Assembly (NCBI GenBank): GCA_022825825.1
Contig: JAJDWA010000022.1
Coordinates: forward strand, 62,001-126,000
Reading direction: 5' to 3'
From: Candidatus Poribacteria bacterium
Lineage (GTDB): Bacteria; Poribacteria; WGA-4E; WGA-3G
DNA: 64,000 bases
Shown here: in pieces, positions 1 through 64,000 of the stretch
How the letters are laid out: every line of letters starts with the position of its first letter
Position numbering within the stretch: position 1 is the stretch's first letter
Translations under genes and position numbers: made by a program
The notes under the pieces: model-generated
What the model was told of the DNA's origin: nothing
Databases searched by the model: none
The model's input: the letters and a program-made list of their open reading frames with translations, nothing else

Positions 1-550
1 GAGGATCCGTCAGGACAAGGTCAAACAAGTAATCCTTGCCGTTGATGATGTTTTCAAGCTGTAAAGCATTTCCTTTGTAAACTACTTGAGGTTTTAAACC
101 TAAATCCTCGGAAGCTTTTTGGTACAAGTCAAGGTAGTCTTGAGATAAATCTACCCCTACACCGTGACGATTTGCCATTGAACAAGCTAACAATGTTCCT
201 CCAACACCGACAAACGGATCTAGGACGCTACCATTCTGCTTTGTGAAAAATTCTATCAATTGTCTCATTAGTTGAGGTGGTTTCGGAGAGGGATGTTTCT
301 TGCGGATGTGGTGCGCGTGGCTCGCTTCACCAGAAGTAGGGAAATATGTGTCAATGATCGGTTCCTGATGTTCTGCCCATTGTTGTTCTGACAAATCGTT
401 GAGCTGCTCACCAGTCATGAGAGTAGGTTCACCCTCAATCAATTCAATTGAGTTTAAAAAATAGACCCACTCTTTGCCCGTAAGATCGTTGAGCTTATTT
501 CGCTCATCATATTTGCCATTTTGTGTCTTCTCTTCACTTCGTTTGGACAT
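1..550 (-). CDS. DNA methyltransferase, beta-class N4/N6 type, 3' part cut by window edge
   Basis: Reading the minus strand from the ATG at 550 gives an open frame of 183 codons that runs off the left edge. It contains SAM-binding motif DPFVGVGGT at about residues 112-120, preceded by a HPSPKPPQLM segment typical of beta-class amino-methyltransferases. The frame ends in LTDP with a C as the next base, so the edge cuts the catalytic DPPY motif. The order (FxGxG before DPPY) and the HPxxKP segment fit the MT-A/N4-cytosine family. The start overlaps the end of the upstream methyltransferase by 17 bp, so the two are translationally linked. It probably modifies one strand of a restriction site. 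Whether it is m6A or m4C cannot be decided because the S/D-PPY residue is missing. Confidence 0.85.
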   Translation of the reverse strand, partial: MSKRSEEKTQNGKYDERNKLNDLTGKEWVYFLNSIELIEGEPTLMTGEQLNDLSEQQWAEHQEPIIDTYFPTSGEASHAHHIRKKHPSPKPPQLMRQLIEFFTKQNGSVLDPFVGVGGTLLACSMANRHGVGVDLSQDYLDLYQKASEDLGLKPQVVYKGNALQLENIINGKDYLFDLVLTDP

Positions 551-1604
551 AAAATAAATACTCTTGAACAGTCTTTTTGTTTTTTAATCTACCACTTGAA
601 TTGCTTTTGAAGCGACGATAATCTATCGGAATTACTTCTGGTTTTTCCCCTTTTAGACCCAGAACATAACTTATTTCATCTTCACTCATGATGCCTTCAC
701 TATTATAACTTATAATAATATGTTTTGCTTTTGCTTTTGATATTAAATCTGCAAACGCTTTCAGACACTCAGATTTTGAGCAGTAAGCGGATTTCTCTGA
801 TTCTGAATATTGACGCAAACCGGTTTTACCATAAACGTGCGGATTATCATATCTTGCTATTGTTTCAAGGAGATGATAGTTTGTAATATATTGGCGGCTA
901 TTGTAGGGTGGGTCCAGGTAAAGGATATCACATTCAATTTGTTCTATTAGACTATTTGCATCTTCTTGATAGACAACGTGTTCCTTGTCTGATGGAATTG
1001 GAAAAAATGGTTTAAGTTTTAGAGTTTTATATGTTCTTGCGTCCCAATCTTTCAGATATGCGGCATAAGTTCCTGAAATGTTGGTCACTTTGGATACTGC
1101 TTCTAAAAGGGAAAGTAAAAGGACGTAATATTCTGCTTCAGTGGTAAGTTTATCCTGCCTCCACGTTTCAATCTGTTGTCTAATCACATCAATTTTCTTA
1201 CCGTTTCTATCGGAAAGGTACTTCCGTTTATATTCATTATCCCCACTTGGACAGTAGTTATTAAAGATAAAACCATCTGATGTGCCCTCAAGCTGATTCA
1301 AATAATTTAATGCCTTGAGGTAATTGCTTATCCCATCAAAGAGATTAGAAGAATCAGTTTCTGGAAGATTAGTCAATCGACTGAAGGTAGGTTTTTCGTT
1401 ATTTTGAATCAGCGCGCGCCCAAAAATGTAGGCTACGTAAAGCAGATCATTGGATATAATCTGAAATCCGAGTTTTTTAAAATGTGCCGCAACTGTATGT
1501 GTTCCCGCAAAAAGATCGCAAAACACACCATCCCTACCGCAGTTGCTCAGCGTTACTGCTTCAATATATGATAGGAGATTGTTCTTGCAGCCGATGTATC
1601 TCAT
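534..1604 (-). CDS. D12-class DNA adenine N6-methyltransferase
   Basis: A 356-residue protein with the D12-class layout: an N-terminal RYIGCKNNLL motif (as in Dam-like enzymes), SAM-binding LFAGTHTVAAHF near residues 31-42, and catalytic DPPYNSRQY near residue 232. It transfers a methyl group from SAM to adenine N6 in DNA. The middle of the SAM motif is THT rather than the common GTG, a substitution I recall in some family members. The next gene on the same strand is a second methyltransferase of a different class, overlapping by 17 bp. Such pairs are typical of type IIS restriction systems with an asymmetric site. No clear ribosome-binding site precedes the ATG at 1604. Confidence 0.85.
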   Translation of the reverse strand: MRYIGCKNNLLSYIEAVTLSNCGRDGVFCDLFAGTHTVAAHFKKLGFQIISNDLLYVAYIFGRALIQNNEKPTFSRLTNLPETDSSNLFDGISNYLKALNYLNQLEGTSDGFIFNNYCPSGDNEYKRKYLSDRNGKKIDVIRQQIETWRQDKLTTEAEYYVLLLSLLEAVSKVTNISGTYAAYLKDWDARTYKTLKLKPFFPIPSDKEHVVYQEDANSLIEQIECDILYLDPPYNSRQYITNYHLLETIARYDNPHVYGKTGLRQYSESEKSAYCSKSECLKAFADLISKAKAKHIIISYNSEGIMSEDEISYVLGLKGEKPEVIPIDYRRFKSNSSGRLKNKKTVQEYLFYVQTK

Positions 1605-1955
1605 AATTTATAGTCTTGAAATTCTGATAGATAAGGTTTTCTCTGCTTCAGAGGATGTTCACAAACTGTAAGCAATTGAACATAGTATTGCACAATCTAA
1701 GTAGTCAACAGCCACAATCTTTGATGCCGAATCTAATATTTTATTATACATTTTATCGTAGGAAAAAACAAACCAAAACCGTAAGCATTGTTGAGTTTTA
1801 TAAACATGCCCCCTCTACGAACTTGTGACTTCCCAATGGCATCTCTGGCATCACAGGAATGACATAACTCCGAATCGTCAATCCTTCAATCGTTTCTGTT
1901 TCAACACGCAGCTCTGGATTCTCACGATAATCAAAAACAATGTAGTACCGCTTCT
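1605..1955. other. Intergenic stretch holding a coding remnant
   Basis: 351 bases between the methyltransferase and ATPase genes. The half next to the ATPase carries a reading-frame remnant (listed separately). The rest, 1605-1797, is AT-rich and I see no gene, hairpin or RNA in it. Confidence 0.5.
1798..1953 (-). pseudogene. C-terminal remnant of an unrecognised gene
   Basis: Immediately after the ATPase stop, on the same strand but another frame, about 50 codons read as protein-like sequence (KRYYIVFDYRENPEL... ending EGACL) before a TAA at 1798-1800. The frame has no start codon and is closed upstream by a stop inside the ATPase tail. The regular mix of charged and hydrophobic residues looks like a real protein end rather than noise. 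I do not recognise the family. It could be a decayed gene or a tail lost by frameshift. Confidence 0.3.
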
Positions 1956-3065
1956 TTATGCTTTCGGTTTAAAGGTTTTCCTGATACGATAGAGATAAAT
2001 CGGATTCAAAATCTTACACATCCCATTAGGAGCTTCTTTGATTACACCATACGTGACTAATTCTTTAATAGTATCATTAAAAATGTTAAAGACCACACCA
2101 CCCTCACGTGCCATAATTCGCATCAGAATGCTTTCAAAACGTGAGTCTTTTTTGATATTCGTAAGCAGATGTGTGAAGTGAACATTATCTTCCTCAAGAA
2201 GTTGTGCATGTGCTTTTGAAAAGTGTGTCATCGTAATCGGTTCTGTTTTCGGAATGTCCAGTTCTTCGGTGAGAATCTGCGCAAATCGGTTGACAAGCAC
2301 GGGTTGCCCGGCAGTCTGCTTATGAATAGATGCGATAACCTCTGAAGCAAAAGGTTGTCCGACTTCATCCGTATATTGCCCAAGTAGTTCCTGCACCTGT
2401 TCAAGCGTAAAGTTGGGTAGATGGAACTCATCTTGGATATTGAAGGGAGAAATTGATCGGTCATAGTTGAGCTGCGCAATACTTTTAACCCCGATGATTC
2501 CAACGCTGTGCGGGCACCGAGGCTTACCAGAAATATAGATATGACGGAGCGTATGAAGAAAATCACTCAACGCAACCTGCGGGATACCATCAAATTCGTC
2601 AATGACAAGGACAACCTGTTGCCCATCATGTTCAGCTTCCAGAAAACGTGCAAACCGTTTAAAAAATGTCATCATTGAAAGATGATTTGTTAAAGTTGTC
2701 CCTTCCAAAAATCCGCGTAAAGTTTCAGGAGGAACATATCTACGTCTTTGGAAAACGGCTTCTATCTCTCCTCGCATCTGTTCATAGAGATATTCATAAA
2801 AAGTAGGCAAGGTAAGGTTTTTACAGACATCAAAGTTCAATTGAATCGGAAAATAGTTTATAGTCTGCTCAACTGACGCTGAACCGGCTACAAGTGCTGC
2901 TAAGGCATCTTGAAAGAAGGTGGTTTTGCCTGTCTGACGTGGTGCAAAAAGGACGACATATTTGCCTTGTTCAACACGTTTGATATAGTCGGCAATTTCT
3001 TCGGAGCGTGAAACAACGTAATGCTCTTGAGGATTGACGGGACCTTGTGTGCCGAAACGTCTCAT
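1956..3065 (-). CDS. AAA-like ATPase (AAA_14/AAA_35 type)
   Basis: 369 residues. Walker A is APRQTGKTT at residues 41-49 and Walker B is VVLVIDEFDG near residue 150. The N-terminus (QEHYVVSR...IADYIKRVEQGKYVVLFAPRQTGKTT) is the hallmark of a family of single-domain ATPases common in bacteria with many accessory genes, often next to PD-(D/E)XK nuclease-like domains. Its substrate is not known; a P-loop NTPase role in the cytoplasm is all that can be claimed. An AAGGAGAG ribosome-binding site sits a few bases before the ATG. The C-terminal third is predicted winged-helix-like from its pattern, as in relatives. No nuclease domain is fused. Confidence 0.8.
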   Translation of the reverse strand: MRRFGTQGPVNPQEHYVVSRSEEIADYIKRVEQGKYVVLFAPRQTGKTTFFQDALAALVAGSASVEQTINYFPIQLNFDVCKNLTLPTFYEYLYEQMRGEIEAVFQRRRYVPPETLRGFLEGTTLTNHLSMMTFFKRFARFLEAEHDGQQVVLVIDEFDGIPQVALSDFLHTLRHIYISGKPRCPHSVGIIGVKSIAQLNYDRSISPFNIQDEFHLPNFTLEQVQELLGQYTDEVGQPFASEVIASIHKQTAGQPVLVNRFAQILTEELDIPKTEPITMTHFSKAHAQLLEEDNVHFTHLLTNIKKDSRFESILMRIMAREGGVVFNIFNDTIKELVTYGVIKEAPNGMCKILNPIYLYRIRKTFKPKA

Positions 3066-3199
3066 TTTTCTCTCCTTCCGCTAAACCATCAGGACTTTCA
3101 TCGTATCACATTATGTTAACAAAGTCAAGAAACGCGTTTTTATTAACAATTTGCCTACATCCATGCTCAAGCTCACTTATTCCGTAAAACAAGGTGTTG

Positions 3200-4120
3200 T
3201 TAAATACTGCTAATATTCCTCAAAATATACCTAACAACGTCCGGTGTTGACTCTCGATCTACCCACTCAATACGCTTATCTTTACGAAACCACGTTAACT
3301 GACGTTTTGCAAATCGGCGGGTGTTCTGTCTTAATTGTTCAACGGCTTCCAGATATGTGCATTTTCCATCCAGATATGCTATTAACTCTTTATAACCGAA
3401 ACTTTGGAGCGCAAAAGTCTCCCGTGAATATCCTGCTGTTAACAACGATTCAACCTCCGCAATCAATCCATTTGCAAGCATAACATCTACACGCTGTTCA
3501 ATACGGTAGTAAAGTTGTGCGCGTGGCATCGTCAACCCAAAGGCGATAAATGGATAACGTTGGTTTTCTGGATTCCACTGCTGCTGGTGTTCGGACATAG
3601 GAGTGCCTGTCAATTCATAGACTTCAAGTGCACGGATAACGCGAGTTAAATTGTTGGGGTGGATACGGTCAGCAGATTCTGGATCGCAACTTCGGAGACG
3701 GTCATGAAGCACCTCAACACCGTGCTGCGCTGCCTCCTGTTCAAGCTGTTTACGGAGTGTGGCATCTGCTCCCGGTCCCTCAAACAATCCATCAACAACT
3801 CCCCGAAAATAGAGACCTGCACCGCCGACAAGCAGAACTTGTTTGCCTCTATTTTGAATGTCAAGAATAGCTGCGTCTGCAAGGGATTGATAATCTGCAA
3901 CGGAGAAGGGTTGTGCGATGTCTACACAATTTATGAGGTGATGCCGCGCTGCCTGTTGTTCTTCAGTAGTAGGTTTGGCAGTGCCGATGTCCATCTGCCG
4001 ATAGATTTGTCTTGAATCAACGGAGACAATTTCTGCGTTGAAGTGTTGTGCAAGTTGAATCGCTATCTCAGTTTTGCCAACTGCTGTGGGACCGAGCAGG
4101 CAGAGGAGTTTAGATTTCAT
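3200..4120 (-). CDS. miaA: tRNA dimethylallyltransferase MiaA
   Basis: 306 residues, the usual family length. The P-loop is GPTAVGKT at residues 10-17, followed by the signature DSRQIYRQMDIGTAKP and, later, the tRNA-binding LTRVIRALEVYELTG segment and the QNTRRFAKRQLTWFRKD C-terminal motif. MiaA adds the dimethylallyl group to N6 of adenosine 37 in tRNAs reading UNN codons, the first step toward ms2i6A. It begins 10 bases after the stop of the upstream membrane protein and is probably cotranscribed with mnmA, another tRNA-modification gene. No strong ribosome-binding site is seen, consistent with translational coupling. Confidence 0.96.
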   Translation of the reverse strand: MKSKLLCLLGPTAVGKTEIAIQLAQHFNAEIVSVDSRQIYRQMDIGTAKPTTEEQQAARHHLINCVDIAQPFSVADYQSLADAAILDIQNRGKQVLLVGGAGLYFRGVVDGLFEGPGADATLRKQLEQEAAQHGVEVLHDRLRSCDPESADRIHPNNLTRVIRALEVYELTGTPMSEHQQQWNPENQRYPFIAFGLTMPRAQLYYRIEQRVDVMLANGLIAEVESLLTAGYSRETFALQSFGYKELIAYLDGKCTYLEAVEQLRQNTRRFAKRQLTWFRKDKRIEWVDRESTPDVVRYILRNISSI

Positions 4121-4130
4121 CTATCAAATG

Positions 4131-4691
4131 CTATTGCGTAGAAATGGAACCAGTCAACTTTGGAAACCACCGAGAAAAGAAATCGATCGCCTCAGCATCC
4201 TGGCGATGAGGAGCAAGCAGATATCTACCTTTGCCGTATCCTGAATAAGATATGGCATAAGTACCAATAACATTTACGCCGATAGCGATAACACCAATAG
4301 CATTACAACCGATTGCAATCACCCCAACTGCGTTTGTACCGATTGCAACAACCCCTATGGCATTGATACCGATTGCAAACCCACCTATCACGTTAATCCC
4401 CATAGTGATTATTCCCAAGCAAAAAATGCCTAAGGTGAAAATGTCTAAGGTAAAAGGACCTAATGTGATGACACTATAGTGAATATTTTTTCCATCGGAT
4501 ATAGCACCCTTATCTATTAACCATGAAATAAGTAGTTGTGAAAAACCCCAGCTGCGTCCCGTAATGCTAACAGCAATAAAGATAACGAAGGTAATGAAAA
4601 CTGCGTAAACGATGCTCCATCTTATCAAATAAGGTTTGAACGCATTTTTAAAGTTTTCAGCGTTTGGCATGTCTTGATGATTTTCTGACAT
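4131..4691 (-). CDS. Membrane protein with Gly/Ile/Asn tandem repeats
   Basis: 186 residues. A hydrophobic segment near residues 26-48 looks like a transmembrane helix. Residues about 75-150 form a run of short repeats of the type AIGxNxIGVV, with glycine and asparagine at regular spacing, recurring roughly every 7 to 8 residues. The C-terminus (about 30 residues) is soluble and charged. I know no enzyme with this pattern; it resembles hydrophobic repeat proteins predicted to form beta-solenoids or stacked membrane hairpins. It lies between mnmA and miaA, 15 bases after mnmA and 10 bases before miaA, so it is part of that operon, but a role in tRNA modification is not implied by its sequence. 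Confidence 0.75.
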   Translation of the reverse strand: MSENHQDMPNAENFKNAFKPYLIRWSIVYAVFITFVIFIAVSITGRSWGFSQLLISWLIDKGAISDGKNIHYSVITLGPFTLDIFTLGIFCLGIITMGINVIGGFAIGINAIGVVAIGTNAVGVIAIGCNAIGVIAIGVNVIGTYAISYSGYGKGRYLLAPHRQDAEAIDFFSRWFPKLTGSISTQ

Positions 4692-4706
4692 CTGAGTTCT
4701 CCTCGT

Positions 4707-5801
4707 TTATATTGTAGTATCACGAGCATCCACAATCCATCCACCACCAAGGACATATTCACCGTCATAAAAGACGGTGGCTTGCCCGGGGGTAATTGCG
4801 CGGCGCGGTGCATCAAACTTAACAACCGCTTCGGTATCACCGATAGGTGAGATAGTGGCTCCCTCCCCCTCGTCACGGGAACGGATTTTGACGTGTGCAC
4901 GAATCGTTTCCGTCAACTTTTCAATAGATATGAGGTTAATACGTTCAACGTGCATAGTATCTTCAAGTAGATCGTCATCTTCTCCGACAACGACGGTGTT
5001 ATCAATTGCGTTGAGTTGCGTCACATAAAGCGGTTTGCCAACAGCAATGCCGAGACCGCGCCGTTGCCCTACTGTGTAAAATGGTACCCCTTGATGCTTG
5101 CCAAGGACTTTGCCATCCTTGTCAATAATATCACCGCTTTCAATCTTTTCGGGAACTCTGTCTTGAAGAAAACGTCTATAATTGGTGTCTGCCACAAAGC
5201 AGAGTTCTTGGCTTTCAATCTTTTCGGCTGTTCGCAATTGATATTTTCGGGCGAGGTCACGCACTTCGGCTTTCGTGTATTCACCGAGAGGCATCATCGC
5301 GCATTGCAATTGCTCTTGTGTAAGTGCAGCGAGGAAATAGGATTGATCCTTACTAACATCAAGTGCTTTACGTAACAGATAACGTTCTGTTTCTGGATGT
5401 TGTTCGATTCGGGCATAGTGCCCAGTTGCAATCGCTTCACATTCCAATGTTTTTGCAAGGTCAAGCAGTTTCCCGAATTTGAGTTCTCTATTACATATCA
5501 TACAGGGACTCGGTGTTCTCCCAACGAGGTATTCTTCCACAAAGTAATCTATAATCTGTTCACGGAAAATATCCTCGTAATTGACACCATAAAAAGGGAT
5601 TCCGAGTTGAGTAGCAACCCGTCGCGCGTCCTCAATACCTTCAAGCGAACAGCAATTAGGACGTTCGGGTTCCACCTCAATTGTGTCAGGCGCACCGAGA
5701 CGCATAGTGATGCCGGTAACATCATAACCAGCGTCTACCATCATGGCTGCAGTGACGGAACTATCTACGCCACCGCTCATTGCGACGAGAACTTTCTTCA
5801 T
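4707..5801 (-). CDS. mnmA: tRNA-specific 2-thiouridylase MnmA
   Basis: 364 residues. The PP-loop SGGVDSSV starts at residue 9. The two catalytic cysteines are visible: Cys100 in TPSPCMICNR and Cys201 in QELCFVAD. The C-terminal beta-barrel ends in ITPGQATVFYDGEYVLGGGWI, as in known MnmA. The enzyme adenylates U34 of tRNA-Lys, -Glu and -Gln and installs sulfur to give s2U. It is the first gene of the run mnmA - repeat membrane protein - miaA. The family also contains mitochondrial and bacterial homologues of near-identical length, so the assignment is firm. Confidence 0.97.
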   Translation of the reverse strand: MKKVLVAMSGGVDSSVTAAMMVDAGYDVTGITMRLGAPDTIEVEPERPNCCSLEGIEDARRVATQLGIPFYGVNYEDIFREQIIDYFVEEYLVGRTPSPCMICNRELKFGKLLDLAKTLECEAIATGHYARIEQHPETERYLLRKALDVSKDQSYFLAALTQEQLQCAMMPLGEYTKAEVRDLARKYQLRTAEKIESQELCFVADTNYRRFLQDRVPEKIESGDIIDKDGKVLGKHQGVPFYTVGQRRGLGIAVGKPLYVTQLNAIDNTVVVGEDDDLLEDTMHVERINLISIEKLTETIRAHVKIRSRDEGEGATISPIGDTEAVVKFDAPRRAITPGQATVFYDGEYVLGGGWIVDARDTTI

Positions 5802-5842
5802 GGGATTACCTGGGAGTTACAGCACACGGTGTGTACCTACTA

Positions 5843-7006
5843 TTATGAAACTTGCCAATGCTCATTACCAGCGTAGCACGCATCATACACATCTTGGTTG
5901 AATTCCAAACCGAGTCCGGGGGTGTCAGGCACTGTGAACGTTCCATCGGAGAATCCGTAGCCAGAGACATCAATCACGTCACTGGTAAGGGTTGCGACTT
6001 CGCCGTAGAGAAAATGTGGAATTGTTTTTGCGAATTGGAGACTGAGGAAGAAACCGAGAAGAGAACCCCAGTTATGTGGGGCACATTTGACGTTACCTGC
6101 AGCAGCCATATCGGCGAGTCGCCGCCAACCGGTAACGCCAAGTCCCTTCATATCATGTTGGATAACATCTATTACGCCTGCTTCAAAGAACGGGTCGTAG
6201 AATTCAAGCGGTGCACGGGTGCGGGTTTCACCATCAGCAATTAATGTATTTAATCCCTTTTCTTCGATAAAAGCCTTTAGGTTGCGATACAATTCAACAT
6301 CCTCTTCAAACATCTCCTCTATCCAGAACACATCACAATTGCTTGTCTCATTTAGAAAGGTGATGACTTCGTCATAAGTATAGGCGTTGTTTGCATCAAC
6401 CAGGATATTGAAACCGTCTCCAGCAGTACTACGGGCAAGTTGAACAACTTCTATGTCTCGTTCAAGTCCAGCTTTACGTTCCATGAGATGATTCCCACGT
6501 CCCATTTTCATTTTGCATGCGGTAAATCCATCCGCTAAACTCTTTTTGACATCATCCTCAATACGTTTGAGGCCTTCGGCTTCCGTTTCATAGAGCAAAT
6601 CATTGAAATAGATTGTGCTATCGTAAGCGGGTAACCCATTGCCATAGGATTCAGTCCCCATGAGCTGGTAGGCGGGTTTACCAAGTATTTTTCCAATCGT
6701 ATCCCATAATGCGTTTTCAAATCCGCGGTATTCTTCAACGACTCCATTTTCAGGATTCAGTAGAGCAAAAGGATTTTTATTTAGGGCAGATTTTGCTTCT
6801 TCAGCAGATGTTCCCCAACTGGTAGGTCCCCATCCGAGTGTTCCATCGTTGGTATGAATGCGAGTAATCCCTTCACGCCACTTTCCATTTGGATCTGGTT
6901 GTTTTATCTCTTTTGCGCCAGAGTTGCAACCGATGGCGGGCTGGTCAATCTCAACTGTAACCTGCTCAATTTTAGTGATCTTAATGTCTGTTGGATAGTT
7001 CGACAT
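5843..7006 (-). CDS. Mandelate racemase/muconate lactonizing enzyme-family protein (enolase superfamily)
   Basis: 387 residues. The barrel shows superfamily residues: KMKMG with Lys165/Lys167, metal ligands Asp204 (in DANNAYT), Glu230 (WIEE) and Glu260 (ADGE), and His311 in CAPHNWGS. This Lys plus His arrangement is that of acid-sugar dehydratases and racemases. It probably acts on a sugar acid, but the substrate cannot be read from sequence. An AAGGAG site precedes the ATG at 7006. Neighbours on the same strand are mnmA downstream and HEAT lipoproteins upstream, so no pathway context is immediate; UxuA-like and sulfatase/fucosidase genes occur elsewhere in the window. Confidence 0.88.
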   Translation of the reverse strand: MSNYPTDIKITKIEQVTVEIDQPAIGCNSGAKEIKQPDPNGKWREGITRIHTNDGTLGWGPTSWGTSAEEAKSALNKNPFALLNPENGVVEEYRGFENALWDTIGKILGKPAYQLMGTESYGNGLPAYDSTIYFNDLLYETEAEGLKRIEDDVKKSLADGFTACKMKMGRGNHLMERKAGLERDIEVVQLARSTAGDGFNILVDANNAYTYDEVITFLNETSNCDVFWIEEMFEEDVELYRNLKAFIEEKGLNTLIADGETRTRAPLEFYDPFFEAGVIDVIQHDMKGLGVTGWRRLADMAAAGNVKCAPHNWGSLLGFFLSLQFAKTIPHFLYGEVATLTSDVIDVSGYGFSDGTFTVPDTPGLGLEFNQDVYDACYAGNEHWQVS

Positions 7007-7128
7007 GGGTTTTCTCCTTATTAGTGACGAAAACTCAACTATCAGAGAGTGCGATGATTGCAGTAATTCCTACAAACGTTATGATAATCCACGACTAACA
7101 CATTTTCTACCTATTCTTCAAGTTCGCC

Positions 7129-8331
7129 TTAATCAAGTTCATTGAGTAATGCATTAAGCTCATCTTTCACCATCTTGTTGGTTTCCTTAATGTCATAGTA
7201 ATCAAAGAGTTTATGCGGCAAATTATCGTAGGGATCTGCTGCTTGAATTTGCTTTATCAGTGCAGGTTTACTAAGAAGCTGAACAATACGAAGTCTATCT
7301 TCATGGTGAGCGATCTTCTTAGTACCTGTCAATAAGGTGATGAGACGTGGCGCTAATCCATCTGCCATCCCGTTTTCAGCGTATTGATTTAAAGTATTCA
7401 AAACAACTTGTTTTGTGCTGCCACTTGAATCGTTAGTGAGCATGTCAAATAAAATATCTAATGCTTCTGAATAAACGTGTTTCTGTAGTGCTTTTACAGC
7501 GTCCCTCCGCACTATAGCGTCGGTGTCTTTAAGTGCATCTGCAATTTTGGATGTAGACGGTTGATTAAGCATTTTTACCGCCCGCGCAGCGGCACGGCGT
7601 ACCACAACGTTACTATCACTTAAACCTGCTTCAATATCTTTTTGATATTTTTTATTACCGAGTTGATAGAGGGCAGCATTAATCTCCATCTTCAATCCCA
7701 CATCCGAAACTGTATCTTTAAGATCTTCTAACTTTCCCTGAGCAGAGGCGTCTCCTATATCTCCGATAACTCGTATTAATTTAATCTTAACAGAGATGGG
7801 AGTATCTGTACTGCTTACTGCTGTGTAGAGTTTATCAAGACCTTTGGCCCCGATTTGGGTCAGGATATCTGTAAAATCATCGTGAGCTTTTGAATAACGA
7901 CTTTCAATTAGATCCTTCAAAATGAGCGGAATGACAGGGGGGCCCTTATCAATTAGGATACGGATAGTATCCTTTTGGACACGATACCCATGATTAATCA
8001 CCTTAAATAATTCCTCTATTTCAGAGGTATTCAGTTCTTTTAGGCGTCGTGCCCGTTCGTTTCGATATTCGGTTTCCGAATTATTGCTTTTTAGCCACGT
8101 AAGGTTCGTAGAAAGTGCGTGGCTATACGCAATCAGCAGGAGTGCGCGAGGTTCGTCCTTATTTTCCTCTTCTATTTCGGCAAGTTTGAGATGCTCAACC
8201 GCTTCTATTGCGAGACCAGCCCCCAACAACTTATCTCTGCCCGGTGAAATTTCAGGGATGATTTTTTCCTGCTTACAGCCAAACGACACAGCCCATATTA
8301 AAACGAGGCATATCGCTAAAAGTTTTTTCAT
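7129..8331 (-). CDS. HEAT-repeat lipoprotein
   Basis: 400 residues. The N-terminus is a lipoprotein signal peptide (MKKLLAICLVLIWAVSFGCKQ) with the lipobox cysteine at residue 19, so the mature protein should be membrane-anchored outside the cytoplasm. From about residue 130 on, helical HEAT/PBS-type repeats occur (for example KIKLIRVIGDIGDASAQGKLEDL and VVRRAAARAVKMLN), giving a scaffold for protein contacts. A close paralogue lies upstream at 8608-9816 with matching N-terminal half (SPGRDKLLGAGLAIEAVEHL versus SVGRDKLINSGLTIEAIEQN). No enzymatic motif is visible. An AGGAGG lies 15 bases before the ATG, an unusually long spacing shared with the paralogue. Confidence 0.8.
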   Translation of the reverse strand: MKKLLAICLVLIWAVSFGCKQEKIIPEISPGRDKLLGAGLAIEAVEHLKLAEIEEENKDEPRALLLIAYSHALSTNLTWLKSNNSETEYRNERARRLKELNTSEIEELFKVINHGYRVQKDTIRILIDKGPPVIPLILKDLIESRYSKAHDDFTDILTQIGAKGLDKLYTAVSSTDTPISVKIKLIRVIGDIGDASAQGKLEDLKDTVSDVGLKMEINAALYQLGNKKYQKDIEAGLSDSNVVVRRAAARAVKMLNQPSTSKIADALKDTDAIVRRDAVKALQKHVYSEALDILFDMLTNDSSGSTKQVVLNTLNQYAENGMADGLAPRLITLLTGTKKIAHHEDRLRIVQLLSKPALIKQIQAADPYDNLPHKLFDYYDIKETNKMVKDELNALLNELD

Positions 8332-8553
8332 GTTTGGTTCGTTTTTCCTCCTAACATCAACATAAATACAAATCCGGTGTATACTTAGATTCGAATAAAA
8401 ATCTATCTTTGAGAATCTGAGTAATTAGCATTTAGAATATGATAAAACAGATACATTTTTGTGTCAAGAAAATATTAAATAAGGTGTTGATTATTTAGAA
8501 ACATTATATGTCTGGCAACATCTAAAATGGTTTATTTTACCCAACAAATCTGA

Positions 8554-8579
8554 ACCTCTCCCATAACTATGAGAGAGGT
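8554..8579 (-). terminator. Possible terminator hairpin after HEAT gene
   Basis: ACCTCTC at 8554-8560 pairs perfectly with GAGAGGT at 8573-8579 around a 12-base loop. It lies 28 bases past the stop of the minus-strand gene at 8608. There is no clear T-run on that strand, so termination is only suggested. Confidence 0.3.
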
Positions 8580-8607
8580 CACAATAAATAATCAATACCC
8601 CCAAGCG

Positions 8608-9816
8608 TTATTTTTGGATACGGGTAAGAAGTTCATTGAGTTCTCTTTTTACGAATTCGCTTTCCCCTTCACTTTGAGAATATTCATAGAATTTGTTTTG
8701 GAGATTTTCATTAAACAACATTGCCGCTTTTAACTGTTTTACCATATGTGTTTTGAGAAATTGCACTAACATCAAGCGGTCTTCTGAACTGCTCACCTCT
8801 TTATCAATAAGTAAATACGTCATGCGACTTGCTAACCCTCTTGTAAGGCCGCCGCCTGCTTCAATATAGGTAGCAAGCGTATTTAAGACAGCTTGCTTTG
8901 CCTTATGGTCATGTGCACTTTTGAAGATATCTACTAATGGGTCAACAGCGTCTTTGGTTTTGTGAACAGATAAAGCCTTTGCAATGTCAGCAACTATCTG
9001 CGAATCATCGTCTTTAAGTGCTGTGATAAGAGTGTTTGTGTTGACATTTTTGAGGTTAGCCATTGCTTTTGCTGCAGCACGTCGCACCTTTATCTCATTT
9101 GCTGTTAGTCCCGCGAGGATTTTAGAGTTATATTTTGTATCACCGAGTCGATAAAGGGTCGTATAAACTGTCATTTTGAGCGCATCGCTCATGTTAGTCA
9201 GATCAATAGATTTTAATCTTTCAACCGCTTTTTCATCACCAATTTTGCCGAGCACCTGAATGAGTTTCGTTTTTACATCAGGATTCACCTTAGCATCGGC
9301 TATGCTATCTAAGATAGGATCTATTGCCTTAGTTCCCATTTGCCCAAGTGCCAAAATAATATTATTGTGTATATCTGGATATAAACCACTGGCCAGACTC
9401 TCAATTAATATAACCGCAGCGTCCGTTCCTTTCGCTACTAATGCTTGAAACCCATCTTGCTGAACTTCCGAACGTTTGCTAAGAATTTCAAGCATTTTGT
9501 TAATCTCTGCTTCATTCAAGGCAGCTATTCTCTCAGTTCTCTGTTTCTTGTATTCTACTTCAACGCCTTGATCTTTTGCAGCACCCGAAGCAAGCGCATG
9601 TGAGTATGCAATGACGAGTAGTGCTCGTGGTTCTGTCTTGTCTTCTTCTTCTTTCTCTGCCTTTAAAAGATTTTGTTCAATAGCTTCTATTGTGAGCCCG
9701 CTATTAATAAGTTTATCTCTCCCGACCGACAGATTACTGGGACCTTTCTGTTTCGTGTCACAACCGAAACAAGTGAATAAGATCAGAATCAGTAAAATAG
9801 ATGTGAAATACCTCAT
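8608..9816 (-). CDS. HEAT-repeat lipoprotein, paralogue of the neighbouring gene
   Basis: About 402 residues from the ATG at 9816. An upstream in-frame ATG at 9840 exists, but the inner one is preferred: the AGGAGG then sits 15 bases upstream exactly as in the paralogue, and the product begins MRYFTSILLILILFTCFGCD, a clean lipoprotein signal with lipobox cysteine. HEAT-like repeats run from about residue 120 (VKTKLIQVLGKIGDEKAVERLK, VRRAAAKAMANLKN). The two genes are clearly a tandem duplication that has diverged. Predicted role: extracytoplasmic protein scaffold. Function otherwise unknown. Confidence 0.8.
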   Translation of the reverse strand: MRYFTSILLILILFTCFGCDTKQKGPSNLSVGRDKLINSGLTIEAIEQNLLKAEKEEEDKTEPRALLVIAYSHALASGAAKDQGVEVEYKKQRTERIAALNEAEINKMLEILSKRSEVQQDGFQALVAKGTDAAVILIESLASGLYPDIHNNIILALGQMGTKAIDPILDSIADAKVNPDVKTKLIQVLGKIGDEKAVERLKSIDLTNMSDALKMTVYTTLYRLGDTKYNSKILAGLTANEIKVRRAAAKAMANLKNVNTNTLITALKDDDSQIVADIAKALSVHKTKDAVDPLVDIFKSAHDHKAKQAVLNTLATYIEAGGGLTRGLASRMTYLLIDKEVSSSEDRLMLVQFLKTHMVKQLKAAMLFNENLQNKFYEYSQSEGESEFVKRELNELLTRIQK

Positions 9817-9840
9817 AAAACTCTCTGTGTTCCTCCTCAT

Positions 9841-10444
9841 AACTTAAACCAGTTTTAGAAAACTCGGTCCTCCAATGCCAAATTAACCGGATATATACAG
9901 CGAGAACTTCAAATCCCTGCCATATTTATCAAACGATCCACTGTAAATTGCGAACTTCCCATAATATTCTTATTATAAAAAATACCATAAAAAACCAGAA
10001 ATGTCAAATCAAATGAAAGATTGTAAAGTTTTGTAAAGGTTTAGATCAAATCTGAATCGGAGATTTAAGCGGATTACACAAATTATCTGGATTTTGTTCA
10101 ATCAACTCCGAATACCCGTACCATATTTGGAGGGCACAGGTATCTGGTCCTACATTAGAAAACGCAAAGAATTTTTCGGAATTAAATCTATTTAAACAAA
10201 TATTTTCACATCGCTGTATTCAGGACCATTCAATTTCCAATAATTTCTAACTTCTTTCAAGGACTCTTCCTGTTCGAGCGACCTCCTGGTCGTGCCCGTG
10301 TCTCAAATAATATTGAGAAAAAGCCGACAATTAAATGCCTCTGTCGCTGTATAATATAATTCTTAATGTTGACGGTTAAACAGGTATCTGATAAATTAGG
10401 ATTGAGTGAACTTCGGTTAAGATTATTAAAATAAGAAGTAATAG
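9841..10444. other. 604-base intergenic region with promoter and small hairpins
   Basis: Divergent spacer between the lipoproteins and the DUF2064 gene. It holds a 6-bp hairpin AAATCT/AGATTT at 10048-10066, a short hairpin CGACC/GGTCG at 10279-10292 resembling the palindrome family seen elsewhere, and a good promoter at 10369-10397. I see no gene in it. Confidence 0.5.
10369..10397 (+). promoter_or_regulatory. Sigma-70-type promoter with extended -10
   Basis: TTGACG at 10369-10374, a 17-base spacer, and TAAATT at 10392-10397 preceded by TGA, giving TGnTAAATT. It lies 48 bases before the DUF2064 start codon. Confidence 0.45.
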
Positions 10445-11155
10445 GTGAATATTGAAGTGAGTACATGTCTGATTGTTTTTGCTAAGAATCCTATCCCGAA
10501 TCAAGTAAAAACGCGGTTGCTTCCAAAATTATCTGCCGAACAAGCAGCATTGTTATACCGTGCTTTTCTCACGGATTGGTGTGAAAAGCTTACTGAACTC
10601 TCAAACGTAGATTTGGTAGTAGCGTATACACCCCCTGGAAGTCAACCAGATTTACAGATATTAATTGGAGAGGATGTTACCTACATTCCACAAATAGGCA
10701 CAGACCTGGGGACACGTCTCACTTCGGCAACGCAATGGGCATCAGAAAACGGATACGAAAAAATAGTAATCGTTGGTTCCGACAGTCCGACACTACCACT
10801 TTCATATATTCTTGAAGCGATTGCTGGTCTCGACTCGCGCGATATCGCTATCGGTCCGAGTATGGATGGCGGATATTACCTTATCGGTTTTTCTATAGAG
10901 AGTCTGAATAAAATAGTTCCATCCATTTTTGAGGAAATTGCGTGGAGTACACCGCAGGTTTTTCAACAGACAATCGAACGTATTGATACCGTAAAAGCTA
11001 CACTCAAACTTCTACCCCCTTGGTACGACGTAGATACGCCTGAAGATTTAGCATTTTTACATGCACATCTCTCTGCAATGCAAATCGCAGATGCGACGGT
11101 GCAAGCAGTCAAAACTCAAAATATATTGTTAGAATTGTTAGAGGAGAATCCGTAA
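10445..11155 (+). CDS. DUF2064/TIGR04282 glycosyltransferase-like protein
   Basis: 236 residues from a GTG. Motifs typical of this nucleotidyl/glycosyltransferase-A-like family are visible: FAKNPIPNQVKTRL near residue 13, IVGSDSPTLP near 111, and GPSMDGGYYLIGF near 137. Members are often found beside radical-SAM/selenodomain proteins and are thought to transfer sugars from nucleotide donors, but the acceptor is unknown. The stop overlaps the start of the SDR gene by one base (TAATG), so they are coupled. A promoter with extended -10 lies at 10369-10397. The exact start is uncertain because another GTG follows at 10457. Confidence 0.82.
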   Translation: MNIEVSTCLIVFAKNPIPNQVKTRLLPKLSAEQAALLYRAFLTDWCEKLTELSNVDLVVAYTPPGSQPDLQILIGEDVTYIPQIGTDLGTRLTSATQWASENGYEKIVIVGSDSPTLPLSYILEAIAGLDSRDIAIGPSMDGGYYLIGFSIESLNKIVPSIFEEIAWSTPQVFQQTIERIDTVKATLKLLPPWYDVDTPEDLAFLHAHLSAMQIADATVQAVKTQNILLELLEENP

Positions 11156-11886
11156 TGGGACAATTAGATGGAAAAGTTGCAATTGTTACTGGTGGCAATA
11201 GAGGAATTGGAAAAGGCATAGCGAAAGGATTTGCCGCCGAGGGCGCGAGTCTGACTATTGCCGCAAGAGATGCAGAATTATTGACGCAAACTGCTAATGA
11301 ACTGCGCGAAATGAATGTTAAAGTCCTTGCTGTTCCTACTGATGTTACTGATGAGGAACAAATTAAGGGACTCTTTGAAAAAGCGATGGCTGAATACGCA
11401 CGCTTAGACATCCTTGTTAACAATGCTGGTGCATTTGATGGGGGTCCGATTGATGAACTTTCAACGGAGGCGTGGGATAAAGTGATAGGTGTGAACCTTC
11501 GTGCGCCGTTCCTCTGTTCACGTGAAGCGGTGCGAATTATGAAGGAACAAGGTGAAGGCGGGCGTATTATCAACGTCGGTAGTATCTCTGCACACCGTGT
11601 ACGTCCGCGCAGTGCGCCTTATAGTGCAAGTAAATTCGGTATATGGGGATTGACGCAGGTAATAGCATTGGAAGGCAGACCACACGGTATCACGGCAAGC
11701 TGCTTGCAACCCGGTAACACTTATGTTGAACGGATTCAGAACCATCCGTTCCCTCCGTCTGAGCCGATGATGGAGGTTGACGAACTTGCTAAAGCTGCTG
11801 TCCTCATGGCAACGTTGCCACCTAACATCAATATGTTGGAGGCAACAGTTCTACCTGTCGGGCAGCTCTATGTTGGACGTGGGTAA
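11155..11886 (+). CDS. Short-chain dehydrogenase/reductase (SDR)
   Basis: 243 residues, classical SDR length. The cofactor motif TGGNRGIGKG lies at residues 12-21, NNAG near 89, the catalytic serine in NVGSIS near 142, and the YSASK catalytic Tyr/Lys pair near 156-160. It should oxidise or reduce an alcohol/ketone with NAD(P). The substrate cannot be read. Its start shares one base with the preceding stop, and a PhyH-family gene follows 43 bases later, so the three genes probably form one transcript, perhaps for degrading or modifying a small organic molecule. Confidence 0.92.
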   Translation: MGQLDGKVAIVTGGNRGIGKGIAKGFAAEGASLTIAARDAELLTQTANELREMNVKVLAVPTDVTDEEQIKGLFEKAMAEYARLDILVNNAGAFDGGPIDELSTEAWDKVIGVNLRAPFLCSREAVRIMKEQGEGGRIINVGSISAHRVRPRSAPYSASKFGIWGLTQVIALEGRPHGITASCLQPGNTYVERIQNHPFPPSEPMMEVDELAKAAVLMATLPPNINMLEATVLPVGQLYVGRG

Positions 11887-11929
11887 CGTTTACAATCAAA
11901 GCGTGCTGTTTACACATTGGAGAGGAATC

Positions 11930-13147
11930 ATGAAGGTAAATAGAACCCAATTCATGGAAGAAGGATATCTTGTCCTGCGAGAAGTTATTCCGCCTGACGA
12001 ACTGAACACACTTCGGGAAAGTTACGAGTTGATGGTGTCACGACAGCGCGACATCTGGACGAAAGAACGGCAACCCAACGATCCTCCTGGAGGTGTGTGG
12101 GAAACTTCAGCACAACCTCGTTTGAATCTCGGACGAGAACCGCTCGCTGGACTTGTAGATGAAAAAACCGCGAGTGTCATTGAAATTTGGGCACACGAAA
12201 ATATGCAAGGTGTCAGTAGCGAACTGATCGGTGTGGAGGATGCTGGTGTTACCGAAATGATGCTCATGTGTAATCCAGTAAGTGATCGGGGCCCTGCCGC
12301 TTGGCACCGCGACCACCACCCGATTGATACGGCACCGCTACAGGGTTACCTTGATGATATTGTTGAGACGGGGCCGCGCTACGTACAATGGAATCTGTCG
12401 CTCTATGACGATAGCGTGTTATGGGTTATTCCGGGTAGCCACCTGCGAGTGAACACAGATGAGGAAAATCAACAATTGTTGGCGGATCCGCGAATGCCTT
12501 TGCCCAATGGAGTGCAAACACATCTTAATGCCGGGGACGGTGTGGTTTATATTTTACCAATCTTACATTGGGGAAGTAACTACAGCCGTAAGATGCGCCG
12601 CACAATACATGGTGGGTTCTCAAACTTTACGCACTATCCAATCCTTGATTACATGGAGTATCTATCACCACAGGTACAAGAGATGTTTAATCGGTGGAAT
12701 AAGCGAAGTCATCAGATGCAAATGTGGACCGAATACGCACTTCAAGCTGTGATTCAAAAGAATGCCACCGCTTATCACACAGCGCTTGAAAAATTACACC
12801 CAAATAGAGGTGAGAAAGGAAAATTGTTATCTACAGTCTTTTTATGTAAAGCAGCCTGTTTTGTCGCATTAGCACATGGATGTGAACTTGAAGATATTCC
12901 CGATGATCTACGAAACCGTGGGAAAGGTTTTCATTCCATCACTCTTAATTGGGGACCACCCTTTGCCGAGGAACGTTTCACGCGGGAGGAAGCGGTTGTT
13001 CTTTGGGAAAGGTTTAAACCGCTTGACGCACTCCTGAAAACGGATGAAGAACATTTTTCGCCAGGTTTCCAATCAGGACCGATGCGATACTATTTCAATG
13101 AGATGCCGCCGAATTATAGTGTTTCAGATTTTATTGCAAGTTGGTAG
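11930..13147 (+). CDS. Phytanoyl-CoA dioxygenase (PhyH)-family oxygenase
   Basis: 405 residues from the ATG at 11930. An open frame extends further upstream, but GGAGAGGA at 11919-11926 fixes this start. The Fe(II)-binding facial triad is visible: His126 and Asp128 in AAWHRDHH, and a distal histidine in PILHWGSNYS. A PGSHL segment lies between. These enzymes use 2-oxoglutarate and O2 to hydroxylate diverse small molecules. The protein is longer than usual, with about 130 residues after the distal histidine. Substrate unknown. It is downstream of SDR and the DUF2064 gene. Three more family members lie in this window at 23694, 32958 and 47871. Confidence 0.88.
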   Translation: MKVNRTQFMEEGYLVLREVIPPDELNTLRESYELMVSRQRDIWTKERQPNDPPGGVWETSAQPRLNLGREPLAGLVDEKTASVIEIWAHENMQGVSSELIGVEDAGVTEMMLMCNPVSDRGPAAWHRDHHPIDTAPLQGYLDDIVETGPRYVQWNLSLYDDSVLWVIPGSHLRVNTDEENQQLLADPRMPLPNGVQTHLNAGDGVVYILPILHWGSNYSRKMRRTIHGGFSNFTHYPILDYMEYLSPQVQEMFNRWNKRSHQMQMWTEYALQAVIQKNATAYHTALEKLHPNRGEKGKLLSTVFLCKAACFVALAHGCELEDIPDDLRNRGKGFHSITLNWGPPFAEERFTREEAVVLWERFKPLDALLKTDEEHFSPGFQSGPMRYYFNEMPPNYSVSDFIASW

Positions 13148-13170
13148 AAGTAGGAGTATTCCTGCTCTCG

Positions 13171-13965
13171 CTACAGCCGCAAACCTAACATCCCACTGAG
13201 ATAGAAATATGCCTCTTCAGTATAGCGTGGTAGGTTTTCTGGGTCTTCCACCTCAAGTTCTAATGTTAGGTCTCCTTGATAGTTAACTTCTTGAAGCGTC
13301 CCGATTATCTGTTGAAGATTGAGTTCGCCGCGCCCGATGCCAACAGATATAGCACCGATGTGGTCTTTGAGGTGCACCGCATAGATACGTGCACCAAACT
13401 GACGAATAGCGGCAAGTGTGTCTACACCGGACGTGTGGAAATGTCCGGTATCTATACAGACACCTACGCGTTCATCGGGAATAGCGTCTAACACACGTTG
13501 AAAATCTTCTGGTTGTTCAAGAACATTTCCGTGGTGCGGTTCAAGCGTCAGTTTGATACGACTTTCTGTTGGTATTCGCGCTAACACCTCGCGCACACAA
13601 GCAATCACCCTGTCTAATGCCCCAGGTTCAGTTCTGCGTTGTGCACCGCTGGTTGTCAGATGTGTTGCGTTGAGTTGTTCTCCAATGCTTACACACTTCG
13701 CTATTGCTTCTGCACGTGCTTGAACATCAGCATTATCGTTACCACCCCAACCCGGAGGATAAAGTCCGGCACACTTCATGCCTGACTTTTTAATACGCTT
13801 TTTCATGCTGTCTACGTCAAAATTGTGGACAGCATCAATGCTCCATATAAGTGGTCCGTGAATCTCCATAGCGCGGTAACCGATCTTCGGCGCGTAATCC
13901 AAGGTTGCTGCAACTTCATCTTCAGCATAGCCTCGGTAGCAGATAGAAGCACAAATAATGTCCAT
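13171..13965 (-). CDS. Sugar phosphate isomerase/epimerase (xylose isomerase-like TIM barrel)
   Basis: 264 residues. The barrel carries metal-binding type motifs TLEPHHGN, CIDTGHFHTSGVD, AVHLKD and a terminal LELEVED, the usual pattern of the AP-endonuclease-2/IolE-like family. Such enzymes isomerise or epimerise sugars and polyols with a divalent metal. An AAGGAA site precedes the ATG. It runs convergent with the PhyH gene, the stops being 23 bases apart. In genomes of this kind such genes accompany sugar or inositol catabolism; no specific substrate can be named. Confidence 0.88.
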   Translation of the reverse strand: MDIICASICYRGYAEDEVAATLDYAPKIGYRAMEIHGPLIWSIDAVHNFDVDSMKKRIKKSGMKCAGLYPPGWGGNDNADVQARAEAIAKCVSIGEQLNATHLTTSGAQRRTEPGALDRVIACVREVLARIPTESRIKLTLEPHHGNVLEQPEDFQRVLDAIPDERVGVCIDTGHFHTSGVDTLAAIRQFGARIYAVHLKDHIGAISVGIGRGELNLQQIIGTLQEVNYQGDLTLELEVEDPENLPRYTEEAYFYLSGMLGLRL

Positions 13966-14013
13966 AAAGTTCCTTATTTTGAGTTAGCCAAAGAATCCAC
14001 ACCTATTTCCCAA

Positions 14014-14283
14014 CTATGATGATATTAACCGCATATATTCGTCGTGCTTTCCAATCCAAAACCAGAAGTAAGTTCCTTCTTTTTCAAAAGCAAGCGTTCG
14101 ATAGTTAATTCCTACTCTCACTGACCAATAAGTGTTAACCTTCTTAAAACCCAAAGATGGATGGCTCGGATTTTGTTTTAGGAGTTCAAAACTCTTATCT
14201 GCAAGTTGTTGGACAAAACGAGGAAGATTTTGGTAATGTTTCCGAAAACGTAGGGTTTTGACATGTTTTATATTTCTTCGCAT
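14014..14283 (-). CDS. RelE/ParE-superfamily toxin-like protein
   Basis: 89 residues, basic. Pattern of the RelE/ParE fold: an N-terminal strand, two helices (LPRFVQQLADKSFELLKQNP), HPSLGFKKV, then strands YWSVRVGINYRTLAFEKEGTYFWFWIGKHDEY. The conserved arginine (SVRVG) and the C-terminal WIGKHDEY strand match mRNA-interferase-like relatives. It overlaps the upstream antitoxin-like gene by 16 bases, so the two form a module. Whether it is active is unknown. Confidence 0.78.
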   Translation of the reverse strand: MRRNIKHVKTLRFRKHYQNLPRFVQQLADKSFELLKQNPSHPSLGFKKVNTYWSVRVGINYRTLAFEKEGTYFWFWIGKHDEYMRLISS

Positions 14284-14579
14284 TTGCCTGCCTGAAAATC
14301 AGCAAGTGCTTCCTCCGCGAAGTGGTCAAGTCTTCCAGCCTTTACGTCGTCTTCAAATTGCTTGTCCCACGTTTCTGCTTGGGTCTCATACATTTTTAAG
14401 ACTTTTCCAAACTCAATTGCTAATGTTTTTAGTAATTCTTCTCTCGTTCCTTGCTCGGCATTCACTTCTGGAAGTTCTTGTATCCACCCAATCCACCCTT
14501 CACCGTTTTTTTGAATGTGAAAGGTATAGGTCTCTCCAGGCCCTTGTTTTTGCGTTTCTGCGGTAAAAACTTTTTCCAT
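14268..14579 (-). CDS. Antitoxin-like protein partner of the RelE-type toxin
   Basis: 103 residues, acidic, directly upstream of the toxin gene and overlapping it by 16 bases. The N-terminal half (FHIQKNGEGWIGWIQELPEVNAEQGTREELLKTL) resembles the partial RNase-H fold of HicB antitoxins. The C-terminal part (WDKQFEDDVKAGRLDHFAEEALADFQAGK) is a helical tail of the kind that wraps a RelE/ParE toxin. A GGGAGG site precedes the ATG. The pair is a probable type II toxin-antitoxin module with a HicB-like antitoxin on a RelE-type toxin rather than a HicA one. Confidence 0.7.
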   Translation of the reverse strand: MEKVFTAETQKQGPGETYTFHIQKNGEGWIGWIQELPEVNAEQGTREELLKTLAIEFGKVLKMYETQAETWDKQFEDDVKAGRLDHFAEEALADFQAGKCEEI

Positions 14580-14664
14580 GTTTGCCTCCCTCCCTCAAGT
14601 TTAAGGATAAGCAATTATATCCTTAAATAATCCAATTGTCAAGAAATACATCCGTCATTTTTCC

Positions 14665-14692
14665 TTGAAATATCAGAGAATTGTGGTATCAT
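14665..14692 (+). promoter_or_regulatory. Promoter upstream of yjbQ
   Basis: TTGAAA at 14665-14670, a 16-base spacer, and TATCAT at 14687-14692 preceded by TGG. It lies in the divergent gap 75 bases before the YjbQ ATG. Confidence 0.4.
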
Positions 14693-14766
14693 AATAAGGA
14701 ACTCTACAGTTAGGAGAAAAAGTCGATATCATAGATTGATTCTATCGACCAGTAGTAACACACAAA

Positions 14767-15177
14767 ATGGTCCAACAAATTGAGATAACTTTACCTGAAT
14801 ACCCGCGTGGTTTTCATCTTATCACAGATGAAATTATGAAATCACTTGGGGAATTACCGAAAGCGGGTATTCTCCATCTTTTTATTAAGCACACTTCAGC
14901 AGGCTTAACCATCAATGAAAATGACGATCCAACGGTGCGTGAAGATTTTGCCAATAGTTTTGATCGCCTCGTAAAGGAGCGTGAACCTTTCTACAAACAC
15001 ACAATAGAAGGCGATGACGATATGCCAGCACATATCAAAGCGTCGCTTGTCGGCTTTGCTGTATCCATCCCGATTACGAACCATAGCCTGAATTTAGGTG
15101 TGTGGCAAGGTGTCTATCTGTGCGAATTCCGCAATCGAGGTGGTAGACGAAACCTAACGGCGACGCTTTATTTTTAG
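14767..15177 (+). CDS. YjbQ family protein (UPF0047)
   Basis: 136 residues, the typical family length. The conserved block HTSAGLTINENDDPTVREDF and the later LGVWQGVYLCEFRNRGGRR are diagnostic. YjbQ proteins have low thiamine-phosphate synthase activity in vitro and can substitute for ThiE; the true role is unsettled. It stands alone after the divergent toxin-antitoxin pair, with a promoter at 14665-14692. No strong ribosome-binding site is seen before the ATG. Confidence 0.92.
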   Translation: MVQQIEITLPEYPRGFHLITDEIMKSLGELPKAGILHLFIKHTSAGLTINENDDPTVREDFANSFDRLVKEREPFYKHTIEGDDDMPAHIKASLVGFAVSIPITNHSLNLGVWQGVYLCEFRNRGGRRNLTATLYF

Positions 15178-15216
15178 GGCGCTTACATGAAGATTAAGAA
15201 AATAAATCGGTCCTTT

Positions 15217-15298
15217 GGCGAGGTTAGGAAGAAATCAACGGTATGAATCATGGCGAATGCCATACGCGCATTCGTCTTTAGGCATTCCCCACCTCGCC
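15217..15298. repeat. Imperfect intergenic palindrome
   Basis: GGCGAGGT at 15217-15224 is the inverted partner of ACCTCGCC at 15291-15298, with a nested ATGGC/GCCAT hairpin between. It belongs to the palindrome family found at several intergenic sites and lies between the convergent YjbQ and GH32 genes. Confidence 0.45.
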
Positions 15299-15389
15299 AG
15301 CAGGGAGGAACACCTGCATTGGACAGAAAAGGACCGAATTAAAAAATTAATCTTCATCAAAACGCGCCTATCTGAAGTAGGAAAGTTAA

Positions 15390-16736
15390 TTATACCCATG
15401 ACGATTTTAGTTCATGCACTTTCAACGATGCAAGTGTAGCAGCACCACCCTCAGCGTAAACCCCAATGTCAGCGTTGTCTAAATCTGGCAGGAAATAGGA
15501 AGTCATTGAGAGAGCCCCTGCATTACCGAACGCTTCAATAGAGATGCGATCAACTAAAATCTGCAACTGAATTTTACCATCTTGTGGGGCAAGGGGTCCG
15601 CTCCTTCCAAGGAAAGTTAATTGTTTTTCAGCGACATCGTATCGGACATCTTGACCACGAATATTGAAACCAACAGCGGTGGCATCATTCAATTCAATTT
15701 CTGCACGGATGTCAAAGAGTTCACCTGTCAATCCAGCAAGAAGGTTCTCATCGGGGTTAAGCGTAACGTTGCTCCATGCGTGCGTCCAGTTGTGGATATT
15801 TTCTATTTCTGCAACCGGTTCACGATGCAGACGAATCCCTTCTTCCGTCGTCCGAAGCGTTAACACACAAGGGAAACTCATCTGTTGATTGAAAGGCATT
15901 TCTGGTGGGTTACTTCCATTCATCCAAGCAATTTGAATTCGGCGACCGTCAGAGTCAGGAATGTCGCTCCAAGTTTGTGCAGCATAGAAGTTTGCACCAA
16001 AGTCTGCACGTTGCGATTCAGTATCTTGAATGAAGTTAGTGCCATCAAAATCACCGACATAATATTTGCCACCTGCTCCCCAGAAAACCCATTTGGTATT
16101 ATTAGGATCACCATCAACAGCAAGCTCAAAGAGATCCGGACATTCACCGTCTGGTATCTTGATATCAGAGAGACGTTCCCATTCCTTTAGATTTGTAGAT
16201 CCAAAAAAGGTAAAATCATTTCCATCAAGGAAAAGCGTCATCACCCATTTTTGTGTTGGTTCGTGCCAAATCACCTTCGGGTCACGATTGCTCCCAACGA
16301 TGTGTTCAATGACGGGATTACCTTCATATTTTGTCCAACTCCGTCCACGGTCATTACTATAAGCAATGCTCTGTGTAAACGGCACCTTTTCTGGTGCGTG
16401 GCTACCAGCAGAAGTATAAAATACCACAAGTACCGCCTCGTCACCTGTTTGGAAACCAGCAGTATTGTTATAATCCACTACCCCGGAACCCGAGAAAATA
16501 GTTCCAAGTTCATCAGGATGGATGGCGTGTGGCAGCTGCTTCCAGTGAACAAGGTCAGGACTAACAGCATGTCCCCACGTCATATTACCCCAGTTGATGC
16601 CGAAGGGATTGTGTTGAAAGAAGAGGTGATACTCTCCTTTGTAATATATCAATCCGTTTGGGTCGTTGGTCCAGTTGGTCTTAGGTGTAAAATGGTATTG
16701 CGGCCGATATGTTTCCTTGTAAGCAGTTTGAATCAT
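15390..16736 (-). CDS. Glycoside hydrolase family 32 enzyme (beta-fructosidase/levanase type)
   Basis: 448 residues. The three GH32 acids are visible: nucleophile Asp25 in WTNDPNG, transition-state Asp152 in RDP, and acid/base Glu198 in ECPD. The N-terminal five-bladed propeller is followed by a C-terminal beta-sandwich. It should cleave terminal or internal beta-fructosyl bonds in sucrose, inulin or levan. No signal peptide is seen, so a cytoplasmic enzyme is likely. AAGGAAGG precedes the ATG. No transporter or sugar kinase lies beside it. Confidence 0.94.
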   Translation of the reverse strand: MIQTAYKETYRPQYHFTPKTNWTNDPNGLIYYKGEYHLFFQHNPFGINWGNMTWGHAVSPDLVHWKQLPHAIHPDELGTIFSGSGVVDYNNTAGFQTGDEAVLVVFYTSAGSHAPEKVPFTQSIAYSNDRGRSWTKYEGNPVIEHIVGSNRDPKVIWHEPTQKWVMTLFLDGNDFTFFGSTNLKEWERLSDIKIPDGECPDLFELAVDGDPNNTKWVFWGAGGKYYVGDFDGTNFIQDTESQRADFGANFYAAQTWSDIPDSDGRRIQIAWMNGSNPPEMPFNQQMSFPCVLTLRTTEEGIRLHREPVAEIENIHNWTHAWSNVTLNPDENLLAGLTGELFDIRAEIELNDATAVGFNIRGQDVRYDVAEKQLTFLGRSGPLAPQDGKIQLQILVDRISIEAFGNAGALSMTSYFLPDLDNADIGVYAEGGAATLASLKVHELKSSWV

Positions 16737-17102
16737 TATCTATTCCTTCCTTTCGCAGGTAAGTGTGTCTCGTGGACACAAACAGAATTATGATTTATGG
16801 TCTATCTCTATTCCTCACGCTTTAATGGGGATTCTATACATGTTTCTTTATTTTGTCAAGAATACTTTGTTTAATATCAGTGAACATTTTATTGTCTTAA
16901 AATTGCAAATTTTTGTAAAATTAGGCAACCGTTTTGTCTGTTACCCGCGTCACTATATATTGAAATGAAGAAATTTCTCATTATTGCTCCTTTCTGAAAA
17001 AAGAGAGAGTACATTTTATTCTCATCAACCTATGAGCAAATCGTGAGGGACCGTATAACTAAAATCAAATTTTGACATTGTAAAGATAAGGAGAATTTTA
17101 AA
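16737..17102. other. Divergent intergenic region before the selenoprotein candidate
   Basis: 366 AT-rich bases between GH32 and the gene at 17103. It ends with an AAGGAG ribosome-binding site at about 17088. I see no convincing promoter pair, hairpin or small gene; a TTGACA at 17072-17077 lacks a matching -10. Confidence 0.5.
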
Positions 17103-18770
17103 ATGAAAACGTTAATTAGGGGTTGTCTTATTCTAATTTTAGTAAGTACCCCACTTTACGCGGATGTGAATTCCACACATACTGACAAAATCACGCTCAC
17201 TCTTGATAGTGGGCAAGAAGTAAATGTGAAAGGCTTTATTGCCCCAATAGGGGATGCCGTGTCCGATAATTTTAAAGAGTGGGATTCCTTGACAAATCTA
17301 CGGGTTGCAGAACCTGAGAAAAAGTATCCCGCATCGGTTTTCCAATCTTTTCTGCCGAACAAACCGGTTTCGGTTGGTGAACTCTGGGGAGTAAATACGG
17401 AAGGTGTTGTTACCTTGCTCAAGCAGCTACATCCGAATCCAAATCTGTTTTTGCACATCAATGCGGGTGATTCTCTCGGTTTATGGGCGTGCCTACGTGC
17501 CTACAACGATAAGTTTGCTGACATCGTGTTTCGTATCCATGCCGAATTTGTCCTCAAAGATGGATGGTTTACACCCTCACAATTTACTGGACATCTGGTT
17601 ATTGACCGAATCGAAGAGAAGGTCACTTTTTTTGAGATGTACATCCCTGAAGGCACGATAAACTTTGATGTCAATAGAAAATTACATGGAATGCGTATTT
17701 CAGGAACAGGCTATTGCTCGCAAATGGAACTCCGAACTGGAACGAAAGATTTTCTGGAAAACGTCAAGTTTTCAGAATCCATTACCCAAAAAGCGGCTGA
17801 ACGTGCTTTGATACTACGCTTCTATAAATCGCAGCAAATCAATTGGGTGCATCCGGACCAAGTGTTGGAGATGTCAAAAGCACTGCAAAAGCCGATTCAG
17901 GCTATCTCCATAGATGGACCGTTGGTTGATGAGTCGTGCTGAGGGAGCGGTAAAACCCTGAGGGCAGTTGTCCTCTCTAATGACCGAGTCATCAAGTTTT
18001 TGAACGAAAATTTTATCAATACTTGGGTGTCAAATGTTGAATTAGAACGTACACCTTCTAAGAAAGTCTTTATTGCGCTGAGACAGCAACAGGGATTTAA
18101 ACCGTTTGATAAAATGCATCCGTTGGCACAGGCGATTATGAAAGGGTGGAAGAAACGTTCACCAGCGGATTCTTTGGTGCTATCACCGAAACTGGAACTG
18201 ATGGGTAAATTACCTGTCAACGAACGGAGCGCGCCATACAACGGGGCAAAGGGTTACCTTTTATTTCTCAAGGATGCCTTAGATGGTAAAATGCCCGGAT
18301 TGAATGAGGATATCCTGAAACCTACAAAAACAGATTGGGGGACGCTCCTCGAATCTGGTGCTGTCGTAGATGATGGCTTGACAGTTGTGCTTACCAATGA
18401 GAGACCCGAACAAGAGGTACTTAGTGTTTTTCGGGCATCTGACTACACTATCGTAGAAATTGATGTGACTGCCTATAAAGACGGCGGTTTGCTCACTATT
18501 GATGTCTGGGTTGGGGATGCCGAAATTGCTGGGTCGTTTGATCTGTTTTCTGGTCATACACAACGTGCTGTGGAACTCGCACCTGACAACGCGCTTGCCT
18601 CTGCAAGGAATATTCTTCCAGACGAAAGGAAAACAATCACGTATCGTTTTAACAAGGGACAAGTCTTCAAGTTAGGTGCTATTGGGAATTCCAGTGAGAA
18701 GGCGAAAATCAATGGATTTCTTGCTAATGTTTCTGTTAAACCTACACCACAACAAAAGGATGAACAGTAA
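17103..18770 (+). CDS. Predicted exported thioredoxin-like selenoprotein with in-frame TGA at codon 280
   Basis: A frame opens at the ATG at 17103 behind an AAGGAG and meets a TGA at 17940-17942. The same frame continues open for 275 more codons to 18770. If TGA is read as selenocysteine the product is 555 residues: a signal peptide (about 1-20), an unrecognised domain to about 200, then SIDGPLVDESC-U-GSGKTLR, a Cys279-Sec280 pair followed by VVLSNDRVIKFLNENFINTWV. That pattern (redox pair, then a helix and FINTWV strand) is thioredoxin-fold-like. The codons just after the TGA code a continuous conserved-looking segment with no start codon before 18000. Residues about 430-550 match the C-terminal domain of the next gene, an ECF sigma factor. 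A SECIS-like hairpin follows the TGA. The alternative is two separate proteins, or a base error turning TGC/TGT/TGG into TGA. Confidence 0.65.
17940..17975 (+). promoter_or_regulatory. In-frame TGA and bacterial SECIS-like hairpin
   Basis: The TGA at 17940-17942 is followed, 17 bases later, by GAGGGC (17960-17965), a loop AGTT (17966-17969) and GTCCTC (17970-17975). The stem is 6 bp with one G-U pair. The loop starts 23 bases after the TGA and has a G in its second position, which fits the published bacterial SECIS rules (loop 16-37 bases downstream, G in the first two loop bases). Confidence 0.5.
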
Positions 18771-18845
18771 TGTTACTTTCTGCTGGTGCGCTTGCAAAGT
18801 GCAACAGCAGTGATCAACGAAGTTATCCTTTTCTGGAGGTAATGG

Positions 18846-20171
18846 ATGAAAAATGGCGATGTTGAACTGATTCTGAGTGTCCTTGATGGTGACCAAAGCG
18901 CTTTTACCAAACTGGTGCGAAAATACCAGAAACCGATTCACGCGCTTGCATGGCAGAAAATAGGGGATTTCCACATCGCAGAAGAGATTACCCAGGATAC
19001 CTTCCTGAAGGTCTATCAGAAACTGGCAACGTTGAAAGATCCAAATCGGTTCGCCGGATGGCTTTATAGAATTGCCGCCCGCCAATGCCAAGCGTGGCTG
19101 AGAAAAAAACGGATGCAGACGCAATCGCTTGAAGATACGGATACCAAACAGATAGAAAAAATGACGTATTCTCAATATGTTGCCGAAGAGCGGGCGAAAG
19201 CGGCGGCAGAAGCACAACGCGATATTGTCCATAAATTGCTTGCACGGTTACAAGAGAATGAACGTACCGCCATTACACTCCATTATTTCGGAGAAATGAC
19301 GTGTGAAGAAATTAGCCGTTTTTTAGGTGTATCGCCAAGCACTGTTAAGAGTCGGCTTCGGCGAGCGCGGCTCCGCTTAAAAAAAGCGGAACCTATGATC
19401 CGAGAAGCGTTAGAAGGTTTCCAAATTAAAGCGAATCTCACTGAGAATATCATGAAAGAAATCCCACGTATCAAACCCGAAACGCCTTCTGGAAGTAAAC
19501 CATTTGTGCCGTGGGCAATCGCTGCTTCAACTGTTGTTATCGTTATGGCGATGCTGGGAATAGGTAATCAATATTTATCTCGCTTCCAACAACCTTACAA
19601 CTTTGATGCAACATCCGAGATGACGGTGGAGATTATTGACGCGCCTATTGTTCTGGATACTACTTCAAAACCGAATGTGCGGACTCAACAAGGTAAATCT
19701 ATGGTACCCAGTAAAGGGGACAGTCTTACCCTGAACGCAACTCAACCGGAATATGTAACGAGATTTCTCTCCGCACAGGCAAAGAACATTGTCCTCAACG
19801 ATGATAAACCTTCACAAGATGTATTGAGCATTTTCCGAACACCGACAGCAGGCTATCAAGATTATACTGTGGTTGAGATTGATGCAACAGCATTTAGAGA
19901 TGGTGGGACCCTCACAATTGATATTCAGGTAGGGAGTGCCGAGGCTGCCGGTGCGTTTGTGCTGTTTGAGAACGAGAACGAACTCTCCATAGGAGAAATG
20001 CCCAAGACTATACTTACTGCAGCGTCTGGAATTCCAGGCGGTAAAACAGGGAGAATTGCATATCGTTTTGAACAAGGCACAACCTTCTTGTTAGGATCTA
20101 CCGGCAAGTCGTTTAGTGGGAAAGGGAAGGTCAATTCTTTCCTCTCGAGAATTTCTATAGAACCTGAGTGA
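18846..20171 (+). CDS. ECF sigma factor with transmembrane segment and C-terminal domain shared with the upstream gene
   Basis: 441 residues, far longer than a plain ECF sigma (about 180). Sigma region 2 lies at about residues 17-80 (AEEITQDTFLKVYQKL) and region 4 at about 125-175 (EISRFLGVSPSTVKSRLRRARLRLKK). A hydrophobic segment WAIAASTVVIVMAMLGIG near 224-241 follows. The last 120 residues (QDVLSIFRTP...DYTVVEIDATAFRDGGTLTIDI...) are clearly homologous to the end of the upstream thioredoxin-like protein. The likely topology is sigma domains inside and sensor-like domain outside, so the protein could be a membrane-tethered sigma. GGAGG at 18835 sets the ATG. No separate anti-sigma gene is seen nearby. 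Confidence 0.85.
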   Translation: MKNGDVELILSVLDGDQSAFTKLVRKYQKPIHALAWQKIGDFHIAEEITQDTFLKVYQKLATLKDPNRFAGWLYRIAARQCQAWLRKKRMQTQSLEDTDTKQIEKMTYSQYVAEERAKAAAEAQRDIVHKLLARLQENERTAITLHYFGEMTCEEISRFLGVSPSTVKSRLRRARLRLKKAEPMIREALEGFQIKANLTENIMKEIPRIKPETPSGSKPFVPWAIAASTVVIVMAMLGIGNQYLSRFQQPYNFDATSEMTVEIIDAPIVLDTTSKPNVRTQQGKSMVPSKGDSLTLNATQPEYVTRFLSAQAKNIVLNDDKPSQDVLSIFRTPTAGYQDYTVVEIDATAFRDGGTLTIDIQVGSAEAAGAFVLFENENELSIGEMPKTILTAASGIPGGKTGRIAYRFEQGTTFLLGSTGKSFSGKGKVNSFLSRISIEPE

Positions 20172-20283
20172 GCAAAGAAAAATGAATATTAACGTTAAAA
20201 AATACCAAATCTGGGACATACGCTATGGTCCCTATCTATATGGATGGGTGTATACTTAATCTTTAAATCAAAAGGATAAAAAA

Positions 20284-21378
20284 ATGAAAATAACGAAATT
20301 AGTACATTTTATGCTTCTCTTAACTGTTGCCGTCTTCCTGGTGGACGGTTTTACGCAGGATTTACCCACGGGTGCTATAGCACGCATTGACATAGGTGAG
20401 GGACCTGTTAATGCTATTGCATATTCTCGATCCGAAAATCGGATCGCAGTGGCAGCTGCAGAAAATATTCACATCTACGATGCAAGCACCTATAAAAAAC
20501 TTACGGTGTTTAACGGACATACCGATTTGGTATTAGCACTTGCCTTTTCTCCGAACGGCAAATTTCTTGTGAGCGGTAGTTTGGACAAGACAGCGCGTTT
20601 ATGGAATATAGACTTAGGAAAACTCATACACACTTACAAAAAACATACAGGATCTATCAATGCTGTTGCTTTTTCAACAAAGGGGGAGAAGTTTAAGAGT
20701 GGTAGTAACGAACATGCGGATGTTTGGTATTTGTATTTGGACCATCTCAGATCAGGGAAAAGTGGTAGTTACATGCCTACGAACAAATTCACTGCCACAG
20801 CATTCTCTTATGCAGGTGAAATAGAAGCACGAGCGTTCGACAGCGTATCAGTTTTGGATGATACCTTAGTTAAGCTCTTATCAGAAAACGGAAGAAAAAT
20901 TGAGAAGAGCATTGTTTTCCTTGAGAGTTCGGATAGGGCTGGTTTCTTGTCTGCACATACAGCTTCGGTTAATGTCCTGACCCTTTTTGCAAAAGGAAAA
21001 ATCCTTGCAACCGGAAGCGTAGATAAGACAATTCAGTTATGGAATGCAAACACCACTATTAACACCACTACTCACATCACTAAACCGCTACACATTCTTT
21101 CAGGACATACCGGGGGCATTGCTGCTATGGACTTCTCAGTGAACGGTAAACTTCTTGCCAGTGGGGGTTCGGATAAAACGATTCGACTATGGGATGTCGC
21201 AACTGGACAGCATCTGCATACGTTTACGGGGCATACGGGTGAAATTGGCGCGGTGACATTCTTGGGAGACAAAGCACTTGCCAGGACAGCATTTGCTAAA
21301 GATAAAGCACTTGCAAGCGGAAGTTCAGATGGCACAGTTATCATCTGGGATCTGGGTAAAGTTATTCCAAATGATTAA
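20284..21378 (+). CDS. WD40-repeat protein with signal peptide
   Basis: 364 residues. An N-terminal signal-like segment (MKITKLVHFMLLLTVAVFLVDG) suggests export. WD40-type blades are seen, e.g. LVSGSLDKTARLWN, LATGSVDKTIQLWN, LASGGSDKTIRLWD and ASGSSDGTVIIWD, at about residues 85-360. Two middle blades are degenerate. A beta-propeller scaffold is expected, with no enzymatic motif. It follows the ECF sigma gene on the same strand by 112 bases and may be regulated with it; that is inference. Confidence 0.85.
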   Translation: MKITKLVHFMLLLTVAVFLVDGFTQDLPTGAIARIDIGEGPVNAIAYSRSENRIAVAAAENIHIYDASTYKKLTVFNGHTDLVLALAFSPNGKFLVSGSLDKTARLWNIDLGKLIHTYKKHTGSINAVAFSTKGEKFKSGSNEHADVWYLYLDHLRSGKSGSYMPTNKFTATAFSYAGEIEARAFDSVSVLDDTLVKLLSENGRKIEKSIVFLESSDRAGFLSAHTASVNVLTLFAKGKILATGSVDKTIQLWNANTTINTTTHITKPLHILSGHTGGIAAMDFSVNGKLLASGGSDKTIRLWDVATGQHLHTFTGHTGEIGAVTFLGDKALARTAFAKDKALASGSSDGTVIIWDLGKVIPND

Positions 21379-21441
21379 AGCATCTTCATAAATAAGTTTG
21401 GATAGAGTTAGCAAATCTGTGTAATGCCAAATTAACACATT

Positions 21442-21472
21442 GTAGGGCAAGACCTCTGTGTCTCAGCCCTAC
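21442..21472. repeat. Intergenic inverted repeat
   Basis: GTAGGGC at 21442-21448 and GCCCTAC at 21466-21472 are perfect 7-base arms around a 17-base loop, 63 bases after the WD40 stop. A member of the short palindrome family of this window. Confidence 0.45.
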
Positions 21473-21500
21473 TGGGTGTGTAAAGTTTTTTGCATGAACA

Positions 21501-21683
21501 TTAAGCAGCTTTTGTGTTTTGATACCAATAATTATCCCAAGCATTATTTTTAAACAAACACCGCCACTTCAACACGGCATTGATACCGGGTTGTTCCCAT
21601 TTCATAGCTGCTTGTTTGCACCTTTGTCCCACAACATGTGGACACGCACTTTCAATCACACTCCCAATAGGATAGGATACCAT
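21501..21683 (-). pseudogene. C-terminal fragment of an ISKra4/UPF0236-like transposase
   Basis: About 60 codons read YPIGSVIESACPHVVGQRCK, then W-E-Q-P-G, then RCLFKNNAWDNYW. The order of a YPIGS(G)-x-E-xAC motif, an R-C-K-x-x-x-M-K-W segment and a terminal N-x-W-D-x-Y-W matches the end of ISKra4-type transposases. The rest of the gene is absent; a stop closes the frame just upstream. I found no terminal inverted repeats. It marks an old insertion. Confidence 0.6.
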
Positions 21684-21764
21684 TTTTTATACCTCACAAC
21701 ATCTCATTTCTTTATACATCACTGTTTCTACAAAAACTTTACACACCCCCCTAAAATTGTCTTA

Positions 21765-21793
21765 TTGTGTTTATTCAATAATTATGCTATAAT
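21765..21793 (+). promoter_or_regulatory. Promoter for the DUF362 gene
   Basis: TTGTGT at 21765-21770, a 17-base spacer and a perfect TATAAT at 21788-21793, with TGC directly before it (extended -10). It lies 90 bases before the DUF362 start codon. Confidence 0.55.
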
Positions 21794-21882
21794 CTTTCTA
21801 TATCTAATAATCACATCTACAACATATTATTCCAAATTCCTGCTGCTAACGCGGCATGGTGCCAATTATCATAAGGAGCAAA

Positions 21883-23100
21883 ATGTCAGAAAAACATTTC
21901 AAAGTTCGTGCAGCACATTGCGATTATCGGGCAAGTGAAGAGGAGATTTACCAGACTCTACGTCGTATTACCGACCCGCTTACCCGATCTTGGAAACCGA
22001 TTGAAACTGCAAAAAAAGTTGTTATCAAATTCAACATGATGAAACCGCATGAGCGTATTATCTATTTTGAAGGGCGACGCCGTGAATTGGTCGACGATGC
22101 AGTCTGCCGTGCCGTCCTACGGTTGCTCAAGGAGCATACCACAGCACAACTTATCGCTACCGATACAAACCCATATACCCACAGACATCGTATGCCTCCC
22201 GGTTTCAACTATGAACATCATCTCAAAGAATTTGGTGTGCAGTTTGTTGATTCAAATCTACCACCGTTTAAGGTTTACGATGTTCCCGGTGGCGGGTCAA
22301 TGTTTGACCGATACACGTTGAGTGCATGTTTTGACGATGCTGATGCTGTTGTATCCGTAGCAAAGATGAAAAATCATGCATTTATGGGCATCACTTTGTG
22401 CACCAAGAATCTGTTCGGTTTACCGCCGATGCTGCTTCCTGAAGGAAGGACGCGAAGTTACTATCATCATCTAATTCGTTTATCCTACGTTCTACCTGAT
22501 CTTGCCCTCATTACTAAGCCGTGTCTCAATATCATAGATGCGCTAACGGGACAATGGGGACGCGAATGGGGTGGCGAAGGCAGAATTTGCAACGCGCTCA
22601 TCGCGGGCGATCATCCGATTTCCACTGATACCGTTGGCATGCATCTGATGGGACATGATCCTGCCTCTGACTGGCCTACACCCCCCTTTAAACGCGATCG
22701 CAACCATATCCTCATCGCTGCACAACGCGGATACGGCACTGTTGACTTGGATGAGATTGATTGGAAAAGTGAGGTTAAAGCACCTTTAGCCGAGTTCGAT
22801 TCGGTAGAGACAGATACGCCAGAAATGGTTGCCAATTGGAGACGCACGACGTGTGAACAGGGGTTAGTCTATCTCGAAAACCAAAAGGACATGATAGATA
22901 GGTATCGCGGAGATTTCATCTATTTGCAGGGCGGCGAAGTTGTATGGAGCGGTCCGGATCCGTCAAATTTGGGTAGTCGACGTCATCTCAGTGGAGAAAA
23001 GAAGGATAGCGCACTCTGGCTTAAACTTGTTGATGCTGAGGAACACGAAAGGGAACAATTTGGCGTCTATGAAGAATGTTTGAAAGACTTTGCAGCCTAA
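21883..23100 (+). CDS. DUF362 domain-containing protein
   Basis: 405 residues from the ATG at 21883, chosen because AAGGAG at 21873-21878 lies directly before it; an in-frame ATG at 21856 has no such site. The DUF362 hallmark is visible: KVVIKFNM near residue 40, VVSVAKMKNHAFMGITLCTKNLFGLPP near 155-180, and AGDHPISTDTVGMHLMGHDP near 240. The family is often tied to Fe-S proteins, but this one has no ferredoxin-type cysteine cluster. The function is unknown. Confidence 0.82.
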   Translation: MSEKHFKVRAAHCDYRASEEEIYQTLRRITDPLTRSWKPIETAKKVVIKFNMMKPHERIIYFEGRRRELVDDAVCRAVLRLLKEHTTAQLIATDTNPYTHRHRMPPGFNYEHHLKEFGVQFVDSNLPPFKVYDVPGGGSMFDRYTLSACFDDADAVVSVAKMKNHAFMGITLCTKNLFGLPPMLLPEGRTRSYYHHLIRLSYVLPDLALITKPCLNIIDALTGQWGREWGGEGRICNALIAGDHPISTDTVGMHLMGHDPASDWPTPPFKRDRNHILIAAQRGYGTVDLDEIDWKSEVKAPLAEFDSVETDTPEMVANWRRTTCEQGLVYLENQKDMIDRYRGDFIYLQGGEVVWSGPDPSNLGSRRHLSGEKKDSALWLKLVDAEEHEREQFGVYEECLKDFAA

Positions 23101-23174
23101 AAAATATGGAATTGTCGTAGGAAATACGTTATACTGATATTTAAAATTGGAAAGTCCTATAGGAAATTCATTAA

Positions 23175-23636
23175 ATGGTAAAAGATAAAGAGGAGAAAAC
23201 TGATATAGCCCAAGAACAAAAGTTTGTACCGATACTTGGTATTAGACAAAAATGGTTTGACATAGCCTTAAAACTCTATTCGGTGGTCTTTTTTGCCTAT
23301 TCTTTTTTTGTCATTCGCGAAAAGTTTAGCGAAGGAAAACCGATTATGGAAACAACAGAGGCTATCTTTGTACATCTTGCGGCTTTTAGTGTAGTTGAAA
23401 CTGTAATCTTCGTTGCACTATTTCAAGGAGTAGATATTCTCATGTATTTAACAGAAAGGTTTAGAGCGAAACTTCAAAGACAAATTGAAAAAGCCAGAGC
23501 TGAAGGCAGAGCTGAAGGTAAAGATGAAGTTTACCAAGAAATGGCTGCGTGGAATAACCGGCGGTTAGAAGCAGAAGCGAAAGGGATTCCTTTTGATGAA
23601 CAACCTCCAATAAATTCGCAAGAAAAACCTGAATAA
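23175..23636 (+). CDS. Small membrane protein with charged coiled-coil tail
   Basis: 153 residues. Two hydrophobic stretches (about 33-48, LYSVVFFAYSFFVI, and 65-90, AFVHLAAFSVVETVIFVALFQGVD-like) suggest two transmembrane helices. The region after about 95 is helical and highly charged (RAKLQRQIEKARAEGRAEGKDE), with an AEGRAEG repeat. I do not recognise the family. It follows the DUF362 gene by 74 bases and precedes a PhyH gene. Confidence 0.6.
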   Translation: MVKDKEEKTDIAQEQKFVPILGIRQKWFDIALKLYSVVFFAYSFFVIREKFSEGKPIMETTEAIFVHLAAFSVVETVIFVALFQGVDILMYLTERFRAKLQRQIEKARAEGRAEGKDEVYQEMAAWNNRRLEAEAKGIPFDEQPPINSQEKPE

Positions 23637-23693
23637 TCAATTTGGGTTTTAACTGTGTCTTTTCGTATTGAATCAGCGCTAAAGGAAAGATAA

Positions 23694-24446
23694 ATGGATA
23701 TCACCGAGGCACAAAAGAAGCAATTAGATGAGCAGGGATGTATCGTCATTCCAGATGTGCTTTCCGATGAAGAAATCGAGATGTACAGAGCCGATATTCT
23801 TCGGTTAGCAGAGCAAGAAAAGCAGGATGGTTCTGCACTTCGCCATACCGATGGATACGGCCAGCATGTGCGTTGGTTGATGAACAAAGGCAAAATATAC
23901 GAGAAACTCGTTGCACACCCGAAGGTGATGCCTTTCTTTGAACATCTGCTCGGCACGGATTACACATTAAGCACTCTCACCTCTAACATTATTGATCCGG
24001 GGGCTTCTGATGGAGGATACCATGTTGATAGTGTTTTAGGCGGCATGCCAGAACCGCTGCCCAGTTTTCCGGTGGTCGCCAACAGCCTCTGGTTACTTAA
24101 CGATTTTACGCCAGAAAACGGCGGCACACGCCATGTACCGGGTATTCATCGTCAACAGATAAAACCGCCCCCTGGCACCACATACCACCCCGACGAAGTG
24201 CGTCTCTCTGCACCGAAAGGCTCTGTATTTCTGTTCAACGGGGCAGTCTGGCATTCAGCTGGTGCTAACAAAACTGATCAGCAGCGCATAGCACTTATCT
24301 GTTTCTGTTGCCGGTCTTTTATCAAGCCGATGTTTGACTTTGTGCATTATCTTGAATCAGAGGCACTTGAACGTGCTACCCCAACAATGCGTAGGATATA
24401 TGGGTTTGATTCCCAACCAAGACCGCCAGATAAACCTAAGCAGTAA
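23694..24446 (+). CDS. Phytanoyl-CoA dioxygenase (PhyH)-family oxygenase
   Basis: 250 residues. Iron ligands are visible as HVD in GGYHVDSV and the distal histidine in AVWHSAGANKTD, followed by an arginine (RIALI) that would bind 2-oxoglutarate. An RHVPGIHRQ segment lies between. It is the compact, typical-length version of the family. The substrate is unknown. It is preceded by AAAGGA and starts at ATG 23694. Confidence 0.87.
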   Translation: MDITEAQKKQLDEQGCIVIPDVLSDEEIEMYRADILRLAEQEKQDGSALRHTDGYGQHVRWLMNKGKIYEKLVAHPKVMPFFEHLLGTDYTLSTLTSNIIDPGASDGGYHVDSVLGGMPEPLPSFPVVANSLWLLNDFTPENGGTRHVPGIHRQQIKPPPGTTYHPDEVRLSAPKGSVFLFNGAVWHSAGANKTDQQRIALICFCCRSFIKPMFDFVHYLESEALERATPTMRRIYGFDSQPRPPDKPKQ

Positions 24447-24555
24447 TTGCAACGACGATAGGATTTAATTTGATCCTTTGTTCAATGTCGTTTCACTGTA
24501 ATCAACACCTAATGCATTATAACATTGGAAAATTGCACAGATTATGTTGATTTTT

Positions 24556-24581
24556 GTTGGGTTTCGTCCAGGCAACCCAAC
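24556..24581. repeat. Intergenic inverted repeat
   Basis: GTTGGGTT at 24556-24563 and AACCCAAC at 24574-24581, perfect 8-base arms around a 10-base loop. It is in the gap between the PhyH and SufR-like genes and uses the same GTTGGGTT arm type as the element at 47775. Confidence 0.5.
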
Positions 24582-24631
24582 CTAAGGCCTGATGTGTCAA
24601 AGATTTACACATCTACACACAAATTATCATC

Positions 24632-24660
24632 TTGAATTGAAAAAATAGATATGTTATAAT
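24632..24660 (+). promoter_or_regulatory. Strong promoter for the SufR-like regulator
   Basis: TTGAAT at 24632-24637, a 17-base spacer and a perfect TATAAT at 24655-24660 preceded by TGT (extended -10). It lies 36 bases before the GTG start. Confidence 0.6.
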
Positions 24661-24695
24661 ACCTTTAAATTCAAACTTGTAAGAGGAAAAGTCAC

Positions 24696-25373
24696 GTGAA
24701 TTGCGAAATGAGTGAAACGCGAATGCGAATCCTCCAGTTATTGAAGATGCGTAGCAGCATGACCGTCAGCCAATTGACAGAAGCATTGCATATCAGTGCT
24801 ATGGGGGTCAGGCAACATCTCACAATTCTTGAAGAGGAAGGCTTAGTTGAATATCACAGTGAGAAGCAGGGCCGTGGGCGTCCGCGTCACATCTATAATT
24901 TAACTGATGATGCGAACAGTCTTTTTCCAACCACTTACGCTAACTTTGCGGTCGGTTTGATGCACGAAGTCGCAAAATTTAACGGACCTGGGTTCATCAA
25001 TAAAGTTTTCCGAAGCCGCATGAAGTCCCAGTTACAGATGTACCAAGAGCGATTGCACGGCAAAGAATTAGTTGAACGTATCCAGGAACTCGCCCGTATT
25101 CGCGACGAAGAAGGTTATATGGCGCGTTTTGATGAAAATGATACCGATTATGTCTTAGTTGAACACAATTGTCCGATTGCTGCAATTGCGCAGGAATACC
25201 CGCACGTGTGTGAGATTGAATTGGCACTATTTCGCCAATCTGTGGGAACGAAGGTATATCGGGTTGAGCATCTCATGCAAGGTAGTCATAGATGCTGCTA
25301 CCGCATTCCCAAAGACAATTGCCAAAATCAGGATGTTGAGTCAACATCTGATGAACAGTCTATCCAAAGCTGA
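24696..25373 (+). CDS. Helix-turn-helix regulator of the SufR/ArsR type with C-terminal cysteine motif
   Basis: 225 residues from a GTG, with AGAGG 9 bases upstream (an ATG at 24708 is an alternative). The winged helix is at about residues 8-65 (MTVSQLTEALHISAMGVRQHLTILEEEGLVEY), with a wing of GRPRHIYNLT. The C-terminal half has Cys in EHNCPI, VCEIE and CCYRIP, the SufR-like arrangement that binds an Fe-S cluster and senses it. It likely regulates Fe-S or redox genes. The next gene encodes a four-cluster ferredoxin. Cluster binding and targets are inferred. Confidence 0.8.
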   Translation: MNCEMSETRMRILQLLKMRSSMTVSQLTEALHISAMGVRQHLTILEEEGLVEYHSEKQGRGRPRHIYNLTDDANSLFPTTYANFAVGLMHEVAKFNGPGFINKVFRSRMKSQLQMYQERLHGKELVERIQELARIRDEEGYMARFDENDTDYVLVEHNCPIAAIAQEYPHVCEIELALFRQSVGTKVYRVEHLMQGSHRCCYRIPKDNCQNQDVESTSDEQSIQS

Positions 25374-25429
25374 TAAAGTGTCATCCACTTCACGCCTCAA
25401 TTACAGAGACGAATTTAAAGGCAAATCTC

Positions 25430-26023
25430 ATGTCTGACGAAACAGGTAGACGCGACTTTTTCAAAGAAGCCCTGAACCAAATCATGAAACCTGTCGCAGA
25501 ATTCCTTGATGACAGGATTGGTGACCAGCTTCCCTATGACGATCCAAACCGTGTAATTTTACGGCCGCCAGGTGCTTTGCCTGAACCCGAATTCTTAGAG
25601 AAATGTCATCGGTGCGGCAACTGCATTAAAAACTGCCCCGCAAACGCTATACAACCTTTACAAAGCAGGGACCCGAACCGTGCTAACACACCCTACATTG
25701 ACCCCGAAGAACAACCGTGTGTAATTTGCGATTCGTTGGCATGCATGTATGTCTGTCCAAGTGGTGCTTTACAACCGGTCTTTGCTGAAGATATTAGGAT
25801 CGGGCTTGCAGTTTTTAATGCTGATACTTGCCTTCGCACAAAATCAGTGGACTGCAGCTACTGCGTGGATACCTGTCCTATTGGAGAAGACGCGATTAAG
25901 TTTTCGTCAGGCGGAATAGTAGAAGTTCTCGATTCTGGATGTACTGGATGCGGGGTATGTCAGTACGCATGCCCGACAGAGCCAAAATCGATAGTGATTG
26001 AACCGTTCATGCTTTCACAATAG
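25430..26023 (+). CDS. Polyferredoxin of the MauM/NapG type
   Basis: 197 residues with four cysteine clusters: CHRCGNCIKNCP near 60, CVICDSLACMYVCP near 97, CLRTKSVDCSYCVDTCP near 125 and CTGCGVCQYACP near 165. The order and spacing are those of MauM/NapG-type electron-transfer proteins. An N-terminal RRDFFKEA resembles a Tat motif, but the following stretch is not hydrophobic, so it is probably cytoplasmic or noncanonical. It follows the SufR-like regulator by 56 bases and may be its target. Confidence 0.82.
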   Translation: MSDETGRRDFFKEALNQIMKPVAEFLDDRIGDQLPYDDPNRVILRPPGALPEPEFLEKCHRCGNCIKNCPANAIQPLQSRDPNRANTPYIDPEEQPCVICDSLACMYVCPSGALQPVFAEDIRIGLAVFNADTCLRTKSVDCSYCVDTCPIGEDAIKFSSGGIVEVLDSGCTGCGVCQYACPTEPKSIVIEPFMLSQ

Positions 26024-26027
26024 CATC

Positions 26028-26585
26028 ATGTCCGTTCTTCCCCAATTCCTTTTGCAAACATCTCCAAACGAACAGAATCTGCGCGACATCAAACCTCCAC
26101 TGGATATTCCACCAAATCTTCTACCCTATATCCTTCTAAGTGGACTCATTCTTGCTGCCATTTTTGGAGCAATATGGATATATCTCCGAAAACGTCGTAA
26201 GTCTAAGGTGTCTACGCCAACTGAAGAAGTGATAACGCGGCCACCTCATGAAATTGCGCTTGAACAGTTGAAGATACTCGAAACAGCATCCTATGATATG
26301 AAAACTTATTACACCCAAATTTCTTTTATTATCCGCGAATATATTGCGGCGCGTTTTCGAATCCCCGCATTAGAATTAACAACCGCAGGACTTCTTCAGC
26401 AGATGACACGTGAACAAATAGGCGATCTATACGTTGAACGTATCCGACTGTTTCTTGCCAACTGTGATCAGGTAAAGTTTACCAAACATCAACCTGAACG
26501 ATCTGAAGCAGATGCGCGTATGGAAGACGCTCAATGGTTTGTGGAGGAGACGAAGACACCTACAGAGAGCCCAACTTCATCGTAG
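26028..26585 (+). CDS. Membrane-anchored DUF4381-like protein
   Basis: 185 residues from the ATG at 26028, four bases after the ferredoxin stop; an in-frame ATG at 25998 would overlap the ferredoxin end. It has one transmembrane segment (LPYILLSGLILAAIFGAIWIYLRKRRK), a linker, and a helical C-terminal domain (HEIALEQLKILETASYDMKTYYTQISFIIREYIAARF). That layout is seen in BatD-tail/DUF4381 proteins that sit with MoxR-DUF58-Bat loci. DUF58 and BatA-like genes occur about 3 kb downstream, supporting this. Confidence 0.65.
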   Translation: MSVLPQFLLQTSPNEQNLRDIKPPLDIPPNLLPYILLSGLILAAIFGAIWIYLRKRRKSKVSTPTEEVITRPPHEIALEQLKILETASYDMKTYYTQISFIIREYIAARFRIPALELTTAGLLQQMTREQIGDLYVERIRLFLANCDQVKFTKHQPERSEADARMEDAQWFVEETKTPTESPTSS

Positions 26586-26891
26586 AGGTAGGCTCTGTAC
26601 ACGTCCGTTATTCTCTTCATGAGATATGGTCTATTTTCTATTATTCTTTCAGATTTGATGTCAGTTACAAAGTGTCTTGATTAATCAACTCTTAATATGT
26701 AATAATTTACAGTGTATACAACATATTTATATTCACAGCGTAAATACCTCGAAAGCATCATTTGAAAATACCTTGAAATATTTTCTTAACTTTGGTATCC
26801 TTTTTAAATGCAATAAAAAAGTAGTTATTGCTTAGCAATTCTTTATCATACGCGTGAAAATCGGATTATTCTAAAGGGAGGTCATCTTAGG
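26586..26891. other. Intergenic region before the partner-switching genes
   Basis: 306 AT-rich bases with a promoter at 26773-26801 and an AAGGGAGG ribosome-binding site at about 26874-26881. I see no other element. Confidence 0.5.
26773..26801 (+). promoter_or_regulatory. Promoter for the RsbW-like gene
   Basis: TTGAAA at 26773-26778, a 17-base spacer and TATCCT at 26796-26801 preceded by TGG (extended -10). It lies 91 bases before the start codon. Confidence 0.45.
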
Positions 26892-27326
26892 ATGAAAAAT
26901 GCAGTTTTGAGGGACGAAGTTTGTTTAACAATCCCGATGGACCATGATATGGAACTGGTAGCGGCCAAAACAGGTTCCGTTCTCGCCGAATTGAATCACT
27001 TCAACGAAGAACAGATTGAAGAAATTCAATATGCGATTATTGAGACCTGTATCAATGCCTTTGAACATAGCCAAAGTGAAGACCGTAAGGTTTACATTCT
27101 GTATATTAGAAGGGTTGATGAGTTAGAGTGCAAAATAACTGATACCGGTGTCGGTTTCACACCAGAAGATCAACATAACAGCATCTCTAAACGTCAAGGC
27201 ATGCATTCGGATCTGCGAAAACGTGGTTGGGGTTTAGAGATTACCAAAACACTCATGGATGAATTTGATATTCAGAGTAGCGAAAACGGAACAACTGTTA
27301 GCTTTATAAAAAGAATTGTATCGTAA
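26892..27326 (+). CDS. RsbW-like serine-protein kinase/anti-sigma factor
   Basis: 144 residues of the HATPase_c_2 family. The N-box is IQYAIIETCINAFEHS near 50-65 and the G1 box is ITDTGVGF near 90-97, with a later RGWGLEITKTLMDEF segment (G2-like). Such proteins bind a sigma factor or other partner and phosphorylate a STAS antagonist. The next gene encodes a STAS protein and the third a PP2C phosphatase, a complete partner-switching set. GGGAGG precedes the ATG. Confidence 0.88.
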   Translation: MKNAVLRDEVCLTIPMDHDMELVAAKTGSVLAELNHFNEEQIEEIQYAIIETCINAFEHSQSEDRKVYILYIRRVDELECKITDTGVGFTPEDQHNSISKRQGMHSDLRKRGWGLEITKTLMDEFDIQSSENGTTVSFIKRIVS

Positions 27327-27364
27327 GTTTCAAGCGCACTAATTTACTGTTGAGGAGTAAAGGG

Positions 27365-27709
27365 ATGCTAAACAAATTTGATATACAGATACGAGCTGAA
27401 CAAGAATACGCAGTGTTAGAGACGGCGGGATACTTAAACGATTCACTCGGAGAACAACTTTCAAAGAAAGCACAAGAACTCATTGAGAAAGGATATACCC
27501 AGCTGGTAATCAATTTAGATAAAACCGCACTGATTAACAGCATTGGTATATCGATTCTGATAGAAATCATTGAGGCACTTGAGGAACGGAATGGCACATT
27601 AAATTTTTGCGGATTGTCTGCAACACAGGAACGTACTTTTCGTATGATGGCAATAGCAAAATACGCAGGAATTTTCCCTGATGAAAAAACGGCTATTGCT
27701 AATTTCTAA
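27365..27709 (+). CDS. STAS-domain anti-sigma-factor antagonist (RsbV/SpoIIAA type)
   Basis: 114 residues from the ATG at 27365. An in-frame TTG at 27350 exists, but GAGGAG at 27352-27357 supports the ATG. The STAS signature appears as VINLDKTALINSIGISILIEIIEAL, with Ser in INSIG as the predicted phosphorylation site. It should be phosphorylated by the preceding kinase and dephosphorylated by the following PP2C. It starts 38 bases after the kinase stop. Confidence 0.88.
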   Translation: MLNKFDIQIRAEQEYAVLETAGYLNDSLGEQLSKKAQELIEKGYTQLVINLDKTALINSIGISILIEIIEALEERNGTLNFCGLSATQERTFRMMAIAKYAGIFPDEKTAIANF

Positions 27710-27832
27710 CGAACTCAGAACTGAACACACACCACTAAAACCTAAATGCCTAAAACACCGTTCTTTAGCACAAACGGGTTAATAGGATTGAAAACCCTAC
27801 CGTAAGTTTTGAAGACAAAGGAACAGCCTGTC

Positions 27833-29716
27833 ATGCACCTAAGTTCAGCAGAAGAAACTATACAAAGGTTAATATTCAGTTTGTCTGAATTGGAACAGTT
27901 GGGTCAGACGCTAATTTCCGGACACAGTAACTTTAATGTTTCAAGCAAGACCTATCTTCGGATTACACTTGGTACCCTTCAGGCGACTCGGGGGGCTATC
28001 TTTTGTTTCCATCCGACAGATAATTATCTGACAATTGCTGCCTCAACCCCAAAAGTAGAAATCCCTCCAATAGAAATTGAACCTGACGAAGTTGCATGCC
28101 TACTGGAATGCTCTTTCTTTGAATTAGACACACCACCTCAAGATCTCCAAAATTTTATCAGCAGAAATTCGGAACTGCTTAACGGATATGCAATGCATCG
28201 TCTCTGGGTGCCTTTAAAAATCCATGAAGAATTTCTTGGTATTTTGAGCTTAGGCAAGTTTTTAGGTCGCACAGCATTAGAAGAATGGGAACAAGAACTC
28301 CTCACCATTCTGGCACATCAAATATCAATTGCAATCGCATATTCTCGAATTGTAGAAGGCATTCAGAGCGAAAAGTTTCGGTTGTTTATGTTGGCTGAAA
28401 GTGCACCTCAAATTTGTCAACTGTTACAGCCGGAAGACGCAGCAGAACAGGTAGTCCATCAAGCAGTGGCACTCCTTGATGCGAATGTAGGTGGACTGAT
28501 GTTAATTCAGCCCCAGCAGCAAAATCTTGAGTTGCGGTACGCTTTCCCTGAAACAATAATTTCAGAAAATGATGACCAAAACGGAAATAAACCGATCTCT
28601 ATTTCATTAAAGGATATAGAAGCAGACACAGCAGAAGCAAACGAGAAAACAGCATTTGATATGTTAGCCAGCGTTGTCAAAGAAGGCAGAACAGTCCGCA
28701 GTGCCTTTAGAACGGAGACTTTTTTCGGTGGAAAGAACTTAATGGCAGGTCCAATACAGGGGCGCGACGGTGATATTTTAGGCGTGCTCGTTGTAGGCGA
28801 CAAAGAAGAGCGTGGTGGAAGAATTGCTGAATTCACAGACGAAGATGAAATTCTCCTTGATTCTTTCGCTAAACAAGCAGGTGTAGCAATTGAAAACGCT
28901 CACCTACATCAAGAAGCACTTGACGCGCGCCAATTACAAGCAGAGATGGAAGAAGCTCGGAAAATCCAAGAAAATCTTATACCCGAAACACTTCCAGATA
29001 TACCTGGTTATGAAGTTGCCGGACATTACGAACCGCGCGGTCCCGTCGGTGGTGATTATTACGACTGTATTGAACTGTCTGCTGGTGGATGGGGACTTGC
29101 TATTGCTGATGTTTCTGGAAAAGGGATGCAAGCAGCGCTTTTGATGGCAACACTACGCGCAGGACTCCTCTCTGAGTTAACAAGTTCAAGGGTTCGGGAA
29201 GAAAACGACTCCATAGATATGAAAAATGAACTCGTTGACATGGCAATGACACTCAATTCGCTCCTTTACGTCAGCGGAACGGAAGAAAAATATGCTACGT
29301 TCTTCTATAGCCATCTTAATCCAGAAACAGATACACTAACATCACTAAATGGTGGACACAATCCGCCGCTGATCGTGAAAAACGATGGAAGTATCGTGTG
29401 GCTGGGCGAAGAAGTCGGGGGATTGCCGTTGGGAATGTTCCCAAATGATATGGTACCACTTATCGCTAAATATGAAGCAGAACAGATAAAACTCGAAAGC
29501 GGTGATCTTATCATCTTCTATACCGATGGCGTTACTGAAACTGTTAACACTGAAGATGAGCTATATGATGAAGAGCGTCTTGAACAGGTCGCTAAAACAT
29601 GCATAGATGGTGATGCTTCGCATATATGTAACTTAATCTATCGAGCAGTAATGGACTTTCAGGGAGACGCTGACCAATTTGACGATTTGACTTTACTTGT
29701 CCTCCGAAAGAAATAG
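27833..29716 (+). CDS. GAF-domain PP2C (SpoIIE-type) phosphatase
   Basis: 627 residues from the ATG at 27833; a TTG at 27809 is in frame but AAAGGA lies before the ATG. Two GAF-like regions lie at about 20-180 and 195-365 (for example GVAIENAHLHQEA ends the second). A coiled linker (ARQLQAEMEEARKIQENLIPETLPDIPGYE) leads into the PP2C domain, which contains GPVGGDYYD, IADVSGKGMQAAL, LNGGHNPP and FYTDGVTE. Expected role: dephosphorylate the STAS protein in response to a signal bound by GAF. Confidence 0.9.
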   Translation: MHLSSAEETIQRLIFSLSELEQLGQTLISGHSNFNVSSKTYLRITLGTLQATRGAIFCFHPTDNYLTIAASTPKVEIPPIEIEPDEVACLLECSFFELDTPPQDLQNFISRNSELLNGYAMHRLWVPLKIHEEFLGILSLGKFLGRTALEEWEQELLTILAHQISIAIAYSRIVEGIQSEKFRLFMLAESAPQICQLLQPEDAAEQVVHQAVALLDANVGGLMLIQPQQQNLELRYAFPETIISENDDQNGNKPISISLKDIEADTAEANEKTAFDMLASVVKEGRTVRSAFRTETFFGGKNLMAGPIQGRDGDILGVLVVGDKEERGGRIAEFTDEDEILLDSFAKQAGVAIENAHLHQEALDARQLQAEMEEARKIQENLIPETLPDIPGYEVAGHYEPRGPVGGDYYDCIELSAGGWGLAIADVSGKGMQAALLMATLRAGLLSELTSSRVREENDSIDMKNELVDMAMTLNSLLYVSGTEEKYATFFYSHLNPETDTLTSLNGGHNPPLIVKNDGSIVWLGEEVGGLPLGMFPNDMVPLIAKYEAEQIKLESGDLIIFYTDGVTETVNTEDELYDEERLEQVAKTCIDGDASHICNLIYRAVMDFQGDADQFDDLTLLVLRKK

Positions 29717-29727
29717 GAATAAAAACC

Positions 29728-30690
29728 ATGCAACAGGCATCAGAAGGACGTCGATTCTTAAATCCCACGATCCTTGCACAAATTGGTAATCTTGAACTTA
29801 TTGCGAAATTCGTTGTAGAAGGATTCATCTCAGGATTACACAAAAGTCCATACCACGGCTTCAGTGTTGAGTTTTCGCAATACAGGCAATATATGCCTGG
29901 GGACGACACAAAACACATCGACTGGAAGGTTTACGGCAAAACTGACCGCTATTATATCAAACAATTTGAGGAAGAGACCAATCTAAACTGTTATCTCTTA
30001 TTAGATACCAGCCAGTCTATGGCGCATCCATCCCCGGAGGATTTACAAGAAATAGATGCATCCCAACAAACTGAAACATCTGGAACTGTAGAACCCTTAT
30101 CTAAACTGCGCTATGCTTGTTTTCTTATCGCTTCTCTCTCCTATTTTATGGCAAAACAGAAAGATGCTGTCGGGTTCGCCTACTTTGATGAAAGAGTACA
30201 TCAGTACTTGCCTGCGCGCAGTAGTGCATCGCATATGCATTCTATCTTATTGACATTAGAAAACCTTCAAACTGCAAAAGAAACTCGAATTGGTGAACCG
30301 CTACACGAGATTGCAGAGCGGTTGACAAAACGTGGATTGGTAATTCTCATTTCAGACCTTTACGATGAAAATCCCGATGAAGTTATTAAGGGACTTGAAC
30401 ACCTTCGTTACGATGGACACGAAGTGATCGTTTTTCACCTTCTATCAAAAGAAGAAGTAGAATTTGAGTTTGAAAGGCTTATCCGTTTTGTTGATGCGGA
30501 AAACGACCAAGAAATTATCACCACACCGCAGGTTATCCGAGAGAGTTATCTGAGCAATTTTAACGAATTTATTGACCACTACCGAACAACGTTGAATCAA
30601 TCGGATATTGATTACAACCTGATAAATACATCAACACCGATTGACCGCGCACTTTCATCATATCTGGCAAAACGACAAGGGTTTTTATAA
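29728..30690 (+). CDS. DUF58 protein with VWA-like fold
   Basis: 320 residues. The DUF58 signature is GFSVEFSQYRQYMPGDDTKHIDWKVYGKTDRYYIKQFEEE, followed by the metal-site motif DTSQS (DxSxS). Family members function with MoxR AAA+ ATPases. The gene starts 11 bases after the phosphatase stop and precedes a BatA-like gene by 46 bases, so it is part of the same run. No MoxR gene lies in the window. Confidence 0.88.
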   Translation: MQQASEGRRFLNPTILAQIGNLELIAKFVVEGFISGLHKSPYHGFSVEFSQYRQYMPGDDTKHIDWKVYGKTDRYYIKQFEEETNLNCYLLLDTSQSMAHPSPEDLQEIDASQQTETSGTVEPLSKLRYACFLIASLSYFMAKQKDAVGFAYFDERVHQYLPARSSASHMHSILLTLENLQTAKETRIGEPLHEIAERLTKRGLVILISDLYDENPDEVIKGLEHLRYDGHEVIVFHLLSKEEVEFEFERLIRFVDAENDQEIITTPQVIRESYLSNFNEFIDHYRTTLNQSDIDYNLINTSTPIDRALSSYLAKRQGFL

Positions 30691-30736
30691 AGTTGTAGAG
30701 ACATCCGCGTGCTGAGGCACGAAGGAGACAAACACG

Positions 30737-32833
30737 ATGGGTTTTTTAGCTGGGGCGTTTGCAATTGTAGGCACTATAGGTGCTTCTATTCCTCTTATTA
30801 TCCACTTATTGAACCGGGAGCGCGCCCGCAGGCTTATTTTTAGCACTGTTCGTTTCATCCAGATGTCGCATCAAACAAATGTGCAACGTCATAAGTTGAA
30901 ACGGCTACTTCTACTGCTTATGCGAATCTTGATGTTAATCCTTCTTGGTCTCGCCTTTGCGCGCCCTTTTATCGCGGCTGATCCTACAACCGCACCCGAA
31001 TTAGGCGGTGTACGGAATGCAGTTATAATTTTGGATACATCCTACAGCATGCAGTATGAGGAAGTTTTTGAACATGCTAAAAAAGAGGCGATTGCCCGAC
31101 TTGACGGTTTAGAGAGTGCCGATGCCGTTGCCCTTATCCTATCCGCTGACAAAGCACTAAAAGTTTTGCCTATTGACTCCGAACATAATCACATCAGAAC
31201 AGCAATAGAGAGTGCAGAGTTTACCGACCAGACAACAGATTATCTTGATGCTATCCAAACAGCTGACGAGATACTTCAAGGTGTCGCCGCCGGACAGAAA
31301 CAGATATACCTTATCGCAGATTTGCAGAAAATTGGATGGGAAAACTTTCTTGAAACGGATAGACTGAGTCCCGATGTCCACATCGAATTTGTCAACGTCG
31401 CAGTTGAACAACCGAACAATCGTGCTATTACGGACATCAACGTTCCACCAGTCGTACTGATTGAACAAAAAGATACTGAATTGGTAGCACGTATCCACAA
31501 TTTCAGTACTGAACAAGTGCAAAAACTACCTGTCCATCTTTTTATTAATAACAGTAAAGTTCAAACAATGCAATTGGATATTGAACCAGAAGATAGCGCG
31601 GACGCTGTCTTTAAAATGAAAATCGATCTACAGTCAGAGGCTGTTCATACAGGGTGGGTCGAAATTGGGACTGATGCACTTGAAATTGATAACCGATACT
31701 ATTTTACTGTGCAAAGCATGAAATCTATCAAGGTGCATGCAGTCAACGGTGAACAGAAAAGGGATGATATTGAAGATGAAACCTTCTTTTTGACAAAAGC
31801 ACTGAAAAATGTTGGCGATGAAGGAGCACCTATTGATTATACAGAGTCTACCGTATTACCATCGGCAGCTGCGCTGCAGCGATACGATGTGCTTATCCTT
31901 GCAAATATTAAACAGATCACAGCAGCTGAAGCCGAAAGATTGAAAACTTTTGTGAATGCAGGTGGAGGTCTAATTATCACGCTCGGTGATAAAGTTGATG
32001 CCAATGCTTACCAGCGACTCCTTGGCGGGACAGATAATCCGCTGATGCCGTGTACCTTGATGCAGGCTGTTGGTGATCCTATTGGTAAAAACAAGTTCCA
32101 AGTTATAGCAAGTGTTGATTACCGTCATCCTATTTTTATGCCGTTCAGCAATCCAAACCATGGTGATTTTGGTAAAGGACGATTTTATCGATATTTTCAG
32201 ACCGCCCCTACTTCAGAAGCCGTAGTTATCGCTGCTTTTGATGACGGAAATCCAGCAGTCCTTGAAAAAGTATACGGTAACGGACGAGTGCTCTGTTTTA
32301 CATCTACGATTGACCGTGAATGGAACGATTTGCCTATACACGGAGTCTACTTACCTTTTCTGCACGAAACCATCAAATATCTTGCGCTAAAGCAAGCAGG
32401 CAAAGTGCCGGAATATCGTGTTGGAGACAATGTAGAATACAATGGGACTCAAGACAGTGCTGGAAAAGAGGTGGCTGTTTTCAATCCAGAACGTAAAGAA
32501 ACGCGGATGACTTTGAATGAACAGGGTAATCTTTTTTATGAAAACACTGAACACCCTGGTATCTATTCGGTACACGGTTCCGGTAAATCAGCTCACTATT
32601 TTGTTGTCAATGTTGATACTGCTGAATCAGACCTGACACAACGGAATCCAGAAGAGTTGACCAGCATGCTTATCGGTTCAACTGAAGTTGACCGTGCCCC
32701 TGCTGAGCCTACACCTGAAGTGATAAAAAAATATAAAGAAGATGTTGAGAAAAACCAGGGCATTGCAACTTATCTTTTGTTAGCAGTTTTCGCTTTAGCG
32801 ATTACGGAAATGTTCCTCGCAAATCGGGTTTAG
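30737..32833 (+). CDS. BatA-like membrane protein with VWA domain
   Basis: 698 residues. The N-terminus (GASIPLIIHLLNRERARRLIFSTVRFI) with a second hydrophobic stretch (LLLLLMRILMLILLGLAFARPF) is the BatA/N-terminal membrane domain. A VWA domain follows with MIDAS-like DTSYSMQ near residue 100. A glutamine-amidotransferase-like middle region is suggested by GGGLIITLGDKV near 410. A C-terminal transmembrane segment (ATYLLLAVFALAITEMFL) ends the protein. It is the last gene of the partner-switching/DUF58 run. Confidence 0.87.
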   Translation: MGFLAGAFAIVGTIGASIPLIIHLLNRERARRLIFSTVRFIQMSHQTNVQRHKLKRLLLLLMRILMLILLGLAFARPFIAADPTTAPELGGVRNAVIILDTSYSMQYEEVFEHAKKEAIARLDGLESADAVALILSADKALKVLPIDSEHNHIRTAIESAEFTDQTTDYLDAIQTADEILQGVAAGQKQIYLIADLQKIGWENFLETDRLSPDVHIEFVNVAVEQPNNRAITDINVPPVVLIEQKDTELVARIHNFSTEQVQKLPVHLFINNSKVQTMQLDIEPEDSADAVFKMKIDLQSEAVHTGWVEIGTDALEIDNRYYFTVQSMKSIKVHAVNGEQKRDDIEDETFFLTKALKNVGDEGAPIDYTESTVLPSAAALQRYDVLILANIKQITAAEAERLKTFVNAGGGLIITLGDKVDANAYQRLLGGTDNPLMPCTLMQAVGDPIGKNKFQVIASVDYRHPIFMPFSNPNHGDFGKGRFYRYFQTAPTSEAVVIAAFDDGNPAVLEKVYGNGRVLCFTSTIDREWNDLPIHGVYLPFLHETIKYLALKQAGKVPEYRVGDNVEYNGTQDSAGKEVAVFNPERKETRMTLNEQGNLFYENTEHPGIYSVHGSGKSAHYFVVNVDTAESDLTQRNPEELTSMLIGSTEVDRAPAEPTPEVIKKYKEDVEKNQGIATYLLLAVFALAITEMFLANRV

Positions 32834-32957
32834 TTGCGGGACAATTTTACTTCGGCAATATTAGAATCTGTCTTATGGGTTGGACTAAAGAATTTGAACC
32901 TGAATATTATTTTGTAGGTTCGTGCTTCTATCAAATGTAGGAGGATAATATAAACAA

Positions 32958-33881
32958 ATGGGTCCTGAAACAACAGAAAAAATTGAGGTTCCGAATATTG
33001 TGTCTGATAAGGAATGTCAATTTTTTATAGAAAACGGATATCTTGTCGTTCCAAACTTGCTATCCGATAGCGAAATTGAAGAACTTAGGCAAGATACAGT
33101 CACGCTTGCTCGTGGTGAATATGAATGTGATAACATGAAACCTTTGCCCGATAGTGTTACAGATGAAGATGCAATCGGCAGGATTCTTTGCATTCATCAA
33201 CCGCATTTCGTTAGCGGGACTATTGAAAAGTACGTCAAACACCCAAAAATCTGTGGAATCTTGAGCCAAATTACCGCTGCACATCTACCTTTTTGGGATG
33301 GTAGTGTCAAGTGTATGCAATCAATGCTTTTTGTCAAACCGCCCAATTTTCAGGGGCAGGCGTGGCATCAAGATGAAATCTATATCCCTACGCGCGACCG
33401 TTCCTTAATTGGTGCGTGGATTGCTATGGATAATGCCACTGTTGAGAATGGGTGTTTGTGGGTGCTACCGGGTTCACATCGGCAAGGTTACCTATATCCA
33501 CAACGTAATCACGAAAACCCTGACGAATTCGATTTCGCGCAAGAAAGTTATGGGTTTGACGGTTCTACGGAAGTTCCCGTTGAAGTGACAACAGGAACAC
33601 TTGTTTTTTTCAACGGCTATTTGCTGCACCGTTCTCGCAAAAATAGAGGAAACACATTCCGCCGCGTCCTCGTCAACCACTATTGCAATTCATGGTCGCT
33701 GCTTCCGTGGTCAATTCGAGAAGGGGAACGACCCGCAAGTGCCGATCGTCGATGTGTAATTCCTGTATCTGGTGTTGACCCTTATTCGTGGAAAGGTTAT
33801 GATGATCCGCCAAAAAGCATAGGGTTGCGAACATGCAAAGCAATTGACGAATTACCGCCCATTGAAGCGGAAAGTGAGTAA
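32958..33881 (+). CDS. Phytanoyl-CoA dioxygenase (PhyH)-family oxygenase
   Basis: 307 residues. Iron ligands: HQD in QAWHQDEIY and the distal histidine in LLHRSRKNRG, with the arginine four residues on for 2-oxoglutarate. LPGSHRQGYL lies between. A GTAGGAGGATAA site precedes the ATG. Substrate unknown. A small gene follows with a 3-base gap. Confidence 0.88.
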   Translation: MGPETTEKIEVPNIVSDKECQFFIENGYLVVPNLLSDSEIEELRQDTVTLARGEYECDNMKPLPDSVTDEDAIGRILCIHQPHFVSGTIEKYVKHPKICGILSQITAAHLPFWDGSVKCMQSMLFVKPPNFQGQAWHQDEIYIPTRDRSLIGAWIAMDNATVENGCLWVLPGSHRQGYLYPQRNHENPDEFDFAQESYGFDGSTEVPVEVTTGTLVFFNGYLLHRSRKNRGNTFRRVLVNHYCNSWSLLPWSIREGERPASADRRCVIPVSGVDPYSWKGYDDPPKSIGLRTCKAIDELPPIEAESE

Positions 33882-33884
33882 ACG

Positions 33885-34088
33885 ATGACAACAGAACAAG
33901 CAGCTGATCTACAAAACACATTGGAGACTATGTTAAATCGTATCGCGACAGGAGACGACATCACTGATCAACTTCTCATGATTGAGCAGTTATCTGCGGA
34001 CATAGAGTCTGCTGCGCCAACGATGCTTAAACACTATCTCGAACGGAAGAGTTATACAAAAGCGTTGGATTTTCTTAAAGATTTGTAA
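33885..34088 (+). CDS. Small helical protein of unknown function
   Basis: 67 residues, mostly acidic, predicted helical (LQNTLETMLNRIATGDDITDQLLMIEQLSADIES, then LKHYLERKSYTKALDFLKDL). It begins 3 bases after the PhyH stop, with AGTGAG before the ATG, so it should be cotranslated with it. A terminator-like hairpin follows. The family is not recognised. Confidence 0.6.
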   Translation: MTTEQAADLQNTLETMLNRIATGDDITDQLLMIEQLSADIESAAPTMLKHYLERKSYTKALDFLKDL

Positions 34089-34101
34089 AGGATGTCCCCC
34101 C

Positions 34102-34119
34102 AAAGTGAATTTTCACTTT
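34102..34119 (+). terminator. Intrinsic terminator-like hairpin
   Basis: AAAGTGA at 34102-34108 pairs with TCACTTT at 34113-34119 around a 4-base loop, followed by two more T. It is 14 bases after the stop of the 67-residue gene. The stem is AT-rich, so it is weak. Confidence 0.4.
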
Positions 34120-34128
34120 TTGTAAATT

Positions 34129-34157
34129 TTGACAAATCCGATATTCTGTGATACAGT
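34129..34157 (+). promoter_or_regulatory. Promoter for rph
   Basis: TTGACA at 34129-34134, a 17-base spacer and TACAGT at 34152-34157 preceded by TGA (extended -10). It lies 108 bases before the rph start. Confidence 0.55.
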
Positions 34158-34264
34158 TTGCGGTAGCGTTCTACCAATAAAGCAGTGCCAACTTTTTATA
34201 GGCATTGCTTTTTGAACATAAAACTTCTGTTGAGCTAGAGATTAAAACTTGAAATGAGGACTAC

Positions 34265-35023
34265 ATGATCAGAGAAGATGGACGAAAAACAGATGAGATG
34301 CGTCCGACTATAATTAGACGGAACTATATTAAACACGCTGAAGGCGCAGTGCTTATAGCAACTGGGGATACCAAGGTAATCTGCACTGCCTCCGTTGACG
34401 AACGTCAACCGCGCTTTATGCGCGACCAGAACATACGAAAAAGGGGATGGGTTACAGCCGAGTATTCAATGTTGCCGCGCTCTACTTCACAACGCATGTT
34501 ACGCGAAGCAGCGTTAGGGAAGCTTGGTGGACGGACACAAGAGATACAAAGACTCATCGGCAGATCACTCCGCGCAGCTGTTGACCTCGATTCATTAGGT
34601 GAAAGAACAATCTGGGTGGACTGCGACGTTATTCAAGCTGATGGCGGTACCCGTACCGCAGCAATTACAGGAGCGTTTGTGGCACTCTGGGACGCTTGTA
34701 AAACGCTGCAACACCAAGGCAAGATTGATGATCTGCCAATCTTAGACAATATCGCAGCGACCAGTGTCGGGATTGTTGAAGGTATTCCTATGCTTGACCT
34801 CTGCTACACTGAGGATTCTGCTGCTGATGTCGATATGAACGTTGTGATGACAGGAAGTGGTAAGTTCATTGAGATTCAAGGCACCGCCGAACATAATCCA
34901 TTTTCTCGAGAAGAATATGATCAATTGCTTGACCTATCTGTCAGCGGTATTCAACAACTTATCCGTTTGCAAAATCAAATGATGCTTGAGGACCTTGATG
35001 AAGCTTGTTTTGGCAACACGTAA
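34265..35023 (+). CDS. rph: Ribonuclease PH
   Basis: 252 residues. Conserved blocks include [14 protein letters not shown] at the start, [50 protein letters not shown], and [15 protein letters not shown]. It is the phosphate-dependent 3'-5' exoribonuclease that trims tRNA 3' ends. Its end overlaps rdgB by 26 bases, a common pairing. A promoter with extended -10 lies 108 bases upstream and a ribosome-binding site GAGGA just before the ATG. Confidence 0.97.
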
Positions 35024-35642
35024 TCTCGGTAAAGTGAAAGAGCTTACGACAATGCTTAATACAGATCGGCAACAGAGGGATATTCAAATCCTCTCGCTTC
35101 AAGATTTTCCTGATGCACCAGAGGTGATTGAGGATGCCGAAACATACCAAGAAAATGCCGCTAAGAAAGCCACGGTCATCGCTGATTACACCGGTCTTCG
35201 GACACTTGCTGATGATGCTGGCTTAGAGGTTGACGCGCTCGGTGGTGCACCGGGTGTTCACTCCAAACGATGGGTAGGTGATGATGCTACTGATGCTATT
35301 CGCGTTCAGAAACTGCTTGAAGTTTTGGAAGGTAAGACCAATAGGACTGCACGATTTGTTGCAGCGATTGCTATTGCGGAACCAACTACATCTAACAGCA
35401 GTGATTCCGGCAAAAATACCTTAAAACAACCAAAAGATTCTATATCAAAAAAGGTACATGTAGTAGTGGGAAAATGTGAAGGACATATTATCTATGCTCC
35501 TGCTGGGAACAGCGGCTTTGGATATGATCCAATATTTGTGCCAATTGGTTATGAAAAAACTTTTGCTGAATTAGGCGAAGCAATTAAAAATCGAATCAGT
35601 CATAGAAGTGAAGCATTGCGATTAGCACTCAAATTATTATAG
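34998..35642 (+). CDS. rdgB: XTP/dITP diphosphatase (RdgB/HAM1)
   Basis: 214 residues from the ATG at 34998, with GAGG at 34988-34991; a TTG at 34986 is in frame but unlikely. The start [12 protein letters not shown] (nucleotide contact) and [21 protein letters not shown], plus FGYDPIFVP near the end, are diagnostic. It hydrolyses non-canonical purine nucleotides such as dITP and XTP. An extra stretch of about 20 residues (near 130-150) sits before the GYDP block. It overlaps rph. Confidence 0.95.
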
Positions 35643-35752
35643 GAAACTCTGTAGTTGTTATATCAATGGCAAATTTCCTACAGACGTATTTTTAATCTGA
35701 AAACATCAAATTGAAATATATACCTAACTGTTTTTTTTAGAAAGGAAATTTA

Positions 35753-36310
35753 ATGGCAGCACTAAAAGATTTACGAAATGGATTAGTCATCCGGCTTGAC
35801 GACATTGTCTACACTATTGTAGACTGTCACCCTGTGAAACCCGGCAAAGGAGGCGCGTTCACTCGAACTAAAATTAAACGTGTAACTGATGGCGCGGTAC
35901 TTGACCGTACCTTTCGCGCTAACGAAACCATTGAAACCGTGCGTCTCACCGACCAAGAAATGCAGTTTCTCTATAGTGAAGGAAACCTGTTATGGTTTAT
36001 GGATAACGAAACTTTTGACCAACACGCGCTTCCCGCAGCACTCCTTGGGGATAGTCTGAAATACCTAAAAGAAGGTGAAACTGTAACGGTAAAAATGGAT
36101 GCGGCTACACCGCTCGCGGTGGAACTGCCAACCTTTGTCCAACTCCAAATAGTTGAAACGGACCCCGGTTTACGAGGCGATACTGTCAGCGGTGGTTCAA
36201 AAACAGCAAAATTAGAGACTGGCGCTGTTGTGAATGTTCCTCTCTTTGTAAAAAACGAAACTGTAATTAAAGTTGACACTCGGACAGGGAAATACGTTGA
36301 AAGGGTTTAA
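35753..36310 (+). CDS. efp: Translation elongation factor P
   Basis: 185 residues. Domain I carries HPVKPGKGGAFTRTK, with the conserved lysine in KPGKGG that is the modification site in EF-P. The rest (DRTFRANETIE... and GLRGDTVSGGSKTAKLETGAVVNVPLF) is typical. It relieves ribosome stalling at polyproline. GAAAGGAAATTT precedes the ATG. It is followed by accB after 3 bases. No EpmA/EpmB gene lies in the window. Confidence 0.96.
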   Translation: MAALKDLRNGLVIRLDDIVYTIVDCHPVKPGKGGAFTRTKIKRVTDGAVLDRTFRANETIETVRLTDQEMQFLYSEGNLLWFMDNETFDQHALPAALLGDSLKYLKEGETVTVKMDAATPLAVELPTFVQLQIVETDPGLRGDTVSGGSKTAKLETGAVVNVPLFVKNETVIKVDTRTGKYVERV

Positions 36311-36313
36311 AAC

Positions 36314-36799
36314 ATGAAGCAGAAAAAGCAAACTGAGAAAGCTGACTCTTCCGCTGACAAAGAAACTACTCCTGACCCTCTGCTACAACGCCTTGAACAG
36401 CTTATTGCAATCGCAGAACAGGCAGATTTGGCAACGGTTCGAATTAGAGAAGGTGAAGTTGAGATAGAAATTTCACGCGGCACCGCGCAACCTATGCCAA
36501 TCGCTCCCCCTATTACAAGTGCCGCTGCACCGACACTCGTCACGGAAAACGAAACGGGTGACGACATAATTCGCTCACCGATGCCTGCTCGTTTCTATCG
36601 GGCACCAGCACCCGATGAACCGCCATTTATAGAAGTCGGTGATACTGTTACAGCAGGTGCTTCATTAGCTACGCTTGAAGTCATGAAAACTTTCAATGAT
36701 GTTGAAGCTCCTTTCAATTGTGAAATCCTTGAAATTCTTGTTGAAGATGGGTCCGCAGTTGAATACAATCAATCCCTCTTTCGAGTGAGGCAAACTTAG
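36314..36799 (+). CDS. accB: Biotin carboxyl carrier protein of acetyl-CoA carboxylase
   Basis: 161 residues. The N-terminal third is charged, with a Pro/Ala-rich linker, and the C-terminal biotinyl domain ends with LEVMKTFNDVEAPFNCEIL. The biotin lysine is in EVMKTF rather than the commoner EAMKL/M. It is the carrier of the carboxyl group for AccC. It lies 3 bases after efp and 4 bases before accC, so the three form an operon. Confidence 0.92.
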   Translation: MKQKKQTEKADSSADKETTPDPLLQRLEQLIAIAEQADLATVRIREGEVEIEISRGTAQPMPIAPPITSAAAPTLVTENETGDDIIRSPMPARFYRAPAPDEPPFIEVGDTVTAGASLATLEVMKTFNDVEAPFNCEILEILVEDGSAVEYNQSLFRVRQT

Positions 36800-36803
36800 G
36801 ACT

Positions 36804-38162
36804 ATGTTTCAAAAAATATTGATTGCAAACCGTGGTGAGATAGCCATCCGCATAATCCGCGCCTGTAAGGACATGGATATTAAGACTGTTGCCATTTACT
36901 CAACGGCAGACAAAGACGCCCTCCACGTTAAATACGCTGATGAGTCATACTGTATCGGACCGCCCCCTTCTAATGATAGTTATCTTAAATATGCAAATAT
37001 CACTACCGTTGCAGAACTTGCCAATGTTGATGCGATTCACCCTGGTGCGGGGTTTCTCGCTGAAGATGCACAGTTCGCTGAAATCTGTGAGGCACACCAA
37101 ATAAAATTCATTGGACCCTCTATTAATGACCTGAATACTATGGGCAACAAGATTCGCGCACTTGAAACAGTCGCAAAGGCAGGTTTGAAGCTTGTCCCTG
37201 GTAGTCAAAGCAGAAAAAGAAAAAAAGACAAAAAAGCCACCGTTGAAACCGCTGAAGAAGCAGCCGAACTCGCTGAAAAAATCGGATATCCGATTGGAAT
37301 CAAGGCATCGGCTGGTGGTGGTGGCCGCGGCATCCGTATCGCACACAACCGTCCCAGTCTGTTCAACCTATTCCATATCGCAAAAGCCGAGAGCGAAGCC
37401 GCGTTTGGGAACAGCGATGTTTACGTTGAAAAATGGATTGAAGATGCACGGCATATTGAAGTTCAAGTTTTGGGAGATTCTCACGGTAATGTCGTCCATT
37501 TCGGAGAACGTGAATGCTCTATCCAACGCAAACAGCAAAAACTGCTTGAGGAAGCCCCTGCCGCATCTATCTCCTCCAAACTCCGTAATGAAATTTGTAA
37601 AGCCGCCGTCAAAGCCGCCAAGTCAATCGGATACCTAAATGCAGGTACAATTGAGTTTGTCGTTGATAAGGATGAAAATTTCTATTTCCTTGAGATGAAC
37701 ACGCGTATTCAGGTTGAACATACCATCACCGAAAGTATCACTGGTATTGATTTGATTAAGGAACAGATACGTTTGGCAATGGGAGAGGAACTCGGATACA
37801 ACCAATCTGATATTCACATTAACGGACACGCTATTGAATGCAGAATCAATGCTGAAGACCCTGCGAATCAGTTTATGCCTTCGCCAGGGTTAGTTACAGA
37901 CTATCAACCCCCCGGTGGTATCGGTATCCGTGTTGATGGGTATATCTACACGGGTTATACGGTTCCTCCGCACTACGATTCACTCGTTGCGAAATTAATC
38001 GCTATCGGTAGGGATCGTGATGAAGCAATCGCCCGATTGAAGCGAGCACTTTCCGAATTTAAGATTGAAGGTATCAAAACCACAATCCCACTCCATCAAA
38101 ACATTATAGATGATGAGCGGTTTCTAAACCGAAATATTTTCACTAACTTCCTAAAAACATGA
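36804..38162 (+). CDS. accC: Biotin carboxylase subunit of acetyl-CoA carboxylase
   Basis: 452 residues. The ATP-grasp signatures are clear: KILIANRGEIAIRIIRAC at the start, YPIGIKASAGGGGRGIRIA, HFGERECSIQRKQQKLLEEAPA, and EMNTRIQVEHTITE. A lysine-rich insert RKRKKDKK (about 134-141) before the central domain is unusual. The stop overlaps the CRTAC1 gene start by 4 bases (ATGA). Confidence 0.96.
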   Translation: MFQKILIANRGEIAIRIIRACKDMDIKTVAIYSTADKDALHVKYADESYCIGPPPSNDSYLKYANITTVAELANVDAIHPGAGFLAEDAQFAEICEAHQIKFIGPSINDLNTMGNKIRALETVAKAGLKLVPGSQSRKRKKDKKATVETAEEAAELAEKIGYPIGIKASAGGGGRGIRIAHNRPSLFNLFHIAKAESEAAFGNSDVYVEKWIEDARHIEVQVLGDSHGNVVHFGERECSIQRKQQKLLEEAPAASISSKLRNEICKAAVKAAKSIGYLNAGTIEFVVDKDENFYFLEMNTRIQVEHTITESITGIDLIKEQIRLAMGEELGYNQSDIHINGHAIECRINAEDPANQFMPSPGLVTDYQPPGGIGIRVDGYIYTGYTVPPHYDSLVAKLIAIGRDRDEAIARLKRALSEFKIEGIKTTIPLHQNIIDDERFLNRNIFTNFLKT

Positions 38163-39889
38163 GAACCTTTATAGGTACAACAACGGAGAATTGGCACATC
38201 CCTAACTATATTCTGTACTTTGTGGTACTCGTGTTTATCACAACATACTCACATGCGCAGTCTGTTACTTTTATTGATGTAACACACGAGTCTGGAATCC
38301 GCTTCCAACACTCAAAAGGTTCTCGCTCCAGTTTGCTCCCTGAAGATATGGGTTCTGGCGCAGGTTTTGCCGATATAGATAATGATGGTGATCTTGATCT
38401 CTACATTGTAAACATTCCCGGTCCTTACAAAATAAAACCACCCATCAAACCTGTTACTACATCTGCTGCAAATATGCTTTACCGGAACAACGGTAACGGC
38501 ACGTTTTCTGACATTACAGATGCTGCAAAGGTTGGAGACACAGGGAACGGCATGGGATGCGTTTTCGCAGATTACAATGGAGATGGAAACGTTGATCTCT
38601 ACGTAACGAATTATGGCGAAAATGTGCTTTATCAGAACAACGGTAACGGCACATTTACTGATGTAACAAAGACTGCCGGAGTCGGGTGTCCGTTGTGGAG
38701 TACAGGCGCTGCTTTCGCTGATTACGATGGAGACAACGATTTAGACCTATATGTTTGTAATTACGTCACGTATGATCTGGAAAAGTTTGAACAACAGAAA
38801 AAGGAATCCATGCAATCTGGGAAATTAGTGCCGAATGCCCTGAATCCCACCGCTTTTGAACCGCAAGATAATGTATTTTACCGTAACAACGGGGACGGGA
38901 CGTTTACTGATGTCACTGTCGAGGCAGGTGTTGCTGCCCACGGGGGTAGAAGTATGCAAGCCATTTTCAGCGACTTTGACAATGATAACGATATGGACCT
39001 TTACGTAGCAAACGACACTTCTGAAAACCATGTTTTTCGCAATGACGGGGACGGGGCGTTTACGGATGTTAGTGCTGAGTCCTGGGCAGCAGACTTTCGC
39101 GGATCCATGGGGTTAGCAGCTGGGGATTACGATGCAGATGGAGATATTGATCTCTTTATCAGCCACTGGATTGATCAGGAATATGTCCTCTATAGGAATC
39201 TGTTACAGGAAAATGAAGAAACAGAAAAAAGCATCCCCAAACGCATCCGATTTGTAGACGAATCCTATTCTGCTATGCTTGCAGAAGTCACGTTAAAAGA
39301 AATTGGATGGGGCACTTCTCTTTTTGACTATGACAATGATGGCGATTTAGATATTTTTGTGGCAAATGGCAGCACTTTCCAAAAACTTGACCAACCTGAA
39401 GTGCTTATCCCACAACACAATCAGCTGTTTCGTAATGAAGGCGATGGAACTTTCAGTAATGTTAGTAAAAGCACAGGTATTGCGAACCTACCCTCGCGTG
39501 TTAGCCGTGGTGCTGCATTTGGAGACTACGACAACGATGGAGATGTTGATATATTCATCGCCAACAACTATGACAAACCGACTCTGCTGCGGAATAACAC
39601 CAACGATTTCAAGAACAGCAATAATTGGCTGCACGTTAAGTTAGTAGGGACAAACCCAAATAGAAACGCTGTCGGTGCGAAAATCTTACTGAAAACAGCA
39701 GATTCTACACAGATACGTGAAATTTATGCAGGTGAAAGTTACATGTCTGCTAATAGTTTTATCGCTGAATTCGGGTTAGGAAAAGCCTCACAGGTTAAGA
39801 CACTTCAGGTTACCTGGACCAACGGTAAAACGCAAATGCTTCAGGATATATCAGCAAACCAGCTGATACAGATTACTCAGAAACCATAG
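38159..39889 (+). CDS. CRTAC1/FG-GAP repeat protein with ASPIC/UnbV domain
   Basis: 576 residues. The N-terminus has a signal-like stretch (IPNYILYFVVLVFITTYSHA). Seven D-x-D-x-D-G Ca-binding-type repeats follow (for example ADIDNDGDLDLYIVN, FDYDNDGDLDIFVAN, GDYDNDGDVDIFIAN). The C-terminus has the UnbV/ASPIC domain (NAVGAKILLKTAD...IREIYAGESYMSANSF). An exported beta-propeller protein is likely; no enzyme activity is established for the family. Overlaps accC by 4 bases. Confidence 0.9.
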   Translation: MRTFIGTTTENWHIPNYILYFVVLVFITTYSHAQSVTFIDVTHESGIRFQHSKGSRSSLLPEDMGSGAGFADIDNDGDLDLYIVNIPGPYKIKPPIKPVTTSAANMLYRNNGNGTFSDITDAAKVGDTGNGMGCVFADYNGDGNVDLYVTNYGENVLYQNNGNGTFTDVTKTAGVGCPLWSTGAAFADYDGDNDLDLYVCNYVTYDLEKFEQQKKESMQSGKLVPNALNPTAFEPQDNVFYRNNGDGTFTDVTVEAGVAAHGGRSMQAIFSDFDNDNDMDLYVANDTSENHVFRNDGDGAFTDVSAESWAADFRGSMGLAAGDYDADGDIDLFISHWIDQEYVLYRNLLQENEETEKSIPKRIRFVDESYSAMLAEVTLKEIGWGTSLFDYDNDGDLDIFVANGSTFQKLDQPEVLIPQHNQLFRNEGDGTFSNVSKSTGIANLPSRVSRGAAFGDYDNDGDVDIFIANNYDKPTLLRNNTNDFKNSNNWLHVKLVGTNPNRNAVGAKILLKTADSTQIREIYAGESYMSANSFIAEFGLGKASQVKTLQVTWTNGKTQMLQDISANQLIQITQKP

Positions 39890-39922
39890 GTGAATAGTCA
39901 ACGGAATATAAGACACAATTTG

Positions 39923-39947
39923 TAGGCGCGGTTTCAAACCGCGCCTA
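39923..39947. repeat. Perfect intergenic palindrome
   Basis: A perfect 12-base inverted repeat, TAGGCGCGGTTT at 39923-39934 and its reverse complement at 39936-39947, with a single-base loop. Member of the palindrome family; 33 bases after the CRTAC1 stop. Confidence 0.6.
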
Positions 39948-40023
39948 TCGCGAGATAGGTTTGTAGTCGCGCATTTATTGCATCTCTTTGATTCGGAGAA
40001 CCGATAACTGAAAACTAATTGTT

Positions 40024-41403
40024 ATGAACATCAAAACCTCACCCAAATCCATCCTATTGACAGAATCCGAAATGGCACTGTTTGTTGATTACTATCAACT
40101 CACGATGGGACAAGCAGATTTCAATGCTCAAAACGATGCTATTATCACTGCCAATTACTATGTCCGCAAAATCCCACAAGGTGAATATCTCATCGCGGCA
40201 GGCCTTGAGCAGGTTATCCACTACATCTTAAATCTGCGTTTTACGGATGATATGCTCAACTGGCTATCACAACGTGGCGAATTAAGCGATGACTATCTTG
40301 CATCATTGAAAGATTTTCGATTTGACGGTTGTGTTTATGCTGTCCCCGAAGGCACTCCTGTTTTCCCGAATGAACCCATTATCAACGTAACCGGCATATC
40401 CCGTGACGTTCAACTTTTTGAAACCTACCTGCTCTGCGTGATGAACTTTCAAACGTTAATTGCAACAAAAGCCTCACGGATTGTCCATGCGGCGAGAGAA
40501 AAACCGGTCTTCGATTTCGGTGCAAGACGCGCACACGGTAGAGATGCAGGTTTACTCGCCGCGCGTGCTTCCTTCATCGGTGGTGCAAGCGGCACATCGC
40601 TTGTACTTGCAGGGCGTTATTTCGATATTCCCTACGTCGGCACAATGGCACATAAATTTGTTATGGAACGACCAACAGAGGTCGATGCGTTCCGAGATTA
40701 CGCAAACGCCTTTCCGCACAACACAACACTTCTGATTGATACCTACCATACGTTAGAAGGAGCAAAAAATGCCTGCATCGTTGCACATGAGATGGAAGCA
40801 CGCAGTGCCCGACTGAAAGCAGTAAGATTAGATAGCGGTGATCTCTTGACACTCAGCCAAGAGGTCCGCCGTATCCTTAATGCAGACGGACTTGACTATG
40901 TGCAAATTATCGCCAGCCATGATCTTGATGAATTTGAGATAGACAAATTACTTAAAGAAGATGCGCCGATTGACGCATTTGGCGTTGGGACACGTCTTGC
41001 GACTGGTGCTAACTTTGATTCCCGGACAGGTGAGGGTGGGCCTTCGGCGCTCGGTGGTGTCTACAAGTCAGTTGAACGTGATGGTGTTCCTATTGGTAAA
41101 CAGTCACTTGATGAACCTGCCAAAGCCACTCTCCCAGGAAGAAAACAGGCTTATCGCCAAACCGACTCCAATGGACACTATTTTAAAGACTGCATAACAC
41201 TTTGGGATAAACCGATATCCGATGGAGAACCGCTTTTAATTTCCATTGTCAAAGACGGAGAATTGGTGTATAATTTTCCAAATCTGACAGACATTCAGGA
41301 TCGGGCGAGGGCAGAACTCATAAAATTAGATGAATCTCATAAAGTTTTGACGGATGCTAAACCTTATACGGTTGAAATACATGCGGGGTTGAGAACAGAA
41401 TAG
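40024..41403 (+). CDS. pncB: Nicotinate phosphoribosyltransferase
   Basis: 459 residues. Family blocks are visible: LFVDYYQLTMGQADF at the start, FDFGARRAHGRDAG, GTMAHKFVMERP, LRAVRLDSGDL and FGVGTRLATG. It makes nicotinate mononucleotide for NAD salvage. Its 3' end (about 41228-41403) is copied in degraded form at 42303 and 43894, described as separate features. Confidence 0.95.
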   Translation: MNIKTSPKSILLTESEMALFVDYYQLTMGQADFNAQNDAIITANYYVRKIPQGEYLIAAGLEQVIHYILNLRFTDDMLNWLSQRGELSDDYLASLKDFRFDGCVYAVPEGTPVFPNEPIINVTGISRDVQLFETYLLCVMNFQTLIATKASRIVHAAREKPVFDFGARRAHGRDAGLLAARASFIGGASGTSLVLAGRYFDIPYVGTMAHKFVMERPTEVDAFRDYANAFPHNTTLLIDTYHTLEGAKNACIVAHEMEARSARLKAVRLDSGDLLTLSQEVRRILNADGLDYVQIIASHDLDEFEIDKLLKEDAPIDAFGVGTRLATGANFDSRTGEGGPSALGGVYKSVERDGVPIGKQSLDEPAKATLPGRKQAYRQTDSNGHYFKDCITLWDKPISDGEPLLISIVKDGELVYNFPNLTDIQDRARAELIKLDESHKVLTDAKPYTVEIHAGLRTE

Positions 41404-41462
41404 CAATGAAGACACGTAAGTCGTGATAAGAGGGATGCCTGCTCTGATATACCAGGGAGGAA

Positions 41463-42314
41463 ATGATGGATATTCTAACGGACTTTGAATTCAAGCAAAG
41501 AAAATATATGCCCACCTTTCCGATAGTCAATGGAAAACCGACTATATACATAGAAGGTTATCCTTACGAGGATGATAAGCCGATGCCAGCGACTGAGTTT
41601 CACGGTTTGCAGATAAACATATTTTATGACCAACTTTTCCGATATTTTAGGATTAATGATTACGTTCACATCGGTAATGACAACTTTATCTATTATGAAG
41701 AAGGTGACATCACGAAGGTAGTCGCGCCTGATATTTTCGTCGTGTTTGGCGTTAAGAAGTATCCGTTGCGGCGTTCATTTTATACGTGGTCTGAAGGTGC
41801 GGCACCGGTAGCAGTTTTTGAGTTTCTATCAGATGCGACAGCGGATCAGGATCGGCATGAAAAGGTGGAAGTATATCTGCAAGAGATGGGGGTTCAAGAG
41901 TTCTTTATCCATCAACCTGAGATGGATAAACCTGTGGAGTTTTTTGGGTGGCGGCGTGTTTCTGGTGATATTGTTGAAATAGTGCCGGATGCGTCTGGTG
42001 GCTTGTTCAGCGAGGCATTAAATCTATGGTTTCGGTGGGAGGAAGATCAAACGACGCGCGTGCGGTTATTGCGTCCATCTCTGCCTGACGGCACACCGAT
42101 AAACACATCTGTGGAGGAAGAACATCTGCGAGAACAAGAACAGCAACTACGACTGGAAGAACAGCAACTACGACTGGAAGAACAGCATAAGAGAGTAGAA
42201 GCGGAAGCGCGCGCCGAAGAAGCTGAACGAACCGCCAAAGAAGAAGCTGAACGAAGACAGGCGTTAGAAGCCGAGTTAGAACATCTCCGTACGCAAATCG
42301 CTAACCGCTCTTAA
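41463..42314 (+). CDS. Uma2-family (PD-(D/E)XK-like) protein with coiled-coil tail
   Basis: 283 residues. The first 200 carry Uma2 traits: VVAPDIFVVFGV, PVAVFEFLSDATADQDRHEKVEVYLQEMGVQEFF, and a later acidic and Trp/Phe-rich core. The function of Uma2 proteins is not known; a nuclease-like fold is assumed. The C-terminal 70 residues are a Glu/Gln/Arg-rich coiled coil with a direct repeat of QQLRLEE. The last few codons and the stop come from a copied pncB 3' segment. GGAGG lies before the ATG. Confidence 0.78.
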   Translation: MMDILTDFEFKQRKYMPTFPIVNGKPTIYIEGYPYEDDKPMPATEFHGLQINIFYDQLFRYFRINDYVHIGNDNFIYYEEGDITKVVAPDIFVVFGVKKYPLRRSFYTWSEGAAPVAVFEFLSDATADQDRHEKVEVYLQEMGVQEFFIHQPEMDKPVEFFGWRRVSGDIVEIVPDASGGLFSEALNLWFRWEEDQTTRVRLLRPSLPDGTPINTSVEEEHLREQEQQLRLEEQQLRLEEQHKRVEAEARAEEAERTAKEEAERRQALEAELEHLRTQIANRS

Positions 42315-42475
42315 TTGCCATTGTCAAAGATGGAAAATTGATGTATAATTTTCCATCTTTGACAGATATTCAGAAACGAACCAGAGCAGAACTCATAAGA
42401 TCGGATGCATCTCATTAAGTTTTGACAGATGCTAAGCCTTATACGGTTAAAATACATCTGGAATTGAGAAAGTAA
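42303..42475 (+). pseudogene. Decayed copy of the pncB 3' end (copy B)
   Basis: This stretch aligns with pncB 41228-41403 without large gaps. In frame with pncB it reads PLLIAIVKDGKLMYNFPSLT, then a stop replaces AAG after DASH. The alignment starts within the last codons of the Uma2 gene. It is a non-functional duplicate. Confidence 0.75.
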
Positions 42476-42486
42476 AACGAGTTACA

Positions 42487-42515
42487 TTGATTCTGCTGGC
42501 GAGATGTGGTATTCT
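42487..42515 (+). promoter_or_regulatory. Promoter for the desaturase
   Basis: TTGATT at 42487-42492, a 17-base spacer and TATTCT at 42510-42515 preceded by TGG (extended -10). It begins 12 bases after pncB copy B and lies 132 bases before the start codon. Confidence 0.45.
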
Positions 42516-42593
42516 TAATCTATCATTTTATAACATAAAAGCGGCACGCGTCCTATGAGTTTTCGATGCGGCACGCACACATTTTTAATTAAG

Positions 42594-42613
42594 GCATAAC
42601 ATCGTTGTTATGC
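42594..42613 (+). other. Leader hairpin of the desaturase transcript
   Basis: GCATAAC at 42594-42600 pairs with GTTATGC at 42607-42613 around a 6-base loop, about 18 bases before an AAGGAG. It may shape the 5' leader. No known riboswitch is recognised. Confidence 0.35.
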
Positions 42614-42646
42614 TTGAAAGCTAAATGCTGAAGGAGCACAAAATTA

Positions 42647-43831
42647 GTGTCTAAAGAACCAAGCAATTCGCGTTCCGTCGATACGGCGGACATTGTTCAT
42701 CCTCGTCCTATACCTTTTATATTGATTCACCTTGCATGTTTTTCCATTTTTTGGGTAGATGTCCAACCCATCGATTGGATTATATGCGGCGTTCTTTACG
42801 TTATCCGTATGTTTGGTATCACAGCAGGATTTCATCGTTATTTTTCACACAGAGCATTTAAAACAAGCCGTAGTTTCCAATTCTTTTTGGCATTTCTCGG
42901 ACAAAGCGCAGCTCAACGAGGCACACTCTGGTGGGCAGCAAAACATCGGGAACATCATAAGTATTCTGACACAGAACATGATGTTCACTCACCAGTTAAA
43001 CATGGATTTTGGTACTCCCATGTAGGTTGGATTTTGTGTAAACGCGGGCTAAGTGTAGATTACAGTCTAATAAAGGACTTCCGAAAATATCCTGAACTTG
43101 TTTGGCTTGGGAAATTCCATTCACTACCGGCAGTCCTATTAGGTATTTTCGTTTGGGTAATTGCAGGCTGGTCTGGACTTGTCGTAGGTTTTATAATAAG
43201 TACTGTGCTTCTATATCACGGAACTTTTGCTATCAATTCTCTTTCCCACATTTATGGGAAACAACGTTATGACACCGGAGATAATTCTCGTAACAATATT
43301 TTTCTTGCCATCATTACACTCGGAGAAGGATGGCATAATAATCATCATCACTTTCCAAGTGCTGCCCCACAAGGTTTTCGTTGGTGGCAAATTGACATCA
43401 CGTACTATATTTTGAAAATTTTGTCCGTTTTTAGAATCGTTTGGGACCTTCGCTTACCCCCCGCGCATGTCATTGCGGGTAAACGTAGAGTGCCTCTCGC
43501 TGCCATAGAAAACGCTGCCCAGCAACTTGCTGCGAGTTTTTCGATTGAACAGATAAGCAGAACGGTTTTGCATGTATGGGCACATACGCCAAAATTAGAA
43601 GAACTTCGTAGGCGCGCCCGCATCGGTCAGGCAGAGGTTGAGGCATTTCTAAAAGAGATGAAGATTCTTGAGTTACCGAAAATAGGAAATCTTAAAGATA
43701 AAGCACAAAACATGTTCACTCACATCCCAACTTTAAATCCGATTGTTGAGCGGGCAAATCAAATCATCGTTCAGGCAGTTTCGGTGTGGCTGCTTCAGAA
43801 CGACATGTGCGAAACGGCTATTGGGGTTTAG
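42647..43831 (+). CDS. Fatty acid desaturase (acyl-CoA/acyl-lipid type)
   Basis: 394 residues from a GTG. The three histidine boxes are visible: HRYFSH at 63-68, HREHH at 100-104 and HNNHH near 230. Four hydrophobic segments surround them. It should introduce a double bond into fatty-acyl chains using a di-iron centre. A C-terminal tail of about 130 residues is helical and unrecognised. A promoter with extended -10 lies upstream. It is bracketed by degraded copies of the pncB end. Confidence 0.9.
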   Translation: MSKEPSNSRSVDTADIVHPRPIPFILIHLACFSIFWVDVQPIDWIICGVLYVIRMFGITAGFHRYFSHRAFKTSRSFQFFLAFLGQSAAQRGTLWWAAKHREHHKYSDTEHDVHSPVKHGFWYSHVGWILCKRGLSVDYSLIKDFRKYPELVWLGKFHSLPAVLLGIFVWVIAGWSGLVVGFIISTVLLYHGTFAINSLSHIYGKQRYDTGDNSRNNIFLAIITLGEGWHNNHHHFPSAAPQGFRWWQIDITYYILKILSVFRIVWDLRLPPAHVIAGKRRVPLAAIENAAQQLAASFSIEQISRTVLHVWAHTPKLEELRRRARIGQAEVEAFLKEMKILELPKIGNLKDKAQNMFTHIPTLNPIVERANQIIVQAVSVWLLQNDMCETAIGV

Positions 43832-43893
43832 TGAATACTGATAAGGGTTGGGTTAGATTAAAAGTAAAATCTAACCCCGTCCTAACGGTACAG

Positions 43894-43968
43894 GAATCTC
43901 ATAAAGTTTTGACAGATGCTAAACTGTATCATGTTGAAATACATTCGGGGTTGAGTAATTTATATTAA
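43894..43968 (+). pseudogene. Short copy of the pncB 3' end (copy C)
   Basis: From GAATCTC at 43894 to about 43956 it matches the last 60 or so bases of pncB (41334-41394). It reads ESHKVLTDAKLYHVEIHSGL, like ESHKVLTDAKPYTVEIHAGL in PncB, with a nonidentical end. It lies directly after the desaturase gene. Confidence 0.75.
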
Positions 43969-43977
43969 TGGAGAAAA

Positions 43978-46923
43978 ATGATGAAAACCGTTTTATTTGC
44001 TTTATTTTCAGTTATCTTTTTGTGTGTGATTGTCTCTCAAAGTGCCGCTTTTGATTATCATTGGGAAATAGACGAAACACCTGAAGGACAGGAGAGTGTT
44101 ACCGTCGTTGAACCTGTACAAGTAACGATACTTGATGAACAGGTTGAAATATCATCTCATAGCGCATCAATATGGCTGATGGAACGATATTCTGTTCACC
44201 TCGGTACTGAATGGAGTGGTGCACACGCATATAAATTGCTACAAACCTTTGAATCCATTCCACAAAATAAGAACGATCCTCGCAATCAGCACGCAACAGT
44301 GCCGATTTCATTATGGAGGTTGAGTAATAGACACATCCAAAATGACATTGAGATTGAATTTCAAGGTGACACAAAAGTTGTCACTATTGCCGCAGAGGCT
44401 TTTACTTATGCCAAACCTCTATTAGCGGAGATTGAGGGTGTGCGCGGTAGGTATTTTTCTAAACGACTCCACCGCGCTGTAGTTAGGTTTATAACCGATG
44501 GTGGAGCGGATAGACACGCGCTTGAACGGATATTGCAAGAACGCTACGCTGTCAGTATTAATATTCCAGATTATACTGAACTCACACGGTACACAACAGG
44601 TGAGCACGCAGGACGTTTTTCAACGTTCAAAAATGAAGAACTCCTTGCACTCATATCAATGTTTGAGGAATTTCCACGAGGTATGCACAAAGTGCCAGGT
44701 TTAAAATATCTCGTTAGACGTTTGGATGGCACATCTCATCCGACACATCCGACCGCGCCAGCGGTAGCATGGCCGAGTGCGGGATATATTGAGTTCATGG
44801 AATCTGCTTTCAAGGAAAAGGGATTAGACTACATTCACCGTTTGATTCTCCATGAAAAGGCACACTTTTTGTGGGCACACCTCTTTGATGAACAACTTAA
44901 ACGGGATTGGATTGAACTCGGTGGGTGGTTTAATAATCCTGACGTTCCCAGCGGATGGTCAACCACAAAACAAACCGAGTTCGTATCTGCTTACGCACAT
45001 GGCGTAAATCCGAATGAGGATATGGCAGAGAGTATAAGTTTTTACATTGTCCGCCCCGATAAACTGCGTTCTCGTTCACCTGCAAAATACGAGTTTATAC
45101 AAAATCGTATTATGCATGGTACGCGTTACATCTCACAGATACGCGAAGATTTAACCTTTGAGGTCTACAACCTCTATCCAGATTATGTTTATCCGGGACG
45201 AATAATTCGAATAGATATACAAGTTGATGGCAAACCTGAAGAAGATAAACTCATAACGGTTGAAATTGAAATTCATAGGGAAAGTGACTTAGACAACGCT
45301 AGCAGAGGATATGCCAGGGTTTGGAGTCAAAAAGGCACTCGTGAAGACATTCACTTCCGTCCTATTGGTCTTGATGGCAATGTTACCTCCTCAGGTTCAC
45401 ACATCTTAAGATCACAATTTAGATTATCGCGCTACGCTGCAAACGGTTTCTGGAGACCGTATACCATTGAAATAAAAGATGCTCAAGGTAATGAGCGATA
45501 CAGCGGGGACCAGGATTTTGGGTGGAACCTTTATATTGACAATCCACTTGAAGATTTGAAGCCACCGGAATACATCAGAAACTCAATGAGACTCTCTTTA
45601 TCAGAAGCAAATGAAGATGGAAAACCCTATCAAATCGTTACTGCACGCTGGCGACTTATTGAGGAAAACGGTGTAGATGGCATTTATGCCCATTTGTATG
45701 ATGCGACAGATGAAACTTACTCACGTCGTTTGTCAGACTGGGGAGAATATAAACAAGTGAGCGATGGCGTATGGGAAGCAACTGCTAAACTTAAGGTGCC
45801 TAATTATTTACCAAGTGGTATCTATAAAATCACTGATATTGTGATGAAAGATCTCGCCCAAAACAGAAATAGGATATTTTTTACAGAGGGTGGAGATGAT
45901 GAATTGCCTGCTACAATTGATGTTCAAACGACAAATCCAGATTTAGAACCGCCTGTGCTTGATTTAAATCGGATTACCATCAAGGCAGAGCCAACGAATC
46001 CAGAAGCATCAAATGGTGAGACACGGGTTGATATTACTTTTCGAGTCAAGGATAACATAAGCGGACACAGAATTACATATATGAGTATACGAAACCCCCA
46101 AGGTGTTATGCTTAACTTTGATTATTACGATTCTGATTTTTACAAAATTTATTTCACACGAGACCCATCTATTTATGAAACTTATCATAAGACGATCATC
46201 CTTCCGGCTGGAAGCCCGCCCGGTATATGGGGACTTGATGAAATGACGATATATGACAAAGCACAAAATAAACTTAATGTGGACTTCACTGAAATCGTCC
46301 GCTTTAAGGTGGATGATGGGACTGTCTACGCCCAATCTGATGTCAACGAAGACGGACAGATTAATATACTTGATCTCGTTATCGTTGCATCATTCGACGC
46401 GTCGAACGAGAGAGCAGACGTCAACGGTGATGGGACTATCAATATTCTGGATTTAGTGGCAGTTGCCAGTAATTTCGGTGAAGAAGAATTAGCTGCACCA
46501 GCTATTTATAGCGCTACTGCCGACCAAATACAAAGTTGGATTACACAAGCAATGCAAGCAGATGATGGGAGTCCTGCCTTCCGCAGAGGTATCCGGGCAT
46601 TACAAAACCTCTTACTTAAAACACGTCCGGAAACAACCGCGCTGTTACCAAACTATCCAAATCCGTTTAACCCAGAAACGTGGATACCTTATCATTTGGC
46701 AAACGCCAGTGATGTTCAGATTACGATTTACAATGCGAAAGGTAGTATAATTCGCACACTTTCGGTTGGACATCAAGCAGCAGGCTATTACACGGACAGA
46801 GACCGTGCAGCATATTGGGATGGTCGTAATGGTTTAGGAGAACGTATTGCAAGCGGTATCTATTTCTATCAACTGCAGGCGGATTCTATTTCACAACTGC
46901 GCAAAATGGTTATTTTGAAGTAA
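43978..46923 (+). CDS. Secreted HExxH metalloprotease-like protein with dockerin and FlgD-like C-terminus
   Basis: 981 residues with a signal peptide (about 1-25, MMKTVLFALFSVIFLCVIVSQSAA). A zinc-site-like LILHEKAHFLWAH is near residue 293. Beta-rich repeats follow, and a dockerin-type pair (DVNEDGQINILDLV, then DVNGDGTINILDLV) lies near 785-832. The last 90 residues (PNYPNPFNPETWIPYHLANAS...YWDGRNGLGERIASGIYFYQL) match the FlgD-like domain often at the end of secreted proteins in these bacteria. Substrate unknown. An ATG at 43981 is an equally good start. Confidence 0.82.
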   Translation: MMKTVLFALFSVIFLCVIVSQSAAFDYHWEIDETPEGQESVTVVEPVQVTILDEQVEISSHSASIWLMERYSVHLGTEWSGAHAYKLLQTFESIPQNKNDPRNQHATVPISLWRLSNRHIQNDIEIEFQGDTKVVTIAAEAFTYAKPLLAEIEGVRGRYFSKRLHRAVVRFITDGGADRHALERILQERYAVSINIPDYTELTRYTTGEHAGRFSTFKNEELLALISMFEEFPRGMHKVPGLKYLVRRLDGTSHPTHPTAPAVAWPSAGYIEFMESAFKEKGLDYIHRLILHEKAHFLWAHLFDEQLKRDWIELGGWFNNPDVPSGWSTTKQTEFVSAYAHGVNPNEDMAESISFYIVRPDKLRSRSPAKYEFIQNRIMHGTRYISQIREDLTFEVYNLYPDYVYPGRIIRIDIQVDGKPEEDKLITVEIEIHRESDLDNASRGYARVWSQKGTREDIHFRPIGLDGNVTSSGSHILRSQFRLSRYAANGFWRPYTIEIKDAQGNERYSGDQDFGWNLYIDNPLEDLKPPEYIRNSMRLSLSEANEDGKPYQIVTARWRLIEENGVDGIYAHLYDATDETYSRRLSDWGEYKQVSDGVWEATAKLKVPNYLPSGIYKITDIVMKDLAQNRNRIFFTEGGDDELPATIDVQTTNPDLEPPVLDLNRITIKAEPTNPEASNGETRVDITFRVKDNISGHRITYMSIRNPQGVMLNFDYYDSDFYKIYFTRDPSIYETYHKTIILPAGSPPGIWGLDEMTIYDKAQNKLNVDFTEIVRFKVDDGTVYAQSDVNEDGQINILDLVIVASFDASNERADVNGDGTINILDLVAVASNFGEEELAAPAIYSATADQIQSWITQAMQADDGSPAFRRGIRALQNLLLKTRPETTALLPNYPNPFNPETWIPYHLANASDVQITIYNAKGSIIRTLSVGHQAAGYYTDRDRAAYWDGRNGLGERIASGIYFYQLQADSISQLRKMVILK

Positions 46924-47046
46924 AACGCGAGTTTGTCTCACTGCCCTATTTCGTGCAATCGGGTATAAAGTCTGCACCTTTTTGTGCAGTAGTCTCATGC
47001 ATTTCACAAAGCAGTCCATCAGTTCTGTAGATTGTCTAAATAAAAA

Positions 47047-47077
47047 TTTACGAATTAAGTCTTATTTATGGTAAAAT
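47047..47077 (+). promoter_or_regulatory. Possible promoter for the Sm-like gene
   Basis: TAAAAT at 47072-47077 preceded by TGG (extended -10). A weak TTTACG at 47047-47052 is 19 bases upstream, longer than usual. It lies 31 bases before the start codon. Confidence 0.3.
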
Positions 47078-47108
47078 ATTAAAAATTACTATTTTGGAGG
47101 GAATTCCC

Positions 47109-47624
47109 ATGACACAAGAAAATGATGCAGCACAAGAAAATGATGCAGCACAACAGAACGATCAAGAACAAAACCTTGAAGCTATAACCCTGCTTGAGAG
47201 GTTTCAGGGCCCCGTGGTGCTCGTAACTTATGAAGGCATCAAAAAAGTGAATATCACAGAAATAGAGAAATATGAGATCCAGACATCTACGGGTTCATTC
47301 CACAAAGTAGATATCCTCTTCTCTCTGATGCCAGAGTCCGCCGAGAACTTAGGCAACGCTTTGCGGATGAACAAAGAAGTTAAAGCGAAAGAACTCCGAA
47401 CCGATAAAGACCCGCAAAAACGACCAAAAATCATCGGCAGACGCCCCATGCGTAAGTTGGTACAGAAAAACATCAAGGTAACACTGCGAAACGGGCATAT
47501 CCTTTACGGTATACCGATAGAATACAATGAATATAACTTTACAATGAATGTAAATAACCAGATGGTCCTTGTCTATAGACACGCCGTCTATCAGTTCGAG
47601 AAAGCCAATATAAAAAAAGAGTAA
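47109..47624 (+). CDS. Possible Hfq/Sm-like protein with two Sm-type segments
   Basis: 171 residues from the ATG at 47109; GGAGGG just upstream (47095-47100) and a TTG at 47094 as an alternative. The N-terminus is a short direct repeat of QENDAA. The region 105-150 reads KNIKVTLRNGHILYGIPIEYNEYNFTMNVNNQMVLVYRHAVYQFE, which has the Sm-fold pattern (NG near strand 2, then an I-x-E-x-x-x-Y-x-F strand, then YRHAVYQFE like the Sm2 KHAI). An earlier segment (VVLVTYEGIKKVNITEIEKYEI) may be a second degenerate copy. RNA-binding is inferred only. Confidence 0.5.
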   Translation: MTQENDAAQENDAAQQNDQEQNLEAITLLERFQGPVVLVTYEGIKKVNITEIEKYEIQTSTGSFHKVDILFSLMPESAENLGNALRMNKEVKAKELRTDKDPQKRPKIIGRRPMRKLVQKNIKVTLRNGHILYGIPIEYNEYNFTMNVNNQMVLVYRHAVYQFEKANIKKE

Positions 47625-47667
47625 ATCAGGTGAATTATAAAAAATAGGCACTTTCGTCCCCCAGGTA

Positions 47668-47689
47668 GGCGAGGTTTCCTAACCTTGCC
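47668..47689. repeat. Intergenic inverted repeat
   Basis: GGCGAGGTT at 47668-47676, a TCCT loop and AACCTTGCC at 47681-47689 (one mismatch, G-T). Same loop TCCT as the 63718 element. Confidence 0.5.
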
Positions 47690-47727
47690 AGTGCTGAGTG
47701 TCTAAATAATTCTAAATTTACCATAAA

Positions 47728-47744
47728 TTGGCACAGAATTTGCT
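47728..47744 (+). promoter_or_regulatory. Sigma-54-like promoter upstream of a PhyH gene
   Basis: TTGGCACAGAATTTGCT has the -24 GG (47730-47731) and -12 GC (47742-47743) with exactly 10 bases between. It matches TGGCAC-N5-TTGC in every key base. It lies 127 bases before the start codon, with an inverted repeat between. Confidence 0.45.
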
Positions 47745-47774
47745 TTTGTTGTAAAGTGAGTTAGACTAAACCCC

Positions 47775-47837
47775 GTAGGTTGGGTTGAACGGACACCTAT
47801 TTTGGGTGTTGAGTTTTAGAAACTCAACCCAACCTAC
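47775..47837. repeat. Perfect 14-base inverted repeat ending 34 bases before the PhyH start
   Basis: GTAGGTTGGGTTGA at 47775-47788 and TCAACCCAACCTAC at 47824-47837 are perfect arms around a 35-base loop. The element overlaps the probable 5' leader of the following gene. Confidence 0.6.
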
Positions 47838-47870
47838 ATAATGTTTTTTACTCTACCAAAGGAGTCGTCA

Positions 47871-48770
47871 GTGGAAACCGAACAGAAATATCGTATTGCA
47901 CCACCCGGATTCACATTGGAACAGTGGGAAACGTTTAACAAAGACGGTATCATTTTCATTGAAGACGCTATCTCCGCTGTGGATATCCAGACTTATATTG
48001 ATGCAATAGATCGCGTTGCTGCGACCAATCCGAAATATACACAAGGCGGCTATCTCGGCATAGAGAACATTGTTGAACGCGACCCTGTCTTTACAAGCTT
48101 GATTGATCACGAACGGCATGTCGGTTTTGCCTACGATCTTTTTGGTGAGCTTCTTAAACTGCATCAGAGCCAATTTTTCTTGCGTCCACCCGGCGGTAAA
48201 CAATATAACATCTGGCATCCGGATGGGGCGCGTGCGCTGCCTTACGGCGTGTTTTCACCAAAATTGCCGTTGCAAATCAAAATTGGTTATTGGTTGACGG
48301 ACCTCTCGCGTGAAAAGATGGGCAATCTCGTAGTGTTACCGGGAAGCCACCGTCAACAGTATATGGACGGGTACGATACCCACAATAGCGTTCCGGGAGA
48401 GATGGTTGTGTGTCCCCGTAAAGGCACAATGACGGTGATGCACTCCAGCATTTGGCATCGAGTTGAACCGAACGAAAGCGATGTGGTGCGCTACAATATT
48501 TTTGTTGCGTATTGCCCATCGTGGGTTACACCAGCAGATAGATTCCACTCCTCGCCCGAATGGTTAGAGACACTCAATCGTGAACAACGTATCATCATGC
48601 GTAGTTATAGACACGCCTATCACAACGCAAAACCGCCTGCATCGGATTTTCCACTTTTTTTAGACCGTGAAACCGGTGCTGAGACAGATGTTGGTGCGTA
48701 TTTAGATCATGTTCAACTACACAGACGAAAACGTCAGACAATGCACGAACGGCTTACCGCCTCGGTTTAG
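47871..48770 (+). CDS. Phytanoyl-CoA dioxygenase (PhyH)-family oxygenase
   Basis: 299 residues from the GTG at 47871, chosen because AAAGGAG lies at 47858-47864; an upstream in-frame ATG at 47841 abuts the palindrome and has no such site. Iron ligands: HPD in YNIWHPDGARALPY and the histidine in SIWHRVEPN, with LPGSHRQQYM between. It is controlled possibly by sigma-54 (see 47728). Substrate unknown. Confidence 0.85.
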   Translation: METEQKYRIAPPGFTLEQWETFNKDGIIFIEDAISAVDIQTYIDAIDRVAATNPKYTQGGYLGIENIVERDPVFTSLIDHERHVGFAYDLFGELLKLHQSQFFLRPPGGKQYNIWHPDGARALPYGVFSPKLPLQIKIGYWLTDLSREKMGNLVVLPGSHRQQYMDGYDTHNSVPGEMVVCPRKGTMTVMHSSIWHRVEPNESDVVRYNIFVAYCPSWVTPADRFHSSPEWLETLNREQRIIMRSYRHAYHNAKPPASDFPLFLDRETGAETDVGAYLDHVQLHRRKRQTMHERLTASV

Positions 48771-48797
48771 AAAATAAAATCATCAGAGAGGGACAAT

Positions 48798-49103
48798 TTG
48801 AAAAAATTCAAGAAACTACTCAGATTGATGTCATACGCAGCCGATTTGACGTTATATACCGTAGTGTTTATATGCGGTATTTGGATTAGCCTAATTCCAA
48901 TAGGGTTGGTAATCTTTTTCTATAGCAGAGCATGGCGTGCAACAGATGTTACGCTCACATTTTATGAACGTCTTAATCTGACGATCAAAGCAACTTTTTG
49001 GGAAACCCTTGCCGCGTTGGCGTTAATGATTGTACTGCGGAATATTACGTATTGGGCGATCAGATATGCAAAGGAAAAAGAATCAGAATCAGAATCAGAA
49101 TAA
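48798..49103 (+). CDS. Small two-transmembrane protein
   Basis: 101 residues from a TTG, with AGAGAGGG at about 48784-48791. Two hydrophobic segments: LYTVVFICGIWISLIPIGLVIFFYS (about 20-44) and ATFWETLAALALMIVL (about 65-82). It ends in an acidic SESESESE tail. Follows the PhyH gene by 27 bases. Function unknown. Confidence 0.55.
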   Translation: MKKFKKLLRLMSYAADLTLYTVVFICGIWISLIPIGLVIFFYSRAWRATDVTLTFYERLNLTIKATFWETLAALALMIVLRNITYWAIRYAKEKESESESE

Positions 49104-49171
49104 CCCACACAAATTGGTGAGCAAAACAATAGGTCGGTTTATAACGTTTTCGGTAAACTAAAGAGTCAGAT

Positions 49172-50350
49172 ATGAATACACTATTTCTCAAAGACATGCG
49201 GTATCGTCGAGCGAGAGTTGTGCTAACAGTCCTCGGCATCACCGTGCTAATTTCTCTGATTCTGCTGTTAGGCGGTATTATGAACGGCATGCGCATACAA
49301 GCACAGCAATACGTAAAATCCACTGGTGCGGACATCTGGATTTCCGCTGAAGGTTCTGGGGGCGCTTTCATCGGGTTTTCACTACTTGATGAGGAACACA
49401 TGGCATTTCTTAAAGCATCGCCGGGATTAGTCCTCGATTCTGCCTCTCCACTGATTTTCGCTCAAGCACGCCCTAACGTTCGCGGGAAACCTACGAAAGC
49501 AATGGTTGTCGGCTACACATTAGGTAAACTGGGAGGGCCTAAAAACGTAGTTGAAGGAAGAATGTTCAAACCGCGCAAGTTTGAGGATTACCGCCCCGAA
49601 GACCCTGTCCCTTATGAAGTAATTGTTGATGAAAAAATGGGACTTCAAGTCGGTGAATTGATCTCTATAAGCAAAGAAAAAGTGCGAGTCGTAGGGAAGG
49701 CTAAAAGTCTGATGTTTGTTTTAGATACCCCTTTGCTCTTTATGGATGTCCGTGCAGCACAGAAAGTTTTGCTCGAAAACACACCGTATGTGAATATGAT
49801 GATTGCCAAATCAAATATAAATGAAAAACCGACAAAGGTCGCTGCGAATTTAGATGAGTTCGGTACTATTGAAGCACGCACTTTGGAACAGACACTCAAG
49901 GATATCATGGAGTATTGGGTTGACGAACCGATGAAGGCGGTGCAATTTTTGCGAGTTATGCTATGGTTAGCTGCGGGTTTGCTCGTTGGAATGATTACTT
50001 ACGTGACGATGCTGGAAAAAACACAGGAAATTGGCGTGTTAAAAGCCATCGGTGCTTCAAACGGTTATGTGATGACACTTCTACTCAAACAGGTCGCTTT
50101 AATTTCAGTCGCGGGCGTACTGCTTGGATTTACCTTGTCCTACATATTTGCGGCTGCCGCACCCATTTTTGTAGCGATTCATTTTGTTGAATCCATCATC
50201 GTTGCATGCATCAGTTTTCTCGTGTGTTGTGGCAGTGGTTATCTCGCAGCTCGTAAAGCGATTATGGTTGACCCGATGATAGCGTTTCGGGGCGAAATTG
50301 ATATTGGAATGACACAACAAAATCAAAGTTTTGCTGACGCTGAGGTTTGA
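49172..50350 (+). CDS. ABC transporter permease of the MacB/FtsX (LolC-like) type
   Basis: 392 residues. One N-terminal transmembrane helix (RVVLTVLGITVLISLILLLGGIMNG), a soluble domain of about 200 residues, and three C-terminal helices in an FtsX-like domain (LRVMLWLAAGLLVGMITYVTMLEKTQEIGVLKAIGAS). The partner ATPase is 96 bases downstream. The gene probably works with the next gene in an outer-membrane or lipid/lipoprotein export role, but the cargo is unknown. Confidence 0.87.
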   Translation: MNTLFLKDMRYRRARVVLTVLGITVLISLILLLGGIMNGMRIQAQQYVKSTGADIWISAEGSGGAFIGFSLLDEEHMAFLKASPGLVLDSASPLIFAQARPNVRGKPTKAMVVGYTLGKLGGPKNVVEGRMFKPRKFEDYRPEDPVPYEVIVDEKMGLQVGELISISKEKVRVVGKAKSLMFVLDTPLLFMDVRAAQKVLLENTPYVNMMIAKSNINEKPTKVAANLDEFGTIEARTLEQTLKDIMEYWVDEPMKAVQFLRVMLWLAAGLLVGMITYVTMLEKTQEIGVLKAIGASNGYVMTLLLKQVALISVAGVLLGFTLSYIFAAAAPIFVAIHFVESIIVACISFLVCCGSGYLAARKAIMVDPMIAFRGEIDIGMTQQNQSFADAEV

Positions 50351-50446
50351 CGGAATAAAACGCACACCACATCAGAATATACGAGCACATTTCATAAACT
50401 GTGGAGGGCTTTGTTAGCCCGATAGAAAACGTTAAAAGGGATTATC

Positions 50447-51121
50447 ATGACAACGATTGTAGAAGGAATCGGTTTGACAAAACGTTTTGGTACGGGTGAT
50501 GCTGCTGTCGTCGCGATTGATTCGGTTGACATCCAAATTGCGGAACGTGAATTGGTGATGATTATGGGAGACAGCGGATGTGGGAAAACAACGCTGATTA
50601 GCCTTCTCGGTTGTATTCTCACACCGGATGCGGGAGAACTGCACATTGACGGTGAAGCAATCAATTTGGAAAACCGAGACCTAAGCGCCATTCGCCGAGA
50701 AAAGATCGGGTTTGTTTTTCAGATGTTTCATCTGTTACCGTATCTTACAGCACTTGAAAATGTTATGGTCGCCATGGATATCGCCAAGACAAGGACTTTT
50801 GAAGCAGAAAACCGGGCGATAGAGCTGCTAACACGTGTCGGCTTAAGTGAACGCCTGCACCACCGTCCTGCCCAATTATCTGGTGGTGAAAAGCAACGCG
50901 TTTCTTTTGCCCGCGCACTTGCTAACCAACCCAAAATCATCTTCGCTGATGAGCCAACTGCCAACTTAGACAGCCGCCAAAGTGACAACTTGATGAACCT
51001 GATTCAAGAACTGCGGCAGGAACACCAAACCACCATCGCCATTGTAACTCATCATGAGGGGTTAAAAGAGAATGCCGATCGCGTTATTCACATGAAAGAT
51101 GGAAGGATTGTTGCAGCTTGA
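50447..51121 (+). CDS. ABC transporter ATP-binding protein (LolD/MacB type)
   Basis: 224 residues. Walker A GDSGCGKTT, Q-loop FQMFHL, signature LSGGEKQRVSFARAL and Walker B IIFADEPTANLDS are all present, then H-loop VTHH. The length fits LolD/MacB-type ATPases. It follows the permease and overlaps the beta-barrel gene by 4 bases. Confidence 0.93.
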   Translation: MTTIVEGIGLTKRFGTGDAAVVAIDSVDIQIAERELVMIMGDSGCGKTTLISLLGCILTPDAGELHIDGEAINLENRDLSAIRREKIGFVFQMFHLLPYLTALENVMVAMDIAKTRTFEAENRAIELLTRVGLSERLHHRPAQLSGGEKQRVSFARALANQPKIIFADEPTANLDSRQSDNLMNLIQELRQEHQTTIAIVTHHEGLKENADRVIHMKDGRIVAA

Positions 51122-52503
51122 AAGATAATTCTGTATTTGTAGATTTTAGTCGCGGCATTTTCGCGTCAGTGATTTTAATTCTGGCAATAGTCTCTCCAAT
51201 TTCTGCTCAGGAACGCTTAACACCAATGGCAGAACAAAACTTCTTAACCAGCGGATTCTACGGGGGCGGTTTAACATTCATCAACGGTGATGCGTATGTT
51301 CGGATTCAACTCCAACCAGAGATTCCACTCGGAAAGATCGGCATCGGTTTCGATCTCGTTTTACTTTACAATCCTTATGCAGAAAATGCCGAAGATCAAT
51401 TCCTTGCTGAGGATGGCGAAATATGGGATAGCGCAAGCACATGGTTACGACTGATTCGTTACATCAGTTATAGTGATCCTTACGATCCTTTCTACTTTCG
51501 CCTTGGCGAATTCGATTACCTAACAATTGGACACGGCTCAATTATGTCCGGCTATTCTAATCACGATCGACGCGGGTTGCACCTAAACCTCAGAAAATCT
51601 GATAACCGATACGGTGTTGAAACGATGGTGAATGACCTTGGGCATCCTACAATTTTTGGCGGACGTGGATTTTTCCGCCCGTTTCAACGACCAGAAAATA
51701 ATAATTTGCTAACACGATTTGAACTCGGTACAACCTATCTCATTGATATTGACCCAGATTCCATAGAAGATGAAGACCCATTAGACGCAGTAGGGTTTGA
51801 TGTCGGATTTCCAATTTTTGAGAATAGTTCGTTTCGGTTTGACCTATATAACGATTTTGTGATGCTAAATCCGCCCCCTAATCCCGAAAATCTTGTGTTG
51901 AAACCTGCAGCAGCTGAAGAAAATACCGCTACAAAAACGGACCCATCAGTAGTAGAATTAGGATGGGGTAACGCTGTCGGCATTGGCTTCGCTGCTACCA
52001 AAGCCATTTTCAAATTTGAGTATCGGACCTTTAGTGATGGCTATATTCCCGCTGTATTTGATTATACCTACGAAACAGGAATGCCGGAATTTTGGGGATA
52101 TGAAACGAACAGTGCAGCGAGACGCGGATTTTTCACACAACTTATTTGGCAGCCAATGCCGCAGCTTCATTTCTTAGGTGCTTTTGAAAGGTATAACAAC
52201 AACACATCTAAAATCTATCTTGGCATTAAAGAGTCTGGATTAGTCCCGCGCCTCACGCTTCGAGCATTCTACACAAAACGAAATATTGGGGAAAATAGGG
52301 AAACAAATTTTTTCACGGATATATTTGACCTTGATCAAAAATCAGCACTCAATCTCGAAATCCGTTATGCAATCTTTCCACCCATTCAAACAATTTTCAT
52401 CAAAGAATATCGATTTCGACGTGTTAAAACGGATGAGGGAATTTCGCAATTCGAACCTATCCATAAAACTTCAATCATGGTAGGGGTTACAACAGATTTT
52501 TGA
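51118..52503 (+). CDS. Probable outer-membrane beta-barrel protein
   Basis: 461 residues from a TTG overlapping the ATPase stop by 4 bases. A signal-like N-terminus (GIFASVILILAIVSPISAQ) ends near residue 32. The rest has alternating Tyr/Phe/Trp strands (IGFDLVLLYNP, FYFRLGEFDYL, RFDLYNDFVML, FKFEYRTFSDGYI) and ends in KTSIMVGVTTDF, a terminal aromatic residue typical of beta-barrel proteins. No enzyme motif is seen. Confidence 0.65.
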   Translation: MKDNSVFVDFSRGIFASVILILAIVSPISAQERLTPMAEQNFLTSGFYGGGLTFINGDAYVRIQLQPEIPLGKIGIGFDLVLLYNPYAENAEDQFLAEDGEIWDSASTWLRLIRYISYSDPYDPFYFRLGEFDYLTIGHGSIMSGYSNHDRRGLHLNLRKSDNRYGVETMVNDLGHPTIFGGRGFFRPFQRPENNNLLTRFELGTTYLIDIDPDSIEDEDPLDAVGFDVGFPIFENSSFRFDLYNDFVMLNPPPNPENLVLKPAAAEENTATKTDPSVVELGWGNAVGIGFAATKAIFKFEYRTFSDGYIPAVFDYTYETGMPEFWGYETNSAARRGFFTQLIWQPMPQLHFLGAFERYNNNTSKIYLGIKESGLVPRLTLRAFYTKRNIGENRETNFFTDIFDLDQKSALNLEIRYAIFPPIQTIFIKEYRFRRVKTDEGISQFEPIHKTSIMVGVTTDF

Positions 52504-52509
52504 TAGCTT

Positions 52510-54402
52510 ATGGCACAAACGGACACAAAAGAGGCTACAGGGTTTACAACGCAACGATCTGAATTAAAGGGTATTTCAAAACGGATTTTTGAGATTAGCG
52601 CTGTCTTTTTCGTTGGTTACTACATCTATAGTGCAGGTTTCGGCACCGCTGCTGAACAATACCATCTCGGTTTATATCTTCTCCTCACATTCTCCCTAAT
52701 TGGTATTCTCTACAAATTTCGTCAAAACTCACCTGCCTCACGCCCATCTATTTTCGATCTGGTATTAGTATGTCTGAGCGTCTGTGCAATCGGTTATTGG
52801 ATTATAGATTATCCAAATATTGTAAATCGCGCAGGTGCGTACACACATTTAGATATAGTGATAGGGGCTATCGGGCTCATCGTTAGTTTTGAGATGAGTC
52901 GGCGCACAGTTGGGTGGGGACTGCCTATCATCGCAGCTATTGGTATCCTATACGCCTTGTTTGGTAATATTATGCCTGAAGCTATCTCGCACCGAGGCTT
53001 CTCGTTTCGGCGGATTACTGAACACTGCTTTTTTGGTCAAGATGGGATTTTCGGCATTATGGCAAACGTGATGGCGACTTATGTAATCCTTTTTATTTTT
53101 TTCGGTGCGTTTTTAGAAAAATCTGGTGTGGGCCAATTCTTCATAGACCTACCGATGTCACTTACAGGTAAGTCAATTGGCGGTGCTGCGAAGGTGTCTG
53201 TTGTCACATCCGGCTTTTTCGGTTCTGTTGCGGGAAGTGCTATTGCAAACACGGTTACTACTGGTGCGTTCACGATTCCGTTGATGAAGCGGACCGGTTT
53301 TCGTCCACACATTGCAGGTGCCGTCGAAGCGTCAGCCTCTGTCGGAGGTCAATTCTTACCACCAGTGATGGGAGCAGGCGCATTCTTGATAGCAGAACGG
53401 ACAGGAATGCCGTACAGCAAAATCGCTCTCATATCAATTGTGCCAGCAGTTCTCTATTTCTTATCTGTATGGGTAATGGTGCATTTTGAAGCGAAAAAAC
53501 AGGGGCTTGAACCGATACCTGCAGCAGAAATACCAAAACTTTCTACTCTCCTAAAAACAGGATGGTTTTACTTATTACCGTTAATAACCCTCATTGTATC
53601 TCTAATGAGAGGTTATTCCGCTTACAAATCAGCATTTTTCTCAATTCTCGTCACGATAGTAGTAAGTTACTTCCGTACGCAAACACGGTTGACACCGAAA
53701 AGGATTTGGGAGGCGATGGTCACAGGTGCAAAAAATTCCCTCGCTATCGGTGGCGCAGTTGGCACGATAGGCATTATCGTCGCCGTTATTGATCTGACAG
53801 GTTTAGGCAGGATATTCCCAGATTTAGTGCTATTAGTAGCAGGCAATAATAAAGCAATTGCAGTGTTACTGCTCGCAGCTGCTTCTTTAGTCTTAGGAAT
53901 GGGAATTCCGGTTACCGCTGCTTACTTAATTACCTCAGCACTCGCTGTACCAATTCTCACCAATGCTGAAATGGGCATCCCGATCATTGCTGCTCACTTG
54001 ATTATCTTTTGGCTTAGTCAAGATTCCAATATCACACCACCAGTTGCGTTGGGGGCTTATGCGGGCGCAGCAATCGCCCGTGCCGATCCGTGGAAAACGG
54101 GGTGGGCGTGTTTTAAGTTCGCCAAACTTTTATACATCATGCCGCTCCTGTTTGCATATACACATATCCTGTTTACAGGCACGCTATTTCAAAATGCGAT
54201 GTCTGTCGGAACAGCATTAGTGGGAACTGTCATCTTTTCTATTGTGACGATGGGTTACTTTATACGGAAAACGCGCTGGTCCGAATCGATCCTACTCGCG
54301 CTTGCAGCGTTTCTCGCGTATACGAACACTATTTGGACGTTTATTGTTGCTATGGTGCTTCTCACCGCTGTGTTCGTAGTTCAAAAGCGGACAAAACCAT
54401 AA
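52510..54402 (+). CDS. TRAP transporter permease, fused small and large subunit
   Basis: 630 residues, rich in hydrophobic helices. The N-terminal region has about four helices (DctQ-like) and the C-terminal part carries the DctM signature blocks GSVAGSAIANTVTTGAFTIPLMKRTGF, GGQFLPPVMGAGAFLIAE and SLVLGMGIPVTAAYL. Such fused permeases work with a TAXI-type solute-binding protein, which is not in this window. The substrate is unknown. It starts 6 bases after the beta-barrel gene. Confidence 0.93.
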   Translation: MAQTDTKEATGFTTQRSELKGISKRIFEISAVFFVGYYIYSAGFGTAAEQYHLGLYLLLTFSLIGILYKFRQNSPASRPSIFDLVLVCLSVCAIGYWIIDYPNIVNRAGAYTHLDIVIGAIGLIVSFEMSRRTVGWGLPIIAAIGILYALFGNIMPEAISHRGFSFRRITEHCFFGQDGIFGIMANVMATYVILFIFFGAFLEKSGVGQFFIDLPMSLTGKSIGGAAKVSVVTSGFFGSVAGSAIANTVTTGAFTIPLMKRTGFRPHIAGAVEASASVGGQFLPPVMGAGAFLIAERTGMPYSKIALISIVPAVLYFLSVWVMVHFEAKKQGLEPIPAAEIPKLSTLLKTGWFYLLPLITLIVSLMRGYSAYKSAFFSILVTIVVSYFRTQTRLTPKRIWEAMVTGAKNSLAIGGAVGTIGIIVAVIDLTGLGRIFPDLVLLVAGNNKAIAVLLLAAASLVLGMGIPVTAAYLITSALAVPILTNAEMGIPIIAAHLIIFWLSQDSNITPPVALGAYAGAAIARADPWKTGWACFKFAKLLYIMPLLFAYTHILFTGTLFQNAMSVGTALVGTVIFSIVTMGYFIRKTRWSESILLALAAFLAYTNTIWTFIVAMVLLTAVFVVQKRTKP

Positions 54403-54404
54403 AC

Positions 54405-55262
54405 TCACTTTGTCGATGTCTCAACAATCTCTTGCAGTCGTTTTAAAATGTTATCTGCTGCACGGCGAGATATATCTTCATTGAATTCATCAACAGCCTT
54501 TTCCGCCTTATATAAATTCCCCAGATAATATCGCTGAAAAATAAAGTACGTCCACGACACTGCATCTACGTAATGTCTATCCAGAACCCTATCAACTGCA
54601 ACATAGCCGAAAATACCGTTTAGCACAAGCGCGTTTAATCCTCCCCGCCAATTGCCTGCATAGATTTGCCCTGCTCCCGGAACAATTGCAGACAACACCT
54701 TAGCAACTCTGGTAGATTTTTGTGGTAGATTAACAGCTTGGGCAAGAAGTTTTTCAAGCATTTCATCTGTAGTCCAGTTTCGTAAAGCCTCATGGGCTTC
54801 TTCCCATCGAAACTGATAAATCAAGGCTACTGCTTGCAAGAAAAGCGCGCGTTGATACAACGGGCCAGAGGGCGTGCGGATTGTTACTCGTATTAGTTCA
54901 AATCGGGCAAGATCGTAGTTCTGTGAGGCGATAAGGGTTACCGCAAGTTCAAGTTGATATTTAGATTTTTCTTTCCCACTCAGGGTGTGTAGCACGGCAT
55001 TGCGCATTGCTAAAATTGCTTCTTCCCATAAGCCTTGTGCCCTATAAGTAAGTCCAATCTTAAAGTAGACTTCTGCTGCACGCGTGTCATCTGGATGAAA
55101 AAACAGAAAACGTTTGTATTCTGTAATGGCAGCATCATAATTTTCCAATTTAGAAAAATGGTCCCCGAGGGCAAGGATATCCTCTTCTGCAATTGAAGTA
55201 AAATTGCAAAAGAGTAGGTGGGTTAGAACAAAGAAAAGAGATGTGACACGTTTCAAATTCAT
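54405..55262 (-). CDS. TPR-containing membrane protein with a PGAGQ motif
   Basis: 285 residues, convergent with the TRAP gene (2-base gap). A signal-like N-terminus is followed by TPR-type helices (DHFSKLENYDAAITEYKRFLFFHPDDTRAAEVYFKIGLTYRAQGLWEEAI). The C-terminal part has PGAGQIYAGNWRGGLNALVLNGIFGYVA, typical of DUF5683/TM2-like membrane domains. Function unknown. Confidence 0.75.
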   Translation of the reverse strand: MNLKRVTSLFFVLTHLLFCNFTSIAEEDILALGDHFSKLENYDAAITEYKRFLFFHPDDTRAAEVYFKIGLTYRAQGLWEEAILAMRNAVLHTLSGKEKSKYQLELAVTLIASQNYDLARFELIRVTIRTPSGPLYQRALFLQAVALIYQFRWEEAHEALRNWTTDEMLEKLLAQAVNLPQKSTRVAKVLSAIVPGAGQIYAGNWRGGLNALVLNGIFGYVAVDRVLDRHYVDAVSWTYFIFQRYYLGNLYKAEKAVDEFNEDISRRAADNILKRLQEIVETSTK

Positions 55263-55355
55263 TGGAAATCAGAGATTAGGGACATTTCGTATGCGTTTTA
55301 TTCAGTTTAACATATTTAGACCTATTTTGCAATCCTGTTTAAGTCATTGCAAGAA

Positions 55356-55384
55356 TTGACCTAATTTTTTGGACATGCTACAAT
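55356..55384 (+). promoter_or_regulatory. Promoter with extended -10
   Basis: TTGACC at 55356-55361, a 17-base spacer and TACAAT at 55379-55384 preceded by TGC. It lies about 290 bases before the mannonate-dehydratase-like start. Confidence 0.4.
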
Positions 55385-55491
55385 GCCCATAGTGTAAATC
55401 GGAATCCAACCACTAAAACCCAAGCTGCTATCTGTATAGCACAATCTGTCCGAAGAATAATAAAATATTTCGGTCCTCTATAATCATATTC

Positions 55492-55513
55492 GGTTCGGTT
55501 AGGAAACCGAACC
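55492..55513. repeat. Perfect palindrome, identical in reverse complement to the one at 63718
   Basis: GGTTCGGTT at 55492-55500, AGGA loop and AACCGAACC at 55505-55513. The whole 22-base sequence equals the reverse complement of 63718-63739. Confidence 0.6.
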
Positions 55514-55676
55514 TACCGGGTTTGGGAAAAACAAATATTACCGAATCAATGACTTAATCTTCATACAGTTTACGGCACAAAATGTTGCGAGGACTGAACT
55601 ATTCACGATTAAACACTGTGCCTATATATCTAAAGTCTTATAGATAGCAACTTGGGTTACTAAAGGAGACTCAACT

Positions 55677-56675
55677 ATGGATATGACCGAAAAACAACCA
55701 TACAAAAAATCATCGATGCATGTAGGTGTCCAGGGAATAGGAACATCTAAAAAAGAATTGGAATTCCTTGTTCGCCACGGTGTAACGCACATGGACGCCT
55801 CAGTCAGAAACAACCAACCCGAAACCTTAATGGAACATAAAGCGGAAGCAGAAGCAGCGGGTGTCAGCCTTGAGATGATTCACATAGGAATTCCAAGAAG
55901 CATTACGCTCGCCCAAGACCCACAACGTGATAAAGATATTGATGGGGTTTGTAAAACAATTGAAAATGCTGCTGCGGCAGGTTTACGAGGTTTGAATTAC
56001 AATTTCTGCATTCTGAATCATCAGCGAACGAAAAGCACGCTGGGACGTGGCGGTTCGAATTACAGCACATTTGACTTTTCCAAGTACGATAACAAAACAC
56101 TTTCAGACGCGGGTGAGGTAAGTCGCGAGGAGGCGTTTGACAGAATAGCGTATTTTCTTGAACGTATCATTCCCGTTGCCGAAGAAAATAAGGTACAGAT
56201 GGCATGTCACCCGAATGATCCACCCGCACCTGTTCTACGGGGTGTTGAACGTTGGAATTACCCAATCTTTGATGGATTAAAACGGTACGCGGAGATTGTA
56301 GATAGTCCGTATAACGGCTTTAATTTCTGCTGCGGTGTCGTATCAGAAGGGTTGGATGATCCCGGTACCGAACTTTACGAGATAATTGCGTATTTCGGCA
56401 AACGAAAGAAGATTTTCAATATTCATTTTCGCAATATTCGGGGCGGCTTACATAACTTCCAAGAGGTATGGCCCGATGAAGGAGATGTAGATATGTATAA
56501 AGTCGCACAAACTTTGCGAGATGTAGAATATCCCTACATGCTGATGCCCGATCACGCGCCATCACACCCAGATGACACGGCTCCTGTTGGTGTTTCTGGG
56601 CGTGTGCGGCAGGCATGGGCGTTCCAATTCGGATATATCATTGCACTGATTCAGGCTGTCAATTCTGAAAAGTGA
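55677..56675 (+). CDS. Mannonate dehydratase-like TIM-barrel protein
   Basis: 332 residues. Family blocks: LRGLNYNFCIL, MACHPNDPP, NGFNFCCGVVSEG, IFNIHFRNIRG, FQEVWPDEGDVDMYK and MLMPDHAP, all seen in UxuA-type dehydratases. It probably dehydrates a hexonic acid to a 2-keto-3-deoxy acid. AAAGGAG precedes the start; the ATG at 55683 is an alternative. It is followed by a LamG protein and, further on, sulfatase and GH95. Confidence 0.85.
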   Translation: MDMTEKQPYKKSSMHVGVQGIGTSKKELEFLVRHGVTHMDASVRNNQPETLMEHKAEAEAAGVSLEMIHIGIPRSITLAQDPQRDKDIDGVCKTIENAAAAGLRGLNYNFCILNHQRTKSTLGRGGSNYSTFDFSKYDNKTLSDAGEVSREEAFDRIAYFLERIIPVAEENKVQMACHPNDPPAPVLRGVERWNYPIFDGLKRYAEIVDSPYNGFNFCCGVVSEGLDDPGTELYEIIAYFGKRKKIFNIHFRNIRGGLHNFQEVWPDEGDVDMYKVAQTLRDVEYPYMLMPDHAPSHPDDTAPVGVSGRVRQAWAFQFGYIIALIQAVNSEK

Positions 56676-56691
56676 ACTGTTCAATTATTTG

Positions 56692-56720
56692 TTGATACAA
56701 AAAAGAAGATGTGTTAAAAT
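56692..56720 (+). promoter_or_regulatory. Promoter for the LamG-like gene
   Basis: TTGATA at 56692-56697, a 17-base spacer and TAAAAT at 56715-56720 preceded by TGT (extended -10). It lies 96 bases before the start. Confidence 0.5.
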
Positions 56721-56815
56721 CGTAGATATCCTGTACTTGTACAGTGCAGTTTAAATGGTAACTGATAATTGCATAACAATAGAATCAAATGAATTCCTAA
56801 TTTTTTGGAGGAAAA

Positions 56816-57610
56816 ATGAGAAAGATTATAAGTCGCTTAGCGATAATCGGTATCACTTTATTCGTCATCATGTTCACATTCTCAGTGGAAATTGATGCGA
56901 TTGAACCTGGGAGTGCTATGGCAATTTGGCTCCTTGACGAAGGCGATGGCAATATAATTAACGATAGTTCTGGAAATGAAAATCATGGAGAACTTAAAAG
57001 CGGAAAATGGGTTAATGGTCCATCCGGTCCTGCCTTGAGTTTAAATGGTAATGATGACCGTGTTATCATCCCAGATTCTGATAGCTTATATGCCGACAAA
57101 GCATGGACAATCACCGCTTGGGTTTATGTGAATGCTGCCGAGAACGGTTATGGACATATTGTGGGCAAAAGAGCTGCGGCTGGCGCAGTGGCAAATTACG
57201 CTTTCCGAACAAGCCCTGATGGCAAACAATGGGATGCCTACTTTAGCCGAGGCGGTTGGAAAGGAGTATGGAGACAAGGAAGTGTAAAGAAAGATACTTG
57301 GTTGTATATGACAGCTACTTACGATGGAGTGGATACCATTAAACTCTATGAAAATGGAACCGAGTTCAGTTCAACCAGTGGCTATGGCGGTCCTCCACCA
57401 AGGAACACATCTGAAGTTAACATCGGCGGTTGGACGAATAACACTTCAGAAACTCTTAATGGTATGCTTTACGATGTCGCAATTTTCAGTGTTGCACTGT
57501 CCGAAGCGGATATAAATGAACTGATGGACAAAGGTCTATCAGGGTTACTGCCGGTTGAACCGGCTGACAAACTTGCGACTACATGGGGTAACATCAAATC
57601 CCGGAAATAG
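56816..57610 (+). CDS. Secreted LamG/concanavalin-like protein
   Basis: 264 residues. Signal peptide MRKIISRLAIIGITLFVIMFTFSVEIDA, then one LamG-type domain (AIWLLDEGDGNIINDSSGNENHGELK, WTITAWVYVN, DTWLYMTATYDGVDTIKLYENG, ALSEADINELMDKGL). It should bind glycans or proteins outside the cell. GGAGG lies just before the ATG. A strong terminator follows. Confidence 0.85.
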   Translation: MRKIISRLAIIGITLFVIMFTFSVEIDAIEPGSAMAIWLLDEGDGNIINDSSGNENHGELKSGKWVNGPSGPALSLNGNDDRVIIPDSDSLYADKAWTITAWVYVNAAENGYGHIVGKRAAAGAVANYAFRTSPDGKQWDAYFSRGGWKGVWRQGSVKKDTWLYMTATYDGVDTIKLYENGTEFSSTSGYGGPPPRNTSEVNIGGWTNNTSETLNGMLYDVAIFSVALSEADINELMDKGLSGLLPVEPADKLATTWGNIKSRK

Positions 57611-57623
57611 TCGTTTTCTTTTC

Positions 57624-57659
57624 AAATAAGGTGTAATGCTATGGCATTGCGCCTTATTT
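57624..57659 (+). terminator. Intrinsic terminator after the LamG gene
   Basis: A 16-bp stem with two G-U pairs (arms 57624-57639 and 57644-57659) and a TATG loop, with an AT-rich end and T-rich 3' arm. It begins 14 bases after the stop. Confidence 0.6.
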
Positions 57660-57684
57660 CTAATCTGATGGGGGCCTCATAAAG

Positions 57685-57879
57685 ATGAGAGGAGATCGTC
57701 ATCCTGATAATATAGAACGTGCCCAAGAATTGAATCGCATCGCCTGTAATCATATTTCTGATGGCAATCTCAAAGAAGCGAAAGATAGCTTAATAGAAGC
57801 GATACGTATAGCGCCCAATTTGGCTGCACTACACACCAATTTGGGCGTTCCTACTGCATGGTGTGAGATAGTAGATTGA
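57685..57879 (+). pseudogene. Truncated TPR protein
   Basis: 64 codons read ERAQELNRIACNHISDGNLKEAKDSLIEAIRIAPNLAALHTNLGV, nearly two TPR helices of a repeat, then an abrupt end (PTAWCEIVD) before a TGA. A TPR protein would normally continue. It looks like a decayed or truncated gene between the LamG and sulfatase genes. Confidence 0.4.
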
Positions 57880-57923
57880 CCGCACATTTTTGAAAGACAA
57901 TCAAAACATACACGGAGATGGCT

Positions 57924-59204
57924 ATGGCACAATTACCCAACATTTTACTTATTCTCGCTGATGATCACGGATATGGCGATATTTCAGCGCACGACGGCCC
58001 CTCAATTCAAACACCTAATATTGATAGAATCGCTACGGAAGGAACGCGTTGGACACAATTTTATGCGAATTCTTCTGTCTGTTCCCCGAGCCGCGCATCA
58101 CTTATGACTGGACGTTACCCCGATAGAGTTGGTGTTCCCGGAGTGATTCGCACGCATGCACAAAACAACTGGGGCTACTTTCACCAGGACGCCATAACAC
58201 TTCCTTCAATGTTGAAACAGAAAGACTATCGGACGGCACTTATCGGAAAGTGGCATTTAGGGCTTGAGGACGAGAATCACCCGTGTAAGCGAGGTTTTGA
58301 CCATTTTCACGGGTTTCTCGGTGATATGATGGACGACTACTACACACATCTTCGACATCAAATTAACTACATGCGGCACGATTTTGATACGATTGATCCG
58401 AGAGGACACGCTACAGACCTTTTCTCGGATTGGAGCGTGGACTTTATTCGGACTCATGCGCATACATCTCACCCTTTTTTCCTTTATCTTGCCTATAATG
58501 CACCGCACACACCAATTCAACCGCCTGAAGACTGGATTGAACGGGTGCGGGAACGTGAACCAGATATTTCACCGCAACGCGCAAAATACGTTGCCCTTGT
58601 TGAGCACATGGATGCTGGTATCGGACGTGTACTTGATACACTTGAGGATACTGGGCAGCTTTCCAATACGCTGGTTATCTACACATCAGACAATGGTGGT
58701 GCTATGCAGGTTGGTGCTAACAATGGACCACTACGCGGACAGAAAGGTGAGATGTACGAAGGTGGCATACGCGTGCCTACGTGTGCTATGTGGCAAGGAC
58801 ACATTCCAAAAGGGCATGTTACGGATCAGGTTGGAATGCTTATGGATATCTTCCCAACAGTGTGTGAAGTTGCTGATGTACCCATCAAACACGAAATTGA
58901 GGGACGTTCAATTTGGCAAACACTTCAAGGAGAAAAACAGGACTTCTCTGAACGACTCTTGTATTGGTTGCGAAGAGAGGGTGGACAACAGTTCCAGGGA
59001 CAGTGTCAACACGCTGTTCGGCGTGGCGATATCAAGTTGCTACACAATCGCCCCTTTGAACCTCTGGAACTTTATGACTTGTCGAGCGATCCGTTGGAAA
59101 CAACAGATACTTCACAGACAGATACTGCGCTTTATAAGGAGATGGGGCGTTTGTTTCAGGAAGAGACGCAAAAGGCAGGCAGCGTGCCATGGCAGAAAAC
59201 GTAA
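57924..59204 (+). CDS. Type I sulfatase
   Basis: 426 residues. The start is the second ATG at 57924, since GGAG at 57914-57917 is too close to the ATG at 57918. The N-terminal metal site is [12 protein letters not shown] and the formylglycine site is CSPSR at Cys53, followed by ASLMTGRYP. It should be matured by a formylglycine-generating enzyme (none in this window). No signal peptide is seen, so a cytoplasmic location or unusual export is implied. It precedes a GH95 fucosidase by 67 bases, which fits breakdown of sulfated fucans. Confidence 0.92.
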
Positions 59205-59271
59205 TCATTCCTTATATTTGAAACTTACTGTAGACACGTTTACATTATTTGGCAATAAAGAGAGATTGAAT

Positions 59272-61572
59272 ATGAAAAATACAAATGATTTGGTTTTATG
59301 GTATAACAAACCTGCCGAACAGTGGACAGAGGCGCTGCCCGTTGGAAACGGACGGCTCGGTGCGATGGTGTTCGGCGGCGTTGAACGTGAACGCATTCAA
59401 CTTAACGAAGATACGCTTTGGGAAGGTGAACCTCGCGATACCAACAATCCCAAAGCTTTGGAAGCACTTCCAAAAGTGCAACAACTGCTTTTTGAAGACA
59501 AAAACGACGAAGCGACGAAACTCGCAGGTGAAACGATGTTGGGTGTTCCACATCGAGTCAAATCGTATCAGTCTTTAGGTAACATTATCTTGGAATTTCC
59601 GCATGGAGACGCTACGGGCTATCGGCGGGAACTCGACTTGGATACAGGCATAGCCAAAACAACCTATCGCTGTGGTGAGGTCAGTTTCAGTAGGGAGGTT
59701 TTCGCAACTGCAGTTGATAACATCATCGCTATCCGAATTGAATGTGATCCATCGGAAAACATCACCTTTGATGCAACGATGACGCGGGAACAGGATGCAA
59801 CCGTTGAAGCTATCTCCGACAATACTCTTAGACTCAGTGGACAGTGCAGCGATGGTATAGTTCGCTTTTCAGCGTATTTGCAAGTAAACGTTGACGATGG
59901 AAGCGTTCAGTCAGAAGATGACCGAATTTCTGTGAGCGATGCAAATGCTGTTACCCTTCTACTTGCAGGTGCAACAAGTTACATTAATCAGAAGGATGCA
60001 AGCGGAGCCCCGCATGAACTTTGTGAAAATTATCTTGCATCTGCTGAGAAAAAATCTTATGAAGCAATCCGGACTGACCATATTGCTGAACATCAATCCC
60101 TCTTTAGACGAGTTGACTTAGATCTCGGTTCTACCGATGCGGAAAACCTGCCGACAGATGAACGTTTGGCAGCTGTAAAAGAAGGTGTGTCAGACCCAGG
60201 GCTTGTAGCACTTTATTTTCAATATGGTCGTTATCTACTGATGGGAAGCTCGCGACCGGGCTGCCTACCTGCAAACCTGCAAGGCATTTGGAACGAGCAC
60301 ATGAAAGCGCCTTGGAACAGCGATTTCCACACTAACATCAACCTCCAGATGAACTATTGGGTGCCCGAAGTCTGTAATCTTGCTGAGTGTCATAAACCCC
60401 TATTTGATTACATGGACACTCTTGTTGAACCGGGTAATCAAACAGCGAAACGCCACTACGGTGCTGAAGGATGGGTTGTCCATCATCTCTCCGATGTGTG
60501 GGGATTTACAACGCCTGCTGATGGAATCTGGGGTATCTCTCCGATGGGTGCTGCATGGTTGTGTGAGCATGTGTGGGAACACTACCTTTTTGGCGGTGAC
60601 GAGGAATTTCTGAAAGAACAAGCCTACCCATTGATGAAAGGTGCAGCACGTTTTATCCTTGATTTTCTTGTTGAAGCACCCGAAGGCACCCCACTCGCAG
60701 GAACATTGGTCACGAATCCTTCACATTCACCTGAAAACAGTTTCCTGAAACCTGATGGCGAACGTTCCCTCTTCACTTATGCGGCGACGATGGATTTAGA
60801 GATCGTGCATGAACTCTTCACAAATTGCATCGCTTGTATTGATGTGCTTGGTGGTGATGCGGATTTCCGCGCAGAATTGGGCTCTGCACTTGAACGGCTT
60901 GCACCACTTCAGATTAGTGAGAAAACGGGAAGGCTGCAGGAATGGGTATTTGATTATGACGAACCGGAGCCTGGACACCGACACATGTCCCACATGTATG
61001 GACTGCATCCGAGTTGTCAGATTACGTTACGCGGTACGCCTGATTTGGCGGCGGCAGCAAAGAAATCGTTGGAATATCGGTTAGAACATGGGGGTGGACA
61101 GACAGGCTGGAGTCGCGCTTGGCTCATCAACTTCTTCGCAAGGTTTGAGGAGTCAGAGGCAGCGTACGACCATCTTCAAGCACTTCTCGCGAGGTGTACC
61201 TTGACAAACCTATTTGATACACACCCGCCATTCCAAATTGACGGCAATTTTGGCGGTACTGCCGGTATCGCTGAAATGTTGCTACAGAGCCATGCTGGTG
61301 AGGTTAACTTGCTACCAGCACTGCCAAAGGCATGGAGGACAGGATATGTCAAAGGGTTGCGTGCCCGCGGCGGTTTTGAAGTAGATATGGCGTGGGAAAA
61401 TGGAAAACTCACGCAAGCGCAACTGTTATCTACTCTTGGGAATGATTGTTGGGTCCGAACGCCTGGCACTGTCTCTGTAACATGCGATGGTGAACGGGTT
61501 AAGTACTCTCAGTCAAAGGATGTTGTTAACTTCCACACGGAAACAGGCAAAACATATACAATTTCGGCTTAG
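59272..61572 (+). CDS. Glycoside hydrolase family 95 (alpha-L-fucosidase type)
   Basis: 766 residues from the ATG at 59272, behind AGAGAGA. The start [27 protein letters not shown] and the blocks [42 protein letters not shown] and [15 protein letters not shown] are diagnostic of GH95. An acidic QEW (catalytic acid region) precedes the HMSHM block. It should remove terminal fucose or a related sugar. No signal peptide is seen. The frame stays open 296 codons upstream, inside the sulfatase in another frame, which I consider accidental. Confidence 0.9.
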
Positions 61573-61643
61573 CTTGATGTTATGAAGTACAGAACTATTC
61601 AATTCTCCAATAATTCTGTCTTTCTCTAAAACCTCTTACTGTA

Positions 61644-61680
61644 GGAGCGGCCTGGAGGTCGCTCCATAGGCGTCAATTTA
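61644..61680. repeat. Palindrome with constant flank
   Basis: GGAGCGGCCT at 61644-61653 and AGGTCGCTCC at 61656-61665 form arms with one mismatch. The next 15 bases ATAGGCGTCAATTTA (61666-61680) recur beside other palindromes at 63771-63785 and (reverse) 63937-63951. Confidence 0.55.
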
Positions 61681-61716
61681 AGAACAAGAAAGTGTAATTT
61701 CTGAAAGAAATAATTG

Positions 61717-61745
61717 TTGTTAAGTGAAAATACCTCCTATATAAT
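61717..61745 (+). promoter_or_regulatory. Promoter for the large WD40 gene
   Basis: TTGTTA at 61717-61722, a 17-base spacer and a perfect TATAAT at 61740-61745 (no TGn). It lies 109 bases before the start. Confidence 0.5.
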
Positions 61746-61853
61746 GTAGAAAATACTATCTTTTTTACTTTACACAAGAGGTGTTTCCATACTCACGTTA
61801 AAATAGGATCAAAATCATTTTCCCCCAGACCAGCACACAAGGAGAATTCATCA

Positions 61854-63656
61854 ATGAAAACCAGGTTGACTTTAATTTTAACAGCACTGTGTGTAGTACT
61901 CACATTGATGCCCAGCGCCTTTGCCCAAATTTCACTCGTACCGTACAGGGGAGGCTATATCCATGAGATCAAGTATTCGCCGGATGGCACGAAACTCGCG
62001 GTAGTCAATTTATCCGATACTCGGCTCTACGATACACAGACAGATGAAGAGCTTGAGAATTTTGCCTCACCGACTGGGATCTTCAGCATTGCGTTTAGCC
62101 CGGATGGAAAGATACTTGCAGGTGGGAGTGCGGACAAATCTGTGCGTCTATGGGACACTGGAGATACCGCTGCAGGCATAGGTCTACGCATGTTATCTGG
62201 GCATATAGACACCCTCAAAGGGCATAGCGACAGGATCACCAGCGTTGCATTTAGTCCGGATGGAAAGATACTTGCAAGTGGGAGTTGGGACAAATCCGTG
62301 CGTCTGTGGGATATAGAGGCAGGCAAACTTCTACGTAAACTCAAAGGGCATAAAGGTAAGGTTTTGAACGTGGTGTTCAGTCCGGATGGAAAGATTATCG
62401 CTGCAGGCGGTTGGGGAGAAGTCCATCTGTGGGACACGAACACAGGAAAACGACTCCGAACGCTCAGCCAACTCACAATAGTCAAAGAAGATACAGCTTC
62501 GTTCACCAGCATTGCGTTCAGTCCGGATGGAAAAACTATCGCAACTGGTAGTTCTGACGCAACCATCCGCCTCTGGGATGTAGACACAGGTAAACATCTC
62601 CAAATGCTCAACCAACTCCGATCACCCAAATCAAAGAGGGATTGGGTCACCAAGGTCACATTTAGTCCAGACGGCAGCGTTATTGCAGGTGCCCTCCGAG
62701 GGAAAGTCCATCTGTGGAACGCGAACACAAGAAAATACATTGAAACGATCAAGGGACAGACAAATCATGTCAAAAGCGTTGCGTTTAGTCCAGATGGAAA
62801 AACTATCACAACTGCCAGTTCGAATGGAATCCATCTGTTTGATGTAAACACAGGAAAACAGGTCAGAACACTCATAGAATATACAGGTTATGCCCAAAGC
62901 GTTGCGTTCAGTCCAGATGGAAACATGATCGCAAGTGTGAGTTTTAACGGCACGCTCCGTCTGTGGGACACGGACACAGGCAATCCCCGATTTTCCTTAT
63001 CTGCCCATACGAATTGGGTTAATAGCGTTGCGTTTAGTGCAAATGGCAGGACTATCGCTACGGGAAGTAATGATGGGACTATCCATCTGTTTGATGTAAA
63101 CACGGGACAACAAATCAGAACCCTCAAAGGACATAGAGGTGTAGTTGACAGTATAGCGTTTAGTCCAGATGGAAAAACTATCGCAACTGTAATTTGGGGT
63201 CAAGTTCATCTGTTTAATGCAAACACAGGTCAATACGTTCGATCGATCAAAGACATGCAAACGATCAGAGGGAATATTGGTGTTGTCAATAGTGTCGCTT
63301 TCAGTCCAGATGGAAAAATCATCGCTACGGGAAGTAAGGAAGGTGCTATCCGTCTAAGGGAGGTGAATACAGGACAACAAATTCGTATGATCAAAGGACA
63401 TAGGACTACGGTCACCAGCATTGCATTTAGTGCGGATGGAAACACAATCGCGAGTGCCAGTGAAGACAACACTATCCGCCTGTTTGATACGAACACGGGA
63501 CAATACGTCCGAACACTCAAAGAACATAAGCATCGTATCATGAGCATGGTGCTCAGCCCGGATGGGAAAATGATCGCGAGTGCCAGTCGGCATGGAGCCG
63601 ATCTGTGGGATGTGAACACGGGAAAACACGTCCGAGCGCTCATAAATGGTTTTTGA
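61854..63656 (+). CDS. Large WD40-repeat protein with signal peptide
   Basis: 600 residues with a signal peptide (MKTRLTLILTALCVVLTLMPSAFA). From about residue 40 to the end it is made of about 13 WD40-type repeats (for example AFSPDGKIIATGSK, AFSANGRTIATGSNDG), each about 40 residues. The repeats are very similar at DNA level (such as AGTCCAGATGGAAAA), pointing to recent internal duplication. Exported beta-propeller scaffold; no activity can be named. AAGGAG precedes the ATG. Confidence 0.9.
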   Translation: MKTRLTLILTALCVVLTLMPSAFAQISLVPYRGGYIHEIKYSPDGTKLAVVNLSDTRLYDTQTDEELENFASPTGIFSIAFSPDGKILAGGSADKSVRLWDTGDTAAGIGLRMLSGHIDTLKGHSDRITSVAFSPDGKILASGSWDKSVRLWDIEAGKLLRKLKGHKGKVLNVVFSPDGKIIAAGGWGEVHLWDTNTGKRLRTLSQLTIVKEDTASFTSIAFSPDGKTIATGSSDATIRLWDVDTGKHLQMLNQLRSPKSKRDWVTKVTFSPDGSVIAGALRGKVHLWNANTRKYIETIKGQTNHVKSVAFSPDGKTITTASSNGIHLFDVNTGKQVRTLIEYTGYAQSVAFSPDGNMIASVSFNGTLRLWDTDTGNPRFSLSAHTNWVNSVAFSANGRTIATGSNDGTIHLFDVNTGQQIRTLKGHRGVVDSIAFSPDGKTIATVIWGQVHLFNANTGQYVRSIKDMQTIRGNIGVVNSVAFSPDGKIIATGSKEGAIRLREVNTGQQIRMIKGHRTTVTSIAFSADGNTIASASEDNTIRLFDTNTGQYVRTLKEHKHRIMSMVLSPDGKMIASASRHGADLWDVNTGKHVRALINGF

Positions 63657-63717
63657 TACTACCATTTCGCTCTGCGTTAACCATAACTGTCAACTTAGCG
63701 TCATGCCAGGCCCGGTC

Positions 63718-63739
63718 GGTTCGGTTTCCTAACCGAACC
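63718..63739. repeat. Perfect palindrome, reverse complement of 55492-55513
   Basis: GGTTCGGTT, TCCT loop and AACCGAACC. Same 22 bases as 55492-55513, inverted. Confidence 0.6.
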
Positions 63740-63750
63740 GGATTTAAACG

Positions 63751-63785
63751 GAGCGGTTAGAAACCGCTCTATAGCCGTCAATTTA
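63751..63785. repeat. Palindrome with constant flank
   Basis: GAGCGGTT (63751-63758), AGA loop, AACCGCTC (63762-63769), then a T and the flank ATAGCCGTCAATTTA at 63771-63785, one base different from the 61666 flank. Confidence 0.55.
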
Positions 63786-63802
63786 GCGGAGATTTTATTG
63801 TC

Positions 63803-63855
63803 GGAGCGTGTTTTGCTCGCGACCGTTCGTCCGGTACGCGAGCAAAACTCGCTCC
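63803..63855. repeat. Long inverted repeat
   Basis: 19-base arms at 63803-63821 and 63837-63855 with one mismatch and a 15-base loop. Sequence begins GGAGCGTGTTTTGCTCGCG. Confidence 0.6.
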
Positions 63856-63936
63856 TACAGAATATAAGAGGTGTCAAACGCTCATTTGACGTTAATTCCT
63901 GGGGTTGAACACATCCAAAATACACATAATATTCCT

Positions 63937-63971
63937 TAAATTGACGCCTATGGAGCAGTTAGAAACCGCTC
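63937..63971. repeat. Palindrome with constant flank, inverted
   Basis: TAAATTGACGCCTAT at 63937-63951 is the reverse complement of the 61666 flank and is followed by GAGCAGTT-AGA-AACCGCTC at 63953-63971, one base different from the element at 63751. Confidence 0.55.
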
Positions 63972-64000
63972 TACCATATAAGGCCTCAAACTACGTAAAT

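Follow-up and report, generated by a model that had tools for sequence, protein, structure and literature searches.

A probable selenocysteine-only redox protein family with a DsbH-like thioredoxin fold in Candidatus Poribacteria

An open reading frame of Candidatus Poribacteria that continues through an internal TGA is best read as the gene of an exported redox selenoprotein, in which a Cys-Sec pair is carried on a DsbH-like fold. A probability of roughly 0.85 is given to this reading as a whole; the redox mechanism is inferred, with no biochemical or proteomic data behind it. The decoding of the TGA as selenocysteine (Sec) is close to certain on comparative evidence, the presence of selenium in the protein being itself an inference without proteomic data. 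The new points are a Sec-only, expanded protein family, a C-[UxxG] active site within a DsbH-like fold and a sigma-factor partner that shares the C-terminal domain of the selenoprotein.

The gene lies within a 64,000-nucleotide stretch of DNA, referred to here as the window (GenBank assembly GCA_022825825.1, contig JAJDWA010000022.1, positions 62,001 to 126,000). The assembly amounts to 5.1 Mb in 75 contigs. The coding sequence (17103-18770, + strand) specifies 555 amino acids with one Sec, at the TGA of codon 280, and ends with a TAA stop at 18768-18770. A Shine-Dalgarno-like GGAG (17090-17093, +) is seen in the sequence 9 nt before the ATG at 17103. The frame holds a single in-frame TGA (17940-17942), preceded by TGC, and this Cys279-Sec280 pair occupies 17937-17942 (+). 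There are 275 sense codons 3′ of the TGA (17943-18767), of which the TTG at 18000 is the first ATG, GTG or TTG. The first 20 residues (MKTLIRGCLILILVSTPLYA; 17103-17162, +) form a predicted signal peptide, based on the sequence, a low-confidence N-terminal helix in the AlphaFold2 (AF2) model and a similar leader in homologues of the subgroup. Export of the window copy is therefore likely, as inferred from sequence. An earlier sequence-only reading had proposed a selenoprotein here, and its coordinates for the frame, the TGA, the 275 codons, the TTG at 18000 and the hairpin all held exactly. The selenoprotein interpretation also held, with Sec machinery, homologues and hairpin conservation all in its favour. 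Its signal peptide held for the window copy, which is predicted to be exported, and many paralogues were found to lack one.

All four genes of the Sec machinery, selA, selB, selC and selD, are present in the genome of the window, which favours Sec. Profile matches place selA on contig C75 (530 bits), selB at C66:23249-25144 (352 bits) and selD on contig C51 (372 bits). The tRNA-Sec (C66:23125-23214, 78.7 bits) has the anticodon TCA and is located 35 nt from selB. The selD gene contains an in-frame TGA of its own. This SelD (L047, G000:C51:57412-58338) is itself a Sec protein with the motif KCAGUASK, and its TGA is taken to be at the position where selenoprotein SelDs carry Sec. Across the phylum, selB scores above the cut-off in 60 of the 65 genomes that hold the family, and the five without it are just 73-83% complete.

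Downstream of the TGA, a hairpin with the sequence GAGGGC-AGTT-GTCCTC (17960-17975, +) has the form of a bacterial Sec insertion sequence (bSECIS). It begins 17 nt after the TGA and has a 6-bp stem, a 4-nt loop (AGTT) with G at loop position 2, a spacing of 23 nt and a folding energy of -7.7 kcal/mol. The published bSECIS rule asks for a loop of 3-9 nt, a stem of 4-16 bp, a G within the first two positions of the loop, a spacing of 16-37 nt and a minimum free energy of at most -7.5 kcal/mol (PMC13188914); the hairpin of the window meets every item. The folding energy of the 50-nt stretch is unremarkable (z = -0.38), and approximately 4% of synonymous-codon randomisations of this gene alone do equally well. 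As the energy by itself is uninformative and the one-gene null is met at about 4%, the weight of the argument rests on the comparison across the family. The rule is fitted by 101 of 105 unique family segments, against 4.1% of synonymous-codon randomisations. In the family alignment, synonymous variation drops most strongly at around codons +4 to +11 after the TGA, and is normal at codons 5′ of Cys279 and 3′ of the hairpin. Leu+11 is CTC in 85/85, Arg+7 uses AGG or AGA only, and Gly+9 is GGT in 54 of 55. Among the 31 segments that share a register, the stem is paired in 100% of cells compared with 47-74% in slid register, with 12 two-sided compensatory cells against 3.3 in shuffles. The third base of the Arg AGG/AGA codon covaries silently with its pairing partner. 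It is thus very likely, from the synonymous constraint, compensatory changes and rule fit, that the hairpin is under RNA-level selection, and the hairpin first proposed for the single gene holds as a conserved family feature. Variants with GAG..GAGCTC and GGGTCCGC were considered as broken hairpins in a fixed register. This was rejected, since shifted hairpins of 6-7 bp form instead (GAGGGC-AGTTGA-GCTCTC and GAGGGCG-GGTC-CGCTCTC).

Homologues are found in 65 of 85 Poribacteria genomes, with between 1 and 13 copies per genome, and nearly all of the full-length homologues examined contain exactly one internal TGA. The named relatives are all Candidatus Poribacteria metagenome-assembled genomes. 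Beyond the phylum, the comparison extends only to the 80 top-scoring loci from a single scan; viral contigs and plasmids were also searched as homes of relatives, and none were found there. About 110 distinct copies were collected, and codon 280 is TGA in 108 of them, with one GGA and one Ser codon as the exceptions; neither TAA nor TAG was seen at this position among the family homologues. A strict DNA pattern that combines the motif with the hairpin was run over the 85 phylum genomes and totalled from the per-genome table. It returned 323 TGA sites in the same 65 genomes, and none for the reversed-pattern control. A further six sites carry another codon (GGA in three, GGC in two and TCA in one), while TGC, TGT and TGG were not found at the Sec codon with the same motif in any of the 85 genomes. 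The residue at position 280 is thus Sec nearly throughout, with no Cys and no conserved stop. A sequencing error at the TGA is excluded because independent assemblies of 65 species genomes carry the family. The Gly and Ser copies (G037:C82:176654, G061:C115:5003, G055:C636:11156, G056:C10:76589, G075:C102:42414 and G079:C2:8557) may represent paralogues that do not need Sec, or that are decaying or non-redox. Very likely, this is a large Sec-only family of the sponge-associated Poribacteria, apparently uncatalogued, with no Cys form in 85 genomes.

Were the TGA a true stop, the locus would encode a 279-aa protein and a separate gene starting from the TTG at 18000 or later. In support of this, TGA does serve as an ordinary stop elsewhere, for example at the end of the next gene, and codon +20 is ATG, GTG or TTG in 83 of 105 family members. 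However, the remaining 22 have no start codon at +20, and TAA or TAG never substitutes for the TGA. The pooled pN/pS ratio is 0.34 for codons 5′ of the TGA, 0.27 at codons +1 to +5, 0.39 at +13 to +19 and 0.39 at +20 to +44. Gly+3 is invariant with all four GGN codons in use, and Ile+17 is conserved with all three of its codons. The low ratios, together with the free codon choice at Gly+3 and Ile+17, indicate protein-level selection in the start-less stretch 3′ of the TGA (codons +1 to +5 and +13 to +19). In the AF2 model the TGA also falls within a single folded thioredoxin domain, and both the Sec machinery and the SECIS hairpin are present. A true stop is all but excluded, although re-initiation at codon +20 to yield a separate C-terminal chain remains formally possible in those 83 members. 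A second alternative, that the TGA is read as a standard amino acid such as Trp, would also account for the clearly continuous frame. Against it stand the absence of a TGG or TGY form of the motif from 85 genomes, the presence of a UCA tRNA-Sec with SelA, SelB and SelD, and a hairpin that conforms to the SECIS rule and shows RNA-level selection. This alternative can likewise be all but dismissed.

The AF2 model, run with Sec entered as Cys, has a pLDDT of 87 over its full length and of 91 within residues 27-405. It contains three domains after the signal peptide, so that the layout is refined beyond the sequence-only reading by an extra N-terminal domain and a C-terminal beta-sandwich. The beta-rich N-terminal domain (aa 27-228; 17181-17786, +) carries the nearly invariant Cys130 and Cys205 (62 of 68 A1 members), and has no solved-structure match among the hits examined. 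The thioredoxin-like, DsbH-type domain (aa 229-400; 17787-18302, +) is supported by AF2, Foldseek and hhalign. Its Foldseek matches are DsbH (2ju5, E 6.6e-5), a Thioredox_DsbH domain protein (7tkv), and AGR3 and ERp19 (3ph9, 1sen). The C-terminal beta-sandwich (approximately aa 424-548; 18372-18746, +) is PPC/GOLD-like in the AF2 model and by Foldseek (3jqw, TMt 0.65; 7rrm, 0.70; 5azx, 0.73). It also occurs in another, unidentified 845-aa frame of the same genome (G000:C17:79343-79720). In one divergent member (L081 643-2454, -), a Redoxin/AhpC-TSA domain (E 4e-22) replaces the beta-sandwich at the C-terminus.

Sequence searches are far less informative on the fold. The window protein has no Pfam match above the cut-off, and none to PF03190; among 68 members, 7 match PF03190 weakly, with a best E of 0.0083, and none reaches the gathering cut-off. 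There is no match to NCBIfam at E <= 1. The matches of the window protein to ACT_5 and Calmod_bind_C in Pfam are below cut-off and were dismissed. Against PDB sequences, the full profile returned nothing beyond marginal matches (interferon-gamma, E 0.04), dismissed as chance, and the profile of the thioredoxin domain returned none.

The position of Sec was resolved by profile-profile alignment. A second family of Poribacterial selenoproteins (L191-L202, e.g. G000:C67:26749-27069) is DsbH-like, with a UGWC motif and an in-frame TGA. A possible hairpin, CGGC-TGGAT-GCCG, follows that TGA at the equivalent place. The window family aligns to these proteins by hhalign with an E of 1.1e-9. In the aligned columns Sec280 corresponds to the Sec of UGWC, Gly283 to the resolving Cys and Cys279 to the residue before Sec. 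Gly283 is invariant in A1 and Cys279 is present in 68 of 68 members. The active site is therefore C-[U-x-x-G], in which the nucleophile is retained, the resolving Cys is missing and a vicinal Cys is present. Sec280 likely occupies the site of the nucleophile in a thioredoxin fold of the DsbH type, as predicted by the model and the alignment. The original claim of a thioredoxin-like Cys-Sec motif holds in refined form: Sec is at the first CxxC position, the second is Gly, and Cys279 is a relocated partner, the pairing being inferred.

The window family resembles DsbH/Thioredox_DsbH (PF03190, DUF255), AGR2/AGR3 and ERp19 in predicted fold. It differs from DsbH/PF03190 in having C-[U-x-x-G] in place of CxxC, as well as the extra N-terminal domain and the C-terminal beta-sandwich. 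The UGWC proteins (L191, L193, L196) occur in the same genomes with Sec aligned to Sec280, but keep the resolving Cys in the ordinary UxxC pattern of Sec-thioredoxins. They have mostly Ser or Trp where the window family has Cys279, are shorter at around 300-400 aa, and no sandwich was seen in them. A 2026 catalogue lists 119 prokaryotic selenoprotein (sub)families (PMC13188914), among which no counterpart was found by Sec motif or domain. The thioredoxin-like UxxC and CU-motif selenoproteins (SaoC, SaoL, KCU-star and MbdU; PMC13188914) share a Sec in a redox motif, the CU motif and a downstream bSECIS; in contrast to the catalogued families, the window family is unlisted and no Cys form was found in the phylum. 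Mammalian thioredoxin reductase ends in Gly-Cys-Sec-Gly, with a vicinal Cys-Sec selenenylsulfide couple. Its fold and the position of the couple differ from those of the window family, and no homology is claimed. No paper joining Poribacteria with selenoproteins was found in the open-access literature searched, preprints and subscription papers being outside the search.

UGA 17940 is read as Sec by SelB and tRNA-Sec under the direction of the hairpin at 17960-17975, as the comparative evidence shows. In the proposed mechanism, Sec280 would sit at the N-terminal, nucleophilic CxxC position of the DsbH-like fold, with Cys279 replacing the lost resolving Cys (Gly283) as its partner. The working couple would then be a vicinal Cys-Sec dithiol/selenenylsulfide, its position given by alignment and its chemistry inferred. 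The N-terminal domain, with Cys130 and Cys205, and the beta-sandwich would likely hold the targets, of which disulfides or peroxidic groups may be reduced or exchanged; substrate and reductant are inferred only. Without the canonical resolving Cys, the protein need not follow a classic thioredoxin cycle. A conceivable, if unlikely, alternative is that Cys279 and Sec280 serve to bind metals or metalloids (mercury, arsenic, copper or selenium species) rather than to carry out disulfide chemistry, in a family for sequestration or detoxification. Vicinal CU motifs are found in SaoL (MerB-like), SaoC, MbdU, HgcA and a CopZ-type protein (PMC13188914). The loss of the resolving Cys and the existence of Gly and Ser paralogues are also compatible with binding, and the tandem amplification recalls a dosage-driven binding protein. 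Against this are the DsbH/thioredoxin fold with Sec at the catalytic position, the Redoxin fusion known in one member and the lack of metal-transport neighbours at the loci examined. The redox reading remains preferred.

Immediately downstream of the selenoprotein is an extracytoplasmic function (ECF) sigma factor gene (18846-20171, +). It encodes Sigma70_r2 and r4_2 domains (Pfam), a hydrophobic segment (FVPWAIAASTVVIVMAMLGIG) and then a beta-sandwich, and ends in an ordinary TGA stop. The sandwich (window 19782-20186) is 45% identical to that of the selenoprotein (E 2.6e-27), and the order of selenoprotein followed by sigma factor is kept in about 25 loci. The beta-sandwich part of the sigma factor is inferred to be extracytoplasmic, which is likely. 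ECF sigma factors with C-terminal extensions likewise carry sigma2 and sigma4 with an appended domain (PMC8999054); unlike those types, the extension here is a hydrophobic segment with a domain of the adjacent selenoprotein. On the main reading, this sigma factor would probably sense the same ligand or partner and control the locus, an inference from domain sharing and synteny only. It is also possible that the exported members serve mainly as the input of a signalling pair, with the shared beta-sandwich relaying the redox state of Cys-Sec to the sigma factor. Such a pair is supported by the conserved adjacency, by the shared domain and by the hydrophobic segment that separates the sandwich from the sigma domains in 18846-20171. 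Against it, the array of cytosolic tandem paralogues that was examined has no sigma gene, and no anti-sigma partner was identified. The signalling pair is compatible with the main explanation of an exported redox selenoprotein.

A WD40 beta-propeller protein (20284-21378, +; Pfam) is encoded after the sigma factor. A second array in the genome, on contig C25, consists of four overlapping tandem copies without a signal peptide, from which it follows that some branches of the family are exported and others cytosolic. A WD40 gene, identified by its visible repeats, follows this array too (L049 11018-12955). PADLOC returned nothing for the selenoprotein, and its matches to the neighbours only reflect sigma and repeat domains. 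Other genes of the window were assigned by eye. Upstream is a GH32-like gene (15390-16736, -), which recurs in 13 related loci. Two adjacent small genes (14014-14283 and 14268-14579, -) have the look of a RelE/ParE-type toxin and its partner, and PhyH-like dioxygenases are seen at 11777-13147 and 23694-24446.

For most families of bacterial selenoproteins Cys relatives are abundant, and methods of prediction depend on them. By the account of its own authors, deep-Sep may miss selenoproteins without Cys homologues (PMC12013277), a limit consistent with this family being overlooked. As a Sec-only, uncatalogued and lineage-specific expansion of 323 sites, its genes are expected to be split at the TGA by standard annotation. 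A bolder reading, considered unlikely, is of a Sec-obligate multigene system with up to 13 copies in exported and cytosolic arrays. Here, the vicinal Cys-Sec protein would share a recognition domain with an ECF sigma factor anchored in the membrane, and the two would form a selenium-dependent module for redox sensing and response in sponge life. SelA and SelB have been reported to co-occur in sponge-symbiont bins (PMC5649159), and the selA and selB genes to be enriched in sponge symbionts. If true, the module could explain this enrichment, as far as Poribacteria are concerned. Independently of the module, the family offers a concrete reason, within Poribacteria, for the reported co-occurrence of SelA and SelB, and provides a natural case in which Sec seems irreplaceable.
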